The translations under genes and the position numbers were made by a program. The notes beneath the pieces were generated by a model. That model was not told the origin of the DNA. It did not search any database and saw only the letters and a list, made by a program, of their open reading frames with translations. Of a stretch of DNA of 64,000 nucleotides, positions 1 through 64,000 are shown piece after piece. This DNA is from Nakamurella endophytica (GTDB lineage: Bacteria; Actinomycetota; Actinomycetes; Mycobacteriales; Nakamurellaceae): positions 512,183 to 576,182 of the forward strand of contig NZ_BMNA01000001.1 in NCBI RefSeq assembly GCF_014646215.1, given 5' to 3'. The stretch's first letter is position 1. Each line of letters opens with the position of its first letter.

Positions 1-2394
1 GCCCAGGTAGTTGCCGTGCGCCCGCAGCGCGTCGGCCAGCAGGACGTTCACCGGGAACCACACCGGCCCGCGCCAGTTGGAGTTGCCGCCGAACAGCCCG
101 CTGCGCGACTCGCCGGGTTCGTAGTCGATGGTCATCGACCGGCCGTCGACCTCGGTGGTGTACGGCGTGGAGTACGCCGCGGACAGCGACCGGATGCCGG
201 CGACGGACAGGAACTCCTGCTCGTCGAACATCCGGGCGAGCAGCCGCGGCAGGGCGTCGCCGAGCAGCAGCGACAGCATCACCCGGCCGCCGTGCTCGGC
301 GTCGGTGACCAGCCCGTCCAGCAGCTCCGGGCGTCGTCGCCGGAGCCAGGCCAGCCGGCTGCTGAAGTCCGGCAGCTCGGCGGTCCGCTCCGGCAGCACC
401 GCGACGGCCAGCAGCGGGAGCAGGCCGACCATCGACCGGACCCGGAGCCGCTGGGAGCCGCCGTCCGGGTGCACGAGCACGTCGTAGAAGAAGCCGTCCT
501 CCTCGTCCCACAGCGCGACGTCCTGCGAGCCGAAGCTGCGCATGGCGTGCGCGATGGACAGGAAGTGCTCCAGGAACTTGGTGGCCAGCTCGTCGAAGGC
601 GGGCACCCGGTGCGCCGCCTCGACGCAGATCCGCAGCATCTGCAGGCAGAAGAACGCCATCCAGCTGGTGGCGTCGGACTGCTCCAGCCGGAACCCGGCC
701 GGCAGCGGGGCGGACCGGTTGAACAGGCCGATGTTGTCCATGCCGAGGAAGCCGCCCTCGAACAGGTTCGACCCGTCGGCGTCCTTGCGGTTCACCCACC
801 AGGCGAAGTTGAGCAGCATCTTGGTACCGATGCGGACCAGGAAGTCGGTGTCCCAGGCACCGTCGGCCTGGTACACGTGCCAGGCGGCCCAGGCGTGGAC
901 GGGCGGGTTGACGTCGCCGAAGGCCCACTCGTACGCGGGCAGCTGGCCGTCCGGGTGCATGGCCCACTCCCGGGCCAGCAGCAGCAGCTGCTCCTTGGCG
1001 AAGGCCGGGTCCACGTGCGACAGCGCGACGCAGTGGAACGCCAGGTCCCAGGAGGCGAACCAGGGGTACTCCCACTCGTCCGGCATGCTGATCACGTCGG
1101 CCAGGCTCAGGTGCTCCCAGGAGGTGTTCCGGCCGGACGGCTGCCGGCGCTGGTCCGGCGGCGGCGGCTGCGCCGGGTCGCCCTGCAGCCAGCGGTGCAC
1201 GTCGTAGCGGTAGAGCTGCTTGCCCCACAGCAGCCCGGCGTAGGCGCGGCGGGCGACCGCGCGCCGGTCGTCGGTCAACCCGGCCGGCAGCACCGCCCCG
1301 TAGAACTCGTCCGCCTCGGCCGCGCGGTCGCCGAAGACGGCGTGGAAGCCGGCACCGAAGGTGTTCTCGTCCGGCTCGGCGGTGGACAGCCGCAGCCGCA
1401 CCGACACGGTCGCGCCGGGGGGCACCGCGTCGAACCGGTACCAGAACCCGGCCTTGGTGCCGGTGCCCTCGGTGGCCACGGCATCGGTGTCGCCGTGCAC
1501 GATGCGCTGATTGATGCCGTCCTTGGTGCGCCGCGCCGGGTTGGTCGCGGTCCCGAACAGCAGCCGGTCGTTGCTCTCGTTGTCGCACACCAGGACCTCG
1601 GGCCGGCCCTGCGCGCTGAGCGTGTAGCGGCCGAGGAACTCGTGCCGGCACACCACGGCGCGCATGTCCCCGACCACGTCGCCCGGATCCAGCGGCTCCA
1701 GCTCCGGCGTCCGGTCGTCCAGCCCCCAGGACCAGGTGTTGCGGTACCAGATCTGCGGGACCAGGTGCAGGTCCGCCGGGTCGGGGCCGTGGTTGGTCGC
1801 GTCGATGCGGATGCACAGGTCGTCCGGCGCCGCCTTGGCGTACTCGACCACGACGTCGAAGAAGCGGTTGCCGTCCAGCACCCCGGTGTCGGCCAGCTCG
1901 AACTCGCGCTGGTCCCGGCCGCGCCGGGCGTTCTCCTCCCGCAGCCGGGCGTACGGGTACTCCGCCTGCGGGTAGCGGTAGAGCCACCGCAGGAACGAGT
2001 GCGTCGGGGTGCCGTCGAGCGGCCACCAGTACTCCTTGACGTCCTCGCCGTGGTTGCCCTGGCCGTTGGTCAGGCCGTACAGCCGCTCCTTGAGGACGGG
2101 GTCGCGGCCGTTCCACAGCGCCACGGAGAAGTTGAGGAACCCGAACCGGTCGCAGATGCCGCCGAGCCCGTCCTCACCCCAGCGGTAGGCCCGGGCGTGC
2201 GCCTGCTCGAACGGCAGGTAGGACCAGGCGTCGCCGTCGGCGGAGTAGTCCTCGCGCACGGTGCCCCACTGCCGGCCCGACAGGTACGGACCCCACAGCC
2301 GCCACGGGTCGGCCGAGGACGGCGACTCGGCCAGCCGGGTGTGCTCCGCTGTGGGCGGTGCGGAGGTCCTGGGCTGGGGACGGCCGCTCGTCAT
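1..2394 (-). CDS. GH63-like glycoside hydrolase (MGH1-like), C-terminus cut by window edge
   Basis: 798 codons are present, starting at an ATG at 2394 and still open at base 1, so the C-terminus is missing. The protein resembles the large actinobacterial glucosidases with an (alpha/alpha)6 toroid of the GH63/mannosyl-oligosaccharide-glucosidase type. An N-terminal beta-rich part (about residues 1-330, with DRFGFLNFSVALWNG and NGQGNHGEDVKEYWW) is followed by a helical barrel with W-rich sugar-binding segments such as WEYPWFASWDLAFH, GGFLGMDNIGLFNRS and SNWRGPVWFPVN. There is no signal peptide, so it is probably cytoplasmic and acts on alpha-glucosides or a compatible solute such as glucosylglycerate. 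The exact substrate cannot be read from sequence. It stands alone, tail-to-head with the exporter upstream. Family placement is fairly safe, specificity is not. Confidence 0.8.
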   Translation of the reverse strand, partial: MTSGRPQPRTSAPPTAEHTRLAESPSSADPWRLWGPYLSGRQWGTVREDYSADGDAWSYLPFEQAHARAYRWGEDGLGGICDRFGFLNFSVALWNGRDPVLKERLYGLTNGQGNHGEDVKEYWWPLDGTPTHSFLRWLYRYPQAEYPYARLREENARRGRDQREFELADTGVLDGNRFFDVVVEYAKAAPDDLCIRIDATNHGPDPADLHLVPQIWYRNTWSWGLDDRTPELEPLDPGDVVGDMRAVVCRHEFLGRYTLSAQGRPEVLVCDNESNDRLLFGTATNPARRTKDGINQRIVHGDTDAVATEGTGTKAGFWYRFDAVPPGATVSVRLRLSTAEPDENTFGAGFHAVFGDRAAEADEFYGAVLPAGLTDDRRAVARRAYAGLLWGKQLYRYDVHRWLQGDPAQPPPPDQRRQPSGRNTSWEHLSLADVISMPDEWEYPWFASWDLAFHCVALSHVDPAFAKEQLLLLAREWAMHPDGQLPAYEWAFGDVNPPVHAWAAWHVYQADGAWDTDFLVRIGTKMLLNFAWWVNRKDADGSNLFEGGFLGMDNIGLFNRSAPLPAGFRLEQSDATSWMAFFCLQMLRICVEAAHRVPAFDELATKFLEHFLSIAHAMRSFGSQDVALWDEEDGFFYDVLVHPDGGSQRLRVRSMVGLLPLLAVAVLPERTAELPDFSSRLAWLRRRRPELLDGLVTDAEHGGRVMLSLLLGDALPRLLARMFDEQEFLSVAGIRSLSAAYSTPYTTEVDGRSMTIDYEPGESRSGLFGGNSNWRGPVWFPVNVLLADALRAHGNYLG

Positions 2395-2480
2395 GCCGAC
2401 ACTGTGGCACGCAGCCGCCGTCCCGGTGCGTGATTCCGCGGTGACCGGGTGCTGTCGCGCAGCGGCTACGCCCGGCGGCC

Positions 2481-3521
2481 TCACGGATCGACCGCCGCGG
2501 TCGCCGACCGGCCGGGACGTCCCGCGGCCGACCCCGACGCTGCCCCGCCGGCCGCGGCGTCGGCCGCCAGCGCGGGACCGTCGGCCGGCGGGCCGGTGGC
2601 GATGTCCGGCCCGTCGGGGACGCCGGCCCTCGCCCGGGTGCGGCGCGCGCCCAGGATGCAGCCGAGCAGGATGAGCGGGAAGCCCACGACGATCCCGGTG
2701 GTCAGCGGTTCGGACAGCACGGTGATCCCGAGCACGAGCGCGACAGCGGGGTTGACGTAGGTGATCACCACCGCCCGGGCCGGGCCGGCCTCCGCGACGA
2801 GTTCGAAGAAGACCATGAACGCCAGCGCCGTGCACAGGGCACCGAGGCCGACCAGCGACCAGACCGCGCCGGCGTCGACCCGGCCCCACGGGACGGCGGG
2901 ACCGGCGAGCACGGCCGGGAGGTAGCCGAGCGCGGTCAGCGCGACCGACACGGTGACGACGCCCAGTCCGGGCAGGTGCGAGAGCCGCCGGGCCAGGATC
3001 ATCGGACCGACGGCGTAGCAGAGCACCACGCCGAGGACCTCGACCATCGGACCGGGCGCGACGTGCCCGACGTCGAGCCCGAGCAGGATCAGCACCCCGG
3101 CGAAGCCGACGAGCAGGCCGGTCACCCGCCAGCGGTCCAGCCGGTCGGCCGCCGGCACCGGGCCCGACCGGCCGGCCACCACCCGCGCGAGCACCGCGGC
3201 CACCAGCGAGGTGCAGGCGACCAGGATCCCGGCCAGCGAACTGGACAGCTCGCGCTCCGCACGGGTGAGCAGCAGCCACGGCGCGGCGATCTCCACCGCC
3301 GTGTACAGCAGCAGCGGCCGCCAGTGCCGCAGCACCGGCCCGACCGTGGCCGTCCAGCCGCGGATCACGCACACCGGCACCAGCAGCACAGTGGCCAACA
3401 CCACCCGGGCGAACACCACCGTCGAGGGCGGCAGGTCCTCGACGGCGACCCGGATCAACGGGTACGGCAGGCCCCACAGCACCGAAAGCAGGACGAAAAG
3501 CAGCCAGCCCCGCCGAGACAT
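2481..3521 (-). CDS. EamA/DMT-family membrane transporter
   Basis: A 346-residue protein starting at ATG 3521, which has a good GGAGG ribosome site. An in-frame upstream extension to 3596 is possible but lacks hydrophobic or conserved sequence. About ten hydrophobic segments fall in two repeated halves, the layout of the drug/metabolite transporter (EamA) family. Helix 1 has the typical SVLWGLPYPLIRVAV and helix 10 contains GFPLILLGCILG. The second half carries FFELVAEAGPARAV and YVNPAVALVLG, also typical. The last 40 residues are a Pro/Ala-rich cytoplasmic tail. It probably exports a small metabolite or amino acid; the substrate is unknown. It is transcribed alone. Confidence 0.88.
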   Translation of the reverse strand: MSRRGWLLFVLLSVLWGLPYPLIRVAVEDLPPSTVVFARVVLATVLLVPVCVIRGWTATVGPVLRHWRPLLLYTAVEIAAPWLLLTRAERELSSSLAGILVACTSLVAAVLARVVAGRSGPVPAADRLDRWRVTGLLVGFAGVLILLGLDVGHVAPGPMVEVLGVVLCYAVGPMILARRLSHLPGLGVVTVSVALTALGYLPAVLAGPAVPWGRVDAGAVWSLVGLGALCTALAFMVFFELVAEAGPARAVVITYVNPAVALVLGITVLSEPLTTGIVVGFPLILLGCILGARRTRARAGVPDGPDIATGPPADGPALAADAAAGGAASGSAAGRPGRSATAAVDP

Positions 3522-3633
3522 GCCGCCTCCGTTCCCGTCCTGACCGCTCCCGCCACGCCCTCCGTGCGGCTCCATCGGGACGCTAGGCCAGCACACCGAC
3601 AGCCGGTCGCCTCCGCCGGGTGCCGTGCCCCGT

Positions 3634-4059
3634 TCAGCGGTGCAGGAGCCCGCCGGCGCCCGCGGCCGCCACCGCCACCGCGATCCCCGCCAGGGCGGCC
3701 GCGAGCGCCAGCCCTGCGGTCACCGCGGGCAGGACGCCGTCCGGCAGCGAGCTGCCGAGCCGCCCCGCCGTGAGCCCCCGGTGCGACGCCCGGTACCGGC
3801 GGTGCGCCGCCACCAGCACGGCGACGGACAGCACGACGCCCGCACCGGCCGCGATCACGGCCCACGTCCCGAACAGCTGCGGCAGGATGCGCAGGCCGGC
3901 GAGCGCGCCGACCGTGAGGGCCAGGGCGGTGCGCCGCCAGGCCAGCGCGGTTCGTTCCGGCTGCAGTCCGCGGTCGAACGGGTGGTCGGCGGCCCGGCCG
4001 GCGCCGGCGCCGTGCCCGGCCTCTGCCGTGGGCTCCTCGGGCGACCGGCCGCCGGTCAC
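3634..4059 (-). CDS. DUF202 small membrane protein, second of a pair
   Basis: A 141-residue protein read from GTG 4059, which overlaps the stop of the preceding DUF202 gene by 4 nt (GTGA), so the two are translationally coupled. After a 30-residue polar N-terminus comes the DUF202 signature QPERTALAWRRTALALT, followed by three hydrophobic segments. DUF202 proteins (YidH family in part) are small inner-membrane proteins without an established biochemical role. The longer frame reaching 4488 is antisense overlap with the partner and was not used. Paired DUF202 genes are common in actinobacteria, suggesting the two subunits form a hetero-oligomer (inference). Confidence 0.85.
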   Translation of the reverse strand: MTGGRSPEEPTAEAGHGAGAGRAADHPFDRGLQPERTALAWRRTALALTVGALAGLRILPQLFGTWAVIAAGAGVVLSVAVLVAAHRRYRASHRGLTAGRLGSSLPDGVLPAVTAGLALAAALAGIAVAVAAAGAGGLLHR

Positions 4060-4424
4060 CGGAACGCGATCGCCAGCAGCAGCAGGACGCCGACCACGAC
4101 GACGGCGATGCCGATCGGCAGGGACAGCATCGGGCTGGGCAGGGGCCGGTTCTGCCGGAGCGCGCGCTCGGTGCGCATCCAGCCCACCCAGGCCTGCAGC
4201 GGGCAGGCGGTGCCGGCGACGACGAGCACCACCGACGCCGCCAGCCGCAGGCCCGGCTGCAGGCCGAGACCCAGCGCCTCCAGCGCCACGCCGCCGGCCG
4301 TCAGGGCCAGTGCGGTGCGGATCCACGCCAGGAAGGTCCGCTCGTTGGCCAGCGAGAACCGCGGGTCCGGCTCGTCCCCGACCTCGTAGACCCGGGCGGG
4401 AAACCGTCGGCGGAGCCGGGTCAC
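4056..4424 (-). CDS. DUF202 (YidH-family) membrane protein, first of a pair
   Basis: A 122-residue protein with N-terminal DUF202 signature DPRFSLANERTFLAWIRTAL and three predicted membrane helices (about residues 35-55, 58-78 and 97-120). It is like E. coli YidH in length and layout; the family function is unknown. It is the first gene of a two-gene unit with the DUF202 protein downstream. The divergent DUF998 gene starts 145 bp away, so a bidirectional promoter probably lies between them. The very similar motif in both partners (NERTFLAWIRTALALT and QPERTALAWRRTALALT) suggests an old duplication. Confidence 0.88.
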   Translation of the reverse strand: MTRLRRRFPARVYEVGDEPDPRFSLANERTFLAWIRTALALTAGGVALEALGLGLQPGLRLAASVVLVVAGTACPLQAWVGWMRTERALRQNRPLPSPMLSLPIGIAVVVVGVLLLLAIAFR

Positions 4425-4568
4425 CGCTGGCCGCCGTCCCGGTGCATGCCGGGCACGCTACCGGGGCGGCTCGGTCGGGCCGGCGCACACACCGGCGGCA
4501 CGGGCCGCGTCCGTACCGTGGTCGGCAGGGCCGGCCGGTGGCGGGGCGGCGGCGGAGAGGGGCTGACG

Positions 4569-5300
4569 GTGACCGACGTCAACGACCGCACCGTGGCGGA
4601 AGCCGGGACCGGCACCGGCACCGCGGCGGCCGCGCCCCCGTCGGCCCCGGTGCGGGCGCTGGCCGGCACCGGCATCGCGCTCACCGTGCTCTGCGTCGTG
4701 ACCGTCCTGACGCTGCATGTGGTCCCGCCGACCTCGGCCATCTCGCCGGTCCGCCGGACCATCAGCGAGTACGGGTTGTCGTCGCTGTCCTGGGCGTTCA
4801 ACCTCGGCGTGGTCGCCCTCGCCGCGGGGTCGGCAGCCGTCCTCGCCGCCCAGCTCGGCCGGTTCCGCTCGGCGTCGCGGACCGGGCTGGTGTTCGGCGC
4901 GGTGTGGATCGTCGCCCTGCTCGTCCTGGTGGTCTTCCCCAAGCACAACTGGGCGGTCGGGCCGAGCACCAGCGGCACGGTGCACCGGATGGCGAGCCTG
5001 GTGGCGTTCCTCGTGCTGCCCTTCGCCGTGCTGCTCCTGCAGTGGCGGCGGGCGCGGGCCGGCTCGGCGCTGGCCCGCTGGGGGTGCGGGCTGGCCGTCC
5101 TCGGCCTGGCCTGGTTCCTGCCCATCGCGGTGGCCATCGCGACGCGGTCGGTCAGCGGGCTGCCGTGGTGGCAGGCCGTCCCGCTCGGGCTGGTGGAGCG
5201 CGGCATGGCGGCCAGCGAGGTCGCTGCGGTGATCGTGGTCGGGGTCGACGCCCTGCGGCGGCGACCGGTCACCCCGGATCCGCGGCCAGCAGCCGGCTGA
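4569..5300 (+). CDS. DUF998 integral membrane protein
   Basis: 243 residues from GTG 4569, preceded by GGAGAGG. Six hydrophobic segments are visible: about residues 34-56, 75-98, 107-127, 145-162, 177-198 and 214-230. Typical DUF998 sequence includes PVRRTISEYGL after helix 1 and the FPKHNW and GTVHRMAS loops. DUF998 proteins are polytopic membrane proteins of unknown function. The 3' end overlaps the 3' end of the convergent homocysteine methyltransferase by 32 bp, so both genes probably share a bidirectional 3' region. The upstream ATG at 4446 would add a low-complexity leader and was not chosen. Confidence 0.82.
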   Translation: MTDVNDRTVAEAGTGTGTAAAAPPSAPVRALAGTGIALTVLCVVTVLTLHVVPPTSAISPVRRTISEYGLSSLSWAFNLGVVALAAGSAAVLAAQLGRFRSASRTGLVFGAVWIVALLVLVVFPKHNWAVGPSTSGTVHRMASLVAFLVLPFAVLLLQWRRARAGSALARWGCGLAVLGLAWFLPIAVAIATRSVSGLPWWQAVPLGLVERGMAASEVAAVIVVGVDALRRRPVTPDPRPAAG

Positions 5301-6183
5301 TCGCCCGGATGCCGTCCGGTCCGACCCGGCAGCAGCCGCCCACCGCGCACGCCCCGGCCGCCAGCCATCGCGGCACCTGCGCCACATCCAAGTCGCCGGA
5401 CCCGCGCCAGCTCCGCGCCACCCCGTCCCAGGTCTCCCCGCTGTTCGGGTAGGCCACGCCCGGCTTGCCGGACCGGTCGCGCGCCAGTGCGAGCAGCTCC
5501 GGCACCTCCGCCGGGTCCAGGCAGTTGACGCCGACGGCGACGATCTCGTCGACGTCCCGGGCCAGCTCGAACGCCGCCTCCACCGGCTCCCCCGCCCGGG
5601 TGCGGCCACCGGCCGCCGTCACCGACAGCCACGCGGGGACGCCCGACCCGGCCAGCAGCCGGCAGAGTGCTTCCACCTCGGCCAGGCACGGGACGGTCTC
5701 CACGGCCAGCACGTCCGCGCCGGCGGCCGCGAGCGTCTCGAACCGGGGCGCGTGCCAGTCCCGCAACCGGCGGACGTCGAGCCCGTAGTCCCCGCGGTAC
5801 TCCGACCCGTCGGCCAGGGTCGCCCCGTACGGACCGAGCGACGCGGCGACGAACAGCAGCTCGGGGCGGTCGGCCGCCGCGCGGGCCTCGGCGGCGAGTT
5901 CGACGCTGCGGCGCAGGGCCCGGTCGGCCAGCTCGGCCGACAGCCCGGCCGCCTCGAACCCCGACACGCTGACCTGGTACGACGCCGTGGTCGCGACCCG
6001 GGCGCCGGCGGCGAAGAACTCGCGGTGGGCGCTGACGAGCGCCTGCGGGTCGTCCAGCAGCAGCCGCGCCGACCAGAGGCTGGAGGACAGGTCGTGGCCG
6101 TGCGCCTCCAGCAGCGTCGCCAGGCCTCCGTCCAGCGGCACCGGGCCGGCGGCCAGGGCGGCGGCGAACCGCGACGTCTGCAC
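5269..6183 (-). CDS. mmuM: Homocysteine S-methyltransferase
   Basis: About 304 residues from GTG 6183; the long in-frame extension to 6684 overlaps the upstream gene and is discarded. The sequence fits the cobalamin-independent homocysteine S-methyltransferase family (MmuM), which makes methionine from homocysteine using S-methylmethionine or SAM. N-terminal LDGGLATLLEAHG is the family start of the TIM barrel. Zinc ligands are seen as the Cys of GVNCLDP and the double Cys of VGGCCRVGPDGI near the C-terminus. ANNSGE-type family motif appears here as YPNSGETWDG. It lies 26 bp behind a nucleotidyltransferase and may be co-transcribed with it, although the functions have no obvious link. Confidence 0.92.
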   Translation of the reverse strand: MQTSRFAAALAAGPVPLDGGLATLLEAHGHDLSSSLWSARLLLDDPQALVSAHREFFAAGARVATTASYQVSVSGFEAAGLSAELADRALRRSVELAAEARAAADRPELLFVAASLGPYGATLADGSEYRGDYGLDVRRLRDWHAPRFETLAAAGADVLAVETVPCLAEVEALCRLLAGSGVPAWLSVTAAGGRTRAGEPVEAAFELARDVDEIVAVGVNCLDPAEVPELLALARDRSGKPGVAYPNSGETWDGVARSWRGSGDLDVAQVPRWLAAGACAVGGCCRVGPDGIRAISRLLAADPG

Positions 6184-6209
6184 CGCCGCGACCGTACCTG
6201 CGCGCCCGG

Positions 6210-7031
6210 TCAGCCGGCCGCCGCCGGCACCTCGATCGCCGCCGGGTCCGCGGGCAGCGTCTGTCCCCACCGGTCCCGCACCGCCGCCACCAGGTGCTCG
6301 CCCGCCGTGACCCGACCACCGGCCAGCACCACGGCCAGGTCGACCGTCCCCTCGACCTCGGCGTCCGGCGCGACGACGGCCCGGCGGCCGGTGGCCTGCA
6401 GATTGGCGGTGACGAACTCCGCGGCGGTGCCGCAGTCGAAGCCGCCGCCGGCGGCCGGGACGAGGTCGAGCTCCCCGGCGGCCGCGGCGTCCCGCCACAC
6501 CGCGGCGTACAGACCCGACGGCTCGCCGGTGAGCGCCGCGGCGACCGGCCCCGGGAGCAGGCAGACGCCCATGTAGCGGTGGGTGCCGAAGTCCGCCGGG
6601 CGCCCGACGTCCTCGGTGAGCAACCGGACCCGGCGGCCGTCCCAGCCCTCCAGCAGGGCGTTCGGCACCGGCCGGGCCAGCCACATGTCGCTGTTGGCGA
6701 CGACGACCGGCCGCCCGCCGATCCAGTCCCGCAGCCGGTGCAGCGCGCCGGCCGTGCCCAGCAGGGCCTCCCGCTCGTGCGACACGTGGACGCCGGGGTG
6801 CAGGGCGCGGGCCGCCTCGTCGATCTGCCCGGCCAGGTGGTGGGCGTTGACCGCCAGCGACGGGGTGAGCGCCGCGACCCTGGCCAGCGCCAGCTCGAGC
6901 AGCGACCGGTCGCCCACGGTCAGCAGCGGCTTGGGCACGCGGTCGGTGAGCGGCCGCATCCGGCTGCCCCGGCCGGCGGCCAGCACCACCCCGGCCAGGT
7001 CGCCGCCCGCCCCGGGTGCGGCCGGGCTCAT
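6210..7031 (-). CDS. NDP-sugar-type nucleotidyltransferase
   Basis: 273 residues from ATG 7031. The N-terminus has the sugar-nucleotide transferase signature GVVLAAGRGSRMRPLTDR followed by VPKPLL, then the metal-binding NSDMW segment. The C-terminal part is short, with no left-handed beta-helix acyltransferase, as in mannose-1-phosphate guanylyltransferase or MurNAc-1-P uridylyltransferase relatives. It transfers a nucleotide from NTP to a sugar phosphate; the sugar is unknown. The start codon overlaps the stop of the NUDIX gene by 4 nt (ATGA), so the two are coupled. Fast linkage with a NUDIX hydrolase suggests nucleotide-sugar turnover (inference). Confidence 0.85.
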   Translation of the reverse strand: MSPAAPGAGGDLAGVVLAAGRGSRMRPLTDRVPKPLLTVGDRSLLELALARVAALTPSLAVNAHHLAGQIDEAARALHPGVHVSHEREALLGTAGALHRLRDWIGGRPVVVANSDMWLARPVPNALLEGWDGRRVRLLTEDVGRPADFGTHRYMGVCLLPGPVAAALTGEPSGLYAAVWRDAAAAGELDLVPAAGGGFDCGTAAEFVTANLQATGRRAVVAPDAEVEGTVDLAVVLAGGRVTAGEHLVAAVRDRWGQTLPADPAAIEVPAAAG

Positions 7032-7531
7032 CCCGGCAGCCGGTCGGCGACGCCGGCCAGGATCTCCCGGGTCTGCGGCGTCAACCCCGGGTCGTCGGCG
7101 GTGCACCAGCGGTGCTCCAGCACGTCCGGGCCGTGCTGCACGGTGACGCTGCCGGCCGGCCGCGGCAGCAGCCACACCAGGTCGACGCGCCGGCGGAGCG
7201 GGTCGATGTGCGCGGTGTCCGGCGAGGGGGCCACGCCGGTCGGGTCGGTCCAGCCGATCTCCTCACGGAGCTCGCGGAGCAGCGCGGCGCGGGCGGCTTC
7301 CCGCCGGCCGAGCAGCCCGCCGGGCAGGGCGAACCCGGAGCGGTGCGCCTGGGTGACGAACAGGATGCGCGGGCCGTCGTGCACCACGGCGAGCGCCCCG
7401 ACGGTGAACGACGGCGTCACGACGCCGACGACGGCCCGGCGGACCCGCGGCGGGAGCAGCCCGAAGGCGCGGTGCGCCGCCCTGCGGGCCGTGGCGGTCG
7501 CGCGAGCCGCTGCAGTGCCTCCAGTGGCCAT
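7028..7531 (-). CDS. NUDIX hydrolase
   Basis: A 167-residue protein from ATG 7531 with a complete Nudix box, G-x5-E-x7-REUxEExGU, seen as GLLGRREAARAALL followed by RELREEIGW. An N-terminal basic helix of about 30 residues precedes the core. Nudix enzymes cleave nucleoside diphosphates linked to another moiety using Mg2+ bound by the box glutamates. The substrate cannot be inferred from the box. It is the first gene of a run with the nucleotidyltransferase (4-nt overlap) and then mmuM. Confidence 0.9.
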   Translation of the reverse strand: MATGGTAAARATATARRAAHRAFGLLPPRVRRAVVGVVTPSFTVGALAVVHDGPRILFVTQAHRSGFALPGGLLGRREAARAALLRELREEIGWTDPTGVAPSPDTAHIDPLRRRVDLVWLLPRPAGSVTVQHGPDVLEHRWCTADDPGLTPQTREILAGVADRLPG

Positions 7532-7746
7532 CGGCGCTGTCCCTCTCTCGGTCGGTATCGGGTGTGCCAGTCAAGCACCCGGCCGCCGCGACCGGGTGGC
7601 GCAGCACCGCCGGCACCGTCGACCGGCGGGCACCGTCGGCCCACCAGCGGCACGCCGGCCCGGGGCACCGCCCGGTGAGCCGCCGTTCACTTATCCTGGT
7701 CGGGTCGCCCCACCGCCGTGCCGCGCCTTGCCGAGAGGTCGTCCCC

Positions 7747-8907
7747 GTGGCCATCACCCCACCTCTGTACGAGGACGAGCACGAGGCGTTCCGTGACGTG
7801 GTGCGCGAGTTCGTGCGCCGCGAGGTCACCGACAACCTCGCCCGCTGGGACGCCGACCGGCTGATCGACCGGGACGTCTGGCGGGCCGCCGGCAAGCAGG
7901 GCCTGCTCGGGCTCGCCGTGGACGAGGCCCACGGCGGCGGCGGGACCCGGGACTACCGGTACCGCTGCGTCGTCAACGACGAGCTCACGGCCGTCGGCGC
8001 GACGGCGCTGAACCTCAGCTTCGCGCTGCAGGACGACATCGTGCTGCCGTACCTGCTGGAGCACGCCGACGCGGAGCAGCGGCTGCGCTGGCTGCCCGGC
8101 ATGTGCCAGGGCGAGCTCATCGGGGCGATCGCCATGTCCGAGCCGGGCGCCGGCAGCGATCTCCGCGGCATCACCACCACCGCCCGCCGCGACGGCGAGG
8201 ACTGGGTGCTCAGCGGCGCGAAGACGTTCATCTCCAACGGCATCAACGCGGACCTGGTGGTGACCGCGGCGCGCACCTCCGACGCCCAGGACCGGCCGTC
8301 CGTCGGGCTGTTCGTCGTGGAGCGCGACATGCCCGGCTTCACCCGCGGCCGCAAGCTGGACAAGATCGGCATGGTGGCCCAGGACACCGCCGAGCTGTTC
8401 TTCGACGACGTCCGGGTGCCGGCCGCCAACGTGCTCGGCGACCCGCACCACGGCTTGCGGTACCTGATGACACACCTGCCTTTAGAACGACTGTCGATCG
8501 CCGTCGGCGCGATCGGCGCGGCGCGGTCGGCGCTGGACTGGACGGTCGGGTACGTCCAGCAGCGCCGGGCGTTCGGCATCCCGCTCGCCGACCAGCAGAC
8601 GATCCGGTTCACCCTCGCCGAGCTGACCACCGAGCTGGAGGTGACCGGGGGCTACGTCGACGACGCCGTCCGGGCGTACAACGCCGGCGACCTGACGGCG
8701 GTGGACGCGGCCAAGGTCAAGTGGTGGACGACCGAGTTCCAGAAGCGCCTGGTGGACCGGTGTCTGCAGCTGTTCGGCGGGTACGGGTACATGGCCGAGT
8801 ACCCGATCGCGCGGGCGTACGTCGACGCCCGGGTGCAGACCATCTACGGCGGCACGACCGAGATCATGAAGACGATCATCGGGCGGGACATCGTCGGGCG
8901 GCGGTGA
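7747..8907 (+). CDS. Acyl-CoA dehydrogenase
   Basis: 386 residues from GTG 7747; the in-frame extension to 7564 overlaps the divergent promoter region. The three acyl-CoA dehydrogenase domains are present: N-terminal helical (YEDEHEAFRDVVREFVRREV), middle beta (IAMSEPGAGSDLRGI, the FAD/substrate loop) and C-terminal helical (RRAFGIPLADQQTIRF and QLFGGYGYMAEYPIAR). The C-terminal QTIYGGTTEIMK is the family FAD/oligomer motif. The catalytic base is expected at the Glu near IYGGTTE. It oxidises an acyl-CoA to the 2-enoyl-CoA in the cytoplasm and passes electrons to ETF. The P450 gene follows after 53 bp and is probably co-transcribed. Confidence 0.95.
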   Translation: MAITPPLYEDEHEAFRDVVREFVRREVTDNLARWDADRLIDRDVWRAAGKQGLLGLAVDEAHGGGGTRDYRYRCVVNDELTAVGATALNLSFALQDDIVLPYLLEHADAEQRLRWLPGMCQGELIGAIAMSEPGAGSDLRGITTTARRDGEDWVLSGAKTFISNGINADLVVTAARTSDAQDRPSVGLFVVERDMPGFTRGRKLDKIGMVAQDTAELFFDDVRVPAANVLGDPHHGLRYLMTHLPLERLSIAVGAIGAARSALDWTVGYVQQRRAFGIPLADQQTIRFTLAELTTELEVTGGYVDDAVRAYNAGDLTAVDAAKVKWWTTEFQKRLVDRCLQLFGGYGYMAEYPIARAYVDARVQTIYGGTTEIMKTIIGRDIVGRR

Positions 8908-8960
8908 TCGCGGGGCCGGCCCGTCCTGCGGCCGGCTGCGGGACGGGCAGACTCGTCCCG

Positions 8961-10115
8961 GTGAACCGGACCCCGCAGGCGCACGTCCCGCTCGACCTGC
9001 TCACCGCGGACCCGCACCCGGTCTGGGCGCGGCTGCGCGAGCTGGGCGAGGTGGTGTGGGTCCCCGAGATCGACGGCTGGGTCACGGTGACCCGGGCGGC
9101 GGCCGCCGCCGTCATGCGGGACGCCCGCTCCTTCACCGTGGACGACCCGCGCTTCTCCACGTCGCGCATCGTCGGCGCCAGCATGCTGTCCACCGACGGT
9201 GCCGCCCACACCGCACACCGGCGGCCGTGGGCGGACGGCTTCCGCCCGGTCGCGGTCCGCGACCGGTTCACCGAGGCGCTCCGCCAGGAGATCGACCGCC
9301 TGCTGGACGATCTCGCCGAGGCGGCGGAGCCGGACCTGCGGACCGGCCTGGCCGCCCCGCTGGCCACCGCGGCCATGGCGCAGGCGCTGGGGCTGTCCGG
9401 GCTCGAGGTCGGTCAGGTGCTCGACTGGTACCGGGCGATGGTCGCCGGTGTCGACGAGGTCACCCGCGGCGGCGAGCCGCCGGCCGCGGCGCTGCGGGCG
9501 ATGGCCGGGATCCGCCACCACGTGGCGCACGCACTGTCCGAGCCGGCGAGCGGGTCGGTGCTCTCCGACGCCGCCGCGGCCGGCGGTGACCCGGCCGTCC
9601 TGGCCGCCGACGTCGCGGTGCTGCTGTTCGGCGGCGTCGACACGGCGGAGAGCATGACGGCCATCGCGGCGCACCACCTGCTCTCCCACCCCGACGCGCT
9701 GCGCGCGGTGGCCGCCGACCCGGCGCTGCTGCCCGGCGCCGTGCAGGAGTCGCTGCGACTGGAACCCGCGGCGACCCGGGTGGACCGGTACGCCACCGCC
9801 GACGTCGAGCTGGCCGGCGCCGCGGTTCGGGCCGGCGACCTCGTCGTCGTGTCGCTGTCGGCCGCCAACCGGGATCCGGCGGTGTTCGACGACCCCGACA
9901 CCTTCGACATCCACCGGGAGAACGCGGACCAGCACCTGTCCTTCGCCATCGGCCCGCACTACTGCCTCGGCGTGCACCTGACCACGCTGCAGACGACGCT
10001 GGCGCTGACCCTGCTGCTCGAGCGGTTTCCCGGCATCCGCGCCGCCGGTCCGCTGCCGCCCGTGCAGGGCTTCGTGTTCCGCAAGCCGCTCGCCGTGCCG
10101 GTGCTGCTCGGCTGA
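8961..10115 (+). CDS. Cytochrome P450
   Basis: 384 residues from GTG 8961. It is a soluble, class I bacterial P450: I-helix oxygen-binding motif LLFGGVDTAESM, K-helix ExxR seen as QESLRLEP, and the heme-binding loop FAIGPHYCLGVHL with the axial Cys. A compact N-terminus without membrane anchor is typical of the CYP families of actinobacteria. It needs a ferredoxin/reductase, which is not encoded here. Placed 53 bp after an acyl-CoA dehydrogenase, it could act on an acyl substrate or a terpenoid/steroid; no substrate can be assigned. The P450 assignment is secure. Confidence 0.95.
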   Translation: MNRTPQAHVPLDLLTADPHPVWARLRELGEVVWVPEIDGWVTVTRAAAAAVMRDARSFTVDDPRFSTSRIVGASMLSTDGAAHTAHRRPWADGFRPVAVRDRFTEALRQEIDRLLDDLAEAAEPDLRTGLAAPLATAAMAQALGLSGLEVGQVLDWYRAMVAGVDEVTRGGEPPAAALRAMAGIRHHVAHALSEPASGSVLSDAAAAGGDPAVLAADVAVLLFGGVDTAESMTAIAAHHLLSHPDALRAVAADPALLPGAVQESLRLEPAATRVDRYATADVELAGAAVRAGDLVVVSLSAANRDPAVFDDPDTFDIHRENADQHLSFAIGPHYCLGVHLTTLQTTLALTLLLERFPGIRAAGPLPPVQGFVFRKPLAVPVLLG

Positions 10116-10144
10116 ACCCCGCTCCCGGCGCCCGGTCCTGCTGG

Positions 10145-11575
10145 TCAGCGGAGCAGGCTGCAGGGCAGCACGACCCGCCAGCCGGCCGGGTAGGTCGGGA
10201 CCGGCACCACCCGGACGCCACCGGCGGCGCACCGGGCAGTGGCCCGGTCCACCTGGCGCTCCCACGACGGTGCGGTCTCCCCGGGCACGCCGACGGCCGA
10301 CCCGATCACCATGACCGTCGCCAGGGCCGCGAGCGCGACGGACACCGGCAGGGCCAGGGCCGGGCGCAGCCGGGCGACGACGTCCGCGGCGACCGGCACC
10401 GTCGCGGCGAGCAGCAACGCGGCGGCGGTCCCCCACCGGACCAGCGGCAGCCCGAGCGCCGGGTCGAGCCGGTGGTAGTCGAAGGCGGCGTGCAGGTTGA
10501 GGAAGAACCCCAGCGCCCAGCTGGCCGCCGAGCACAGCACCAGCGTCGCCAGCAGCAACCGCACCGCCGGTCGACGGGCGGCGGCCGCTGCCGCCGCTGC
10601 CCACACGACGAGCACCAGCGCCCAGACGGCCGGCCACCCGGCCGCGGCGACCACCCGGGACGGGTCGCCGGCCGCCACGGTCGACACCGCCGCGTTCAGC
10701 GCGTACCCGTCGACGCCGGACAGCAGGTCGTGCAGGTCCGCCGGGCGCGCCGCCCGGGACAGCAGCACGGTGGCCAGCTGCGCCGCGGCACCGAGGGCCC
10801 AACCGGCGACGGCCGCGGGGTTGCCCGGCGCCCAGCGGCCGCCGCGCAGGCGTCGCCAGACCAGCAGCGCGACGAGCGGGGCCAGCACCACGGACTGCAC
10901 CTCGGTCAGCGCCGCGCCCGCCGCAGCGAGGAACAGCCCGGCCTGCGCCACCCGCGACCCGGGCCCGGCCAGCAGGCACCACGGCAGGAGGTACAGCGCG
11001 AACCAGTGCAGGTTCGCGACGTCACCGATCGCCTCGAGCCCGGCGAGCGGGACGAGGACCGGCACCAGCGCCACCAGCCACCGGGCGGCCGGCAGTGCCA
11101 GGAACCGGGCGCTCAGCCGGAACACCGCCGCGCACGTCGCCGCGACCGTGACGCCGGCCAGCGCGGACAGCACCGCCGGCCACCAGGACACCGGGGCCAG
11201 CCCGCGGGTCACCAGCGCCAGCAGCCGCGGGACGACGTGCTGGTAGCCGGCGTAGGGCTGGAACAGCACCCAGGGGCCGGCGCGCCCCAGCCAGTCGCCG
11301 ACGAACTCCCGCCCGTCCTCGGCGTACAGGGTGGTCCGCACCACGCCCGGGATGCGCAGCTGGTAGGCGGCCAGCGCGACCGCGAAGACGGCGGCGGTGG
11401 CCCACTGCCGGCGGGCGGCCGTGGCCCACCGGTCGACCGGCCGCGCCCCGCGGTCCGGGCGCCGCTGCGGGTGGGCACCGTCGACCACACGGTCGACCGG
11501 AGCGTCCGGCCCCGGGTCGCCGGCGACCGTGGCGGGTGTCCCGGCGCCCGGGGCGGGCGGCGGGGCACCTGTCAT
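10145..11575 (-). CDS. GT-C-like polytopic membrane protein
   Basis: 476 residues from ATG 11575. A 45-residue polar N-terminus is followed by about ten or eleven hydrophobic segments. After helix 1 an extracytoplasmic loop holds TTLYAEDGREFV, an acidic pattern seen in GT-C-fold glycosyltransferases and their relatives. There are further loops with DVANLHWFALYLLPW and FFLNLHAAFDYHRLDP. Function is unknown; it may be a lipid-linked sugar transferase or a sensor of the envelope. The gene follows the GH13 alpha-glucosidase on the same strand by 14 bp, so the two probably share a transcript. Confidence 0.7.
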   Translation of the reverse strand: MTGAPPPAPGAGTPATVAGDPGPDAPVDRVVDGAHPQRRPDRGARPVDRWATAARRQWATAAVFAVALAAYQLRIPGVVRTTLYAEDGREFVGDWLGRAGPWVLFQPYAGYQHVVPRLLALVTRGLAPVSWWPAVLSALAGVTVAATCAAVFRLSARFLALPAARWLVALVPVLVPLAGLEAIGDVANLHWFALYLLPWCLLAGPGSRVAQAGLFLAAAGAALTEVQSVVLAPLVALLVWRRLRGGRWAPGNPAAVAGWALGAAAQLATVLLSRAARPADLHDLLSGVDGYALNAAVSTVAAGDPSRVVAAAGWPAVWALVLVVWAAAAAAAARRPAVRLLLATLVLCSAASWALGFFLNLHAAFDYHRLDPALGLPLVRWGTAAALLLAATVPVAADVVARLRPALALPVSVALAALATVMVIGSAVGVPGETAPSWERQVDRATARCAAGGVRVVPVPTYPAGWRVVLPCSLLR

Positions 11576-11589
11576 GTCGGGTCCTCGGG

Positions 11590-13278
11590 TCAGGCGATCC
11601 AGACGGTCGTCTCGGGCGGCAGCTGATCATCGTCCACCACGCCGCTGCCCAGCACCAGCCCGGCCCGCAGGTCGGCCGGCACCGTGACCGGCCGGGGGCC
11701 GAAGTTGGTCCAGCACTGCCAGCCGCCCGGGCGGGCGAAGGCCAGCACGTCCGGATTGCCGGACTCGAGCCACTCCAGGGACTCCGCGCCCTGCAGCTGG
11801 CGGCGCAGCGCCAGGGCCTGCCGGTATAGGCGGAGCGTGGAGGCGGGATCCGCCAGCTCGGCGTCCACGGCATAGCGGTCGAACCACGCCGGCTGCGGCA
11901 GGTGCGCCGGACCCGGGCCGAAGCCGAAGGACTCGCCGCCCTCGGCCCGCGCCTGCCACGGCAACGGCACCCGGCACCCGTCGCGCCCGCGCTCGGCGCC
12001 GCCGGTGCGGAAGTAGATCGGGTCCTCGCGAGCGGCCGCGGGCAGGTCCGGCACCTCGGCCAGGCCCAGCTCCTCCCCCTGGTAGAGGTAGGCCGAGCCG
12101 GGCAGCGCGAGCATGAGCAGCGTCGCGGCCCGGGCCCGGCGCAGGCCGCGGTCCACGTCGACGGCCGGCTCGGTGCCGTCGGTGAGCAGCCACCGCCGGG
12201 CGACCTCCTTGGTCGGCAGGCCGTCGACCTCCGGAAGGCCGTAGCGGGTGGCGTGCCGGACGACGTCGTGGTTGGACAGCACCCACGTCGAGGACGCCCC
12301 GGACTGCTCGGCATGCGCCAGGTTGTGCGCGATCACCGCGCGGAACGCGCCCGCATCCCAGGCCGCCTCGAGCAGGTCGAAGTTGAAGGCCTGCCCCAAC
12401 CCCTCCGGGCTGGCGTACCGGGCCCGGCGCAGGTCGTGCACCCAGGCCTCGGCGACGGCGGTCCGCGGCGGGTCGTACTCGTCGAACACCGAGCGCCACT
12501 CGCGGTAGATGTCGTGCACCTCGTCGCGGTCCCACAGCGGATGGTTCCCGCCGGCCAGCGGCTCGTCGGGCAGCAGGGTGCCCGCCAGCGGCGGCGTCAG
12601 GTCCTTGGCGAGCCCGTGCGCCACGTCGACCCGGAAGCCGTCCACGCCGCGGTCCGACCAGAACCGCAGGGTGCGCAGGAAGTCCGCGCGGACGTCGGCG
12701 TTGTCCCAGTTCAGGTCCGGCTGCTCGCGGGCGAACATGTGCAGGTACCACTGGCCGTCGGCGACCCGCTCCCATGCCGGCCCGCCGAACAGCGACTCCC
12801 AGTCGGACGGCGGCACGGAGCCGTCGGGCCCCTGGCCGTCCCGGAAGATGTACCGGTCGCGCTCCGGGGACCCGGGCGGCGAGACGAGGGCCTCGCGGAA
12901 CCAGGAGTGCCGGTCCGAGGAGTGGTTGGGGACGATGTCGACGACCACCTTGATGCCGGCGTCGTGCAGCGCGGCGACCATGGCGTCGAAGTCGTCCAGC
13001 GATCCGAGCCGGGGGTCCACGTCGCGGTAGTCGTCGACGTCGTAGCCGCCGTCGGCCAGCGCCGACGGGTAGAACGGGCTCAGCCACACGGCCTGCACGC
13101 CGAGGTCCCGCAGGTACGGCACGCGGGACGTGATGCCGGCCAGGTCACCGAGTCCGTCGCCGTCCACGTCCGCGAAGCTGCGCGGGTAGATCTGGTAGAC
13201 GACCGCCTGCCGCCACCAGGTGGCGTCGGGCGAGGACGGGCGACCGTCGGTGAGGACGGTGCTGTCGGGCTGGACCAC
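11590..13278 (-). CDS. GH13 alpha-glucosidase (oligo-1,6-glucosidase type)
   Basis: 562 residues from GTG 13278, which has AAGGAG five bases upstream; a longer frame to 13461 has no conservation. The N-terminus WWRQAVVYQIYPRSFAD is the GH13 start. Conserved regions: DIVPNHSSDRHSWF (region I), GFRVDVAHGL with the nucleophile Asp (region II), AVAEAWV with the acid/base Glu (region III) and LSNHDVVRHATRYG with the transition-state Asp (region IV). It is about the usual length for alpha-1,4/1,6-glucosidases and trehalulose synthases. Cytoplasmic: no signal peptide. It probably hydrolyses maltose or isomalto-oligosaccharides. Confidence 0.93.
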   Translation of the reverse strand: MVQPDSTVLTDGRPSSPDATWWRQAVVYQIYPRSFADVDGDGLGDLAGITSRVPYLRDLGVQAVWLSPFYPSALADGGYDVDDYRDVDPRLGSLDDFDAMVAALHDAGIKVVVDIVPNHSSDRHSWFREALVSPPGSPERDRYIFRDGQGPDGSVPPSDWESLFGGPAWERVADGQWYLHMFAREQPDLNWDNADVRADFLRTLRFWSDRGVDGFRVDVAHGLAKDLTPPLAGTLLPDEPLAGGNHPLWDRDEVHDIYREWRSVFDEYDPPRTAVAEAWVHDLRRARYASPEGLGQAFNFDLLEAAWDAGAFRAVIAHNLAHAEQSGASSTWVLSNHDVVRHATRYGLPEVDGLPTKEVARRWLLTDGTEPAVDVDRGLRRARAATLLMLALPGSAYLYQGEELGLAEVPDLPAAAREDPIYFRTGGAERGRDGCRVPLPWQARAEGGESFGFGPGPAHLPQPAWFDRYAVDAELADPASTLRLYRQALALRRQLQGAESLEWLESGNPDVLAFARPGGWQCWTNFGPRPVTVPADLRAGLVLGSGVVDDDQLPPETTVWIA

Positions 13279-13710
13279 GGTGCTCCTTGGCTGCGGGACG
13301 GGGGCTGCTCGCCCGGGGACGCCGCCGCCCGGACCGGGTTGCCCCGGGGCGGCCCCGGCTGCGTCACACGACGCGGCGGGACCGGCGGGTCCGGTACGGG
13401 GGTCGTGCCGGGCCGGCGCCGTCCCGCGACGACCCCGGGGGGTGGACGACGCGCCGTCCACCCTAGGCTCCGGCCGGTCCGCGCCCGCCGGAGCCCGTGT
13501 CCGGCCTCCCAGGTGGACGGCCGGTCACCGACAGGTCACAGTCCGAACACGGTCTGGAGGGTCGGACATCGACCCGGCGTGGCGCGCCCTACCGTGAGGC
13601 CGTTCCACCCCGACGGCACCGCCCGACACCGCCGCAGCGTTGCGGCGCAACGGGTCTCACCGGCAACCACCCCACCCGCTCCGTACCGGTCCCCCCGGGA
13701 GAGGCCCGCC
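13279..13710. other. Intergenic region between divergent GH13 and secreted-protein genes
   Basis: 432 bp without a convincing gene. It must carry promoters for both flanking genes. A perfect inverted repeat (GGGTGGACG, 6-nt loop, CGTCCACCC) lies at 13440-13463, about 160 bp ahead of the glucosidase start. It could be an operator or a hairpin in the leader; nothing in the sequence decides this. No recognised -10/-35 pair was picked. Confidence 0.4.
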
Positions 13711-14073
13711 ATGCCCGTTCGCCCGTCCGCCGTCCGTCCCGCCCTCCGCCGCGCCACCTCGCTCGTCACGGCTGCCGCCTTCGGCGCCGTCGCCACGGCC
13801 GTCCTCGCGGGCCACGCGCCCGCCGCCGCGGTCCCCGGGCAGCCCTCCGTGCAGACCGTGTCCTACGAGCAGAGCTCCTGCGCCGCAGCGGTCGCCGACG
13901 CCAAGCTGGTGATCGCCGGGTGGGTCAGGGCCTACGAGAGCCAGGTGCGGGCCACCTGGGCGCCCAACGCCCGGTCGCGCCAGGCCTGGGCGGACCGCGC
14001 CGCGTTCGAGGCCATGGGCCGGCAGCAGGCCGCCGTGTTCCGCTGGCAGCAGAGCAGCGCCGCCTGCCGCTGA
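13711..14073 (+). CDS. Small secreted protein of unknown function
   Basis: 120 residues from ATG 13711, preceded by GGGAGAGG. The N-terminus is a clear Sec signal peptide: basic RPALRR, a hydrophobic stretch and an APAAA cleavage region around residues 36-40. The mature protein of about 80 residues has a short linker, two Cys (SSCAAA and AACR at the C-terminus) that could form a disulfide, and helical charged/aromatic sequence with RATWAPNARSRQAWADR. No family was recognised. It ends at a strong terminator hairpin. It is a real gene by start, ribosome site and signal peptide, but its role is unknown. Confidence 0.72.
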   Translation: MPVRPSAVRPALRRATSLVTAAAFGAVATAVLAGHAPAAAVPGQPSVQTVSYEQSSCAAAVADAKLVIAGWVRAYESQVRATWAPNARSRQAWADRAAFEAMGRQQAAVFRWQQSSAACR

Positions 14074-14124
14074 TCCGGCGGACCAGCCCCGACACGGCGC
14101 CGCACCGGCTCCGCAGTCGCCCAC

Positions 14125-14161
14125 GACCGGCCGGCACGACCGTGCGTCGTGCCGGCCGGTC
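14125..14161. terminator. Bidirectional hairpin terminator
   Basis: A perfect 16-bp inverted repeat (left arm GACCGGCCGGCACGAC at 14125-14140, right arm 14146-14161, 5-nt loop) sits between the convergent ends of the small secreted protein and the ScyD/ScyE-like protein. No U-run follows, as is common in GC-rich actinobacteria. Position and perfection make this a likely shared terminator. Confidence 0.7.
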
Positions 14162-14189
14162 CGGTGCGGCCGTCCGGTCCCGGCCGGGG

Positions 14190-15299
14190 TCAGCTCCGCG
14201 GTGCGGCCCGACCGAGCTGCACCACCGTGCCGGGCGCCTGCGCTCCGGTCACCGCCGGTGCCGTGCTGGCGTACAGGTGGCCGTTCGCCCACTCCACTGC
14301 CACCACGCCGGGGAGGGTGGCCACGGTCTGGTGCCTGCCGTTGCAGAGCACCTGGGAGATGGTGCCGCTCCCCAGCTCGGCGACGTACACGGTGCCGTGC
14401 GGACCGATCGCCAGGTTCGTCGCTCCGGCGAAGCCCGTCGCCACCCGCTGCACGTGTCCGTGCCGATCGATCCGGTAGACGCTGCCGGGGTTGCCGCCCG
14501 GAGCCTCACCGCCGCCCGGCAGCGTCGTGACGTACAGGTCGCCGTGTGGGCCCACCTCGACGTCCGTGGGCACCGGCTCGAACCGGTACGTCAGACCCAC
14601 CAGGCAGTCCGGCAGCCCGTTGGCCTTCGCGAACGCCGCGCTGACGGTGAACGGCTGGGCCGGCAGCACGGCCAGCAGCGACGGGCGGCCGTGGGCGTCG
14701 ACCTTCACGATGTCGTTGCCGCCGGCGTCCGCGACCGCCCAGGACCCGTGCCCGAGCGAGGCGACGGCGTACGGGTGCGAGTCGACAAGCCCGTGGTACG
14801 ACGGCTCCAACTCGAGCGCCTGGAGCGCCTCGACCTGGCACGGTGTCGGGTTGCGGGTGCCGTAGAAGGTGCGCCCGTCGGGGTTGCGGGTGCGCTCGAA
14901 CTTCGACAGATCGGCGACGACCGGTGTCCGGCCCCGTTGCAGCACGGTCAGTTTCGTCGACGAGTGGTCGCCGGTGCTCGTGGTGTAGGCGACGGCGCCG
15001 GTGCGCGCGTCGACGTCGACGCCGGCCACGTCGCCACCGGACGCCGGGCTGGGGCCGGTCGCGATCGGTGCGGCCGCACCGATCAGGTTCAGCGTCGAGG
15101 TGCCCGAGTCGGCGACGTAGACCTTGCGACCGGAGACGGCGAACTGCAACGGCAGCGCGAACGCAGACGACAGCGTCTTCGTCACCGTCAACGGTGGTGC
15201 GTGCCGTGCCGGTGCCGCCGCCTCGGCCGGTAGCGCCGCGACGGTGACCGTCGCAGCGACGGCGGCTCCCGCCACCAGGATCGACCTGCACCACACCAT
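14190..15299 (-). CDS. Secreted ScyD/ScyE-family beta-propeller protein
   Basis: 369 residues from ATG 15299 with GAGGAG ahead. Residues 1-28 form a signal peptide ending in the ALPAEAAAP region. The rest is built of repeated YVADSGTSTLNLI, LGHGSWAVADAGGNDIVKV and NLAIGPHGTVYVAELGSG blades, the pattern of the ScyD/ScyE (NHL-like) propeller family. The blade motif with an Asp-Gly turn is typical. ScyD/ScyE proteins are extracellular and named from scytonemin clusters, but actinobacterial members have no assigned role. A GACACC/GGTGTC inverted repeat lies at 15361-15380, about 60-80 bp ahead of the start. Confidence 0.82.
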   Translation of the reverse strand: MVWCRSILVAGAAVAATVTVAALPAEAAAPARHAPPLTVTKTLSSAFALPLQFAVSGRKVYVADSGTSTLNLIGAAAPIATGPSPASGGDVAGVDVDARTGAVAYTTSTGDHSSTKLTVLQRGRTPVVADLSKFERTRNPDGRTFYGTRNPTPCQVEALQALELEPSYHGLVDSHPYAVASLGHGSWAVADAGGNDIVKVDAHGRPSLLAVLPAQPFTVSAAFAKANGLPDCLVGLTYRFEPVPTDVEVGPHGDLYVTTLPGGGEAPGGNPGSVYRIDRHGHVQRVATGFAGATNLAIGPHGTVYVAELGSGTISQVLCNGRHQTVATLPGVVAVEWANGHLYASTAPAVTGAQAPGTVVQLGRAAPRS

Positions 15300-15759
15300 G
15301 TCCGCTCCTCGCGTCCGGTACGCCGCCTCGTCGCGGCGTCCGACACACTGCAACAAAACGGACACCGTGTAAAGGGTGTCGGGTGGTGGATCCGCGACCG
15401 TGGTCGCGTCGTGACGAGCCGTGACCGTCGGGCGGAGGTCCGGAGATCTGTTGCTGTCGAGCAGGTTCCGTCCGCTTTCCGGCGATCCCGCCGCAGGGCG
15501 GTCGACCGGGCGGGGGTGCGTCGGATACCTGCCGGTCCCGCGAAGGTCGACACGCCGGTCACCCCTGTATCAGCCGCCCCCGGTCCGGCATCCTCTGGCC
15601 GATCGCGATCCGCCGGTCCCGCACCGCGGGACGGCCCGCGGCGCGTCGGCGCCGCGGACCCCGCCCCGGCCGCACCTGCCCGCCCGCCCGGGTGGCTGCC
15701 GCCGAGCACCTGTCCACGCCCGCCGTCGCGTCGACGGCACCCAGAGAGGAACCACCCTC
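15300..15759. other. Intergenic region between divergent secreted-protein genes
   Basis: 460 bp without a recognised gene. It holds the promoters of the ScyD/ScyE-like gene (leftward) and the secreted protein at 15760 (rightward). Frames crossing it (for example one from 15421) join in frame to the rightward gene but lack a signal peptide or conserved sequence and look like random open reading in GC-rich DNA. The only notable element is GACACC-N8-GGTGTC at 15361-15380. Confidence 0.4.
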
Positions 15760-16641
15760 ATGCACCTGGCCCGCGTCACCCTCGCCGTCGCGGCCGTCGC
15801 CGCGATCGGTCTCGGTGTCGGCTCCGCATCGGCGTCCGCACCCGCCGCCGCGTCGGCATCCCCGTCCGTGCAGCAGGCGCCGCCGGCGGCTCCCGCCGGC
15901 GCGGGCATCGGCATGCAGCCGATGGTGGCCGCGGATCCCGGCCCGCAGGCCGCGCCCGAGACGGTGTACCGACCCCTCACACCGTGTCGCATCGTCGACA
16001 CCCGCAGCGGCGGAGGAGCTCTGGGTGCCGGCGTCAGCCGGGCCTTCCGGGTCTCCGGCACCACCGGCTTCGCACCCCAGGGCGGCAAGGCCGGCGGCTG
16101 CGGCATCCCCAGCGGAGCGACCGCGATCGCCGCGACCACCGTGGTGATCAACCCGGCGGGCGGCGGGTACCTCAAGGCCTACCCCGAGGGCGCCGCGGAA
16201 CCGAACTCGTCGGTGCTGAACTACGTCAAGACGGCCGGCGCGGTGAGCAGCGGCATGACGCTGAGCATCCGGCCGCTGTTCGAGCCGGCGCTGCGGGTCC
16301 GCAACGTCGGCCCGGCGGTCAACGTCGCCATCGACGTGCAGGGCTACTACATCCCGCAGGCGCAGGGCCTGATCGGCTCCGACGGCACGCAGCTCGGCGG
16401 CACCACGCGGATCGTCGGCACCAGCCACCCCGGAACCGGTTCGTACTACATCACTCTCGACCGCCCGGCGCGCCAGTGCTCGCCGCAGGTGTCCACCTAC
16501 AACATCTACCGGTACGCCTCGGTCGGCCTGTCCAGCTCCACCACGCCCAACACCATCAGCGTCTACCTGTGGACCCTGGACGCCACCACCCACCGCGAGT
16601 CGCCCACCGACTACCCGTTCTTCATCACCGTCACCTGCTGA
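15760..16641 (+). CDS. Secreted protein of unknown function
   Basis: 293 residues from ATG 15760 with AGAGAGGA ahead. Signal peptide at residues 1-25 (hydrophobic VTLAVAAVAAIGLGVG then ASASA). An Ala/Pro-rich linker to about residue 65 is followed by a beta-rich domain with YRPLTPCRIVDTRSGGG, VVINPAGGGYLKAYPEG, NSSVLNYV and VRNVGPAVNVAIDVQGYY. This sequence recurs in secreted actinobacterial proteins and probably forms a beta-sandwich. The C-terminal third (CSPQVSTYNIYRYASV) has a Cys pair. It is exported and probably cell-wall linked or free; no activity can be inferred. Confidence 0.78.
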   Translation: MHLARVTLAVAAVAAIGLGVGSASASAPAAASASPSVQQAPPAAPAGAGIGMQPMVAADPGPQAAPETVYRPLTPCRIVDTRSGGGALGAGVSRAFRVSGTTGFAPQGGKAGGCGIPSGATAIAATTVVINPAGGGYLKAYPEGAAEPNSSVLNYVKTAGAVSSGMTLSIRPLFEPALRVRNVGPAVNVAIDVQGYYIPQAQGLIGSDGTQLGGTTRIVGTSHPGTGSYYITLDRPARQCSPQVSTYNIYRYASVGLSSSTTPNTISVYLWTLDATTHRESPTDYPFFITVTC

Positions 16642-16664
16642 CGGCTCCCCTCCCGTCCAGCCGA

Positions 16665-16701
16665 CGTGGGCAGGCTCCGGCTCCGGCCGGACCTGCCCAC
16701 G
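16665..16701 (+). terminator. Hairpin terminator after the secreted protein
   Basis: A 10-bp perfect inverted repeat, CGTGGGCAGG at 16665-16674 with its complement at 16692-16701 and a 17-nt loop that can itself pair. It begins about 24 bp after the stop codon at 16641, which fits a rho-independent-like terminator lacking a strong U-run. Confidence 0.5.
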
Positions 16702-16853
16702 CCGGTGTCCGCGGCTCCGGCCGGGGCGGCGGCCCGCCCGCCTGCCACCCCGGTCCCGCCAGCGCTGCCGGTGTGACGCGGGCCCGCCGGGGCACCTTGC
16801 TACGGTGCGCACCGCGCCGCGCCAGCGGTGCCGAGGGACGGAGGGACGGGACC

Positions 16854-17933
16854 GTGGCGGAGCCGGGCACTCCCGTGCAGCGGACGGAAGGCGTCGCCGC
16901 CGTCCCGTCCCCGCCCACGGTGGCGCCCGGGGACGACGGGCTCGCGGAGCGGGTCACCGTCGTGCTGCTGACCTACAACTGCGCGCACCGGCTGGGCCGG
17001 GTGCTCGACGAGCTGACCGCGCTCGGCGTCCCGGTCGTCGCGGTCGACAACGCCTCGGCCGACGGCACCGTCGACGTGCTGCGGGCCCGGCCCGGCCTCG
17101 AGGTGGTGCCGCTGCCGGAGAACATCGGGGCCGCCGCCCGCAACGCCGGCGCCGAGCGAGCCGCCACCCCGTACCTGGCGTTCTGCGACGACGACGGCTG
17201 GTACGACCGGGACGGCTTGGTCGTCGCCGCCGACCTGCTCGACCGGCACCCCCGGCTGGCCCTGGTCAACGCGCGCATCCTGATCCGCGACGAGGCCAGG
17301 GTGGACCCGATCTCGACGATCATGTCCCGCAGCCCGCTGGCCGACACGGCCGGTATCCCCGGCGCCGTGCTGCTCAGCTTCATGGCCGGCGCGTCGGTGG
17401 TCCGCCGGTCCGCCTACCTGGAGGCCGGGGGGTACGAGCCGGTGTTCTTCATGGGCGGCGAGGAGGAGACGCTGTCGTTCAAGTGGGCCAGGACCGGGTG
17501 GCACATGCGGTACGTGCCGGAGGTCGTCATGCGGCACCACCCCAGCGTGGCCAACGCACCGCGGATGCGGGCCTTCGGCATGCGGAACACCCTCTGGAAC
17601 GCCTGGCTGCACCGGCGGTTCCGCAGTGCCGCGGCGTGGACGCTGTTCATCCTGGCCGACAGCCCGAAGAACCGGGACTGGTGGCGCGGCGTCGCGATGG
17701 CCGTGCGAGGCCTGCCGTGGGTGCTGCGTCGCCGCAGCCCGATGGACCGCGCGCTGGACGCCCAGCTGTCCGTGCTGGACCGTGACCGGTTCGCCCAGCG
17801 CCGCCCGCTGTTCAACCGCATCGACCCGCTGCACCGCCGGTCGGGCGGGTCGCCGGCGGCCGCGCCGCCGGCCCCTCCCGCCGCCGCGCCGGCCGCCGCC
17901 GCGGACGACCCGGCCGAGAACCCGGCCGCCTGA
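16854..17933 (+). CDS. Family 2 glycosyltransferase
   Basis: 359 residues from GTG 16854, preceded by GGAGGGACGGGACC. A GT-A fold is visible: RVTVVLLTYNCAHRLGRVLDEL at about residue 28, VVAVDNASADGTVDVL, NIGAAARNAGAE, and the metal-binding YLAFCDDDGWYDRDG. Later come FMAGASVVRRSAYLEAGGY and FFMGGEEETLSF, the acceptor/catalytic region of GT2 enzymes. There is no membrane helix, and the last 45 residues are a Pro/Ala-rich tail. It transfers a sugar from an NDP-sugar to an unknown acceptor such as a cell-envelope glycan. Longer upstream frames are discarded. Confidence 0.9.
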   Translation: MAEPGTPVQRTEGVAAVPSPPTVAPGDDGLAERVTVVLLTYNCAHRLGRVLDELTALGVPVVAVDNASADGTVDVLRARPGLEVVPLPENIGAAARNAGAERAATPYLAFCDDDGWYDRDGLVVAADLLDRHPRLALVNARILIRDEARVDPISTIMSRSPLADTAGIPGAVLLSFMAGASVVRRSAYLEAGGYEPVFFMGGEEETLSFKWARTGWHMRYVPEVVMRHHPSVANAPRMRAFGMRNTLWNAWLHRRFRSAAAWTLFILADSPKNRDWWRGVAMAVRGLPWVLRRRSPMDRALDAQLSVLDRDRFAQRRPLFNRIDPLHRRSGGSPAAAPPAPPAAAPAAAADDPAENPAA

Positions 17934-17951
17934 CGGCCTCCCGGCGGCCGC

Positions 17952-20189
17952 TCAACGATCGGCAGCCGGCCGCAGGTCCAGCCGCCGCAGCAGTTGCGCG
18001 TTGAGTGCCACGACCACGGTCGACACGCTCATCAGCACCGCCCCCACGGCCGGTGCCAGCACGAACCCGACCGGTGCCAGCACACCCGCCGCCAGCGGCA
18101 CGGCGAGGACGTTGTAGCCCGTCGCCCAGACCAGGTTCTGCCACATCTTGCGGTAGGCGGCGCGCGACAGGGTGACCACCCCGAGCACCGACCGCGGGTC
18201 GTCCGAGGCCAGCACCACGCCCGCCGACTCGACCGCCACGTCGGTGCCGGCGCCGATCGCGATGCCCACGTCGGCGCCCGCCAGGGCGGGGGCGTCGTTG
18301 ACGCCGTCGCCCACCATCGCGACCCGGTGCCCGCGCGCCTGCAGACCTTGCACCACCGATGCCTTCTCGGCCGGCAGCACCTGCGCGAAGACCTCCTCGA
18401 TGCCGAGCCGGCCGGCCACGGCGTCCGCCACCGAGCGGGCGTCCCCGGTGACCATCGCCGTGCGGACACCGTGGCGGCGCAGCTCCGCGACCGCCGCCGC
18501 GGACTCCGGACGGACCCGGTCCGCCACCGCGAGGGCACCGGCGACGCGGCCGGACCGCAGCACGTACAGCACCGTGCTGCCCGCCCGTTCCCACGCCGAC
18601 ACCGCTCGCTGCACCGCCGGCGAGACGCCGGCTCCGGAGGCCGCCAGCAGCCCCGGTCCGCCCACCTCGACCAGCTCCCCCGCCACCCGGGCCTGCACGC
18701 CGCGCCCGGTCGCCGACCGGAACTCCGTCGCGGACGGCACCGGTCCGCGCTCGCGGGCGGCGGCGACGACGGCCCGGCCCAGCGGGTGCTCGCTGTCGGC
18801 CTCCGCGGCGGCGGCCAGGGCCAGCAGCCGACTCTCCGACCCCGATGCGGGATCAGCGGTCTCGCCGTCGGGGTCCCCTCCGGCGGTCGCGACGCCGGTG
18901 ACGGCGGGCCGTCCCTCGGTCAGCGTCCCGGTCTTGTCGAACAGCACGACGTCGACCGTGCGCATCCGCTCCAGTGCCAGCCGGTCCTTGACCAGGATCC
19001 CCGACCGCGCCGAGAGGGCCGTCGACAGCGCGATGACTAACGGGATCGCCAGGCCGAGCGCGTGGGGGCAGGCGATGACGAGCACGGTGACGGTGCGCTC
19101 CACCGCCTGCTGCGGCTCGCCGAGCAGCAGCCAGACCGCGAAGGTGACCGCGCCGGCCGCGCTCGCGAACCAGAACAGCGCGGCGGCGGCGCGGTCGGCG
19201 AGCGCCTGCGCGCGGGACCGGGAGTTCTGCGCCTGCTCGACCAGCCTGCGGATACCGGCCAGCGCGGTGCCCTCGCCGACGGCGTCGACGCGGACCCGCA
19301 GCGCCGAGTCGGCGGCGACGGTCCCTGCCACCACGCGGTCACCGACATCCCGGACCACCGGCCGCGACTCGCCGGTGATCATGGACTCGTCCAGGTGGGC
19401 GCGGCCGTCCACCACGACGCCGTCCGCGGGCACCCGGCCGCCCGAGCGCACCAGCACGACGTCGCCCACCGCGAGGGCGGACAGCTCGACCGGCCGGACC
19501 GTGCCGTCCGGATCCACCCGCTCCGCCCGGTCCGGCAGCAACCGCGCCAGGGCGTCCAGCGCCCCCGATGCCTGCCCGATCGCCCGCATCTCGAGCCAGT
19601 GGCCGAGCAACATGATCACGACGAGGAGGGCGAGTTCCCACCAGAAGTCGAGCTCGAGGTGGCCGACGCCGAGCGAGGTCGCCCCCGACGCGACGAACGC
19701 GACGGTGATCGCGAGCGCGATGAGCAGCATCATCCCCGGTGCGCGGGCTCGGATCTCGCCGAGGGCGCCGGTGAGGAACGGCCACCCGCCGTAGACGAAC
19801 ACCGCGGTCCCCAGCACCGGGGACACCCAGGTCAGCGACGCCGGCACCCCGTAGCCGAGCAGGTCGGCGAACATGTGCGACAGCAGGACGGTCGGGACGG
19901 CCAGCGCCAGCGACCACCAGAAGCGCTCCCGGAAGACGGCCGCGTGGTCCCCGTGCCCGACATGGCCGCCGTGCCCGGCATGGCCGCCGTGCCTGGCATG
20001 GCCGGCGTGCTCGCCGACGTGGTCGTGGCCGCCGCGCTCGCCGTGGGCGGCCGGGTGCCCGGCGTGCTGACCGCGTTCCGCGCCGGGCACCGATCCGGTG
20101 CTCGAGACCGGGTCCGCCACCGCGGCGGTGCCCGCCGGCCCGGGACGAGTGCCGCCGCCGGCGGCTCCGTGCTGGTGGAACGTCGGCAT
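17952..20189 (-). CDS. CopB-type heavy-metal P-type ATPase
   Basis: 745 residues from ATG 20189. The first 90 residues are rich in His and Gly (HAGH, GGHAGHGGHVGHGDH) and replace the usual CxxC metal domains. Domain order: actuator with MITGESRPV, transmembrane metal motif IACPHALGLAIPLV, phosphorylation site VLFDKTGTLTEG, nucleotide-binding SEHPLGRAVV and hinge VGDGVNDAPALAGAD. The CPH motif rather than CPC is that of P1B-3 (CopB) ATPases, associated with Cu(II)/Ag(I) export. It is an inner-membrane exporter using ATP. A CsoR-like operator lies just upstream, so copper induction is likely. Confidence 0.93.
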   Translation of the reverse strand: MPTFHQHGAAGGGTRPGPAGTAAVADPVSSTGSVPGAERGQHAGHPAAHGERGGHDHVGEHAGHARHGGHAGHGGHVGHGDHAAVFRERFWWSLALAVPTVLLSHMFADLLGYGVPASLTWVSPVLGTAVFVYGGWPFLTGALGEIRARAPGMMLLIALAITVAFVASGATSLGVGHLELDFWWELALLVVIMLLGHWLEMRAIGQASGALDALARLLPDRAERVDPDGTVRPVELSALAVGDVVLVRSGGRVPADGVVVDGRAHLDESMITGESRPVVRDVGDRVVAGTVAADSALRVRVDAVGEGTALAGIRRLVEQAQNSRSRAQALADRAAAALFWFASAAGAVTFAVWLLLGEPQQAVERTVTVLVIACPHALGLAIPLVIALSTALSARSGILVKDRLALERMRTVDVVLFDKTGTLTEGRPAVTGVATAGGDPDGETADPASGSESRLLALAAAAEADSEHPLGRAVVAAARERGPVPSATEFRSATGRGVQARVAGELVEVGGPGLLAASGAGVSPAVQRAVSAWERAGSTVLYVLRSGRVAGALAVADRVRPESAAAVAELRRHGVRTAMVTGDARSVADAVAGRLGIEEVFAQVLPAEKASVVQGLQARGHRVAMVGDGVNDAPALAGADVGIAIGAGTDVAVESAGVVLASDDPRSVLGVVTLSRAAYRKMWQNLVWATGYNVLAVPLAAGVLAPVGFVLAPAVGAVLMSVSTVVVALNAQLLRRLDLRPAADR

Positions 20190-20219
20190 GGGTCGCTCCT
20201 TCCGCTCGTCCGGCCACTG

Positions 20220-20234
20220 TACCCCCGGGGGGTA
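20220..20234. promoter_or_regulatory. CsoR-like copper operator upstream of CopB ATPase
   Basis: The imperfect palindrome TACCCCC-GGGGGGTA lies about 30 bp ahead of the ATPase start. CsoR operators have a C/G-rich core bounded by TA(C)CC and GG(G)TA. Its position over the leader of a CopB-type exporter supports copper-responsive repression. No csoR gene is in the window. Confidence 0.6.
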
Positions 20235-20285
20235 TGCAGGTGCCAGACCCGGACCGCGGCGTCCGCTGCCCGGGGCGGCTCCGTG

Positions 20286-21110
20286 TCAGCGTCCGGCCAG
20301 GTCGGCGACCACCGGAGCGAGGACGCCGGCGGCGCTGGCGCCCACGACGACGTAGGAGAACCCGCCCTCCTCCCGTCGCCGCAGCAGCTCCTCCACGGCC
20401 GCCGACGGGTCGCCGGGCAGGACGAGCAGCGAGTCCACGGTCCGAAGCGCGGCGGGATCGGTGCCCGGCGGAGCCATGAAGGCAGCGACGGTGTCGCCGA
20501 CGACGGGTACGTGCAGGGCGAGCTCCACGTCCCTGGCCGCCCGGACCTCGGCGGCCAGCCGCAGCAGGGTCGCCCGGGAGTCGTCGGGGGACGCGGGGAA
20601 GGTGATGGTGTCGGCCAGCTCCAGTGCCACCGCCCGTGCCCTGGCACCACGGACGGCCATCGCGACCGGGGTGTGCCGTTCCGGGCCGTCCAGCTCGCGC
20701 AGCGTGGCGACGGCCTCGCGCAGCTGGGCGACCCGGTCGCTCGGGACCGGCTGTCCGAACTCCCGCAACTCGTCCGCGAGGCTCGGCCTTCCCGTCCCGA
20801 TGCCCATCTCGAACCGGCCCTCGGTCAGCAGCGACAGCGAGTGCGCCTCCCACGCCAGGGTCCGCGGTGGGCGCAGCGGGGACGCGTACACCCAGGTGCC
20901 GACGCGCAGGTCGGTGATCGTCGCGGCGACCGCGAGCGTCGGTCCGGGTGCCGGCTGCCACTGCTGGACGTCCGGCATCAGGACGGTGGAGTACCCGCTG
21001 CCGGCGATGCGCCGCACCTGCTCCCGCCACTCCGGCAGGCCGGTGCGCACCGGCGCGACGACGCCGAACCGGAACGGCCGCTCGGTGCCGGTGACCCGTG
21101 GATCGCTCAT
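20286..21110 (-). CDS. LLM-class (F420-dependent) oxidoreductase
   Basis: 274 residues from ATG 21110 with GGAGGGG upstream. It is a luciferase-like TIM-barrel flavin/F420 oxidoreductase: FRFGVVAPVRTGLPEWREQ at the N-terminus, SGYSTVLMPDV, TITDLRVGTWVYASPLRPP, the LSLLTEGRFEMGIGTGRP motif shared by LLM proteins, and a C-terminal segment with VVVGASAAGVLAPVVADL. F420 use is inferred from the actinobacterial context and family, not proved by sequence. The substrate is unknown. It lies behind the ATPase promoter on the same strand and is probably a separate unit. Confidence 0.88.
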   Translation of the reverse strand: MSDPRVTGTERPFRFGVVAPVRTGLPEWREQVRRIAGSGYSTVLMPDVQQWQPAPGPTLAVAATITDLRVGTWVYASPLRPPRTLAWEAHSLSLLTEGRFEMGIGTGRPSLADELREFGQPVPSDRVAQLREAVATLRELDGPERHTPVAMAVRGARARAVALELADTITFPASPDDSRATLLRLAAEVRAARDVELALHVPVVGDTVAAFMAPPGTDPAALRTVDSLLVLPGDPSAAVEELLRRREEGGFSYVVVGASAAGVLAPVVADLAGR

Positions 21111-21491
21111 GACGTCGCCCCTCCGCCGTGGGCCCGGGTACCGCCCCGGTCCGCTGCCCCTACGACGAACAGGCCCGGCCGGATCGGACGCGTCCGTCAC
21201 CGAAAATCATGGCTCGCTGCGAGGGGCCTGTCGGAGTCGGCGGCAGCGGCGATCAAGAATTCGATCAGGACGCCGTGAGGATCCATCCCGGGCCAGGTGT
21301 TCCACGAGCTGGTCGGCTCCATGGGGACCGGCCCGGAGAAGGGGATCCTGACGAGAAACGACCCGGTCGAGCCGCTGAGGGGTAGGCCGGTCGTCGTCGA
21401 CCAAGGCTTCGTCGAGGGAACCGACGCCGTCCGGCACCGACGAGCCGGTACCGCAATCGTGGGCGACCGGGCGCCCGACTGACCAGCCCGT
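21111..21491. other. Intergenic region, possibly with a decayed VOC-family remnant
   Basis: 381 bp with no intact gene. On the minus strand the frame ending at 21207-21209 reads ...IPFSGPVPMEPTSSWNTW then PGMDPHGVLIEFLI, and the end resembles the DPxGxxIEF strand of glyoxalase/VOC proteins. Its N-terminal part is missing or in another frame (SSVPDGVGSLDEALVDDD). This may be a frameshifted fragment of a small VOC enzyme. The DNA is also lower in GC than its left neighbour. Confidence 0.3.
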
Positions 21492-22373
21492 TCAGGCGCG
21501 CGGGGCTTGAACTCCAGGGCCGGGACCGGCCGTCGGCCGTCCGTCCGCGAGCGGAGGTAGCGGTGCGAGGACGAGGCGTCGCCACTGCAGGATGACGATC
21601 GGTGCGATTGTCATCATCGAGGTCGCCGCCAGGATCTGCGCTCGGACGTCGGACCCGACGAGCAGGGAGGGGTTGGCGAAGTACCCGAAGAGGAAAACCG
21701 TCATGGCGATCAACGTGACGGCGCGTGCCGTCGCCGTCCGGAACTCACTCAGGCGCAGACCCAGTGGCATGACCTTGCGATAGAAGTCGACAACGGCCCA
21801 CAACACCAGGTAGTTGCCCACGACATAGACGACCCACGGATTCGCTCCGGTACCGGCGATGAAGTTGTGCACGTCGGCGTGGCTGGCGAACACGCGGGTC
21901 GGCAAGTAGGCGGACACGTTGCCGAGGCACATCAAAAGGAACCAGAACAACAGGTTGGCCGCGACGGGGTGCGAGAGCCAGAAGGGCTTGGTGATGGCCC
22001 AGCGGGAGGCGAGGTACAGGCCCGTGGCGGCGATGCCCGGACCCGCGAATGCGGTCAACGCCGCCTGCCAGTGATGACCGGCGTCCAGCGCCGCGGTGTA
22101 GTCGACGTTCTCGTCGATGTCGATCAGCAGCAGGACGTTGGCCGGACTGCCTCCGCCCCAGGTGATGGCGAACGGCTGATCCTTGATCCCGACGGTCCAG
22201 GCCGTGATGGAGTGCGCGAATTCGTGCGGAAGCACCGAGGCGTAGTGCGAGAGCACGATTGCCACAGGGGTGAACGCCAGCAACCACGGTGCACGGGAAC
22301 GAGGTGGCCCGGCCTCGGCTGCAGACGTGTCGAGCATGGTGTCACTGGGCCCGGTTCGATCGCTGATCGTCAC
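21492..22373 (-). CDS. HEFAH-motif integral membrane protein (M50-like metallopeptidase candidate)
   Basis: 293 residues from GTG 22373, with GGAAGG 8 nt ahead. The protein has several hydrophobic segments. A zinc-protease-like HExxH motif, HEFAH, sits in SVLPHEFAHSITAW between the first hydrophobic segments, like the Site-2 protease (M50) layout. Later segments include LLFWFLLMCLGNVSAYLPTRVF and NPWVVYVVGNYLVLWAVVDFYR. A third zinc ligand (NPDG or DG in M50) was not clearly found. Function is unknown; protease activity is only inferred from the motif. Local base composition is lower in GC than in most neighbours (hand counts of three 60-bp lines gave 58-67%). It lies between a possible VOC remnant and tRNA-Ala. 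Confidence 0.65.
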   Translation of the reverse strand: MTISDRTGPSDTMLDTSAAEAGPPRSRAPWLLAFTPVAIVLSHYASVLPHEFAHSITAWTVGIKDQPFAITWGGGSPANVLLLIDIDENVDYTAALDAGHHWQAALTAFAGPGIAATGLYLASRWAITKPFWLSHPVAANLLFWFLLMCLGNVSAYLPTRVFASHADVHNFIAGTGANPWVVYVVGNYLVLWAVVDFYRKVMPLGLRLSEFRTATARAVTLIAMTVFLFGYFANPSLLVGSDVRAQILAATSMMTIAPIVILQWRRLVLAPLPPLADGRPTAGPGPGVQAPRA

Positions 22374-22853
22374 GCGAGGTGCCTTCCGCAGAGAGCCTCG
22401 AGCCGCGACCAAGATCGTCGCCGCGAGCGAACCGTATGCGACCTGGGCGACGCGGCCTATAGACCTGGGTCATCAGACACTGTCCGGTGCCGCGCATTCC
22501 TGGGCCGCTCCGGTCGTCGCAGCTGTTGCTCTGCCGGACACGGCCGACCGAGCCGCGCCCCGGGCCCAGGCGCAGTGATCGACGACGACTCCCGGCCGGC
22601 CGCTACCGAGATCCTCGGCGAGGAAATCCGTCACGGCAGCAGCTGTCCGAGGCCCGTGCCCCGGCCCGAGTCCGTGCCGGGATGATTCTCGGGAGCGCCA
22701 CTGGAACACCCGTGTCGATCTCGACCGTCGACCGCTCCCGACGGCCCGTCGGCATCGCCCCGGAGCACCGAATCGCTCGAGCAAGCGCGTGCTTCAGACG
22801 GACGAAGCCGGTCCACCATGAGTAGTGACCGGCATCGAACTGCGACAATACGG
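22374..22853. other. Intergenic region upstream of tRNA-Ala, atypical composition
   Basis: 480 bp without a gene I can recognise. Frames such as 22473-22784 (minus) or 22487-22825 (plus) show no start signal or family sequence. The stretch extends the lower-GC block that includes the metalloprotease and ends at the tRNA-Ala 3' end. No second copy of the tRNA 3' end was found to mark an attachment site. Confidence 0.35.
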
Positions 22854-22926
22854 TGGAGCTGCGGGGAATCGAACCCCGGACCTCTTCGATGCGAACGAAG
22901 CGCGCTACCAACTGCGCTACAGCCCC
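22854..22926 (-). tRNA. tRNA-Ala (CGC)
   Basis: A 73-nt cloverleaf read on the minus strand: acceptor GGGGCTG/CAGCTCC (one G-U pair), D stem GCGC/GCGC, anticodon stem CTTCG/CGAAG with loop TTCGCAT (anticodon CGC, alanine) and T arm CGGGG-TTCGAAT-CCCCG. The discriminator is A. CCA is not encoded. Confidence 0.95.
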
Positions 22927-22989
22927 GGACGCGGATCGCTCCGCGACGCCCGGTCAGGATAGCAGGCGGCCGGGCGACGCCCGGCACGC

Positions 22990-23766
22990 TCAGGCGGCCC
23001 GGAAGCTCTCGCCCTGCAGCACCGGGACCCGAGAGGAGCGGTCCAGTTCGGCGGCCACGGCGATCTCGTCGCCGTAGCCGTCGGCGATCAGTTCCTGCCC
23101 CGAGGCGCAGGACGAGAGCGCGCGGACCAGCGACCGGCCCAGGTCCCGGTAGGCGGCGACGGCGGCCAGCGCCTCCGGGGAGGCCGGCCCGCTGCCAGCG
23201 TCGAGCAGTGCCTGGATCACCGCGCCGGCGCCCCACAGGTCCTCGACGGCGGGTCGGAGCAGGTCCCCGGGCCAGCGCTCGCCGGCCGCGACCACGGCCA
23301 CCGGCCGCCGCCCGGCCGCCGACCGCACCCAGGTGGCCACCGCCTTGACGTTGCGCAGCGAGGCACCGACGACCGGCACGCCCGCCTCCCCGAGCTGCCG
23401 GGCGATCGCGGACCCGTTGGGCGACGGCAGCACGAGCTTCCCGCCGCCACCGAGCACGCCGTCCGCGGCCGCGGCCCGCACCGACAGCGGCGACAGGCTC
23501 ACCCCGCTCGTGCCGGCCTCCCGGCGGCCGACCGCCAGCACCGCCCCCCGGGTCGCGGCGAACGCGGCCGCCGACGCGTCCCGGAACCGGTAGGGGAAGA
23601 CCTCCACACCGCTGTCGATGGCCACCGACACCGACGTGGTGAACGACAGGACGTCGACGACCACCGCGACGGCGGCGCCCTCGACGACGGCCAACGCCCC
23701 GGGCATCCCCCAGTCGAACCGGATCGTCGACGCCGACTGCCGGTAGGGCCCGCCCGCGGCCGTCAT
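22990..23766 (-). CDS. comB: 2-phosphosulfolactate phosphatase family protein (ComB-like)
   Basis: 258 residues from ATG 23766; the upstream in-frame start at 23805 was not chosen because of the better spaced GGAGCGAGGA. It belongs to the ComB family, whose archetype dephosphorylates 2-phosphosulfolactate in coenzyme M synthesis. Features: VVDVLSFTTSVSVAID, FRDASAAAFAA, LPSPNGSAIARQL, VVGASLRNVKAVATWV and a C-terminal CASGQELIADGYGDEIAVAAELD. Actinobacteria do not make coenzyme M for methanogenesis, so the physiological substrate here is unclear. The gene ends near the tRNA-Ala gene. Family is secure; role is not. Confidence 0.85.
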   Translation of the reverse strand: MTAAGGPYRQSASTIRFDWGMPGALAVVEGAAVAVVVDVLSFTTSVSVAIDSGVEVFPYRFRDASAAAFAATRGAVLAVGRREAGTSGVSLSPLSVRAAAADGVLGGGGKLVLPSPNGSAIARQLGEAGVPVVGASLRNVKAVATWVRSAAGRRPVAVVAAGERWPGDLLRPAVEDLWGAGAVIQALLDAGSGPASPEALAAVAAYRDLGRSLVRALSSCASGQELIADGYGDEIAVAAELDRSSRVPVLQGESFRAA

Positions 23767-23827
23767 CGGTCCTCGCTCCCCTGTCGCGGACCACCGCGTC
23801 CGCACGTGACGGCGTGCGTGCGCGCGC

Positions 23828-25165
23828 CTACTGTCCGGCGGCCCGCCGGTAGGTCACCGGATGGTAGTACTCGAGATCCTCGAAGCCGGGGTCGTCGTCC
23901 TCGACGTCGACCACCATCCGGCGGCCGTGCGACACCGCCGCCGGGGCCACCGGCGCTGCCGGGACCGCCGGGGCGACCGGCTCCGGCTCCCCGACCATCG
24001 GCGGCCCGTACGGGTGCTGCACGGCCGCGCCGTCGGCGTAGCCGCGCTGGTGGTACTCGGGCCGGATCTGCCGGGCCCGGCGCAGCTTCGCCAGCCGGCG
24101 CTGCCGGATGTCGGCCTCGATCCGCACCTGCCGGCGCAGGTAGGCCAGGTAACCGACGAGCAGCAGCCCGGCGACCGCCGTGCCGGCCCACAGCGCCGGC
24201 CGGGCGAACGCCGCCGCGCCGACGCCGAAGGCCACCGTCAGCAGGAGCAGGAACAGGGCCACACGGCGCCGGCGCGAGTACTTGTACGCCCGGGTGGCTT
24301 CGGCGGCCTCCGGGTCGTAGCCGCCGCGGCCGTGCCGGCGGGGCACCGGGCGGTAGCGCTCGTCGTCCTCGACGTCGTCCGCGGGCGCCGCGGCGTGCTC
24401 GGACCACGCCGGGCCGGCGGCCCCCTGGTCGAAGTCGTCGTACTCGTCGACCGCCGCGTACCGGCTCGCCCGGCTCGGGGCGACGGGGTGGGCGCCGTGC
24501 GACCGGCCGTCGCGGGCCTGCAGCGCCCGGTCGCCGACGTCCTCGGCGTCGTCCTCCGACTCGTCGAGGTTCTCCACGTCGTACCGGTTGTCCATCAGCT
24601 CGTCGTCCAGCGCGCCCTCGTCGGCCAGGTCGCGCCCGGCGTCCAGGTCGGCGTCCAGTTCGTCGACCCCGTCCTCGTACCGGTCGTCGAGCGTGGCCTG
24701 CGCACCGCGCACCCGGACCGGGTGCGAACCGTGCGTGGGTCGGCCGGTCCGGTGGAACCGGCCGGCCAGCAGCCGGCGCCGTCCCCGTCCACCGTCGACG
24801 GCCTCGTCCTCGTCCGCCAGGTCGCGGTCGTCCACGCCGTCCAGATCCATGCCGTCCTCGTCCCTGCCCTGCCCGTCCCTGTCCTGCCGGTCGCTGTCCT
24901 GGTCGAAGCCGTAGCGGCCCTCGTCCTCGCGCTCGACCGTGTCGACCCGCAGGCCGTCGTCCCCGAGGTCCTCGGCGTCCTGGTCGACGACCCGCCGGCC
25001 GAGGTGCGGCCGCCTCCGTACCCGCCCGGCCGCCCGCCGCAGCACGCGACCGCCGTCCCGGTCGGTGCGCAGCACGGCCTCGCGGCGCCGGGCGACCATC
25101 GGAACCAGCACGGCGAGCCAGGCGACGACGAGCAGCACGATGACGAGCGACGTGGGGATCGACAT
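23828..25165 (-). CDS. glpR: GlpR/SepX-type membrane receptor of Glp, with an acidic insert
   Basis: 445 residues from ATG 25165 with AGGAGG ahead. Layout: one N-terminal membrane helix (residues about 5-25, TSLVIVLLVVAWLAVLVPMVA) with basic RRR exit, a long very acidic low-complexity region (about 60-260, with many Asp/Glu), then two more helices around 300-342 (VALFLLLLTVAFGVG and LWAGTAVAGLLLVGYLAYL), a basic coiled segment DIRQRRLAKLRRARQIRPEYHQRGYADG and a Pro/Ala-rich end. This fits the actinobacterial protein known as GlpR in corynebacteria and SepX in Streptomyces, the membrane partner linking MoeA-like Glp to FtsZ. Its location two genes after glp supports it. The acidic linker is unusually long. 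Confidence 0.8.
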   Translation of the reverse strand: MSIPTSLVIVLLVVAWLAVLVPMVARRREAVLRTDRDGGRVLRRAAGRVRRRPHLGRRVVDQDAEDLGDDGLRVDTVEREDEGRYGFDQDSDRQDRDGQGRDEDGMDLDGVDDRDLADEDEAVDGGRGRRRLLAGRFHRTGRPTHGSHPVRVRGAQATLDDRYEDGVDELDADLDAGRDLADEGALDDELMDNRYDVENLDESEDDAEDVGDRALQARDGRSHGAHPVAPSRASRYAAVDEYDDFDQGAAGPAWSEHAAAPADDVEDDERYRPVPRRHGRGGYDPEAAEATRAYKYSRRRRVALFLLLLTVAFGVGAAAFARPALWAGTAVAGLLLVGYLAYLRRQVRIEADIRQRRLAKLRRARQIRPEYHQRGYADGAAVQHPYGPPMVGEPEPVAPAVPAAPVAPAAVSHGRRMVVDVEDDDPGFEDLEYYHPVTYRRAAGQ

Positions 25166-25288
25166 CGCGGCCTCCTGGACGTGACGGGCGGGGCCGGGGT
25201 CTCCGCGGTCCGGCCGGCGCGGAAGGGCCTGGCGCAGACGCTAATCAGCGCATGCGCCCGGACCTGGGAGGACACGCCAGGACGTGGA

Positions 25289-25957
25289 TCACTCCGGGGA
25301 GCCGGAGCGGGTCGCGCAGCGGGCGAGTAGCTGGGCGGTGCCGCCCGGGACCTCCTCGGCGGTCACGGCGAACAGCAGGTGGTCGTGCCAGCTGCCGCCG
25401 ACGTCCAGGTAGCGCACCAGTCGGCCCTCCTGCCGGAAGCCCAGCCGGGTCACCACGGCCAGGCTCGCCCGGTTCTCCGGGGCGATGGTGGCCTCCACGC
25501 GGTGCAACCCGGCCGTCGCGAACGCGTGGCCGACCGCCAGGGCGACCGCGGCCGACGCCACTCCCCGGCCCTGCACCGCCGAGTCGATCCAGTAGCCGAT
25601 CCAGCCGGACCGCAGCGCCCCCCGCTGGATACCGCCCACGGTCACCTGACCGGCGAACCGCCCGTCCAGCTCGACGGCGAACGCCAGCACCTCACCCCGC
25701 CGCGCCCCGGCGACGAGGGCCGACCGGTGCAGCCGCCAGGCGGCCGGCGTGTGCCGGTCGGTCCACGGCGCGGCCACCGTCGCGTCCCACGGGGCGATGC
25801 TGGCCTCGTCCCGGATGCGCTGGCGCCGCCACTCCGCACCGTCCCGGCGGGCCAGCGGCCGCACGGTGAGCGTCCCGCCGCCGGCGGCGACCGGCCCGAG
25901 CACGGCGGGCCATCCCGGGTGCCGGCCCGTGGGGCCGCCGTCGCCCCACCACGCCAT
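25289..25957 (-). CDS. rimJ: GNAT N-acetyltransferase (RimJ/RimL-like)
   Basis: 222 residues from ATG 25957. The GNAT fold is visible in LTVRPLARRDGAEWRRQRIRD, FAGQVTVGGIQRGALRSGWIGYWID, the acetyl-CoA pyrophosphate loop VQGRGVASAAVALAVGHAF and ENRASLAVVTRLGFRQEG. The position between glp and glpR is the M. tuberculosis arrangement (moeA1-rimJ-Rv0996), hence rimJ. It is thought to acetylate N-termini of proteins such as ribosomal S5, but no substrate is proved in actinobacteria. It follows glp after only 6 bp and is co-transcribed with it. Confidence 0.88.
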   Translation of the reverse strand: MAWWGDGGPTGRHPGWPAVLGPVAAGGGTLTVRPLARRDGAEWRRQRIRDEASIAPWDATVAAPWTDRHTPAAWRLHRSALVAGARRGEVLAFAVELDGRFAGQVTVGGIQRGALRSGWIGYWIDSAVQGRGVASAAVALAVGHAFATAGLHRVEATIAPENRASLAVVTRLGFRQEGRLVRYLDVGGSWHDHLLFAVTAEEVPGGTAQLLARCATRSGSPE

Positions 25958-25963
25958 GCCGGA

Positions 25964-27187
25964 TCAGGCCCGCTGGGCCAGGAAGGACACCGCCACCTCG
26001 CTGCCGACCGGGATCGACGTCGCGTCCTCGTCGACCAGCACCAGGCAGTTCGCCTCGGCCAGCGACGCCAGCAGGTGGGTCCCACCGCCGCCCAGGACGT
26101 GCACCAGGTAGTCGTCGTTCTCGTCGCGCAGCAGCTGCCCGCGCAGGAACTGGCGACGCCCAGGCGGCGACGTGATCGGCTCCAGCGTCCGGGCGGCGAC
26201 CGTGCGTCGGTAGGGGTTGCGCCGGCCGAGCATGACCCGGACGACCGGCCGGACGATCACCTCGAACACCACCAGGGCCGACACCGGGTTCATCGGCAGC
26301 AGGAAGGTCGGCACCCGGTCCGGACCCAGCCGGCCGAAGCCCTGGGCGGACCCGGGCTGCATGGCCACCCGGGTCAGGTCCAGGTCGCCCAGCTCGGACA
26401 GCGCCTCGACGACCAGCTCGGCCGAGTGACCGCCGGCCGCACCGGCGATCACCACCAGCTCCGAGACCAGCAACCGGGCCTCCACCAGCTCGCGGAGCCG
26501 GCGCAGGTCGTGCGGGGCGATACCGACCCGGTTGACCTCGGCGCCGGCGTCCCGGGCGGCGGCCGCCAGGGCGTAGGAGTTGACGTCGAAGACCTGGCCG
26601 GGACCCGGCGTCCGCGACACGTCGACGAGCTCGTCGCCGACCGTGACGATCGACAGCCGGGGCCGCGGGTGCACCAGGACCTTGTCCCGGCCGACCGCGG
26701 CGAGCAGGCCGACCTGCGCCGCGCCGATGAAGGCGCCGGAGCGCACCGCCACGTCGCCGGGCTGGACGTCCTCGCCGGTGCGCCGCACGTAGCGGCCGGA
26801 CGGCAACGAGGTGGTGACGGTGACCCGCGCGCCGGACCGGTCGGTGGTGGACCGCGGCACCACGGTGTCGGCGATGATCGGCAGCGGTGCGCCCGTGGCC
26901 ACGTAGACGCACTGGTGCGGCTGCAACCGGTGCGCCAGGCGGGTGCCCGCCTCGATGGTCCCGACGATCGGCAGGGTGACCGGAGCCGACGCCGAGGCGT
27001 TGTGGATGTCGACGGAGCGCACGGCGTATCCGTCGACCGCGGCCTGGTCGAACGCCGGGAGCGCGGCGGTGGCCACCACCTCCTCGGCGCAGAGCAGGCC
27101 CTGCGCCTCCGAGATGGCGACCCGCACCGGCGGCGGCGTCAAGGCGGCGGACAGCACCAGGTCGAGTTGCTCGGTGACGGTCCTCAT
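25964..27187 (-). CDS. glp: MoeA-like Glp protein (gephyrin-like)
   Basis: 407 residues from ATG 27187. All MoeA domains are present: N-terminal segment with AAVDGYAVRSVD, the MoaB/MogA-like domain with SIVTVGDELVDVS and FDVNSYALAAAARDAGAEV, and the C-terminal beta-domain after YRRTVAARTLEP. Several residues that normally build the molybdopterin site are changed: the GGVSVG loop reads AAGGHSAEL, the KPGKP strand reads MQPGSAQG, and LPGNPVSA reads LPMNPVSAL. In corynebacteria this gene product (Glp) binds FtsZ and the membrane receptor GlpR. The neighbours rimJ and glpR support that role over molybdenum cofactor synthesis (inference). Confidence 0.85.
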   Translation of the reverse strand: MRTVTEQLDLVLSAALTPPPVRVAISEAQGLLCAEEVVATAALPAFDQAAVDGYAVRSVDIHNASASAPVTLPIVGTIEAGTRLAHRLQPHQCVYVATGAPLPIIADTVVPRSTTDRSGARVTVTTSLPSGRYVRRTGEDVQPGDVAVRSGAFIGAAQVGLLAAVGRDKVLVHPRPRLSIVTVGDELVDVSRTPGPGQVFDVNSYALAAAARDAGAEVNRVGIAPHDLRRLRELVEARLLVSELVVIAGAAGGHSAELVVEALSELGDLDLTRVAMQPGSAQGFGRLGPDRVPTFLLPMNPVSALVVFEVIVRPVVRVMLGRRNPYRRTVAARTLEPITSPPGRRQFLRGQLLRDENDDYLVHVLGGGGTHLLASLAEANCLVLVDEDATSIPVGSEVAVSFLAQRA

Positions 27188-27439
27188 CGCGCGCTGCACC
27201 TCGCGGGGCCGGCAGCACCCGACGGCGGGCGCCGGACGTGCGGAGACAGGGCCATGACGCCTCACGCTACTGTCTGCGCCCCGCCGGACCGGTCACCCCT
27301 GCGCCGTCGGGGGGCGCGTGGCGCACCGGGCCGTGGCCGCGGCCGGCGGTCACCGCGCCGCATCCCGCCCGGATCGCCGCCGGCGACCCGCGGCCCCCGG
27401 GAGCCCGCGCGTCCCGGCCCGGCCACCTACGCTCGCCCG

Positions 27440-28078
<639 letters not shown>

Positions 28079-28135
28079 CCCCGGGCGCGCCTCGGGACGT
28101 TTGCGCCGTCCGGGCCGCGCGGCGCATCATCGTTC

Positions 28136-28160
28136 TGGCACTCGGTGATGTCGAGTGCCA
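28136..28160. promoter_or_regulatory. CIRCE element (HrcA binding site)
   Basis: TGGCACTC, nine bases, GAGTGCCA: a perfect 8-bp inverted repeat with the N9 spacer that defines CIRCE. The consensus is TTAGCACTC-N9-GAGTGCTAA. It lies 71 bp ahead of the GTG of the Ruc/FmdB gene. In M. tuberculosis the HrcA regulon includes the orthologue Rv0991c, so heat-shock control by HrcA is expected. No groES gene is next to it here. Confidence 0.85.
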
Positions 28161-28230
28161 ACCGGGGTGGCCACCGCCACCCGGTCACCGCTGCCCCACG
28201 GTCCGGACGGACCGGCGCCCGGAGGTTGAC

Positions 28231-28617
28231 GTGCCCACCTACCAGTACGCGTGCACCCAGTGCGGCCACCGCTTCGAGCAGTTCCAGGCCTTCTCGGACG
28301 CCGCGCTGACCGAGTGCCCCGTCTGCGGCGGCAAGCTGCGCAAGGTCTACGGGTCCGTGGGTGTCGTGTTCAAGGGCAGCGGCTTCTACCGCACGGACGC
28401 CCGCGCCGGCGACGGCAAGAAGGACGGAGCCGCCAAGAGCGACGGCGCCGCTCCGGCCGCCGCGAAGTCGGACTCGACCGCATCGTCCACCGGCAGCTCC
28501 TCCTCGTCGTCCTCGGGCGAGGGCACCTCCGGCTCCTCCGCCAAGACCCCGAAGTCGGCGGGCAGCGCGTCCTCGTCCGGGTCGTCGACCGGCGCCAGCA
28601 AGGCCGCCGGCAGCTGA
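28231..28617 (+). CDS. FmdB-family zinc-ribbon protein, Ruc/Rv0991c-like
   Basis: 128 residues from GTG 28231 with GGAGG ahead. The N-terminal zinc ribbon has two CxxC pairs, YACTQCGHRFE and TECPVCGGKLRKVYG, in about 50 residues, then VVFKGSGFYRTD. The rest is a disordered Ser/Ala/Lys-rich tail. Size, zinc ribbon and Ser-rich tail match mycobacterial Rv0991c (Ruc), a redox-regulated chaperone whose Cys bind zinc and are oxidised on activation. The CIRCE site upstream and the neighbouring cyclo-ligase both fit. Ruc function here is inferred from these. Confidence 0.85.
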   Translation: MPTYQYACTQCGHRFEQFQAFSDAALTECPVCGGKLRKVYGSVGVVFKGSGFYRTDARAGDGKKDGAAKSDGAAPAAAKSDSTASSTGSSSSSSSGEGTSGSSAKTPKSAGSASSSGSSTGASKAAGS

Positions 28618-28707
28618 CCCCCGGCGGGCGGTCCACACCGCCCGACGTTGTCCACACCGCTGGCCGGGCCGCTCGCCGGGATCCGCCCGGCTCCCTAGCG
28701 TCGCCGC

Positions 28708-29385
28708 ATGCCCCAGCACCTGTCCGCGGGCGCCGCGGAGCTGCAGCCCCGGCCGCTCACCCGCACCCTCACCGCGCTGCGGTCACGGCGGGCGGGTGGC
28801 CGCCGGGCCCGCCGGTGGCGCCGCGTCCTGGCCGTCCTGCTGACCGTGCTGGCGGCCGTCGTCGCGCTCCGGGGGCGGGAGGCGCCGGCGGCAGGGGTGC
28901 CGGTGGTCGCCGCCGCCCGGGACCTGCCCACCGGCGCGGTGCTGACCGCCGCGGACGTCACGACGCTGCGACTGCAGCCCGTGCCGGACGGCGCCAGAGG
29001 CGACCCGGCGCAGGTGGTCGGGCACACCACCGCCGGACCGGTGCGCCGCGGCGAGGTGCTCACCGACGTCCGCCTGGTCGCCGACGACGGACCCCGACCC
29101 GGACCCGGGCGGGTGGCCGTGCCGGTCCGCCCGGCCGACCCCGGCACGGTCGCCTTGCTGCGCACCGGAGTGCACGTCGCGGCCATCGCGGTCGACGAGC
29201 GTGGCCGCGGCACGGTGCTGGCGACCGACGCGGTCGTGCTCGCCCTCGCGCCACCGGCGGGCGTCGACGCCGGCCGCGCCGGCGCCGACGACGCACCGCT
29301 GGTGGTGCTGGCCGTGCCGGCGGGTGCCGCCGACCGGTTGGCGGCCGCCGCGCTCGGCGGATCCGTGACGCTGCGGTGGGCCTAG
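28708..29385 (+). CDS. SAF-domain membrane-anchored protein
   Basis: 225 residues from ATG 28708. A basic N-terminus (RRARRWRR) precedes one membrane helix (VLAVLLTVLAAVVAL), then the SAF fold: VPVVAAARDLPTGAVLTAADVTTLRL, VVGHTTAGPVRRGEVLTDVRL. SAF domains occur in CpaB/RcpC pilus proteins and in antifreeze-type proteins; in actinobacteria short single-helix forms are common near mscL. Most of the protein is extracytoplasmic. Function is unknown. It follows the Ruc-like gene by 90 bp. Confidence 0.82.
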   Translation: MPQHLSAGAAELQPRPLTRTLTALRSRRAGGRRARRWRRVLAVLLTVLAAVVALRGREAPAAGVPVVAAARDLPTGAVLTAADVTTLRLQPVPDGARGDPAQVVGHTTAGPVRRGEVLTDVRLVADDGPRPGPGRVAVPVRPADPGTVALLRTGVHVAAIAVDERGRGTVLATDAVVLALAPPAGVDAGRAGADDAPLVVLAVPAGAADRLAAAALGGSVTLRWA

Positions 29386-29473
29386 AGATCACCGCTGGTC
29401 ACAGCACCGTCCCGAGCGTGGCGACGGCTACCATCCGCGCCGTCGGATCCTGTCGGGGATCCCGGGAGAGGAA

Positions 29474-29902
29474 GTGGCACCGGTGCTCAAGGGGTTCAAG
29501 GACTTCATCCTGCGCGGCAACATCATCGAGCTGGCGATCGCCGTGGTGATCGGCACGGCGTTCACCGCGATAGTCACCTCGTTCACGAACAACATCATCA
29601 ATCCGCTGATCGCCGCGGTCGGCGGACCGGGCAACATCGGGCTGGGCTTCCACATCCTGTCCGGCAACGAGTCGACGTTCGTCAACATCGGCGCGGTGCT
29701 GACGGCGGCGATCACGTTCCTGATCACCGCCGGCGTCGTCTACTTCATCTTCGTGGTGCCGATGAACCGGATCAACGCGCGGATGCGCCGCGGCAAGGAG
29801 GCGGAGCTGGAGACAGCCCCGACCGACGTCCAGCTGCTCATCGAGATCCGCGACCTGCTGCGCGCCCAGTCGACCGGACCGACGCCGCCGACGGTGTCCT
29901 GA
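29474..29902 (+). CDS. mscL: Large-conductance mechanosensitive channel MscL
   Basis: 142 residues from GTG 29474 (a second GTG at 29483 gives the usual MscL start VLKGFKDF). Helix 1 with DFILRGNIIELAIAVVIGTAF and the pore Gly/Ala pattern, helix 2 about residues 75-98 (VLTAAITFLITAGVVYFIFVV), then RRGKEAE and the C-terminal helix (PTDVQLLIEIRDLLRAQ). It opens on membrane stretch and releases solutes. The gene order with moaB nearby recalls M. tuberculosis Rv0984-Rv0985c. The gene stands alone on its strand. Confidence 0.95.
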   Translation: MAPVLKGFKDFILRGNIIELAIAVVIGTAFTAIVTSFTNNIINPLIAAVGGPGNIGLGFHILSGNESTFVNIGAVLTAAITFLITAGVVYFIFVVPMNRINARMRRGKEAELETAPTDVQLLIEIRDLLRAQSTGPTPPTVS

Positions 29903-29935
29903 GCCGAGCGGCCCGGCGGGGCTCCGGGCGAGCCG

Positions 29936-30184
29936 TCAGCCGCCGTGGTGCGGCGGCCGGTTCTCCCGGTACCAGTCGTCGTCGTGCCGCGCCGGCACGT
30001 CCGGGACCTCGTCGGCGGTGACGTCGGGCAGGACGACACCGAAGACCCGGTCCAAGGTCGCCCGGTCCACCGTCGGACGTCCGGCAGGGACGGCGCCCGC
30101 ACGCGCGGGATCGGTCGGGCTCGCGCCGGCGTCCCCGGCGTCCTCGACACCCGGGTCCCGATCGGTGCCCGGCGGTAGGTTCAT
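29936..30184 (-). CDS. Small acidic protein of unknown function
   Basis: 82 residues from ATG 30184. The sequence is hydrophilic and acidic: LPPGTDRDPGVEDAGDAGA, then TVDRATLDRVFGVVLPDVTADEVP, ending in DDDWYRENRPPHHGG. No membrane segment, signal or known domain. It is convergent with mscL (33 bp between their stops) and divergent from the repeat protein at 30243. Coding is supported by the start codon and proper codon pattern only; no ribosome site is obvious. Confidence 0.5.
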   Translation of the reverse strand: MNLPPGTDRDPGVEDAGDAGASPTDPARAGAVPAGRPTVDRATLDRVFGVVLPDVTADEVPDVPARHDDDWYRENRPPHHGG

Positions 30185-30242
30185 GCCCGCAGCCTGCCAC
30201 CACCGCGGCCGCTGCGGCCGCCCGCGAGCGAAAGGCCGAGTC

Positions 30243-30707
30243 ATGGGAATCGTGGACAGGGCGAAGGAGGCCGCCGAGGACGTCGGCGGCAAGCTCAAGG
30301 AGGCGGCCGAGAGCGTCGGCGGCAAGGTCGTCGAGGTCGCCGGCTCGCTCGGCGGCAGGGTCGCCGACGTCGCCGACACCGTCGGCGACCGGGTCACCGA
30401 GGTCGCCGGGCCGGCGTGGGACCGGTTCCGCAGCGTCGCAGGCACCGTCGGCTCGCGCGTCGTGGACGTCGCCGAGGAGGTACGGCACCGGGTGACCGGG
30501 GATGCCGACGACGACACGGCCGATGACACGGCCACCGCCACGCAGTCCCCGTCCGCCGTGCCGGAACCGGGCACCACCGGGCCCGGCACCCAGGAGTCGG
30601 CGTCCGCGGCCCAGGCAGCCGCCGAGCGGGCCAGGGCTGCGGCCGACCGCACCCGGGCCACGGCGGCGGAGAACGGCCGGGACGAAGACCGCGAGCCCGG
30701 CTCCTAG
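30243..30707 (+). CDS. Amphipathic 11-residue-repeat protein (LEA-like)
   Basis: 154 residues from ATG 30243. After MGIVDRAKEAAED comes a run of 11-residue repeats: VGGKLKEAAES, VGGKVVEVAGS, LGGRVADVADT, VGDRVTEVAGP, AWDRFRSVAGT, VGSRVVDVAEE. Eleven-residue repeats with periodic Val/Ala and charge are typical of LEA proteins and apolipoprotein-like helices that lie on membranes. The C-terminal 60 residues are a Thr/Ala/Pro-rich tail and a charged end. No enzyme motif. It could protect membranes or proteins under desiccation; that is inference from composition. It shares a CTAG stop overlap with moaB. Confidence 0.7.
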   Translation: MGIVDRAKEAAEDVGGKLKEAAESVGGKVVEVAGSLGGRVADVADTVGDRVTEVAGPAWDRFRSVAGTVGSRVVDVAEEVRHRVTGDADDDTADDTATATQSPSAVPEPGTTGPGTQESASAAQAAAERARAAADRTRATAAENGRDEDREPGS

Positions 30708-31195
30708 ATCTCCGGGTCCGACAGCTCCTCGATCACGTGGATGGCCAGCGGGATCAGCGTCGCCAGACCGTCGCGGATGGCGGCGCGGGACCCGGCGATG
30801 TTGGCCACCATCGTCGACCCGGAGACGCCGACCATGCCGCGCGAGATGATCGAGTCCATCACGGCGGCGGTCATGCCCGACCAGCGCAGCGCCTGCGCGA
30901 CGCCGGGCAGCTCGCGGTCCAGGACCTCCTGCGTGACGTCCGGCGTCACGTCCCGCGGGGCGACGCCCGTGCCGCCGACGGTGACGACCAGATCCACGCC
31001 GCCGATCACGGCCGTGTTCAAGGCGTTGCGGATGTCGACCGCGTCCGAGGCGATGGTGACGGTGCCGTCCACGGTGAACCCGGCCTCGGCGAGCAGCTCG
31101 GTGACCAGCGCTCCCGCCCCGTTGTCACCCTGTCCGTGCACCAGTTGATCGGTGATCGACACGATCAGCGCACGCCCGTGAGTGGCTGCGGACAC
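30704..31195 (-). CDS. moaB: MoaB/Mog-family molybdenum cofactor protein
   Basis: 163 residues from GTG 31195 with AGAGGGAG ahead. The MoCF_biosynth domain is complete: ALIVSITDQLVHG at the start, LVVTVGGTGVAPRDVTPDVTQEVL (the molybdopterin-binding GGTG-x-RD-x-T motif), and GVSGSTMVANIAGSRAAIRDGL at the end. It adenylylates or otherwise handles molybdopterin in the cytosol. It converges with the repeat protein, sharing the palindromic CTAG as both stop codons. Divergent promoter region lies behind it. Confidence 0.92.
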   Translation of the reverse strand: MSAATHGRALIVSITDQLVHGQGDNGAGALVTELLAEAGFTVDGTVTIASDAVDIRNALNTAVIGGVDLVVTVGGTGVAPRDVTPDVTQEVLDRELPGVAQALRWSGMTAAVMDSIISRGMVGVSGSTMVANIAGSRAAIRDGLATLIPLAIHVIEELSDPEI

Positions 31196-31353
31196 GACTA
31201 CTCCCTCTTTTCCGGCCGCGGATGCGGCGGTGCCTGACGCGGCCGGACAGGACGGCAGTGCCCCGGCCCGGCCGCTCGGTGTCCGACGAGCGTATCCGGG
31301 GCGGACCGCGTCCCCTGCGCCCGCGGGGCGCCGGCGCCGTGGCACCGGACCCG

Positions 31354-32343
31354 TCACGCCCGGCCGGGGCGGCGCGGCTCCTGCTCGACGCTGCCTGCCG
31401 GACCCGACCACCCGGCGTCGTCACCCGTTGGTTCGGCGCCGGTCAGGAAGTCGATGGCTGTCGACCGGAACAGGGCGGCGGGAACGACGGAGATGTGGTC
31501 CCGGCCGGGCACCACGAGCAACCGGGCGGCGGGGAGCTGCTGCGCCCAGCGCCGGACGCCCGGCGCCACCGGATCGTCCGCCCCGGTGACCAGCAAGCAC
31601 GGCTGCGGCACGACGGGCGCGTCCTGCCGGATCAGACCCTCCCCGACCAACCCCTCGACCAGGGCGAGCAGGGCGTGGGCATCGCTGCCCGGCAGCGCAC
31701 GGGCGATGCCGGCGAGCCGGCGGACCGCCGGGTGCGCAGCGCCCACCATGCCCATCGTGCCCACCGTGCCTGCCGTCCCCAGCGTGCCCACCGCGTCCGC
31801 CGCGAGGTCCCAGGCGTCCTCGGCGCGCCGCGGGTCGCCGGTCAGCAGCTCCCGCAGGTGCGCCGGGTCGACGTCGACCATCAACGGGCCACCGGCGTAG
31901 CCGCCCAGCACCACCCGCCGCACGGCCACCCCGGCGCCGGCCGCAATCGCCGCGGCCACGTGCGCCGACAGCCGGGCACCCAGCGAGTAGCCGACCAGGT
32001 CGACCCACCGGACGCCCGGCACCCGGTCCGGCACCGCGGCGACCACCCGGGACACGTCACCGACCAACCCCGGCAACCGGTAGGCCCCGGCGTCGTGCGG
32101 CGCGGCGGACCGCCCGTGGCCGGGCAGGTCCAGCGTCACCGCCGTCACGCCGGCGGCCGACAACCGGCGCACCCAGCCCGAGCGCACCCAGTTGGTCTCG
32201 GCGGACGAGCCGAACCCGTGCACCAGCACGGCCACCGACGCCGCCCCGGCAGCTTCGCCCGCCGCACGGTGGACGGTGACCGAGAGCTCGCCACCGGCCG
32301 ACGACGGCAGGGTCCACTCGTCGCGCTCGCCCGCATCCCGCAC
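31354..32343 (-). CDS. Alpha/beta hydrolase
   Basis: 329 residues from GTG 32343. The fold is clear: oxyanion motif VLVHGFGSSAET, nucleophile elbow VGYSLGARLS (Ser), acid GADDPVAP and catalytic His in GRDHISVV. A central lid carries degenerate GTxGT repeats (VGTLGTAGTVGTMGMVG). Substrate unknown; related actinobacterial enzymes act on esters or lactones. No signal peptide is present. It is divergent from bioY, with about 90 bp between the starts. Confidence 0.87.
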   Translation of the reverse strand: MRDAGERDEWTLPSSAGGELSVTVHRAAGEAAGAASVAVLVHGFGSSAETNWVRSGWVRRLSAAGVTAVTLDLPGHGRSAAPHDAGAYRLPGLVGDVSRVVAAVPDRVPGVRWVDLVGYSLGARLSAHVAAAIAAGAGVAVRRVVLGGYAGGPLMVDVDPAHLRELLTGDPRRAEDAWDLAADAVGTLGTAGTVGTMGMVGAAHPAVRRLAGIARALPGSDAHALLALVEGLVGEGLIRQDAPVVPQPCLLVTGADDPVAPGVRRWAQQLPAARLLVVPGRDHISVVPAALFRSTAIDFLTGAEPTGDDAGWSGPAGSVEQEPRRPGRA

Positions 32344-32432
32344 CGGGCCACTCTGCCCCGGCCGCCGGCCGCGGTTCTCGCCACCCCCGGCGGCGTCCTA
32401 GAGTCAGGTCGCCGCCGACCGAGAGGAACGCC

Positions 32433-33029
32433 GTGGCCGACCGCCGCACCACCGCGCGGGACCTCGCGCAGGTCGCCGTCTTCGCCGCCCTGCTGGCCGC
32501 ACTGGGCCTGCCGGGCACCGTGACGCTCGGCACCACGGCCGTCCCGATCACCCTGCAGACCCTGGGCGTGATGCTCGCCGGCGGCCTGCTCGGCGCCCGC
32601 AGGGGCCTGCTCGCCGTGCTGGTCTTCGACGCCCTCGTCCTGGCCGGGCTGCCGCTGCTGGCCGGCGGCCGCGGCGGCATCGGCGTGCTGGCCGGCGTCT
32701 CCGCCGGCTACCTGGTCGGCTGGCTGCCGGGCGTCGTGGTGATCGGCCTGCTGTCCCGCCGCCTGCTGCCCCGCCGGCCGCTGTGGCTGGGCATCGTGGT
32801 GCAGGTGGTCGGCGGCATCGTGGTCATCTACGCGATCGGCGTGCCGTGGACGGCGGTGCGGGCGCACCTGCCGCTGTGGACCGCGGTCGTCGACGCCGGC
32901 AAGTTCCTGCCCGGCGACGCCGTCAAGGCGGTGGTCGCGGCCGCCGTGTGCCGGCAGGTGCACCGGGCCTATCCCGGGCTGCTCGCTCCCCGCACCCCCG
33001 CCACCGGACGGACCGGAGCGCCGGTCTGA
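32433..33029 (+). CDS. bioY: Biotin transporter substrate-binding subunit BioY
   Basis: 198 residues from GTG 32433 with GAGAGG ahead. Six hydrophobic segments, with the BioY signatures VPITLQTLGVMLAGGLLG and GRGGIGVLAGVSAGYLVGWLPG and KFLPGDAVKAVVAAAV at the C-terminal helix. BioY is the S-component of an ECF transporter that binds biotin in the membrane. The energising ATPase and transmembrane subunits are encoded three and four genes downstream in the same overlapped operon. Confidence 0.93.
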   Translation: MADRRTTARDLAQVAVFAALLAALGLPGTVTLGTTAVPITLQTLGVMLAGGLLGARRGLLAVLVFDALVLAGLPLLAGGRGGIGVLAGVSAGYLVGWLPGVVVIGLLSRRLLPRRPLWLGIVVQVVGGIVVIYAIGVPWTAVRAHLPLWTAVVDAGKFLPGDAVKAVVAAAVCRQVHRAYPGLLAPRTPATGRTGAPV

Positions 33030-33097
33030 CCACGCCGGCCCGGCACCCCCGCCCGTCCGCCGCGCCGCCGCCATCGGCAACGGCCGCGCGGATCGGC

Positions 33098-34330
33098 GTG
33101 CTGGCCCGCGGGCCGGCCGACGCACCGGCGCTGACCTGGCGAGGCCGCACCCTGCGCTACACCGACCTCGCCGTTGCCGCGGACCGGCAGCGGGCGCGGT
33201 GGCGCGATGCTCCCCCGCCGCGTCCGGTGGACCTGTCCGGCTGTGACGTCCCGGAGCTGCTCGCCGGCATCCTCGCCGCCACCGCCGAGGCGGTGCCCGT
33301 GCTGGTCGCCGACCCGGCCGGACCCGCTCCCGCGGTCGGGCCGCTGCCGGCCGGGACCTGGCTGATGGCCGGCACCTCGGGCAGCACCGGGCGGCCGAGG
33401 ACGGTGGCCCGGACGCTGGCGTCGTGGACGGACTCGTTCCCGGCGCTGGCCGCGCTGGCCGGGCTGACCGCGACCGACACCGTCCTGCTCACCGGGCCGC
33501 TGCACAGCACGCTGCACCTGTTCGGCGCGCTGCACACCCTGTGGCTGGGCGCCCGGCTGACCGACCGCCCGGCGGAGGCGACCGCGGCGCACGCCGTCCC
33601 GACCGTGCTCGACCGGCTGCTGTCCGGGTCCGCTCCCCGGCTGTCCCGGGCCGTCGTCGCCGGAGCGGCCCTGCCGGACGCCGTCTCCGACCGCGCCGCG
33701 GCCCGCGGCGTGCGGGTGCTCGAGTACTACGGCGCCGCGGAGCTGTCCTTCGTCGCCGCCCGCACGCCGCCCGCGCCGTTCCGGCCGTTCCCGGGCGTCC
33801 AGGTGCAGGACCAGGACGGCGTGCTCTGGGCGCGGTCGCCGTACCTGGCCCTCGGCATGCCCGCAGCGGCGGGCGGGCGGCCCACCGGGTCCCACCGACT
33901 GGCTGACGGCTGGGCGACCGTCGGCGACCGCGGCACCGTCGGTCCCGACGGCACCGTCACGGTGGCCGGGCGGGGCGACACCGCGGTCACCGTCGGGGGT
34001 GCCACCGTCCCGGTCGAGGAGGTCGAGGACGTGCTGCGCGGCCTGCCGGGCGTCGAGGACGCCGCGGTGGCCGGAGCACCGCACGGCGCCCTCGGCCAGG
34101 TCGTGGTGGCCGCCGTCTGCCTGGTCGACCCGGTGCGGCTGGCCGCCGTCCGGACCGCGGCCCGCCGGGGCCTGCGGGCCGAGGCCCGGCCGGTGCGCTG
34201 GGTCGTCCTGGACCGGATCCCGCGGCGGGCGAACGGCAAGGTGGACCGGGTCGCGTTGTCCGGGCTGCTCGCCGAGGGTCCGGGGAGCGCCTCGCACCGG
34301 TCGCCGGCCGCCGGGCGGGTCGCCCGGTGA
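33098..34330 (+). CDS. AMP-forming acyl-CoA ligase family protein, embedded in the bio operon
   Basis: 410 residues from GTG 33098. The start is uncertain: the frame opens at a CTG overlapping the bioY stop, with no good ribosome site. The protein is shorter than a usual ANL enzyme because the N-terminal subdomain is reduced. Motifs: P-loop AGTSGSTGRPRTV, the YYGAAELSFVA segment of the A5 motif, and C-terminal IPRRANGKVDRVAL with the catalytic Lys. It activates a carboxylic acid as acyl-AMP and CoA thioester; acid unknown. The end overlaps the thiolase start by 4 nt (GTGA). A link to pimelate activation is possible because of its neighbours (inference). Confidence 0.82.
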   Translation: MLARGPADAPALTWRGRTLRYTDLAVAADRQRARWRDAPPPRPVDLSGCDVPELLAGILAATAEAVPVLVADPAGPAPAVGPLPAGTWLMAGTSGSTGRPRTVARTLASWTDSFPALAALAGLTATDTVLLTGPLHSTLHLFGALHTLWLGARLTDRPAEATAAHAVPTVLDRLLSGSAPRLSRAVVAGAALPDAVSDRAAARGVRVLEYYGAAELSFVAARTPPAPFRPFPGVQVQDQDGVLWARSPYLALGMPAAAGGRPTGSHRLADGWATVGDRGTVGPDGTVTVAGRGDTAVTVGGATVPVEEVEDVLRGLPGVEDAAVAGAPHGALGQVVVAAVCLVDPVRLAAVRTAARRGLRAEARPVRWVVLDRIPRRANGKVDRVALSGLLAEGPGSASHRSPAAGRVAR

Positions 34331-35505
34331 CCGCGGCGGGACCCGGCGGCGACCCGTGGATCGTCCGGGCCCGGCGGACGCCCATCGGCACCGCCGGGCA
34401 CGCCCTCGCCGGCTGCTCCACCACCGACCTCGCCGCCCCGCTGCTCGCCGACGCGGCCGCGGCCCTCGACGGCCGGATCGTCGACGAGGTGGTGCTGGGC
34501 AACTGCACCGGTCCCGGCGGGAACGTCGCGCGGGTCGCCGCGCTGGCGGCCGGGCTGCCGCCCGGGACCCCGGCGGTCACCGTGGACCGGCAGTGCGGGT
34601 CCGGGCTGGAGGCGGTGCTGCAGGCCGCCGCCCTTATCCGGGCCGGCGATGCGGACGTCGTGCTGGCCGGCGGTGTCGAGGCGGCGTCCACCGCGCCGTG
34701 GCGGCACTGGCCCGGTGCGCCGGGCGGCCCTCCCGGCGAGCGCTACACCCGCGCGCCGTTCGCCCCGCCCGGGCACCCGGACCCGGACATGGGCGCGGCC
34801 GCCGACGACCTGGCGCGCCGCCGCGGCTACTCCCGCGACCGCCTCGACCGGTACGCCGAGATGTCCCACGCCCGCGCCGCGGCCGCGCAGCGCGGCGGCG
34901 TCTTCGCGGCGGAGGTGGTCCCCGTCGCCGGCATCGCCCGGGACGACCGCCCCCGGACCGGGCTGACGCTGTCCCGCCTCGCCCGGCTGCCCCCCGCCTT
35001 CACCCCGGACGGCACCAGCACCGCGGGCAACTCCTGCGGCGTGTCCGACGGCGCCGCCCTGCTCACCGTGGTCGACGGCCACCGCCCCCCGGAGCAGCTG
35101 CCCGGCGAGCCCCGTCCGCTGCGGGTGGTGTCCGCCGCGGCCGTCGGCGGGGACCCGGCACTGCCCGGGGCCGCCCTGGCACCCGCCGTCCGGGCCGCGC
35201 TCGCCCACCCCCGCGCCCGGGCGCGCGGGCTGACCACCGCGTCGCTGGGGGCGGTCGAGATCACCGAGGCGTTCGCCGCGGTGGCCGTCGCCGCCCTCGA
35301 CGACCTGGACCTGGACCCGGAGCTGGTGTGCCGGGACGGCGGCGCCATCGGCCTCGGTCACCCGTGGGGCGCGTCCGGGGCGCTGCTGCTGGTCCGGCTG
35401 GCCCACCGCATGTCCGGCCCTGCCGGCGCGCGGTGGGGGCTGGCCGCCTGCGCCGTCGGCGGCGGCCAGGGCCTGGCGATGGTCGTCGAGCGGGTGGACG
35501 GGTGA
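34327..35505 (+). CDS. Thiolase (acetyl-CoA acyltransferase)
   Basis: 392 residues from GTG 34327. All catalytic parts are present: nucleophile Cys in TVDRQCGSGLEAV, EITEAFAAV, His in IGLGHPWGASGAL and the second Cys in LAACAVGGGQG. It may condense or cleave beta-ketoacyl-CoA. Its start overlaps the ligase stop, and its own stop overlaps the bioM start by 4 nt, so it is part of the same operon. Whether it works in breakdown of an imported acyl chain or synthesis of a pimeloyl thioester cannot be told from sequence. Confidence 0.9.
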   Translation: MTAAGPGGDPWIVRARRTPIGTAGHALAGCSTTDLAAPLLADAAAALDGRIVDEVVLGNCTGPGGNVARVAALAAGLPPGTPAVTVDRQCGSGLEAVLQAAALIRAGDADVVLAGGVEAASTAPWRHWPGAPGGPPGERYTRAPFAPPGHPDPDMGAAADDLARRRGYSRDRLDRYAEMSHARAAAAQRGGVFAAEVVPVAGIARDDRPRTGLTLSRLARLPPAFTPDGTSTAGNSCGVSDGAALLTVVDGHRPPEQLPGEPRPLRVVSAAAVGGDPALPGAALAPAVRAALAHPRARARGLTTASLGAVEITEAFAAVAVAALDDLDLDPELVCRDGGAIGLGHPWGASGALLLVRLAHRMSGPAGARWGLAACAVGGGQGLAMVVERVDG

Positions 35506-36206
35506 CCGAGATCCGGTTCACGGGGGTCGGCCACCGGTTCGGCGAGCGGACGGTGCTCGCCGGCGTGGACCTGGTGCTCACCGAGCGGCGCATCGGCGTC
35601 GTCGGCGGCAACGGCTCCGGCAAGTCGACGCTGGCCCGGATGATCAACGGGCTGGTGCTGCCGTCGACCGGGACGGTCACCGTGGACGGCCTGTCGACCG
35701 CCCGGAAGGGCCGTGACGTGCGCCGCCGGGTCGGGTTCGTCTTCACCGACCCGGACAACCAGATCGTCATGCCGACCGTGGCCGAGGACGTCGCCTTCTC
35801 GCTGCGCCGGCACCGGCTGCCGGACCCCGAGGTGCGGCGCCGGGTGACCGAGGTGCTGGACCGGTTCGACCTGGCCGGCCACGCCGACCACCCGGCCCAC
35901 CAGCTCTCCGGCGGGCAGAAGCAGCTCCTGGCGCTGGCCGCGGTGCTGGTCACCGACCCCGACGTGCTCGTCGCGGACGAGCCGACCACGCTGCTCGACG
36001 CCCGGAACGCCCGCCGGGTCGCCGCGCTGCTCGCCGAGCTGCCGCAGCAGGTCGTCCTGGTCACCCATCACCTGCACCTGCTGTCCGGCTTCGACCGGGT
36101 GGTCGTGGTGGACGGGGGGCGGGTGGTGGCGGACGCCGATCCGGCGACGGCGCTCGCGGCCTACGACCGGGTGCTCGCCGACCCGGCGGGACCGGCGATC
36201 CCGTGA
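35502..36206 (+). CDS. bioM: Biotin ECF transporter ATPase BioM
   Basis: 234 residues from GTG 35502. ABC ATPase with Walker A GGNGSGKSTLARM, Q-loop region FTDPDNQIVMPTVAEDV (typical of EcfA/CbiO), signature LSGGQKQLLALA, Walker B VLVADEPTTLLD and switch His in VTHHLHLL. It powers the biotin transporter BioYMN. Start overlaps the thiolase stop (GTGA) and its stop overlaps bioN the same way. Confidence 0.92.
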   Translation: MTEIRFTGVGHRFGERTVLAGVDLVLTERRIGVVGGNGSGKSTLARMINGLVLPSTGTVTVDGLSTARKGRDVRRRVGFVFTDPDNQIVMPTVAEDVAFSLRRHRLPDPEVRRRVTEVLDRFDLAGHADHPAHQLSGGQKQLLALAAVLVTDPDVLVADEPTTLLDARNARRVAALLAELPQQVVLVTHHLHLLSGFDRVVVVDGGRVVADADPATALAAYDRVLADPAGPAIP

Positions 36207-36805
36207 CCGCCCTCGGCCTGTACCGGCCCGGCACCTCCGTGCTGCACCGGCTGCCCGCGGGGGCGAAGCTGGTCGGCCTGCTGGCGGGCACGGTCCTGCT
36301 CGTGGTGCTGCGCCGGCCGTGGCAGCTGGGCCTGGCCGCCCTGGTCGAGGTGCTGCTCTACGCGCTCGCCCGGATCCCGCCCGGCGTCGCCTGGACGCAG
36401 CTGCGCCCGCTGCGCTGGCTGGTCGTGGTGGTGGCGGCGGCGCAGCTCCTGCTCGCCGGATGGCAGCAGGCGCTGTGGGTCACCGGCGGCCTGGTGCTGA
36501 CCGTGGCGCTGGCCGCGTTGCTGACCCTGACCACCCGGGTCACCGCCCTGCTCGACGTGCTGCACCGGCTCCTGCGGCCGCTGCGCCGGTTCGGGGTCGA
36601 CGGGGACCGCGTCGCGCTGCTGCTGGCCCTCACCATCCGGCTGGTGCCGGTGCTCAGCGGCATCGTCCGCGAGGTGCAGGAGGCCCGCACCGCCCGGGGC
36701 GCCGGCTGGTCGCTGACCGCGGTGGCGGCACCGGCCGTGGTGCGCGCGTTGCGGACGGCCGACCACGTCGGCGAGGCCCTGGTGGCGCGCGGCGTCGACG
36801 ACTGA
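36203..36805 (+). CDS. bioN: Biotin ECF transporter transmembrane subunit BioN
   Basis: 200 residues from GTG 36203. EcfT-type membrane protein: SVLHRLPAGAKLVGLLAGTVLLVVLRRPW, several helices, and the cytoplasmic coupling sequences ending in EVQEARTARGAGW, the conserved ARG motif region that contacts the ATPase. It is the last gene of the operon and links BioM to BioY. Length is somewhat below the usual EcfT, in line with BioN. Confidence 0.88.
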   Translation: MTALGLYRPGTSVLHRLPAGAKLVGLLAGTVLLVVLRRPWQLGLAALVEVLLYALARIPPGVAWTQLRPLRWLVVVVAAAQLLLAGWQQALWVTGGLVLTVALAALLTLTTRVTALLDVLHRLLRPLRRFGVDGDRVALLLALTIRLVPVLSGIVREVQEARTARGAGWSLTAVAAPAVVRALRTADHVGEALVARGVDD

Positions 36806-36821
36806 CCGTCATGCTGATCCC

Positions 36822-37268
36822 ATGCAGGTACGCAGGCTCGGACCCGACGACGCGGCGGCCGCGACGGAGGTCTGCCGGCTCTTCGACCTCCGCGGGCGGC
36901 TGGACCCGTCCCGGTTCCTGGCCCGCGACGACGTCCACCTGCTGGTCGCCGAGATCGACGGCCGGCCGGTCGGCTGGGTCTACGGCCAGGAGCTGCTGCA
37001 CCCGGACGGCGAGGTGACGGCCCTGCTCTACAGCCTGGACGTGGCAGCCGGGGCGCGGCGGCAGGGCGTGGGCCGCGCGCTGACCGAGCGGTTCGTCGAC
37101 GTGGTCCGGCGGCGCGGCTGCAGCGAGGCCTGGGTGCTCACGGAGCCGGACAACGCGGCGGCGCAGGCCACCTACCGATCGGCCGGCGGCCGCCCCGAGG
37201 ACGAGCCGTCGGTGATGCTGGTCTGGACGCTCGGCGCCGGCAACGAGGCGGGCGGGCTGCCCGGCTGA
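36822..37268 (+). CDS. GNAT N-acetyltransferase, AAC(3)-I-like
   Basis: 148 residues from ATG 36822. A GNAT core with MQVRRLGPDDAAAATEVCRLF, HLLVAEIDGRPVGWVYGQEL, LYSLDVAAGARRQGVGRAL (acetyl-CoA binding) and DNAAAQATYRSAG. The order and length recall the aminoglycoside 3-N-acetyltransferase I group, but resistance is not implied. It follows bioN by 16 bp. Its 3' end overlaps the convergent macrodomain gene by 97 bp. Confidence 0.82.
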   Translation: MQVRRLGPDDAAAATEVCRLFDLRGRLDPSRFLARDDVHLLVAEIDGRPVGWVYGQELLHPDGEVTALLYSLDVAAGARRQGVGRALTERFVDVVRRRGCSEAWVLTEPDNAAAQATYRSAGGRPEDEPSVMLVWTLGAGNEAGGLPG

Positions 37269-37780
37269 CGGCCCGCCGCGACCTCGCGGGCCAGCTCCAG
37301 CGTGGCGGCGTCGAACAGCACCAGCACGACCTGCTCGACCGACGTGTCGGCGGCGTGCAGTGCCGCGAGCGCCTGTGCGACGGCGTCCGGCTTGGGCCAG
37401 CGGTACAGGCCCGCGGAGATCAACGGGAAGGCCACCGACCCGGCGCCCAGCCCGTCCGCGACCCGCAGGCTCTCGGTGTAGCAGGAGCGCAGGACGGCCG
37501 ACCGGTCCTCCCGCCGGGAGTGCACCGGTCCGACCGTGTGGATCACCCAGCGCGCCGGCAGCCGGCCGGCCGTGGTGGCGACGGCCTGCCCGGCGGGGAG
37601 CCCGTCCCGGTACTCCGGCGTGGCCCGCAGCGCGCGGCACTCCCGCAGGATGTCCGGGCCGCCGGCGCGGTGGATGGCGCCGTCCACCCCGCCGCCGCCG
37701 AGCAGCCGCGAGTTGGCCGCGTTGACGACGGCGTCCACGGCGACCGCGGTGATGTCGCCCTGCCGGAGCTCCACGCGCAT
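37172..37780 (-). CDS. Macro-domain ADP-ribose/O-acetyl-ADP-ribose hydrolase
   Basis: 202 residues from ATG 37780; a GTG at 37795 is also possible. Macrodomain of the MacroD/YmdB type: VDAVVNAANSRLLGGGGVDGAIHRAGG (ADP-ribose and catalytic loop), WVIHTVGPV, LRSCYTESLRVAD and SVAFPLISAGLYRWP. It removes ADP-ribose or O-acetyl from ADP-ribose in the cytosol. The last 35 residues are a Pro/Ser tail antisense to the GNAT gene end and not conserved. Head-to-tail with HAD phosphatase behind it (25 bp). Confidence 0.88.
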   Translation of the reverse strand: MRVELRQGDITAVAVDAVVNAANSRLLGGGGVDGAIHRAGGPDILRECRALRATPEYRDGLPAGQAVATTAGRLPARWVIHTVGPVHSRREDRSAVLRSCYTESLRVADGLGAGSVAFPLISAGLYRWPKPDAVAQALAALHAADTSVEQVVLVLFDAATLELAREVAAGRQPGSPPASLPAPSVQTSITDGSSSGRPPADR

Positions 37781-37805
37781 CCGGCTCACCCGCACCCGGG
37801 ACCGG

Positions 37806-38447
37806 TCACCAGGTCACCACCACGCCCATCCGGTCCGCCGAGAACTCGACCTCGGCCAGACTGCCCACGCTCGGCTGGTCCAGGTCGCGGTGCGTGGTCC
37901 GGATGCCGACCACCGGAACGCCCGCGGCCTGCGCCGATGCGATGCCGGCCGGCGCGTCCTCGAAGGCCAGGCAGGACTGCGGGGGCTGGCCGACGGCCCG
38001 GGCGCCGGCCAGGTACGGATCCGGCGCCGGCTTGCCGGTGTCGACGTCGTCGGCGGTCACCAGGTGGCGGGGCTGCGGCAGCCCGGCGGCACGCATCCGC
38101 GCGGTGGCCAGCCGGCGACCGCCGCTGGTCACGATCGCCCACCTGCTCGTCGGCAGCTGGTCGAGCGCCCGCAGCGCACCGGGCAGCGGGACCACGTCGC
38201 CGGTGTCGGTCGACTCCGCCTCCACCATGAACTGGTGGTGCTCCTCGATCTCCTCCGGCGACATGTCCGGCGCGAGCCGGGCCAGCACCTGCCGGACCGG
38301 GATGCCGTGGATCCACGGCCCGATGACGTCCCACCCGATGCCCACCCGCTCGGACAGTCGGCGCCAGTTGCGCTCCACGCTGGCGGTCGAGTCGACCATG
38401 GTTCCGTCGAGGTCGAACAGGATCGCCCGGACGGCGCGCTGCGGCAT
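37806..38447 (-). CDS. HAD-family phosphatase
   Basis: 213 residues from ATG 38447; the preceding in-frame segment to 38516 has no start signal of note. HAD motif I FDLDGTMVDST (nucleophile Asp), motif II VTSGG, motif III with DTGKPAPDPY and motif IV LAFEDAPAGIASA. A small helical cap (RNWRRLSERVGIGWDVIGPW) is of the phosphoglycolate/sugar phosphatase type. Substrate probably a sugar phosphate. It is on the same strand as the macrodomain gene and ends 25 bp before its start. Confidence 0.9.
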   Translation of the reverse strand: MPQRAVRAILFDLDGTMVDSTASVERNWRRLSERVGIGWDVIGPWIHGIPVRQVLARLAPDMSPEEIEEHHQFMVEAESTDTGDVVPLPGALRALDQLPTSRWAIVTSGGRRLATARMRAAGLPQPRHLVTADDVDTGKPAPDPYLAGARAVGQPPQSCLAFEDAPAGIASAQAAGVPVVGIRTTHRDLDQPSVGSLAEVEFSADRMGVVVTW

Positions 38448-38674
38448 GGCGCCACCCTCGCACACCGTCCGGACGCCCGACGGCCGGTCCGCCGTCACGC
38501 TGCCGCGCGGGGCCACGGCCGCGGATCGGGCGAACAGATGTCACGCGGCGCGTCGCCACCACTCCGATCTGTGACTGCATGATCATCGTTCGGGCCGCGA
38601 CGCGGTCCCGGCGCCGCGCCGGAACGCGGGATCGACCGACGGGCGGACCGCCGGGACCACCGGAGGGACGGGCG

Positions 38675-39709
38675 ATGGCAGACGACCGGGGCACGGTGGA
38701 CCGGCCCGGGCGCCGCCGCACCCGCGGGCGCGCGGACCCGTGGTCCGCCGCGATGGACGCCCTGCCGGACCGGGTCGCCGTGCTGGACCGCGGCGGCCGG
38801 GTGCTGGCGGCGAACCGGTCCTGGACGCTCGACGCGGGCGGATGCCGGGCCGGCGCCTCCTACCTCGAGGTGTGCGACCGCGCCGCCCGGGGTGGTGACC
38901 CCTCTGCCGGACGCCTGCACACCGCGCTGGTGGGCGTCCTCGGCGGCGCCCGCCCGTCCGCCGAGGTCGACTACCCGGACCCGACCGGGGACCGCTGGTG
39001 GCGCGCGGAGATCCGGCGGCTGCCCGACGACGCCGGCGGACGGGACCGGACGGTGGTGCGGCACCTGGAGGTGACCGAGTGGGTCCGCACCCGGGAGGCG
39101 CTGCGCACCCAGGCCGTCACCGACCCGCTCACCGGGCTGGTCAACCGCCGCGTGCTCGACGACCGGCTCGGCCGGATCCTGGGCCCGGCCGGTCCGGACC
39201 AGCCCACGGCGCTGCTGCTGGCGGACGTCGACCACTTCAAGGCGATCAACGACGTCCACGGGCACCTGGCCGGGGACCGCTGCCTGGCGCAGGTGGCGCA
39301 GTGGTTGCGGCAGCACACCCGGCCGCAGGACCTGATCTGCCGGTGGGGCGGCGACGAGTTCGTGGTGCTGGTGCAGGCGCCGGGGGCCGCGGACGTCGAG
39401 GCCGTGGAGAGCCGGCTCCGTCGCTGGGCCGGCGGGTCCGTGGCCGGCGTCCCGGTCACGCTCACCTGGGGCTCGGCGCACGCCCGCGCCGGCGACACCC
39501 CCGGCACCCTGCTGGCCCGGGCGGACCACGAGCTGCGCCTGGCCAAGAGCCGGCGGGACGACCGGGACCGCGGCGACGGCCTGCGCGGCCGCCGGCTCGC
39601 CGTCGTCCCCTCCGTGGGCCGGTACCCTGATGCCGTCCGCCAGGGCGACACCAGTCCCCTGCCGGCGCCCCGCCTCCATAGCTCAGGGGATAGAGCATCG
39701 GTTTCCTAA
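38675..39709 (+). CDS. Diguanylate cyclase (GGDEF) with N-terminal sensory domain
   Basis: 344 residues from ATG 38675 with GGAGGGACGGG ahead. A PAS-like N-terminal part (DRVAVLDRGGRVLAANRSW to the LEVTEWVRTREAL linker) precedes a GGDEF domain with DPLTGLVNRRVLDDRLG, the metal/substrate segment LLLADVDHFKAINDVHGH and active loop CRWGGDEFVVLVQ. It makes c-di-GMP from two GTP; the I-site RxxD was not seen. The reading frame runs on past the domain and only stops at a TAA at 39707-39709, inside the tRNA-Arg gene. No membrane helix; the signal sensed is unknown. Confidence 0.88.
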   Translation: MADDRGTVDRPGRRRTRGRADPWSAAMDALPDRVAVLDRGGRVLAANRSWTLDAGGCRAGASYLEVCDRAARGGDPSAGRLHTALVGVLGGARPSAEVDYPDPTGDRWWRAEIRRLPDDAGGRDRTVVRHLEVTEWVRTREALRTQAVTDPLTGLVNRRVLDDRLGRILGPAGPDQPTALLLADVDHFKAINDVHGHLAGDRCLAQVAQWLRQHTRPQDLICRWGGDEFVVLVQAPGAADVEAVESRLRRWAGGSVAGVPVTLTWGSAHARAGDTPGTLLARADHELRLAKSRRDDRDRGDGLRGRRLAVVPSVGRYPDAVRQGDTSPLPAPRLHSSGDRASVS

Positions 39710-39744
39710 ACCGTGTGTCGTAGGTTCGAATCCTACTGGGGGCA
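39672..39744 (+). tRNA. tRNA-Arg (CCT)
   Basis: A 73-nt cloverleaf: acceptor GCCTCCA/TGGGGGC, D arm GCTC-AGGGGATA-GAGC, anticodon loop TTCCTAA (anticodon CCT, arginine AGG), T arm GTAGG-TTCGAAT-CCTAC and discriminator A. One mismatch is at the outer anticodon pair (T-T). CCA is not encoded. The 5' 38 nt lie inside the open frame of the diguanylate cyclase. Confidence 0.95.
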
Positions 39745-39777
39745 CAGCCTTCTCACACTCGTCACGGTGGAGGTGCG

Positions 39778-40236
39778 GTGCCGCGCGTCGACCTGCGGAC
39801 CCTCGGCGCCTGGGTGCTCACGTGCAATCCCGCGGTGACGGACCTGGCCGCGCTGCTGTCCGCGGGCGGCCCGGTCACCTCGTGGTGCGTGGCCGACAAC
39901 TACCGCAGCGCGTTGATGGCGGCGGCCCAGCCCGCGCTGCTGTGGGTCAGCGGTCCGGGACGGCCGTGGGCGCGCGGCTTCTGGGGCCTGGGCACCGTGC
40001 AGGGACCGGCCGCGGCCACGCCGGGCAGTCGGACGCTGACCGCCCGGCTGGCGCTCCACCTGTTGCCCGAGCCGCTGCCGGCCGCCGAGCTGGCGGTCCT
40101 CCCGGGCCTGGAGGGCGTCGAAGTCCTGCGCCAGCCGTTCATGTCCAACCCGTCGTGGCTGGACCGCGACCAGTACCGGGTGGTCCGCAGCCGATTGGGG
40201 GTCGATCCGCCTCCCGGAGCGCCACCGATCGGTTAG
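39778..40236 (+). CDS. Unknown protein, EVE/PUA-like candidate
   Basis: 152 residues from GTG 39778, beginning 34 bp behind the tRNA. No family is certain. The layout, a Trp near residue 36 (VTSWCVADNYRSALMAAAQ) then ALLWVSGPGR, GFWGLGTVQGP, and a C-terminal NPSWLDRDQYRVVRSRLG, recalls EVE/PUA-like single-domain proteins that bind modified bases. The C-terminus ends in a Pro-rich tail. It is probably not secreted. The next gene is the GGDEF-EAL protein; operon linkage is possible (about 50 bp). Confidence 0.55.
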   Translation: MPRVDLRTLGAWVLTCNPAVTDLAALLSAGGPVTSWCVADNYRSALMAAAQPALLWVSGPGRPWARGFWGLGTVQGPAAATPGSRTLTARLALHLLPEPLPAAELAVLPGLEGVEVLRQPFMSNPSWLDRDQYRVVRSRLGVDPPPGAPPIG

Positions 40237-40285
40237 GGTGCGGTCGTCACAGTCAGCAGCGACCGATATACAGGGGGTGGCCACC

Positions 40286-42586
40286 GTGTCGCCCGCCCGT
40301 CCCCGCGCCGCCATGCTCTACGGCGCCGCGGGCGTGGTGGTGGCCGCCGGCTACGCCGCCGTCCCGGACGGCCTCCCCCAGGACGCCGTCTACCTGGCCG
40401 TCGGTCTCTCGTGCCTGGCCGCGGTCACCGTCGGGCTGTCCCGCCAGCCCCGCGCGGCCCGGCCGACCTGGCGCGCGCTGCAGCTCGGGCTCCTGCTGTG
40501 GGTGCTGGGCGACACGCTGAGCAGCTGGTTCCAGGACGTCGCACATCTGGACGCCTACCCGACGTGGGCCGACGCGTGCTACCTCGCCGCCTACCCGGTC
40601 CTCACCGTCGGGCTGTGGCGGCTGGTCCGGAGCCGGCTGGCGGACCGCGACACCGCCGGGCTGCTGGACAGCGCCATCCTCACCGCCGGGCTGGGACTGC
40701 TGTCGTGGGTGGTGCTCGCCCGCCCGACCCTCGCGCAGTCGTCGTCCGCACCGCTGGCGGCGGTCGTCGGCGTCGCGTACCCGGTCGGCGACATCGTGCT
40801 GCTCGCCGTGCTCATCCGGTTGCTGACCACTCCGGGTGGGCGGACGCCGGCGTTCCGGCTGCTGTTCGCCGGGGCCGTCCTGCTCGTCGCGGCCGACACC
40901 ACCACGACGGCGCTGGGTCTGTGGACGTCGACGGCCACGTCGGTACCGGAGCTGCTCTGGCTGTTGTCGTACGTGGCCTGGGGGGCAGCGGCGCTGCACC
41001 CGTCCGCGGCGCGGCTGGCGGAGCGGTCCGTCGAGCCCCGGCGGCCGTTCAGCCGCCGGCGCCTGGTGGCCCTGCTCGCCGCGGGCCTGGTGGCGCCGGG
41101 GGTGCTGCTGGCGCAGTGGTGGACCGGATCCGGGATCGATGCGGCCGCCATCGCCGTCGGCTGGGTGCTGCTGTTCCTGCTCGTGGTGGCCCGGATGCGG
41201 CTGGCCGTGCGGCAGGTCGTCGCCGCGCACCGGGAACGCGACCGGCTGCAGGGCGACCTGGCGTTCCAGGCGGCCCACGACTTCCTCACCCACCTGCCCA
41301 ACCGGGCCCAGGCGATGGCCGGGATCGAGGCGGCGCTGGGCCGGGCGCAGCGGACCGGTGACCTGCTCGGACTGCTGTTCCTGGACCTGGACGGCTTCAA
41401 GGCCGTCAACGACTCGCTCGGCCACCGGGCCGGCGACGAGGTCCTGCGGGCGGTGGCGGACCGGCTGCGCCGCGCCGTCCGGGTGGGTGACCTGGTGGCC
41501 CGGCTGGGCGGCGACGAGTTCGTCGTGCTGTTGGAAAGCCTGCCGCGCGAGGCCGACGCCGTGCAGCTGGCCCACCGGCTGGTCCGGACGGTCGGCGAGC
41601 CGGTGCAGCTGTCCGGTGCGGTGCAGGCCGCCGTCGGGGTGAGCATCGGTGTCGCGATCGGGCAGGACGGGTCCACCGACCCCGACCGGCTGCTGCACGA
41701 GGCCGACACCGCGGCGTACCGCGCCAAGCGCGCCGGCCGCGGCCGGGTCGAGGTGTTCGACGACGCCCTGCGCACCGAGCTGGACCTCCGCGCCGACCTC
41801 GAGCGCGACCTGCGCCACGCCATCGACGCCGACGAGCTGGTGCTGCACTACCAACCGGTCGTCGACCTGTCCTCGGGCGCCGTGCAGGGCTACGAGGCGC
41901 TGGTGCGCTGGCAGCGCCCTGGCCACGGGCTCGTCCCGCCGCTGGAGTTCATCCCCGTCGCGGAGGAGTCGTCGCTGATCTGCGAGCTGGACGCCTGGGT
42001 GCTGCACCGGGCGACGGCGCAGATGGCCGCCTGGGGGCACCACGACCGGACGGTGTCGGTCAACGTGTCGGGGCGGCACGTCTCGGACCCCCGCATCGTC
42101 GACGACGTCCGGTCCGCGCTCGCCCGATCCGGCCTGTCACCGGCACAGCTGGCGCTGGAGATCACCGAGACGGTGGTCATCGAGGACCTGCGGGCGCCGC
42201 ACCACCTGCGACAGCTGCGCGAGCTGGGCGTCGCGGTCACCCTCGACGACTTCGGCACCGGCTACCACTCGCTGGCCTCGCTGCGCGACCTGCCGGTCGA
42301 CACCCTGAAGATCGACCGCAGCTTCCTGGACACCGGGACCCGGTCGTCCAGGGCGCTGCTCGAGCTGATGATCACCGCGGCGCACGCCTTCGACCTGCCG
42401 GTGGTCGCCGAGGGAGTGGAGACGCCCGATCAGGTGGCCGCGCTCCGCGCCATGAGGTGCGAGTCGGCCCAGGGGTTCCACCTCGGCCGGCCGCTCACCG
42501 TGTCGCAGGTCGAGGCGCTCGCCGCGGGTCCGGGCCAGGAGCGGAGCTCCCGCGGCTCGGCGCCCGCGCCGGCCGCGGCCGGCTGA
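40286..42586 (+). CDS. Membrane GGDEF-EAL bifunctional c-di-GMP protein
   Basis: 766 residues from GTG 40286 (SD AGGGGG); another GTG at 40277 is possible. The first 300 residues contain about nine membrane helices with short loops, an unknown sensory module. A GGDEF domain follows: DFLTHLPNRAQAMA, LLFLDLDGFKAVNDSLGH, VARLGGDEFVVLL. Then an EAL domain: QPVVDLSSGAVQGYEALVRW, VSVNVSGRHVSDP, ALEITETVVIED, TLDDFGTGYHSLASL and LKIDRSF, all metal and substrate residues seen. It may synthesise or hydrolyse c-di-GMP. Together with the upstream cyclase it gives a local c-di-GMP cluster. Confidence 0.93.
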   Translation: MSPARPRAAMLYGAAGVVVAAGYAAVPDGLPQDAVYLAVGLSCLAAVTVGLSRQPRAARPTWRALQLGLLLWVLGDTLSSWFQDVAHLDAYPTWADACYLAAYPVLTVGLWRLVRSRLADRDTAGLLDSAILTAGLGLLSWVVLARPTLAQSSSAPLAAVVGVAYPVGDIVLLAVLIRLLTTPGGRTPAFRLLFAGAVLLVAADTTTTALGLWTSTATSVPELLWLLSYVAWGAAALHPSAARLAERSVEPRRPFSRRRLVALLAAGLVAPGVLLAQWWTGSGIDAAAIAVGWVLLFLLVVARMRLAVRQVVAAHRERDRLQGDLAFQAAHDFLTHLPNRAQAMAGIEAALGRAQRTGDLLGLLFLDLDGFKAVNDSLGHRAGDEVLRAVADRLRRAVRVGDLVARLGGDEFVVLLESLPREADAVQLAHRLVRTVGEPVQLSGAVQAAVGVSIGVAIGQDGSTDPDRLLHEADTAAYRAKRAGRGRVEVFDDALRTELDLRADLERDLRHAIDADELVLHYQPVVDLSSGAVQGYEALVRWQRPGHGLVPPLEFIPVAEESSLICELDAWVLHRATAQMAAWGHHDRTVSVNVSGRHVSDPRIVDDVRSALARSGLSPAQLALEITETVVIEDLRAPHHLRQLRELGVAVTLDDFGTGYHSLASLRDLPVDTLKIDRSFLDTGTRSSRALLELMITAAHAFDLPVVAEGVETPDQVAALRAMRCESAQGFHLGRPLTVSQVEALAAGPGQERSSRGSAPAPAAAG

Positions 42587-42699
42587 CCCCGACCGACGCC
42601 GGCCGACCGCTCGGCCGACTCCCGGTAGCGGCGGGCGCGATCTCCCGTGACTGCGCGGGCGACCCCCATAGCGGCGGACCGACGAACCCGATGCGGAGG

Positions 42700-43635
42700 T
42701 CAGCGCACGGCGTCGGGCCGCAGCAGGGCGTGCACGCCCCAGGTCCGGTTCGCCACCTGGGTCACCCGGAGGTCGACCACCGCACTGGCCAGCGCGAGCG
42801 CCTCCGCCCGGCCGAGGCCGTGCAGCCGGGCCAGCCAGTCGACCATCGCGTCCAGCGCCTGCGCCGCCGCCTCGTCGAGGGAGGCGTCGAAGCCGAACGT
42901 CAGCCGACCCTCCGGCGTCTGCGCGTAGATGCCGGACACCGGCGGGTCGGCCACCAGGTCCAGGGTGACGGTGCTGGTCATCCCGCACTCGATCGCCGTC
43001 CCGCTGACCTCGCCGTCGCCCTGCGCGGCGTGGCCGTCACCCAGGCACAACAGCCCGCCGGCGACGGTGACCGGCAGGTGGAGCGTCGACCCGGCGACCA
43101 GGCTGCGGCAGTCGATGTTGCCGCCGCCGACCGGCCGCGGCGGGATCGTGGAGTGCTCGCCGTCCGGCTCCGGCGGCATACCGACCACGCCGAGGAACGG
43201 GGCCAGCCGCACCCGGTGCCCGAACTGGTCGGTGCCGGTGCCCGTGCGGGTGGCCGGATCCCAGTCCAGCGTCCACCGCAGCCAGGCCGGTTCACCCGGC
43301 GTCAGCCGCAGGCGGCGGTTCAGCCACGTGTCGCGCGCACCGGCCACCGTCCAGCCCCAGTCGTCCGGGTCGACCGCGTCGAACCGGACGGCCAGCACGT
43401 CGCCCGGGCGGGCACCGCGGACGGCGATCGGTCCGGTCAGGCAGTGTCCGGCGCTCTGCGGCAGCAGCGTCGGCACCCGCTCCCCCGGCGTCCCGTGCGG
43501 CCGCAGCGACCCCGAGGCGTCCAGCGACCGCACCACCACCGTGTCACCCGGGTCGACGGTCAGCACGGCTGGCCGGGCGGCGGCGAACACGTCGACGACG
43601 GTGTCCGCGCGGGCGTCGAGGCGGTGCGTCGTCAT
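42700..43635 (-). CDS. Acetamidase/formamidase family protein
   Basis: 311 residues from ATG 43635, which overlaps the oleD stop by 4 nt (ATGA). The family is recognised by VLTVDPGDTVVVRSLDA, PRPVGGGNIDCRSLVAGSTLHLPV (metal-binding Asp-Cys region) and CLGDGHAAQGDGEVSGTAIECGM. FmdA/AmdA enzymes hydrolyse formamide, acetamide or related amides and are cytosolic. It is the last gene of the ole operon, a pairing for which I know no described role. Confidence 0.88.
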   Translation of the reverse strand: MTTHRLDARADTVVDVFAAARPAVLTVDPGDTVVVRSLDASGSLRPHGTPGERVPTLLPQSAGHCLTGPIAVRGARPGDVLAVRFDAVDPDDWGWTVAGARDTWLNRRLRLTPGEPAWLRWTLDWDPATRTGTGTDQFGHRVRLAPFLGVVGMPPEPDGEHSTIPPRPVGGGNIDCRSLVAGSTLHLPVTVAGGLLCLGDGHAAQGDGEVSGTAIECGMTSTVTLDLVADPPVSGIYAQTPEGRLTFGFDASLDEAAAQALDAMVDWLARLHGLGRAEALALASAVVDLRVTQVANRTWGVHALLRPDAVR

Positions 43636-44606
43636 GTCCCGGCTCCTGCGGCGTGGGCGGCGAGCGCCGCGAAACCCTGCTCGAGCGGGATACGCGGCAC
43701 CCAGCGCAAGACCTCGCGGGTGCGGCGCTGGTCGAACCAATGCGCGGTGCCGAGCTGCTCGGCCAGGAACCGCGACATGGGCGGATCGCTCGCCGGGCGC
43801 AGCCGGCGGAACACCTGCTCGGCGACGGCACCGGCCGCCACCGCGACCGGCAGGGGCACCCGCCCGCGCGGCCCGGGCACGCCGTGCGCCTGGCAGATCC
43901 GCTGCAGCAGCTCGCCGACCGGCCGCGGTTCGCCGTTGGAGACCACCAGCGCCTCGCCGTGCGCGGCGCCGCAGACGTCCACCGCGGCGACCAGGGCGTC
44001 GACGGCGTTGTCCAGGTACGTGCTGTCGATCAGGGCCGCGCCGGTGCCGACGAGCGGCAGCCGGCCGCGGCGCGCCCGGTCGACGATCTTGGCGACCAGC
44101 TGCCGGTCCCCCGCACCCCACACCAGGTGCGGCCGGACGGCGAGCACGGCCAGGTCCGGCGCGTCGGCCGCCAGTGCGACCTGCTCGGCGACCGCCTTGG
44201 ACCGCGAGTAGTCGCCGCGGGCGCCCTCCGGGTCCGCGGGCTGCGCACCCGCACCCACCAGCGGGTCCCCGGCGTGGGCGACGGAGGGCGACGACACGTG
44301 CACCAGCCGGCCCACGCCGCCGGCGCGGCAGCCCCGGACGACCGCCTGGGTGCCGCCGATGTTGGCGGCGGCGAACTCGCGCCACGTGCCCTGGATGCCG
44401 ACCTTGGCCGCGAGGTGCAGGACGGCGTCCTGGCCGGCCGCCGCCCGGGCCACGGCATCCCGGTCGGTCACGTCGGCCAGCACCTCCCGGCATCCCAGGC
44501 CGGCCGGCCGGCGCTGCAGCACCGTCACCTCGTCGCCACGGTCCAGCAGGGCCCGGGCGGTGGCGCCGCCGAGCAGGCCGGTCCCGCCGGTCAGCAGGAT
44601 CCTCAT
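43632..44606 (-). CDS. oleD: OleD: NAD(P)H-dependent 2-alkyl-3-ketoalkanoate reductase
   Basis: 324 residues from ATG 44606. Extended SDR: Rossmann motif ILLTGGTGLLGGATARALLDRG, active site GDYSRSKAVAE (Tyr and Lys), RPHLVWGAGDRQLV and a C-terminal part resembling 3-beta-HSD/epimerases. In the olefin pathway OleD reduces the beta-keto acid from OleA to the beta-hydroxy acid. The start overlaps the stop of oleBC (ATGA) and the end overlaps the amidase start the same way. Confidence 0.9.
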   Translation of the reverse strand: MRILLTGGTGLLGGATARALLDRGDEVTVLQRRPAGLGCREVLADVTDRDAVARAAAGQDAVLHLAAKVGIQGTWREFAAANIGGTQAVVRGCRAGGVGRLVHVSSPSVAHAGDPLVGAGAQPADPEGARGDYSRSKAVAEQVALAADAPDLAVLAVRPHLVWGAGDRQLVAKIVDRARRGRLPLVGTGAALIDSTYLDNAVDALVAAVDVCGAAHGEALVVSNGEPRPVGELLQRICQAHGVPGPRGRVPLPVAVAAGAVAEQVFRRLRPASDPPMSRFLAEQLGTAHWFDQRRTREVLRWVPRIPLEQGFAALAAHAAGAGT

Positions 44607-47338
44607 CCGCCGGCGAGCACCCGGCCGGCCCAGGACGCGACGGCGACCCGGTCGATCTTCGACTGGTGCCGGATGTCGACCGGCAGCGCCGGCCGGCGCA
44701 GCACGGCGGCGAGCGGGCGCCCGGCGGCCGCACGGACGGCGGCCACCAGATCCGGGTCCGGCAAGGGGCCGGCCCCGCGGCGGCCGCCGGCGACCACGGC
44801 GACGACCTGCTGCACCCCGGCCGGTCCGACGCCGACGACGGCGACGTCCGCCGGGCCGCCGGCGCCGGACACCGCACCGGTGATGCGCTGCTCGATGCCG
44901 ACCGGGGTGACCGGACCGGTCTCGGTCGCGATGACGTGGGCGGTCCGGCCCTGCACCCAGATCCGGCCGTCGGCGTCCAGCACGCCGACGTCGCCGGTGC
45001 GGTGCCAGCCGGGCGCCGCCCAGCCGTCCCGGTCGGCGAGCCACAGCGCGTCGTAGCCGTCCCGGACGTGCTCGGCCTGCACGCACAGCTCGCCTACCAC
45101 GCCCGGCCGGTCGGTGAGCCCCGCGGTGGGCCGACCGTCCGGACCGAGCGGGCTGACCTGCACGCGGACGCCGGGCACCGGCCGGCCGACGCAGACGCCG
45201 TCACCGGGGCCGGCGGCCTCGATCCCGGCCAGGTCGATGTCCGCGACGGGCAGCGCCTCGGTCATCCCGTAGGGCGTGTGCAGCGTGGCGTCGGGCAGCA
45301 GCGCCTGCAGCCGGCGCAGCAGCACGGCGGGGACCGGCGCCCCGGCGCTGGTCAGCACCCGGACCCCGGCGAGCGCCACCCGCTCCGCCGCGGTGAGCCC
45401 GTCCGCGGTCGCCAGCACGGTCCGCAGGGCCGCGGGCGCCGCGAAGACGGTGGTGGCGTCGACGGCGCGCACCGCCTCGGCCAGCAGGGGTGCGGTGAGC
45501 GTCGCAGGTGCGGTGACGTCGATCCGCGGGACCGCCGACGGCACGCCGAGAGCCGGCCCGTAGAGCGCGAAGGGGGCGAAGGCGGCGACCATGGCGTCCC
45601 CGGGCCGGACGTCGAAGACCCGGCGCACCAGCTCCAGCTGCGCCCGCAACTGCCGGTGCCGGTACCGGACACCCTTGGCCGGGCCGGTGGCGCCGGACGT
45701 GAACAGCACCGCCGCCTCAAGGTCCGGATCGTCGACCTCACGGTCGGGCGCGCCGTCACCGGTGGCGGACGTGGCGCCGGACAGATCCTCGACGTGGATG
45801 CGTCGACCCGGCAGGCCGAGGGCGCGGGCGGCGACGAGCGCGGTCCGGCCGCCGAGGACGTGGTCGGCCGCGGTGCTGCGCAGCGCCCGGCGGATGCCCG
45901 CCAGCCCGAGCCCGCGGTCGGCGAGCACCACGGACCCGCCGACCCACCACACCGCGTAGACCGCCACCACCAGGTCCACCGACGGCGGCACCAGCAGCGC
46001 GACCCGCCGCCCCGGCCCGACGCCGGCGCGGCGGAGCACCGCGGCGGCGTCCCGGATGCGGCGGTGCAGCTCCCGCCAGGAGACCGTGCCGCGGCCGATC
46101 TCGACGACGGCGGCGGTGTCGTCGCCGGCGCGGGCGCGGACCGCGTCCAGCAGCGACGGGCGGCCGGTGGCGGGGTCAGCGGCGGCATCGGCGGCCGTGG
46201 ACGGTGCGGCATCGGTTGCCACGGCGATGTCCGCGGTCCTGGTCGCCGGAGCGGTGTCCGCGGTGCCGGCGGCTCCCCCGTCGGGCATCTCCGCGGCGGC
46301 CCCGTCGGCCACCTCGGGGGCGGCCCCGGACGGACCGGGTGTCCCGGGCACGTCGAGTTCGGCCACCCAGCGCGTCACGGCCGTCACGTACCCGGGGGCG
46401 TCCTCCGGCAGCAGGTGGCCGGCGCGCTCGAAGCGGTGCAGCCGGGCGTGCGGCAGGCGAGCGCGCAGGTCGGCCAGGTGCTCCTCGAGGAAAACCGGGT
46501 CCCGCGGTCCCCACAGCAGCAACGCGGGCACGTCGAGGTGCCGGATGCCCTCTGCGACGGCGTCGACGGCCGGGCGGCTCGGGTGCCCAGCGGCGAAGGG
46601 GATGTCGGCGACGAAGTCGGAGACCGCCGCCCGCCGGGTCGCGGCGCGGTAGGGCTCGGCGTAGGCGTCACGGATGTCCTTCGGCGGCCGGGGCACGTTC
46701 ACGGAGGTCGCCGCGCGGACGAACAACGGCGTCCGGCGGCACGTCAGCTCGTTGACCCACCGGCGGTGCGCCAGCCGGATCAACACCGGTCCCGGCGAGG
46801 TCTCGGGCTGGTGGACGGCGGTGTTGCAGAGCACCACGGAGACCAGCTGGTCGGGGTGCCGCACCGCCCAGCCGAGCGAGACGACCCCACCCCAGTCGTG
46901 CCCGACGGTGACGACAGGCCCGGTGATCCCGAGGGCGTCGGTCAGCCGGCCGAGGTCGTCGATCCGCCGGGCCAGGTCGCGGGGCTGCCCGGGGCGCTCG
47001 GAGAACCCCATGCCCAGCTGGTCGGGGGCCACGACGCGCCATCCCGGCGGTGCCGCGGCCACGAGCCGGCGCCACAGGTAGCTCCAGGTCGGGTTGCCGT
47101 GGACGCACAGCAGCGTGCCGCCCGTGGTGGCGGCGCGAGGGGCGGCCGCGTCGACGGCGGCGCCGTCCGGCCCGACCGCCGAGTCCAACACGTGGAACGC
47201 ACGGTCCACGCCGTCGGCGTCCTGGACGGTCACCAGCCGCGACCATCGCGGATCCAGCCCGGGCACCCCCGCGGGCGGCACTGCCGCCGCCCTGGGCCCG
47301 GCCGGCGTCACCGGCGCGCCCCCGCGGCGGCGGATCAC
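44603..47338 (-). CDS. oleBC: OleBC fusion: beta-lactone decarboxylase and beta-lactone synthetase
   Basis: 911 residues from GTG 47338, overlapping the oleA stop by 4 nt (GTGA). Residues about 1-330 are an OleB alpha/beta-hydrolase of haloalkane-dehalogenase type: VHGNPTWSYLWRRLV, nucleophile Asp in VGHDWGGVVSLGW, and His in ERAGHLLPEDAPG. A 70-residue Ala/Pro/Asp linker with repeats (about 330-400) follows, then OleC, an ANL-type synthetase: VLFTSGATGPAKGVRYRH, TPYGMTEALPVAD, WHRTGDVGVLDADGRIW. OleC closes the beta-hydroxy acid to a beta-lactone; OleB decarboxylates it to a cis-olefin. Fusion is known in Micrococcus-type actinobacteria. Confidence 0.92.
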   Translation of the reverse strand: MIRRRGGAPVTPAGPRAAAVPPAGVPGLDPRWSRLVTVQDADGVDRAFHVLDSAVGPDGAAVDAAAPRAATTGGTLLCVHGNPTWSYLWRRLVAAAPPGWRVVAPDQLGMGFSERPGQPRDLARRIDDLGRLTDALGITGPVVTVGHDWGGVVSLGWAVRHPDQLVSVVLCNTAVHQPETSPGPVLIRLAHRRWVNELTCRRTPLFVRAATSVNVPRPPKDIRDAYAEPYRAATRRAAVSDFVADIPFAAGHPSRPAVDAVAEGIRHLDVPALLLWGPRDPVFLEEHLADLRARLPHARLHRFERAGHLLPEDAPGYVTAVTRWVAELDVPGTPGPSGAAPEVADGAAAEMPDGGAAGTADTAPATRTADIAVATDAAPSTAADAAADPATGRPSLLDAVRARAGDDTAAVVEIGRGTVSWRELHRRIRDAAAVLRRAGVGPGRRVALLVPPSVDLVVAVYAVWWVGGSVVLADRGLGLAGIRRALRSTAADHVLGGRTALVAARALGLPGRRIHVEDLSGATSATGDGAPDREVDDPDLEAAVLFTSGATGPAKGVRYRHRQLRAQLELVRRVFDVRPGDAMVAAFAPFALYGPALGVPSAVPRIDVTAPATLTAPLLAEAVRAVDATTVFAAPAALRTVLATADGLTAAERVALAGVRVLTSAGAPVPAVLLRRLQALLPDATLHTPYGMTEALPVADIDLAGIEAAGPGDGVCVGRPVPGVRVQVSPLGPDGRPTAGLTDRPGVVGELCVQAEHVRDGYDALWLADRDGWAAPGWHRTGDVGVLDADGRIWVQGRTAHVIATETGPVTPVGIEQRITGAVSGAGGPADVAVVGVGPAGVQQVVAVVAGGRRGAGPLPDPDLVAAVRAAAGRPLAAVLRRPALPVDIRHQSKIDRVAVASWAGRVLAGG

Positions 47339-48366
47339 CAGACGATCTCGGAGAACGACACGTTGAGGCCCGACCCCACACCCATCAGCAGCACCCGGTC
47401 CCCGGCCTCCAGCTCGTCCGCGACGGTGGACAGGGCGAACGGGATGGCCGCCGGGCCGAGGTTGCCGCGCGTCGGGAAGACCAGCGGCACCCGGTCGGCC
47501 GGCAGCTGCAGCGCCTGCGAGATGGCACGGGTGTGCACCGTGCTGACCTGGTGCATGACGTACCGCTGCATGCCCTGGTCCCATCCCCAGTCGGCCGCGG
47601 ACTCGTCCCACAGCTGCAGGGTGAGCTCCAGCCCGGCCTTCATCAGGCCGGTGCTGTCCGTGCTCATGTGCTCCATGGTCCCGACACAGAGCTCGTGGTG
47701 CTCGCTGCCCGCGCGGGTCGCCCCGCCCAGGTACCGGTGGCCCTCCGGGTGCGCATCGGCGCGACCCAGCACCATCGCGGCCGCTCCGGAGCCCAGGGTC
47801 AGCGACGCGAACTGCTCGAAGACCTCCTTGGCGTTGCCCGTGCTCTCGTGCAACCGCCGGATGGTCGCCTCGTGGATCGGCTGCGCGTCCTCGCCGTTGA
47901 CGACCAGCGCGTACTCGATCTGGCCGCTCTCCAGCATCGCGGCCGCCAGCTGCATGCCGTTGACGAAGCCCAGGCAAGCGTTGGTGACGTCGAAGTTCTG
48001 GCAGGAGCTGGGCAGACCGAGCGCGTGGTGCACCGCGACGGCGGTGCTGGGCTCCAGATACTGCCGGCTGACCGAGGTGTTGATCATCAGGCCGATCTGG
48101 CTGGGATGCACGCCGGCCTCGGCGATCGCCTTGGCGCCGGCCATGGCCGCGCCGTCGACGAACGACGTCCCGCGGTTCCACCAGCGGCGCTCGTGGATGC
48201 CGGCCAGCCCGCCGAGCATGCCGGGCCGCAGGCCGACGCGCTGGTACACCGGCGCCAGCCGCTCGTCCATCTCCGCGGAGGTCACCACCCGCGGGGCGTC
48301 GATGGCACAGACGGCCAGCACGGACGTGTTCGTGTAGCGATGGATCGAGTTACCGGCCATGCCCAT
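47335..48366 (-). CDS. oleA: OleA: head-to-head acyl-CoA condensing enzyme
   Basis: 343 residues from ATG 48366; an ATG at 48360 is the alternative. Thiolase-fold KAS-III-like enzyme: VTNACLGFVNGMQ (Cys nucleophile), MHQVSTVHTRAI (His) and TRGNLGPAAIPFALS (Asn). Other segments such as GLAGIHERRWW match OleA. OleA joins two fatty acyl-CoA by non-decarboxylative Claisen condensation to a 2-alkyl-3-ketoacid. First gene of the ole operon; the gap of 261 bp behind it to the small ORF at 48628 holds its promoter. Confidence 0.92.
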   Translation of the reverse strand: MGMAGNSIHRYTNTSVLAVCAIDAPRVVTSAEMDERLAPVYQRVGLRPGMLGGLAGIHERRWWNRGTSFVDGAAMAGAKAIAEAGVHPSQIGLMINTSVSRQYLEPSTAVAVHHALGLPSSCQNFDVTNACLGFVNGMQLAAAMLESGQIEYALVVNGEDAQPIHEATIRRLHESTGNAKEVFEQFASLTLGSGAAAMVLGRADAHPEGHRYLGGATRAGSEHHELCVGTMEHMSTDSTGLMKAGLELTLQLWDESAADWGWDQGMQRYVMHQVSTVHTRAISQALQLPADRVPLVFPTRGNLGPAAIPFALSTVADELEAGDRVLLMGVGSGLNVSFSEIVW

Positions 48367-48627
48367 CCTGTCTGTCCCGGCTGCGGCGGCACGTCGACGC
48401 GACACGCGGCAGTAGGTGCCTCCTGGCCCGACCGGGGGGTCCCCAGGGTCGTCGCGGTTCTGACCACGGTAGCTGCCGCACCTCTGTACCCCGGACGGCC
48501 CGGGTTCACGCACCCGGCCGCCCACCGCCCGGTGCGGCCGTGCACATGGCGCCCACCTGCAGCGACGGTGACGCGCCGGCGCCCCGTGTGACGTGCTCGA
48601 CAGTCGCCCCGAACGGCGCAGCGACGG

Positions 48628-48777
48628 TCAGTTCCGGGTTCCCGGCATGTCCGTCGGGTTCCCGCCTGCGGTGATGAGCACGACCACGACGACGATTGCG
48701 ATGATCAGGATGGCGGCGCCGAGCAGGATCCATCGCAACCGGCGACCGCTCGAGCCGGTCTGTCGCTGTGCTGCCAT
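48628..48777 (-). CDS. 49-residue single-helix membrane peptide behind ctaD
   Basis: A short gene from ATG 48777 to TGA at 48628-48630. AGGAGG lies seven bases ahead of the start (CACACCAGGAGGTCCACCG). The protein has a polar basic N-terminus (QRQTGSSGRRLRW), one strong hydrophobic helix (ILLGAAILIIAIVVVVVLITAGG) and a short polar end. It is 51 bp behind the ctaD stop on the same strand, so the two probably share a transcript. It could be a small cytochrome oxidase-associated subunit; no family was recognised. Confidence 0.68.
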   Translation of the reverse strand: MAAQRQTGSSGRRLRWILLGAAILIIAIVVVVVLITAGGNPTDMPGTRN

Positions 48778-48828
48778 CGGTGGACCTCCTGGTGTGCAGG
48801 GACGGGACTGCCGGGACGTCGATTCCCA

Positions 48829-50565
48829 CTACCCCCGATGCGGAATCTCCAGATGAGAGCTGGACTCGGCCTGTTCCAGGCCCGGCGAGTCCCGGTCCGG
48901 GGAGGCCTCGGCGTGCATCCGTTCGATGATCTGCGGATGGTGCAGCTCGAAGGCCGGGCGCTCGGACCGGATCCGCGGCAGCGAGGTGAAGTTGTGCCGC
49001 GGCGGCGGTGAGCTGGTCGCCCACTCCAGCGAGTTCCCGTAGCCCCACGGGTCGTCGGCGGTGGTGACCTCGCCGTAGCGCAGCGACCGCAGCACGTTCC
49101 AGACGAACGGCAGGGTGGATGCGCCCAGCAGGAACGCGCCGATCGTCGAGACGGTGTGCAAGCCGGTGAAGCCGTCGCTGGGCAGGTAGTCGGCGTAGCG
49201 GCGCGGCATCCCCATCGTGCCCAACCAGTGCTGCACCAGGAACGTCAGGTGGAACCCCGCGAAGGTGGTCCAGAAGTGCAGTTTGCCCAGTCGCTCGTCC
49301 AGGAACCGGCCGGTCATCTTGGGGAACCAGAAGTAGATGCCGGCATAGGTGGCGAACACGATCGTGCCGAACAGCACGTAGTGGAAGTGCGCCACCACGA
49401 AGTAGGTGTCCGAGACGTGGAAGTCCAGCGACGGTGCCGCCAGGATGATCCCGGTCAGGCCGCCGAGCAGGAAGGTGACCAGGAAGCCGCAGGCGAAGAG
49501 CATCGGTGACTCGAACGTCAGCTGGCCGCGCCACATGCTGCCGATCCAGTTGAAGAACTTCAGGCCGGTCGGCACGGCGATGAGGAACGTCGTCAGGCTG
49601 AAGAACGGCAGCAGCACCGCCCCGGTCACGAACATGTGGTGCGCCCACACCACCACCGACAGCGCCGCGATGCTCAACGTGGCGAACACCAGCCCGCGGT
49701 AGCCGAACACCGGTTTGCGGGAGAAGACCGGGAAGATCTCGGTGACGATGCCGAAGAACGGCAGCGCGACGATGTAGACCTCGGGGTGGCCGAAGAACCA
49801 GAACAGGTGCTGCCACAGGATCGCGCCGCCGTTGGCCGGGTCGAAGACGTGGGCGCCGAAATGCCGGTCCGCCTCCAGGCCCAGCAGTGCTGCGGTCAGG
49901 ACGGGGAACGCCAGCAGCACCAGGATCGCAGTCACGAAGATGTTCCAGGTGAAGATCGGCATCCGCCACATCGTCATGCCCGGGGCGCGCAGGCAGATCA
50001 CCGTGGTGATCATGTTGACCCCGCCGAGGATGGTGCCGAGCCCGGACACGACCAGGCCCATCACCCACAGGTCCGCACCGATCTGCGGCGAGTTCACGCT
50101 GTCCGACAGCGGCGCGTAGGCGGTCCAGCCGAATTGCGGGCCACCCGTCGGCGTCAGGAACCCGGACGTCGTGACGATGGCCCCGAAGAAGTACAGCCAG
50201 TACGCCAGCGAGTTCAGCCGCGGGAACGCGACGTCCGGAGCGCCGATCTGAAGTGGCAGCACGAAGTTGGCGAAGCCGAACAGCACCGGTGTCGCGTACA
50301 GCAGCAACATGATCGTGCCGTGCGCGGTGAACAGCTCGTTGTACTGCTCCTGGGACAGGAACTGCAGACCGGGCCTGGCGAGTTCGGCGCGCATCAGCAG
50401 CGCCATGAAGCCACCGACGACGAACCAGAAGAACGCGGTGACCAGGTACATCTTCCCGAGCACCTTGGGGTCCGTGGTGCGCAGGTAGTTCAGCAGCACC
50501 ACGCCGGGACGCGGTCTGCCGACCGGACGGGGCCGGGTCGCGGGACGGGGCAGGACAGCGGTCAT
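48829..50565 (-). CDS. ctaD: Cytochrome c oxidase subunit I
   Basis: 578 residues from ATG 50565 with AGGAGGG ahead. All heme-copper oxidase marks are present: heme a His in [26 protein letters not shown] (CuB His and the Glu-Tyr pair), the CuB His pair in [12 protein letters not shown], and heme ligands in [11 protein letters not shown]. The typical N-terminal short tail and twelve helices are present. The C-terminal 60 residues are hydrophilic. Subunits II and III are not in the window. Reduces O2 to water in the membrane, pumping protons. Confidence 0.97.
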
Positions 50566-50684
50566 GCACACCCTCCTGGCGGCCGGACGGGCTGCTGTTC
50601 AACACGGACCGGGCCTTGGCGCTCCGTGGTGACTACCCCGGCGGCGCCGGGGTCAAACCGGCACCGGGGCGGCGCCCGGCACCG

Positions 50685-52028
50685 TCATGGACGGTCGGCC
50701 TCCGCCGTGGTGATCAGCGCCTCGTCCCGGTCCACGGCACCGAACGAGACGTCGTCCGGGAGCGGGCCGGCGAGGGCCCAGTCGGCCGCCACCCGGGCCC
50801 GGCGGCGGACCGTCGGCAACGCGTAGAGGTGGTAGCCGCGGGTGACCACCTTGGCCGTCCGGCCCGCCAGGTGCAGGCCCAGCGGCGTCGCGGCGGCGTC
50901 GGGACCGCCCAGGTCGACGACCAGGCCGAGGTCGTGGTGGTGGTACGGCCGGGCGCGACCCCTCCCCAGGGAGGCGGCGATGTTCCGCGCGGCGGCGGTC
51001 GCCTGGCGCATGGCGTGCTGGGCGGTCGGCGGGCACAGCGGCCGGTGCCCGTCGCGGTCCGGGTCCTTGGTCAGGTCCGGGACGGCGGCGGCGTCGCCGA
51101 TGGCGAACAGCTCCGGATGTCCGGGCACCGTCAGGTCCGCCCCGACGACGAGCCGGCCCTTGCTGGTGGGCAGTCCGAGCGAGGACACCAGCGGGTTGCC
51201 GGTGACGCCGGCGCACCAGACCACCGTCGTGCAGTCGAGCTCGGTGCCGTCGGTCAGGGTGACCCGGTCGGCCGTCACCCGCTGCACCGACGTCTTCAAC
51301 CGCACGTCGACCCCGCGGCGGCGGAGCAGCTGCAGCGCGTCCTCGCCCAGCCGGGAGCCCAGCTCCGGCATGACCGCCGGCGCCACGTCGACCAGGAACC
51401 AGCGCAGCTCGCCGGGCCGGATCCGCGGGTGCAGCGGCAGCAGCTGGCCGGTCATCCGGGCCATCTGGGCGACCAGCTCGGTGCCGGCGTACCCGGCGCC
51501 GACCACCACGAAGGTCAACGCGGCGCGGCGGCGGTCGGGATCGTCCATCGCGGACGCGGCCTCGATCCGGCCCAGGACGTGGTCGCGCAGGTACAGCGCC
51601 TCGGTGACGGTCTTCAGGCCGATGGCGTGGTCGGCGAGGCCGGGGATGTCCAGCAGCCGGGTGACGCTGCCGGGGGCGAGCAGCAGGCGGTCGTACGGGA
51701 GGTCGGCCGTCGACCCGTCGGCGCCCGTGTAGTGCACCTGGCGGGCGTCCAGGTCGACCCCGTCCGCGCGCCCCCGGACGATCCGGGCACGGCCGAGGGT
51801 GCCGGTGAGCGGGACGACGGCCGACCTGGGATCGACCGCGCCGACCGCGACGTCCGGCAGCAGCGGCGCGTAGACCATGCCGTCGGTCGCGGACAGCACC
51901 GTGACGTCCAGGCCCTGGCGGCGCAGCCGGCGGGCGGCGAAGTAGCCGCCGAATCCCGAGCCGATCACCACGACGCGGCCCGTCCCGCCCGCCGTCGAGC
52001 CGTCCTGCGTCGATCCCGCTGCTGACAT
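50685..52028 (-). CDS. ndh: Type II NADH dehydrogenase-like FAD oxidoreductase
   Basis: 447 residues from ATG 52028; GTG 52037 is the alternative. FAD motif VVVIGSGFGGYFAARRL, NADH-binding VVVGAGYAGTELVAQM, FAD C-terminal FAIGDAAAVPD. A hydrophobic patch and Arg-rich region near the end (VRRRARVAADWALAG) may attach it to the membrane. It passes electrons from NADH to quinone without pumping protons. Adjacent to ctaD, which suggests respiratory linkage, but a 119-bp gap makes the operon unsure. Confidence 0.87.
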   Translation of the reverse strand: MSAAGSTQDGSTAGGTGRVVVIGSGFGGYFAARRLRRQGLDVTVLSATDGMVYAPLLPDVAVGAVDPRSAVVPLTGTLGRARIVRGRADGVDLDARQVHYTGADGSTADLPYDRLLLAPGSVTRLLDIPGLADHAIGLKTVTEALYLRDHVLGRIEAASAMDDPDRRRAALTFVVVGAGYAGTELVAQMARMTGQLLPLHPRIRPGELRWFLVDVAPAVMPELGSRLGEDALQLLRRRGVDVRLKTSVQRVTADRVTLTDGTELDCTTVVWCAGVTGNPLVSSLGLPTSKGRLVVGADLTVPGHPELFAIGDAAAVPDLTKDPDRDGHRPLCPPTAQHAMRQATAAARNIAASLGRGRARPYHHHDLGLVVDLGGPDAAATPLGLHLAGRTAKVVTRGYHLYALPTVRRRARVAADWALAGPLPDDVSFGAVDRDEALITTAEADRP

Positions 52029-52114
52029 GGGGCCCACCGTAGGCGCCGGTACCGACAGCCGTAGGTGGTCACGACCGGACCGGCGGCCGGAGCCCGCGCG
52101 TAGCGTGGGAAGGC

Positions 52115-53515
52115 GTGCAGCAGACGATCCCTGGTGATCTCCCCACCACGGTCGGCGCGCTCCGTGCGTCCGGCCACCAGTCGCGTCCCGTCAAGGTCGA
52201 ACTGCGGGACAACCTCCTCGCCGCCCTGCGGTCCGGTACGGATCCCTGGCCCGGCATCGTCGGCTTCGAGTCGACGGTGCTCCCCCAGCTCGAGCGCGCG
52301 CTGATCGCCGGGCACGACGTGGTGCTGCTCGGCGAGCGCGGCCAGGGCAAGACCCGGTTGCTCCGCGGCCTGGTGGGCCTGCTCGACGAGTGGACACCGG
52401 TCATCGCCGGCTCGGAGCTCGGTGAGCACCCCTACGAGCCGATCACCCCGCAGTCCGTGCGGCGCGCCGCGGAGCTGGGCGACGACCTGCCGGTGGCGTG
52501 GCGGCACCGCAGCGAGCGGTACACCGAGAAGCTCGCCACGCCGGACACCGCCGTCGCCGACCTGATCGGCGACGTCGACCCGACCAAGGTCGCCGAGGGG
52601 CGGTCGCTGGGCGATCCGGAGACCATCCACTTCGGGCTGGTACCGCGGGCGCACCGCGGCATCGTGGCCATCAACGAGCTGCCCGACCTGGCCGAGCGGA
52701 TCCAGGTCGCGCTGCTGAACGTCATGGAGGAGCGCGACATCCAGGTGCGGGGCTACACCCTGCGGCTGCCGCTGGACCTGCTGCTGGTCGCGTCCGCGAA
52801 CCCCGAGGACTACACCAACCGCGGCCGGATCATCACCCCGCTCAAGGACCGGTTCGGCGCCGAGGTGCGCACGCACTACCCGCTCGCCCTCGACGACGAG
52901 GTGGCGGTCATCCGGCAGGAGGCCTCGCTGGCCGCCGCGGTGCCCGACCACCTGCTCGAGGTCCTCGCCCGGTTCACCCGGCTGTTGCGCGAGTCGTCGG
53001 CGGTGGACCAGGGCTCGGGAGTCTCGGCGCGGTTCTCGATCGCGGCCGCGGAGACGGTCGCCGCCGCCGCGCTCCGGCGGGCGGCACTGACCGGCGAGAG
53101 CCGGCCGACGGCACGGCCTGTCGATCTGGAGTCGGTGATCGGCGTGCTCCGCGGCAAGCTCGAGTTCGCGGCCGGCGAGGAGGGCCGCGAGGACGAGGTC
53201 CTCGAGCACCTGCTGCGCCGCGCCACGGCAGAGACGGCACGGGGCCGGCTGCGCGGCATCGACCTCGGCCCGCTGGCCGAGGCGGTGACGCGGCACCCGC
53301 TGCGCACCGGGGACCGGGTCACCGCGGACGCCGTGGTGCAGGCCCTGCCCAAGGTCCGCGAGCTGGCCGCGATCGGCCAGCGCCTCGGCGCGGCGGGCAC
53401 CGAGGACCCGGGGCCGATGGCCGCCGCCGCGGAACTGGCCCTGGAGCTGCTGTTCCTCACCCGGAAGATCACCAAGGAGCCGGACTCGGACACCGACACG
53501 GTCAGCTATGGCTGA
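52115..53515 (+). CDS. MoxR-type AAA+ ATPase
   Basis: 466 residues from GTG 52115. AAA+ core with Walker A LGERGQGKTRLLRG, Walker B with Glu in GIVAINELPDL, NVMEERDIQVRGYTLRLPLDLLLVASANPEDYT (sensor I region) and LKDRFGAEVRTHYPL. The mid C-terminal part GVSARFSIAAAETVAAAALRRA matches the MoxR lid and helical bundle, followed by a long tail. MoxR ATPases act with VWA partners as chaperones for metal cofactor insertion or protein activation. The VWA gene overlaps this stop by 8 nt. Confidence 0.9.
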   Translation: MQQTIPGDLPTTVGALRASGHQSRPVKVELRDNLLAALRSGTDPWPGIVGFESTVLPQLERALIAGHDVVLLGERGQGKTRLLRGLVGLLDEWTPVIAGSELGEHPYEPITPQSVRRAAELGDDLPVAWRHRSERYTEKLATPDTAVADLIGDVDPTKVAEGRSLGDPETIHFGLVPRAHRGIVAINELPDLAERIQVALLNVMEERDIQVRGYTLRLPLDLLLVASANPEDYTNRGRIITPLKDRFGAEVRTHYPLALDDEVAVIRQEASLAAAVPDHLLEVLARFTRLLRESSAVDQGSGVSARFSIAAAETVAAAALRRAALTGESRPTARPVDLESVIGVLRGKLEFAAGEEGREDEVLEHLLRRATAETARGRLRGIDLGPLAEAVTRHPLRTGDRVTADAVVQALPKVRELAAIGQRLGAAGTEDPGPMAAAAELALELLFLTRKITKEPDSDTDTVSYG

Positions 53516-55511
53516 GTCCGAGTCCCCGGACCGGGGTCCCGCGCCGGCCCCGCGCCGGTCCCGCCCGCGCCGGTACGGCTACTCGTACGGGCCGTACACC
53601 GGAGGCCCGGACCCGCTGGCACCACCGGTCGACCTGCGCACCGCCCTGGACCGGATCGGCCAGGACGTGATGGAGGGCAGCTCGCCGCAGCAGGCGTTGC
53701 GAGAGCTGTTGCGCCGCGGCATGCCCGGCCGGACCGGGCTCGACGAACTGAGCCGCCGGGTGTGGCAGCAGCGCCGCCGGCTGCAGAAGGACAACCGGCT
53801 GGACGGGACGCTGCGCGAGGTCCGCGAGCTGCTCGCCCAGGCGCTGGACGCCGAACGCGACGTGCTCGCCCGGCAGGACTCCGACGACGCCCGGTTCCGG
53901 GAGCTGCAGCTGGACGCGCTCCCGTCCGACACCGGCGGCGCGGTGCGGGAACTCGGGTCGTACGACTGGCAGTCGTCCGACGCCCGGCAGGCTTTCGAGC
54001 AGATCCGGGACCTGCTCGGCCGCGAGATGCTCGACCAGCGCTTCGCGGGCATGAAGCAGGCCATGCAGCAGGCGACCCCGGAGGACGTCGCGCGCATCCG
54101 CGAGATGCTCGACGACCTCAACCAGCTGCTCTCCGACCACGCCGAGGGCACCGACACACCGGAGCAGTTCGCGCAGTTCATGCGCCAGCACGGCCAATTC
54201 TTCCCCGAGAACCCCGGCGGTGTCGACGAACTCGTCGATGTGCTGGCCGCCCGGTCGGCCGCGGCGCAACGGATGATGGCGTCGATGACGCCCGAACAGC
54301 GCGCCGAGCTGATGGAGCTCTCGCAGCAGGCGTTCGGTGATCCGCGGCTGTCGCAGGCGCTCTCGCAGCTGGACGGCCACCTGCGCGGACTGCGCCCGGG
54401 CGAGGACTGGGACGGCTCGTCCCGGTTCAGCGGCGACAACCCGATGGGACTCGGCGAGGGCACCCGCGCCCTCGAGCAGCTGGGCCGGCTGGACGCGTTG
54501 TCCGAGCAGCTCGCCCAGTCCCATCCCGGTGCCCGGCTGGACGACATCGACCTGGACGCGCTGGAGGCCGAGCTGGGACCGCAGGCGCGGATCGACGCGC
54601 GGCAGCTCGCGGAGCTCGAGCGGCAGCTGCGGGACCGGGGTTTCCTGGAGCGCGGGGAGGACGGGTCGCTCCGGCTGTCGCCCCGCGCGCTGCGGCGGCT
54701 GGGCGAGTCGGCGCTGCGCGACGTGGCGGACCGGGTGGCCGCCCGGACCGGCGAGCGCGACACCCGGCGCTCGGGCGCCGCCGGCGACCCGACGGGCGCC
54801 ACCCGCCCGTGGGCCTTCGGCGACACCGAGTCCTGGAGCGTCCCGCGGACCCTGCTCAACGCGCAGCTGCGCCGCGCCGGCGGCGACACCCATCGTCTCG
54901 ACGTGTCGGACGTGGAGGTCGTGGAGACGGAGCAGCGGACCCGGGCCGTGGTGGCGCTGTGCGTCGACACGTCGTGGTCGATGGTGCAGGACGGCCGCTG
55001 GGTGCCGATGAAGCGGACGGCACTGGCCCTGCATCAGCTCATCTCGACCCGATTTCGCGGAGATGCGCTGCAGCTCATCACGTTCGGCCGGCACGCGGAG
55101 AAGGTCGAGCTGGCCGAACTGGTGGGACTGGAGGGCGCCTACGTCCAGGGCACCAACCTGCACCACGCCCTGCTGCTGGCCGGCGAGCACCTCCGGCGAC
55201 ACCCCGACGCGGAGCCGGTCGTCCTGGTGGTCACCGACGGCGAGCCGACGGCACACCTGGAACCGGACGGCACGCCGGAGTTCCACTACCCGCCCGAGCC
55301 GGAGACGTTGCGGGCCACCGTGTCCGAGCTCGACCGGCTGTCCGCCCGGCGGGCGTCGATCAGCTTCTTCGTCCTCGGCGACGACCCGCGGCTGGCGATC
55401 TTCATGGACCGCCTGGCCCGCCGTTGCGGCGGCAGGGTGGTCGTCCCGGACCTGGACGGTCTGGGCGCCGAGGTCGTCGCCGACTACCTGCGCACGCGAC
55501 GCAAGGCCTGA
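53508..55511 (+). CDS. VWA-domain partner of MoxR
   Basis: 667 residues from ATG 53508. After a Pro/Arg-rich N-terminus and a long helical central region with many Gln/Arg/Leu and Asp (about 50-430), a VWA domain begins near residue 475. MIDAS motifs: VALCVDTSWSMVQDG (DxSxS), Thr in VQGTNLHHALL, and Asp in VVTDGEPTAHLE. The C-terminus ends AEVVADYLRTRRKA. It binds a partner through Mg2+ and acts with the coupled MoxR ATPase. The target is unknown. Confidence 0.87.
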   Translation: MAESESPDRGPAPAPRRSRPRRYGYSYGPYTGGPDPLAPPVDLRTALDRIGQDVMEGSSPQQALRELLRRGMPGRTGLDELSRRVWQQRRRLQKDNRLDGTLREVRELLAQALDAERDVLARQDSDDARFRELQLDALPSDTGGAVRELGSYDWQSSDARQAFEQIRDLLGREMLDQRFAGMKQAMQQATPEDVARIREMLDDLNQLLSDHAEGTDTPEQFAQFMRQHGQFFPENPGGVDELVDVLAARSAAAQRMMASMTPEQRAELMELSQQAFGDPRLSQALSQLDGHLRGLRPGEDWDGSSRFSGDNPMGLGEGTRALEQLGRLDALSEQLAQSHPGARLDDIDLDALEAELGPQARIDARQLAELERQLRDRGFLERGEDGSLRLSPRALRRLGESALRDVADRVAARTGERDTRRSGAAGDPTGATRPWAFGDTESWSVPRTLLNAQLRRAGGDTHRLDVSDVEVVETEQRTRAVVALCVDTSWSMVQDGRWVPMKRTALALHQLISTRFRGDALQLITFGRHAEKVELAELVGLEGAYVQGTNLHHALLLAGEHLRRHPDAEPVVLVVTDGEPTAHLEPDGTPEFHYPPEPETLRATVSELDRLSARRASISFFVLGDDPRLAIFMDRLARRCGGRVVVPDLDGLGAEVVADYLRTRRKA

Positions 55512-55722
55512 CGCGGCGGTCCCCGCGGCACGACGGCCCTCACGAGACCGATTCGGTGAGTCGTCAGCCGGTCCAGCAGCGGCGGTGGCTCCCCGGGCGG
55601 TGCCCGGCGGCTCGCTGCGGTCGCGGTGTCCCGCCGGCGTCGAGGTCTCGGCGCTCCGTCCGCGTCACGGACCCGGACAGCGCCGACGGCAGAGCTTCCG
55701 TCGCCGCCGGCATCGCGCTAAG

Positions 55723-55740
55723 CTCGAACACATGTTCGAG
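55723..55740. promoter_or_regulatory. Orphan SOS box (LexA site) overlapping ATG of a lost gene
   Basis: CTCGAACACATGTTCGAG is a perfect 18-bp palindrome that fits the actinobacterial LexA site TCGAAC-N4-GTTCGA. Within it the plus strand reads ATG TTC GAG TCG ATC (MFESI), the way many DUF222/HNH (13E12-type) genes begin with the start codon inside the SOS box. Here the frame enters DNA antisense to DUF2945 with no DUF222 sequence. It therefore appears to be a truncated gene start. Confidence 0.65.
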
Positions 55741-55776
55741 TCGATCAAGAGACGTCGCTGCCACGACGCGGCCGAC

Positions 55777-55989
55777 TCACTTCTTGTCGAGCGCACCCGG
55801 CTGGTGCACCGCGTCCCGACCCGACTTGTCGCTCTCCACCAGGTACTGCGGATGGTCCTTGTCTGCCCGCACGGTGCGGCCCGCCTCCTCGGTGTCCTTG
55901 GTGATCTCCTTCTTCACCGTGCCCTCGACGGTGCTGCCGTGGCTGCTCCACGTCACCTTGTCGCCCTTGTGGAACTCGTCGTCCGCCAT
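55777..55989 (-). CDS. DUF2945 (HVA1-like) small protein
   Basis: 70 residues from ATG 55989 with GAGAGGAG ahead. The DUF2945/hypervirulence-associated TUDOR-like domain is recognised by FHKGDKVTWSSHGSTVEGTV and VRADKDHPQYLVESDKSG. Known as a small SH3-like beta-barrel domain; role unknown, found next to stress genes. The divergent Cys-rich gene is 127 bp upstream on the same strand. The C-terminus ends near the SOS box. Confidence 0.85.
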   Translation of the reverse strand: MADDEFHKGDKVTWSSHGSTVEGTVKKEITKDTEEAGRTVRADKDHPQYLVESDKSGRDAVHQPGALDKK

Positions 55990-56116
55990 CGGTCCGCTCC
56001 TCTCCGGGATCCGGCCGGGGATCCGCCCGGCCGGTGGCGCGCGCGCCACGAGGCAGGTTCCCCGGACGTCCGGGCCGACACCGGCGCGGGGCGGCCCGTC
56101 CGCGGCTGTCGGCGAC

Positions 56117-57379
56117 TCAGCAGTTGCAGTCGCACCCGTCGCAGCAATCGCAGCAGTTGCAGCAGTCGCCGCACCCGCTGCAGTCGTCGCACCCGCTGCA
56201 GCCGCTGCAACCCGCGTCGTGCCGGCGATCGGTGCACGGGTTCACGTGCGACGCGCAGCAGGCGTAGCCGGTGCAGTAGACCCCGATCCAGGGCAGGATG
56301 CGCGCGACGAAGCTCCGCGGCGAGCGGTAGCCGGGGTCACCGGGGCCCGGGATCGTCACCGGTCCGGGTGCGTCGGGATCCGCAGGCGGCGCGGCGTCCG
56401 GGTCGGTGTCCGGTGCGGCGTCGGGGCCTGTCCCGGGCGCGCCCGGGTCGGCGGGCGTCTCCGGCGGGGCGGTGTCGGTCGGCCGGACGGGGCACGCCGC
56501 GGTCCGCTCGGAAGGGTCCGGAAAGGCCCGGTGCACGGCCGCGTGGACGGAGTCGACCAGCAGGGCACGGACCAGCCGGTCGTCCTCGAGCTGCACCCGG
56601 GCGAGCTCGGCCCGGATGCGCCGGGCGAGGTGGAAGCACCGGCGTCGAACGACATCCAGCCCGACGCCGGTGGCGAGCACGGGGTTCCAGTCGCCGGCCG
56701 TGCGATCGCGGTCCAGGTCCGTGACGGCGTCGAGCAGGTGGGCCAGCTCCCCGAAGGCCCGCCCGGCCTGCTCGAGAGGCTCGGCGTTGGCGGGCACACC
56801 GGCCACGGTCGCGGCGGCGGAGAACACCCGGCCCGCGGCTTCGGCGGCGGATCGGGTGACCGTGGCGAGGGCGTCGCCGGGCTCGACCGCCCGCTCGACA
56901 GCGCCCTGGTTGGCCAGGTCCTCCAGCATGTCGACCGCGCGCAGGACGTCGGCCATGTCGGTGTCGGCGAGCGCCTTGCGCCGCAGCGGGCCGGCGAGCC
57001 GGTCCGCCGCGCGGTACCGCCACGGAGCCGCCGCCGCCAGGCCCAGCCGCTGCTCCGCGACGACGTCCGCCGCCTTGGCAGCGGCGAGGGTCAACGATGT
57101 GGTGGCGGCCAGCCGGCTGGCCGCGTCGTCCGGGGCGACGACCGCGGCGCGCTGCATGCCCCGCAGAGCACACGGTCCCGCCGTGACGCGGCGGGCCGGC
57201 CCAGGGATCTGCGCCTCGACGAGCACCGAGACCAGGACGGCGTCGGTGTTGGTCACGGCGCGGGACAGCTGGCCGGAACGGTCGCGCAGCGTCAGGCACA
57301 GGCCGCACAGATGCGCCTGCCAGGTGCGCAGCAGCTCGTCGTCGAGCGTGTTCCGACAGGCGTGCACCATCCCGAACAT
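56117..57379 (-). CDS. DUF5685 protein with an 18-Cys C-terminal tail
   Basis: 420 residues from ATG 57379, which gives the family start MFGMVHACRNTLDDELL; an ATG at 57388 is also possible. The body (1-285) is helical with CGLCLTLRDRSGQLSR near the start, GPCALRGMQ and many conserved helical segments of DUF5685. A Pro/Asp-rich linker (about 285-345) follows, then RSFVARILPWIGVYCTGY. The last 52 residues hold 18 Cys in CC, CSGC and CDC patterns. A metal-binding or disulfide-rich role is likely for the tail. Family function is unknown. Confidence 0.85.
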   Translation of the reverse strand: MFGMVHACRNTLDDELLRTWQAHLCGLCLTLRDRSGQLSRAVTNTDAVLVSVLVEAQIPGPARRVTAGPCALRGMQRAAVVAPDDAASRLAATTSLTLAAAKAADVVAEQRLGLAAAAPWRYRAADRLAGPLRRKALADTDMADVLRAVDMLEDLANQGAVERAVEPGDALATVTRSAAEAAGRVFSAAATVAGVPANAEPLEQAGRAFGELAHLLDAVTDLDRDRTAGDWNPVLATGVGLDVVRRRCFHLARRIRAELARVQLEDDRLVRALLVDSVHAAVHRAFPDPSERTAACPVRPTDTAPPETPADPGAPGTGPDAAPDTDPDAAPPADPDAPGPVTIPGPGDPGYRSPRSFVARILPWIGVYCTGYACCASHVNPCTDRRHDAGCSGCSGCDDCSGCGDCCNCCDCCDGCDCNC

Positions 57380-57566
57380 GACGGGCATCCCAACACACCG
57401 CCGGTGTCCGGTGGGCCCGTTTCGTCACCCAGGTGCCGGTGGCCGTCCGGGGTCGGCCGCGCCCGCTCGGGCGAATCCCGGGCCTCCGCGCGGCCAGGTC
57501 CTTGCCTCCGGACCCGGCGGCCGTTGGTATGGACGGACGTCCGCCGCGGCCAGAGAGGTCCCTGCC

Positions 57567-58940
57567 ATGCACCGTCCGACCGGTCGAACACTGCGCTGCC
57601 TGGTGCTGCTCCTGGCGGTGACCGCCGGGCTGACGGTCGTCGCGCCACCGGCCGGGGCGGCGGCGGCCGAGTTGCCCCCGACGCCGGCGGCGCGCGTCGC
57701 CGCCGGTCCGCACGCCCTCCCGGCAGCCGTGCCGAGCCCGGCGCCCGCCGCCTCGTCCCAACTCGTCACCGTCAACGCGGCGGCCGCGGGTTCGTCGTAC
57801 GCGACGCTGTCGGCGTGGCAGCGGAACGGGGACGGCACCTGGACCCGGCGCTTCGGGCCGGTTGCCGCCCGGGTCGGCGGGGCAGGCATCGGGCGGGCCA
57901 GCGAAGGGTCCGAACTCACCCCGGGCGGGGTCTTCCCACTGACCGTCGCCTTCGGACGACTCCCGGATCCCGGGACCCGGATGGACTACTTCCGCACGGA
58001 TCCGCTGGACTGGTGGGACGAGAACCCCGCATCGCCGACCTACAACCTGCACGTACGCCGGGACACCTCTCCCGGGGGCGCCAGCGAGAACCTGTACTAC
58101 TCCGGATCGGCCTACAACTACGCCGTCAACATCGGCTACAACCTGGCCAGGACACCGGGCGCCGGCTCGGCGTTCTTCCTGCACGTGAACACCGGAACCT
58201 CGACAGCCGGGTGCGTGTCCATCGACCAGGGCACCCTTGCCGGCATCCTGCGGTGGCTGGACCCGGCGCAGCACCCGTACATCGACATCCGGGTCGGCGC
58301 CGCCGTGGTCCCCGCCATGTCCGACCGCCAGGCGACGTCGGTCGTGTACCGGTTGTACCGAGGCATCCTGCGCCGGGATCCGAACCCGGCGGCACTGGCG
58401 ACGTACCGCCGGCAGCTGACCACGAACGCCATCCGCACCTCGACCATCGCCGGACGACTGGCGACCGCGCCGGAGCGGACGACGAACCTGGTCACCGCGG
58501 CCTACCGGGCCTGCCTCCAGCGGCCGCCGACCGCGGGCGAGAGATCGGTGCGGACGGTGCGGTTGAACCGTGGCGGCACCCTGGCGGACCTCTACACACA
58601 GGTGTGCGGTTCGCGGGAGGCGCTGACCCGGGCGGGGTCGCCCGGAGCGTGGGTGTCGCTGGTCTCCCGGTTCCTGCTCGGTCGGGCACCGGGCCGGGAC
58701 CTCGCCGCCTGGGTCGCCCGCGCCCGGACCACCGGTGTGGCCGCCACCGTGCGGTACCTGGTCGGCGGCACGGAGTTCGGCGTCCTGCGGGCGCAGGGTC
58801 TGTTCCACGCGGTGCTCGGGCGCGGGGCCTCGCACGGGGAGGCGGTGCACTTCGGCCGGTCCATGCCGGCGCGGGGCACCTTCACCCTGCCGCCGACGCT
58901 GGCGGCCGGACGGGAGTTCTTCCTCGTCGCGCAGGGCTGA
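57567..58940 (+). CDS. Secreted L,D-transpeptidase-like protein with DUF4214-like repeats
   Basis: 457 residues from ATG 57567 with AGAGAGG ahead. Signal peptide at residues 1-31 (LVLLLAVTAGLTVVAPPAGA). A catalytic domain in about 65-250 carries LTPGGVFPLTV and the active-site-like HVNTGTSTAGCVSID (His, Ser-Ala-Gly-Cys), as in YkuD proteins. The C-terminal half repeats VVYRLYRGILRRDPNPAALATYR, VTAAYRACLQRPPTAGERSV and VSRFLLGRAPGRDLAAWV, each with the LGRxPd pattern of DUF4214 (linker-type) domains. It probably acts in the cell wall; the domain combination is unusual. Confidence 0.8.
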   Translation: MHRPTGRTLRCLVLLLAVTAGLTVVAPPAGAAAAELPPTPAARVAAGPHALPAAVPSPAPAASSQLVTVNAAAAGSSYATLSAWQRNGDGTWTRRFGPVAARVGGAGIGRASEGSELTPGGVFPLTVAFGRLPDPGTRMDYFRTDPLDWWDENPASPTYNLHVRRDTSPGGASENLYYSGSAYNYAVNIGYNLARTPGAGSAFFLHVNTGTSTAGCVSIDQGTLAGILRWLDPAQHPYIDIRVGAAVVPAMSDRQATSVVYRLYRGILRRDPNPAALATYRRQLTTNAIRTSTIAGRLATAPERTTNLVTAAYRACLQRPPTAGERSVRTVRLNRGGTLADLYTQVCGSREALTRAGSPGAWVSLVSRFLLGRAPGRDLAAWVARARTTGVAATVRYLVGGTEFGVLRAQGLFHAVLGRGASHGEAVHFGRSMPARGTFTLPPTLAAGREFFLVAQG

Positions 58941-58985
58941 GGCGCGGTCACGGACGCCGGCGGGGATCGGATGCACTGCGTGGCG

Positions 58986-59004
58986 GCGGGCGTCCGCCGC
59001 CCGC
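58986..59004 (+). terminator. Possible hairpin terminator after the L,D-transpeptidase
   Basis: GCGGGCG at 58986-58992 pairs with CGCCCGC at 58998-59004 over a 5-nt loop, 45 bp behind the stop at 58940. The arms are short, and the surrounding GC-rich DNA can form many such hairpins. Confidence 0.3.
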
Positions 59005-59151
59005 GACCTGCCCGCTCCAGCTGCCGTCCGCGGGCCGCCACCCGCCCGCCAGAGCGGGACCGGCGGGCGGCGGCCGTCGCCCGTGTGGCAGCGTGACACC
59101 GGCGTCGCCCGCGTACCGACCGTTCGACCATGAGCGGACAGGAGTCTGTGC

Positions 59152-60165
59152 ATGACCGAGCCCGCCGTCGCCCGGGGCTGGCAGCTGGTCCGCCGCCCCG
59201 TGGGCGTCCCCCGGCCGGAGGACTTCCACCTCGCCGAGGTGGACGTCCCCGAGCTGCCGGACGGCGAGGTCCGCGTCCGCAATGCCTTCCTGTCGGTGGA
59301 CCCCTACATGCGGGGCCGGATGAACGACGCCCGGTCCTACGCCCCGCCGTACGCACTCGGCGAGGTGATGACCGGCGGAGCGGTGGGCCGGGTCGTCGCG
59401 TCGCGGGACGACCGCCTCCCGGAGGGCACCACCGTGCTGCACGACCGCGGGTGGCGGGACGTCGCCCAGGGGCCGGCCCGGCTGTTCCGGCCGGTGGTGA
59501 CGCCGGCCGGGCTGCGCGACTCGGTGCACCTGGGTCCGCTCGGCATGGTGGGCCTGACTGCCTGGGCCGGCCTGGTCGAGGTGGCCGGCATGCGCACCGG
59601 CGACGTCGTGTTCGTCTCCGGCGCCGCCGGCGCGGTCGGTTCGCTGGCCGGCCAGATCGCCCGGCTGCGCGGCGCCGGCAAGGTCATCGGCTCGGCGGGC
59701 AGCGACCACAAGGTCGACGTGCTGGTCGAGCGGTACGGGTTCGACGCCGCCTTCAACTACCACGCCGCCCCGGTGCGCGACCAGCTGCGCCAGGTGGCCC
59801 CGGACGGCATCGACGTCTACTTCGACAACGTCGGCGGCGACCACCTCGAGGCGGCCATCGACGCGTTCCGGGAGTTCGGCCGGGCCGCCGTCTGCGGGGC
59901 CGTCTCGTCGTACAACGCGACCGAGCCGCCGGCCGCCCCACGCAACCTGTCCGCGATCATCGGCAAGGGCGTCACGCTGCGCGGTTTCCTCGTGGTGCAG
60001 CACCAGTCCTCCGCCGCCCGCGCCGCCGCGGAGATCGGCGGATGGTTGACCGACGGCCGGCTCGTGGCGGACGAGACCGTCGTCCGCGGCCTGCCCCGGG
60101 CGGTCGAGGCGTTCCTGGACATGCTCGGAGGCGCGAACACCGGGAAGATGCTCGTCGCCCTGTGA
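59152..60165 (+). CDS. NADP-dependent MDR oxidoreductase (CurA-like)
   Basis: 337 residues from ATG 59152. Zinc-free medium-chain dehydrogenase/reductase: DPYMRGRMND at the substrate pocket, MGLTAWAGL-type region seen as GMVGLTAWAGLVEV, the nucleotide motif VSGAAGAVGSLAGQIA, and IDVYFDNVGGDHLEAAI. Family members reduce the double bond of enones using NADPH. No zinc Cys were seen. The next gene overlaps by 4 nt. Confidence 0.9.
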   Translation: MTEPAVARGWQLVRRPVGVPRPEDFHLAEVDVPELPDGEVRVRNAFLSVDPYMRGRMNDARSYAPPYALGEVMTGGAVGRVVASRDDRLPEGTTVLHDRGWRDVAQGPARLFRPVVTPAGLRDSVHLGPLGMVGLTAWAGLVEVAGMRTGDVVFVSGAAGAVGSLAGQIARLRGAGKVIGSAGSDHKVDVLVERYGFDAAFNYHAAPVRDQLRQVAPDGIDVYFDNVGGDHLEAAIDAFREFGRAAVCGAVSSYNATEPPAAPRNLSAIIGKGVTLRGFLVVQHQSSAARAAAEIGGWLTDGRLVADETVVRGLPRAVEAFLDMLGGANTGKMLVAL

Positions 60166-60686
60166 CGGCCGACGATCCCGACCCGGTGCTGTCGGACGTC
60201 GCGGCGGCCGCCGGCATCGGCGCCCGCGGCGACCGCGCGTCTGCAGCGCGGCTGCTCGACGGGCTCTGGCAGCGGATCGGCGGCGTGGCCGGAGACCCGC
60301 TGCGCCGGTGCGCCGTCGCGCACGCGTTGGCCGACGTGCAGGACGACCCGCGCCTGGCCCTGCAGTGGGACCTGCGCGCACTCGCGGCGGGGTCCCTCGT
60401 CGACGACGACGGCGCCGCGGCCGCGGGACTGGCCGGATCCGCGGCCGCCCTGCTGCCCTCGCTGCACCTGAACGTCGCCGACGGCTACTTCAGGACCGGC
60501 GACGTCCCGGCCGCGCTCCGGCACGTCGCGGCCGGCCTCGCGGCGCTGCCGATGCTCCCCGACGACGGCTACGCCGCCATGGTCCGCGAGGGGCTGCTCC
60601 GGGTCGGCGAGGAGGCCGACCCGGACCACGGCCGGACGGCCCGCGACGACAGCGGCCCCGGACGGCCCACCGTCCCGCCCGGCTAG
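60162..60686 (+). CDS. Helical repeat protein (TPR-like) of unknown function
   Basis: 174 residues from GTG 60162, overlapping the reductase stop by 4 nt (GTGA). The sequence is helical: HALADVQDDPRLALQWDLRALAAGS, HLNVADGYFRTGDVPAALRHVAAGLAALP. The paired helices and the A/G/F spacing suggest two or three TPR-like repeats, common in actinobacterial small proteins. No catalytic motif was seen. Operonic with the reductase. Confidence 0.6.
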   Translation: MTADDPDPVLSDVAAAAGIGARGDRASAARLLDGLWQRIGGVAGDPLRRCAVAHALADVQDDPRLALQWDLRALAAGSLVDDDGAAAAGLAGSAAALLPSLHLNVADGYFRTGDVPAALRHVAAGLAALPMLPDDGYAAMVREGLLRVGEEADPDHGRTARDDSGPGRPTVPPG

Positions 60687-60772
60687 CCTGGCGGGGCAGG
60701 CGGGCCACCGGCAGTGCCTGGCAGCCGCACCCGACCACCAGCGACGACCCCGACACTGCAGGAGGTCCGGAC

Positions 60773-61663
60773 ATGACCGCAGACGCCACCACCGGGTCGG
60801 CCGCCGCCGCCGGCACGTTCCGGCTCGGCGACCGGACCGTGAACCGCATGGGCTACGGTGCGATGCGGCTGTCCGGCCCGAACATCATGGGACCGCCGCG
60901 GGACCACGACGAGGCCGTCGCCGTCCTGCGCACGGCGGTCGAGCTGGGCGTCAACCACATCGACACCAGCGACTACTACGGCCCCTACACGGTCAACGCG
61001 CTGATCCGCGAGGCGCTGCACCCGTACCCCGACGACCTGGTGCTCGTCACCAAGGTCGGCGCCCGCCGCACCCCGGACGGCGGCTGGCCGCCGGCGATGT
61101 CCCGGCAGGAGCTGACCGGCGCGATCCACGAGAACATCGACCACCTCGGCGTGCAGGCGATGGACGTGGTGAACCTGCGCATGTCCGGCCCCGGCGGGGC
61201 CCTGTTCACCGAAGGGTCGCTCGCCGAGCCGTTCACCGTGCTGCTGGACCTGCAGCAGCAGGGACTCGTCCGGCACATCGGGGTCAGCAACGTCGGCCCC
61301 GGCCCGCTGGCCGAGGCCCGGTCGCTCGGTCCGGTGGTGTGCGTGCAGAACGCCTACAACGTCGTCGACCGCGGCGACGACCCGCTGGTCGACCGGTGCA
61401 CCGCGGACGGCCTGGCCTTCGTCCCCTTCTTTCCGCTCGGCGGCTTCGCCCCGCTCCAGGCGGACCGGTTCAGCGCTCTCGCCGGCGAGGCCGGACTGAC
61501 GACCATGCAGCTGGCACTGGCCTGGCTGCTGGCGCGCTCGCCGGCGATCCTGACCATCCCGGGCACGTCGAGCGTCGCGCACCTGCGGGAGAACGTCGCG
61601 GCGGCCGGCGTCCGGCTGTCGGAGGGAGACCTCGCCCAGCTGGACGCGCTGGCCACCGCGTAG
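60773..61663 (+). CDS. Aldo/keto reductase
   Basis: 296 residues from ATG 60773 with AGGAGG 8 bases ahead. AKR fold: NRMGYGAMRLSG at the N-terminus, HIDTSDYYGPYTVNALI (Asp/Tyr catalytic pair), LVTKVGARR (Lys), LVRHIGVSNVGPG, CVQNAYNVV and ILTIPGTSSVAHLRENV (NADPH site). It reduces carbonyls with NADPH. It is shorter than the typical 300-plus family but the tetrad is complete. No operon partner. Confidence 0.93.
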   Translation: MTADATTGSAAAAGTFRLGDRTVNRMGYGAMRLSGPNIMGPPRDHDEAVAVLRTAVELGVNHIDTSDYYGPYTVNALIREALHPYPDDLVLVTKVGARRTPDGGWPPAMSRQELTGAIHENIDHLGVQAMDVVNLRMSGPGGALFTEGSLAEPFTVLLDLQQQGLVRHIGVSNVGPGPLAEARSLGPVVCVQNAYNVVDRGDDPLVDRCTADGLAFVPFFPLGGFAPLQADRFSALAGEAGLTTMQLALAWLLARSPAILTIPGTSSVAHLRENVAAAGVRLSEGDLAQLDALATA

Positions 61664-61667
61664 CGCC

Positions 61668-61718
61668 GCGGCCCGGGCCGGCACCACGACCGGGACACCG
61701 GGTGGGTACCCGGGCCGC
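61668..61718. terminator. Convergent-gene hairpin terminator
   Basis: A 10-bp perfect repeat, GCGGCCCGGG at 61668-61677 and its complement at 61709-61718, spaced by 31 nt. It lies between the convergent aldo/keto reductase and the membrane protein gene. Confidence 0.45.
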
Positions 61719-61734
61719 CCGGAGCGAGCCGGGG

Positions 61735-62640
61735 TCAGGCGGTGGCCGGCGCGGACCCCGTGCCGCCCTGCTCTCCGCCGGAGCCGGCCCCGCCGCTGCC
61801 GTCACCGCCACCACTGCCACGACTGCCGGGCAATTGGCCGCCCGGCAGTTCGCCGCCCGGCAGTGGGCGACCGCCGACTGCGCCGGTCCCGGAGCCGTCG
61901 GCGGTGAACACCGCCGTCAGGGTCACCGTCGAGCCCTGCACCGTGCCCAGGACCAGCACCGACGTGCCGGTGCTGACGCCCGAGACGTCGACCCCGTTCG
62001 GCACCGCGTACGTCGAGACGTACCCGTCGGTGCTCCTCACGGTCAGCGAGCCGGATCCGACAGCGGTCACCGCACCGCGCTGCAGCCGCTCGGTGACCGT
62101 CGAGGACCCGGACGACACCACGACGTCCCCGTGCAGCGCGCCGGCCAGCAATGCCATGGCGCCGCCCCGACCGGCCGCGCCGCGACCGACGGCCCCGGTG
62201 TCCGAGGCGCCGTCGGGCGCGGAGCCGTACCCGCCGAGCCCGCCGCCACCAGGCCCGCCGAAGCCACCTGGCCCGCCTGCCGCCTGCGTCTGCGCGGAAC
62301 CGGTGGACGCGCTCGCCGCGGAGATCGCGACGGTGCCGCCGACGGCCACCACGGCGGCCACGCCGACGGCGGTCAAGGTCTTGGCGGTGGCGGACATCCG
62401 GCGCCGACCCGTCGCCGAGGTCGCCGGGTCCGTCCAGCCCGCCGGCGCACCGGCACCTGGCCACGCGTCCGGTGGCACCGACCCACCCGCGGCTCCCGGG
62501 GCGCCGGCGGGGGGATCGGATCCGGGGACGGCAGCGCCACCGACCGCGGGCGCCACCGGCGGGCGCGGGGGGACGCCCCAGACGGGGCCGGGGTCGTCGG
62601 GTGCAGCGGTGGACCGGTCGTCGGGCGAATGGTCGGACAT
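61735..62640 (-). CDS. Membrane-anchored secreted protein, DUF5666-like
   Basis: 301 residues from ATG 62640. A Pro/Gly/Asp-rich cytoplasmic N-terminus of about 85 residues precedes one membrane helix (TAKTLTAVGVAAVVAVGGTVAI). Outside is a Gly-rich segment (GGFGGPGGGGLGGYG), then a small beta domain with GALHGDVVVSSGSS, AVTAVGSGSLTVRSTDGYVSTYAV and VLVLGTVQGSTVTLTAVF, the OB-like pattern of DUF5666 proteins. The C-terminus is Gly/Pro-rich. Often found next to two-component systems; it is divergent from the PhoP-like gene. Confidence 0.72.
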   Translation of the reverse strand: MSDHSPDDRSTAAPDDPGPVWGVPPRPPVAPAVGGAAVPGSDPPAGAPGAAGGSVPPDAWPGAGAPAGWTDPATSATGRRRMSATAKTLTAVGVAAVVAVGGTVAISAASASTGSAQTQAAGGPGGFGGPGGGGLGGYGSAPDGASDTGAVGRGAAGRGGAMALLAGALHGDVVVSSGSSTVTERLQRGAVTAVGSGSLTVRSTDGYVSTYAVPNGVDVSGVSTGTSVLVLGTVQGSTVTLTAVFTADGSGTGAVGGRPLPGGELPGGQLPGSRGSGGGDGSGGAGSGGEQGGTGSAPATA

Positions 62641-62965
62641 GTGCAGGACCCTTTCGGTGGGGCGGACCGTCGGCGGATGAGCCGCCGGGATCGGGGAACC
62701 GTCGGTGTGCAGTACGGGCGCCGCGGCGACAGCCGCCGGCTCCGGTGCGGGCGTCCGGCCACCCCGCCGCGAGGGGAGACGAGGTGGCCGGAGCCGCGCC
62801 GGTGGCGGGACGTCGCCGAGCGCAAGGCCGACAGTGGCGGCGGCACCTGTACCACCGCTGTGACCGCGGACGGCGCCCGATGTGCACGGCCGGTCCCCCA
62901 CCAGGCACAGCTTCCGCACAGCCCGGTCCTTGGCACGGCACACAGCGGGCGCTCAGGATCTGCCC
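62641..62965. other. Intergenic promoter region of divergent membrane protein and PhoP-like regulator
   Basis: 325 bp with no gene. It holds the divergent promoters. No direct repeat clear enough to name a PhoP-type box was found by eye. The frame opened from 62882 joins the response regulator but lacks a start signal. Confidence 0.4.
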
Positions 62966-63730
62966 GTGACCACGAGCGCGCCCTTCGCCGGCTTCCAACC
63001 GCAGGTCGACCCGAACCGGGAACTGCTCCGCGGGCCGGAGGGCCGCCCGATCAAGGTGCTCGTCGTCGACGACGAGCAGACCCTGGCCGAGCTGCTCGCG
63101 CTGGCGCTGCGCTACGAGGGCTGGGAGGTGCGCACGGCCGGGGACGGCGCGGCGGCGGTCACCGCGGCCCGGGAGCTGCGGCCGGACCTCGTCGTGCTCG
63201 ACGTCATGCTCCCCGACATGGACGGCCTCGAGGTGCTGCGCCGGCTGCGCAACGAGTTCGAGCGCACCCCGGTGCTGTTCCTCACCGCCAAGGACGCGGT
63301 CGAGGACCGCATCGCCGGGCTCACCGCCGGCGGCGACGACTACGTCACCAAGCCGTTCTCCATCGAGGAACTGGTGCTGCGGCTGCGGGCGCTGCTGCGC
63401 CGCTCGCACGTGGCGCTGACCTCGGACAGCTCGCTGCTGACGGTCGGCGACCTGAGCCTGGACGAGGACAGCCGCGAGGTGCACCGGGGCGGCACGCTGA
63501 TCCCGCTCACCGCCACCGAGTTCGAGCTGCTGCGCTTCCTGATGCGCAACGCCAAGCGCGTGCTGTCCAAGGCGCAGATCCTGGACCGCGTGTGGAACTA
63601 CGACTTCGGCGGCCAGGCCAACATCGTCGAGCTGTACATCTCCTACCTGCGCAAGAAGATCGACGCGGGCCGACCGCCGATGATCCACACGATGCGCGGC
63701 TTCGGCTATGTCCTCAAACCCGCGACCTGA
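62966..63730 (+). CDS. OmpR/PhoP-family response regulator
   Basis: 254 residues from GTG 62966. Receiver domain: VLVVDDEQTLAELLALALRYEGW, phosphoacceptor Asp in LVVLDVMLPDMDGLEVLRRL, FLTAKDA (Thr/Lys) and GGDDYVTKPFSIEELVLRLRALLRR. Winged-helix DNA-binding domain: LTATEFELLRFLMRN, ILDRVWNYDFGGQANIVELYISYLRKKID and MRGFGYVLKP. The VWxYDFGG and SYLRxKID segments match actinobacterial PhoP/TcrA-type regulators. Its 3' end overlaps the sensor kinase start by 23 bp, so the pair is coupled. Confidence 0.93.
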   Translation: MTTSAPFAGFQPQVDPNRELLRGPEGRPIKVLVVDDEQTLAELLALALRYEGWEVRTAGDGAAAVTAARELRPDLVVLDVMLPDMDGLEVLRRLRNEFERTPVLFLTAKDAVEDRIAGLTAGGDDYVTKPFSIEELVLRLRALLRRSHVALTSDSSLLTVGDLSLDEDSREVHRGGTLIPLTATEFELLRFLMRNAKRVLSKAQILDRVWNYDFGGQANIVELYISYLRKKIDAGRPPMIHTMRGFGYVLKPAT

Positions 63731-64000
63731 CACGGCGGATCCCGCGGGGGGGCCGCGCCGGGCGGTGCCGGTCGTGCCGGTCGTGCCGGTCGTGCCGGTC
63801 GGGCCGCCGGACCCGGGACGGGACCAGGCGGGACGAGGCCCCGACCCGGCCGCCCCGACGGATCCCGCCGGCGTCACCGGGACCGGTCCGGAGCAGGGCG
63901 CGCCGCCGCCGCAGCGCCGGCCGTGGACGCTGCGCACCAAGCTGATCGCCGGCTTCGTCGCCCTGATCATCGCGGTCTGCGCCGTCGTCGGCGTGGTCAC
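63708..64000 (+). CDS. Sensor histidine kinase N-terminus (partial, cut by window edge)
   Basis: The frame from ATG 63708 is open to base 64000 and gives about 98 residues. A Pro/Gly-rich cytoplasmic start with a 9-bp repeat (GTGCCGGTC four times at 63765-63800, coding VPVVPVVPVV) precedes RRPWTLRTKLIAGFVALIIAVCAVVGVV, a typical membrane helix with the R-x-K-L entry of sensor kinases. The catalytic parts lie outside the window. Identity is inferred from the overlap with the response regulator. Confidence 0.75.
   Translation, partial: MSSNPRPDTADPAGGPRRAVPVVPVVPVVPVGPPDPGRDQAGRGPDPAAPTDPAGVTGTGPEQGAPPPQRRPWTLRTKLIAGFVALIIAVCAVVGVV

Follow-up and report, generated by a model that had tools for sequence, protein, structure and literature searches.

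The amidase gene that closes a four-gene run behind oleA, oleBC and oleD is most likely a chance neighbour of the olefin genes and not an added step in their pathway. We consider it very probable that the run consists of an inherited, standard olefin operon and an independently captured small-amide hydrolase that has no role in olefin formation and is probably co-expressed with it. The window we analysed, a stretch of 64,000 nucleotides (G000:C1:512183-576182) of a 4.94-Mb genome, carries the four genes successively and codirectionally on its minus strand within positions 42700-48360. The first, oleA (47335..48360, with a start at 48360 or 48366), encodes a predicted acyl-CoA head-to-head condensing thiolase of 341 aa. 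Next is oleBC (44603..47338, start codon uncertain), whose product fuses OleB (beta-lactone decarboxylase, an alpha/beta hydrolase) to OleC (beta-lactone synthetase, AMP-binding). It is followed by oleD (43632..44606), encoding an NAD(P)H-dependent 2-alkyl-3-oxoalkanoate reductase, and by the full-length FmdA/AmdA family amidase gene (42700..43635, 311 aa), the last of the run.

An earlier note on this DNA had described the four genes as linked by 4-nt ATGA/GTGA overlaps. Both ATGA overlaps are present, at the oleD/amidase junction (43632-43635) and at the oleBC/oleD junction (44603-44606), and the oleA/oleBC overlap (GTGA, 47335-47338) is conditional on OleBC starting at GTG 47338. This candidate start has no Shine-Dalgarno sequence, and our in-house gene caller chose 47281. 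We regard the oleA/oleBC overlap as probably genuine; 4-nt overlaps at oleA/oleBC and at oleBC/oleD are also found in the same-genus loci L048, L050 and L051. The ATG of the amidase gene agrees with the start positions of its homologues and lies 7 nt downstream of an AGGAG Shine-Dalgarno-like site (43643..43647, minus strand) within the 3' end of oleD. The overlapping arrangement of the four genes is itself not a chance pattern, though 4-nt overlaps are frequent in such genomes.

The identification of the three Ole proteins in the earlier note held up. OleA scored 444 bits against NCBIfam NF006720 (cut-off 285) and is 72-80% identical to OleA from seven same-genus species. It contains one occurrence of EPxx[AS]x(14,18)DxxNACL, the published OleA signature (PMC7158056). 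Ole operons have been recognized by this signature together with OleBCD homologues within 5 kb (PMC7158056), and in the window OleBC and OleD adjoin OleA. OleBC matched the Pfam families Abhydrolase_1 and AMP-binding, carries the motifs HDWGG (the nucleophile motif of the hydrolase half) and FTSGATGPAK, and matched the olefin beta-lactone synthetase model NF045786 with an E value of 2.9e-69, under the strict cut-off. The presence of OleB, which is used to tell olefin from beta-lactone producers, is indicated by HDWGG and a complete alpha/beta hydrolase domain. OleD has the motifs GGTGLLG and YSRSK, is 54-69% identical to OleD of 12 relatives and had NF042422 as a match (E 7.9e-92, again under the strict cut-off), its top match being 2-alkyl-3-oxoalkanoate reductase. 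That OleC and OleD miss their strict equivalog cut-offs would not be surprising for an actinobacterium, given that both models bear the names of proteobacterial enzymes. The low-complexity linker of OleBC that had been described is also present (46160..46351, minus strand, about residues 330-393, delimited from the sequence and from a comparison of linker lengths). It spans about 60-70 residues rich in Ala, Pro, Asp and Thr, and is longer than the linkers of the relatives compared, in which 16 to 57 residues separate the OleB match from the OleC match; the length of the linker is therefore unconstrained. Judged by these profiles and motifs, the Ole identifications are sound, with the motifs intact.

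The operon shares gene order, OleBC fusion, protein families and OleA signature with the oleA-oleBC-oleD operons known from actinobacteria such as Micrococcus luteus (PMC7158056, PMC7064751). It differs from the Micrococcus luteus type in having the amidase gene after oleD and in its host, which lies outside Micrococcales. According to the pathway in the literature, OleA would condense a pair of fatty acyl-CoAs into a beta-keto acid, which OleD would reduce, the OleC half of OleBC would close the beta-lactone, and the OleB half is predicted to decarboxylate the beta-lactone to a long-chain alkene. Micrococcales has been stated to be the sole Gram-positive order with ole clusters (PMC7158056). 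We observed ole operons in the family of the window genome and in same-order Geodermatophilaceae (loci L047-L059), so their range is wider than that study states (we searched other literature briefly), with fused oleBC operons in several families of this order, beyond Micrococcales. The neighbours of the ole operon differ in nearly every same-genus species, only G001 and G006 having common flanks, which suggests either that the core is mobile as one block or that its surroundings are often rearranged.

The four-gene ole-amidase operon is not conserved; the arrangement was seen in one genome. From relatives we fetched 13 ole loci (L047-L059), 12 of which include the operon through oleD (eight from same-genus and four from same-order genomes), and none of the 12 complete operons has an amidase gene after oleD. 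The sequence directly 3' of oleD is unrelated, the downstream genes checked being DUF1206, HpcH/HpaI, Abhydrolase_2 and malate dehydrogenase. A sample of 399 genomes from the order contained 71 with an amidase homologue (E<=1e-55), 62 with OleA and 25 with both, and among these 25 linked OleA and amidase genes were found only in the window genome. Six of the others have both genes on one contig at a distance of 1 to 2.3 Mb, and the remainder have them on separate contigs. Another 395 genomes sampled across the class added two with both genes, separated by 70 kb and 2.8 Mb. Across order and class, then, 0 of 26 other both-gene genomes have OleA and amidase in one operon and the closest pair is 70 kb apart, in a comparison that covers homologues and not strictly orthologues, since some of the amidases that co-occur with OleA, such as the Geodermatophilaceae ones, fall into a second clade. 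Seen from the amidase side, none of 80 named loci of amidase relatives has an ole operon nearby within the sequence examined, and the OleC-like matches in these loci are weak (27-30% identity), as from any AMP-binding protein. The earlier note had named an amidase unlinked in close relatives as an observation that would speak against its reading, and the amidase is unlinked in every other genome with both genes.

The same note had taken the tight coupling as an argument against chance capture. This argument finds no support in the unlinked relatives, in the discordant phylogenies described below or in the frequency of such overlaps, which join about one-fifth of same-strand neighbours (8 of 37 pairs in the window, 39 of 170 among relatives). 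In Amycolatopsis, the gene of an amidase relative shares a 4-nt overlap with that of a P-type ATPase, as does the one in Frigoribacterium with the gene of a GntR/FCD regulator; the Arthrobacter relative adjoins a phosphoglycerate dehydrogenase gene. A 4-nt overlap speaks for transcriptional and translational coupling, not for a common pathway. In a high-GC actinobacterium, a 4-nt overlap of start and stop codons should thus be treated with caution as weak evidence of a common pathway, and it is the comparison of relatives that settles the matter.

These comparisons also bear on whether the olefin pathway of this species has recruited the amidase, either to act on an amide derived from its product or from one of its intermediates, or as a beta-lactone lactonase that diverts or clears the beta-lactone. 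The ATGA coupling and the amidase's own Shine-Dalgarno sequence directly after oleD speak for such recruitment, and the FmdA/AmdA family includes a gamma-lactamase (2wkn), which makes cyclic substrates possible in principle. We nevertheless consider recruitment improbable: the linkage is absent from all of the other both-gene genomes, every pathway step is already covered, no intermediate is an amide, and close amidase homologues either belong to transporter operons or have unrelated neighbours. We give slightly less credence still to a version in which the gene was captured and its product is now a working part of the pathway that opens the beta-lactone or cleaves a lipid amide formed from an Ole intermediate. 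For a pathway role in this one species there is no support beyond adjacency; if it were true, the amidase would constitute a new branch for the ole operon.

The histories of the two parts of the run are consistent with independent capture. In the OleA tree, the window copy falls inside the genus clade with support of 99/99, and one divergent same-genus OleA (G002) falls outside it. A foreign origin of the ole operon was rejected on account of this grouping. In the amidase tree, the window copy is separated both from G004 and from the same-genus pair G006/G014, which itself has 100/100 support; copies from Streptomyces, Curtobacterium, Arthrobacter, Pseudonocardiaceae and others fall in between. 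The simplest account of this discordance is that the operon was inherited and the amidase gained separately; the lineage leading to this species would have acquired the amidase gene independently, the gene coming to sit at the 3' end of the ole operon. By composition the amidase gene does not stand out as foreign: its GC3 and codon use fall within the usual range for the window (rank 35 of 50), and its relatives are also high-GC. We found no signs of insertion at the oleD/amidase junction: no tRNA gene lies closer than 2.9 kb, none of the repeats is informative, and GC and codon use are normal. A search for the empty site was likewise negative, the flanks of the run in the window (ctaD and GGDEF-EAL) not lying beside ole genes in any relative examined.

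An arrangement present in one genome only could also reflect an assembly artefact at the oleD/amidase junction. The junction lies deep in an 842-kb contig of an assembly that is 99% complete and 0.4% contaminated, an in-frame start and a Shine-Dalgarno sequence fit the register of the overlap, and the codon use of the amidase gene is that of its surroundings. We therefore rejected this explanation on the strength of the long contig and the in-register overlap, and regard its probability as close to negligible.

The assignment of the last gene to the FmdA/AmdA family, also made in the earlier note, is well supported. Its product scored 100.4 bits against PF03069 (gathering score 27; E 1.3e-28), and its AlphaFold2 model has a mean pLDDT of 93.8. 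All structures matched by this model in Foldseek belong to the FmdA/AmdA family (E 1e-24 to 3e-17), the best PDB matches being the acetamidases/formamidases 2ii1, 2f4l and 3b9t; across sequence and fold searches, structural matches were restricted to family members (2ii1, 2f4l, 3b9t, 3tkk, 5ubu and 2wkn). The columns of the family motifs are invariant across 20 amidase homologues and are all present in the window amidase, which has the whole-length fold and the GGNID and GDGHAxQGDGE motifs in common with the family (PF03069; 2ii1, 2f4l, 3b9t, 5ubu, 3tkk). It differs in belonging to a short, 311-aa actinobacterial clade and in scoring far under the formamidase cut-off. It reaches 70.4 bits against the formamidase equivalog NF045496, whose cut-off is 500, so we do not label it a formamidase.

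The neighbourhoods of amidase relatives point to a substrate class. A transporter-amidase operon is present in three lineages, namely the same-genus genome G006 (L060:6149-13815), a Pseudonocardiales MAG (L130:4418-11934) and Kribbella rubisoli (L135:4530-11907). Its genes encode, in order, a binding protein (SBP_bac_5), two permeases (BPD_transp_1), a fused double ATPase (ABC_tran-oligo_HPY) and the amidase, directly followed, with a 4-nt overlap, by a MetX-like hydrolase (PRK07581). The amidases of these operons are 61-65% identical to that of the window, but their companions are an oligopeptide-type ABC transporter and the MetX-like hydrolase, whereas the window has ole genes. The Frigoribacterium amidase gene lies near a similar transporter, a gamma-glutamyltranspeptidase and the GntR/FCD regulator. 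Such neighbours indicate that these amidases hydrolyse a small or peptide-like amide after its import. By analogy, the window amidase most likely hydrolyses a small amide (formamide- or acetamide-like, or peptide-derived) to an acid and ammonia. In the window genome, the transporter binding protein and the MetX-like hydrolase have only weak homologues (26-36% identity), which suggests that the amidase gene did not bring the transporter operon along.

Weighing against chance capture are the intact frame, the complete set of conserved motifs and the good Shine-Dalgarno sequence, which show that the amidase is under selection of some kind, perhaps tied to the expression of the ole genes. The gene has its own ribosome-binding site and is probably transcribed together with the ole genes. 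Another possibility is that the amidase serves in nitrogen or carbon scavenging and that selection favours its attachment to the ole genes because the two are then regulated together, for instance during starvation or in stationary phase, with no chemical link between them. An archaeal homologue from Halorubrum supports growth on acetamide (PMC5052560), which agrees with this proposal, as do the intact gene and its ribosome-binding site. Against it, a simple scan for sigma-70-like promoters and for terminators at the locus was empty, a result that is uninformative at such GC because the scan covers few actinobacterial promoters. We judge selected co-regulation unlikely, about as much so as recruitment to the pathway, and favour capture of the amidase gene by chance.

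We also noted three features elsewhere in the window. Positions 32433-36805 hold a single run encoding BioY, an AMP-binding protein, a thiolase, an ABC ATPase and a CbiQ-type permease. Its last four genes are joined by 4-nt overlaps, and it has the composition of an ECF biotin-type transporter with an embedded acyl-CoA ligase and thiolase. The cytochrome oxidase subunit I gene at 48829-50571 has a second genomic copy (G000:C5:166295-168031) at 82% identity. Finally, the 3' end predicted for a PAS-GGDEF gene (38675-39709) shares 38 nt with a tRNA-Arg (CCT) at 39672-39745.
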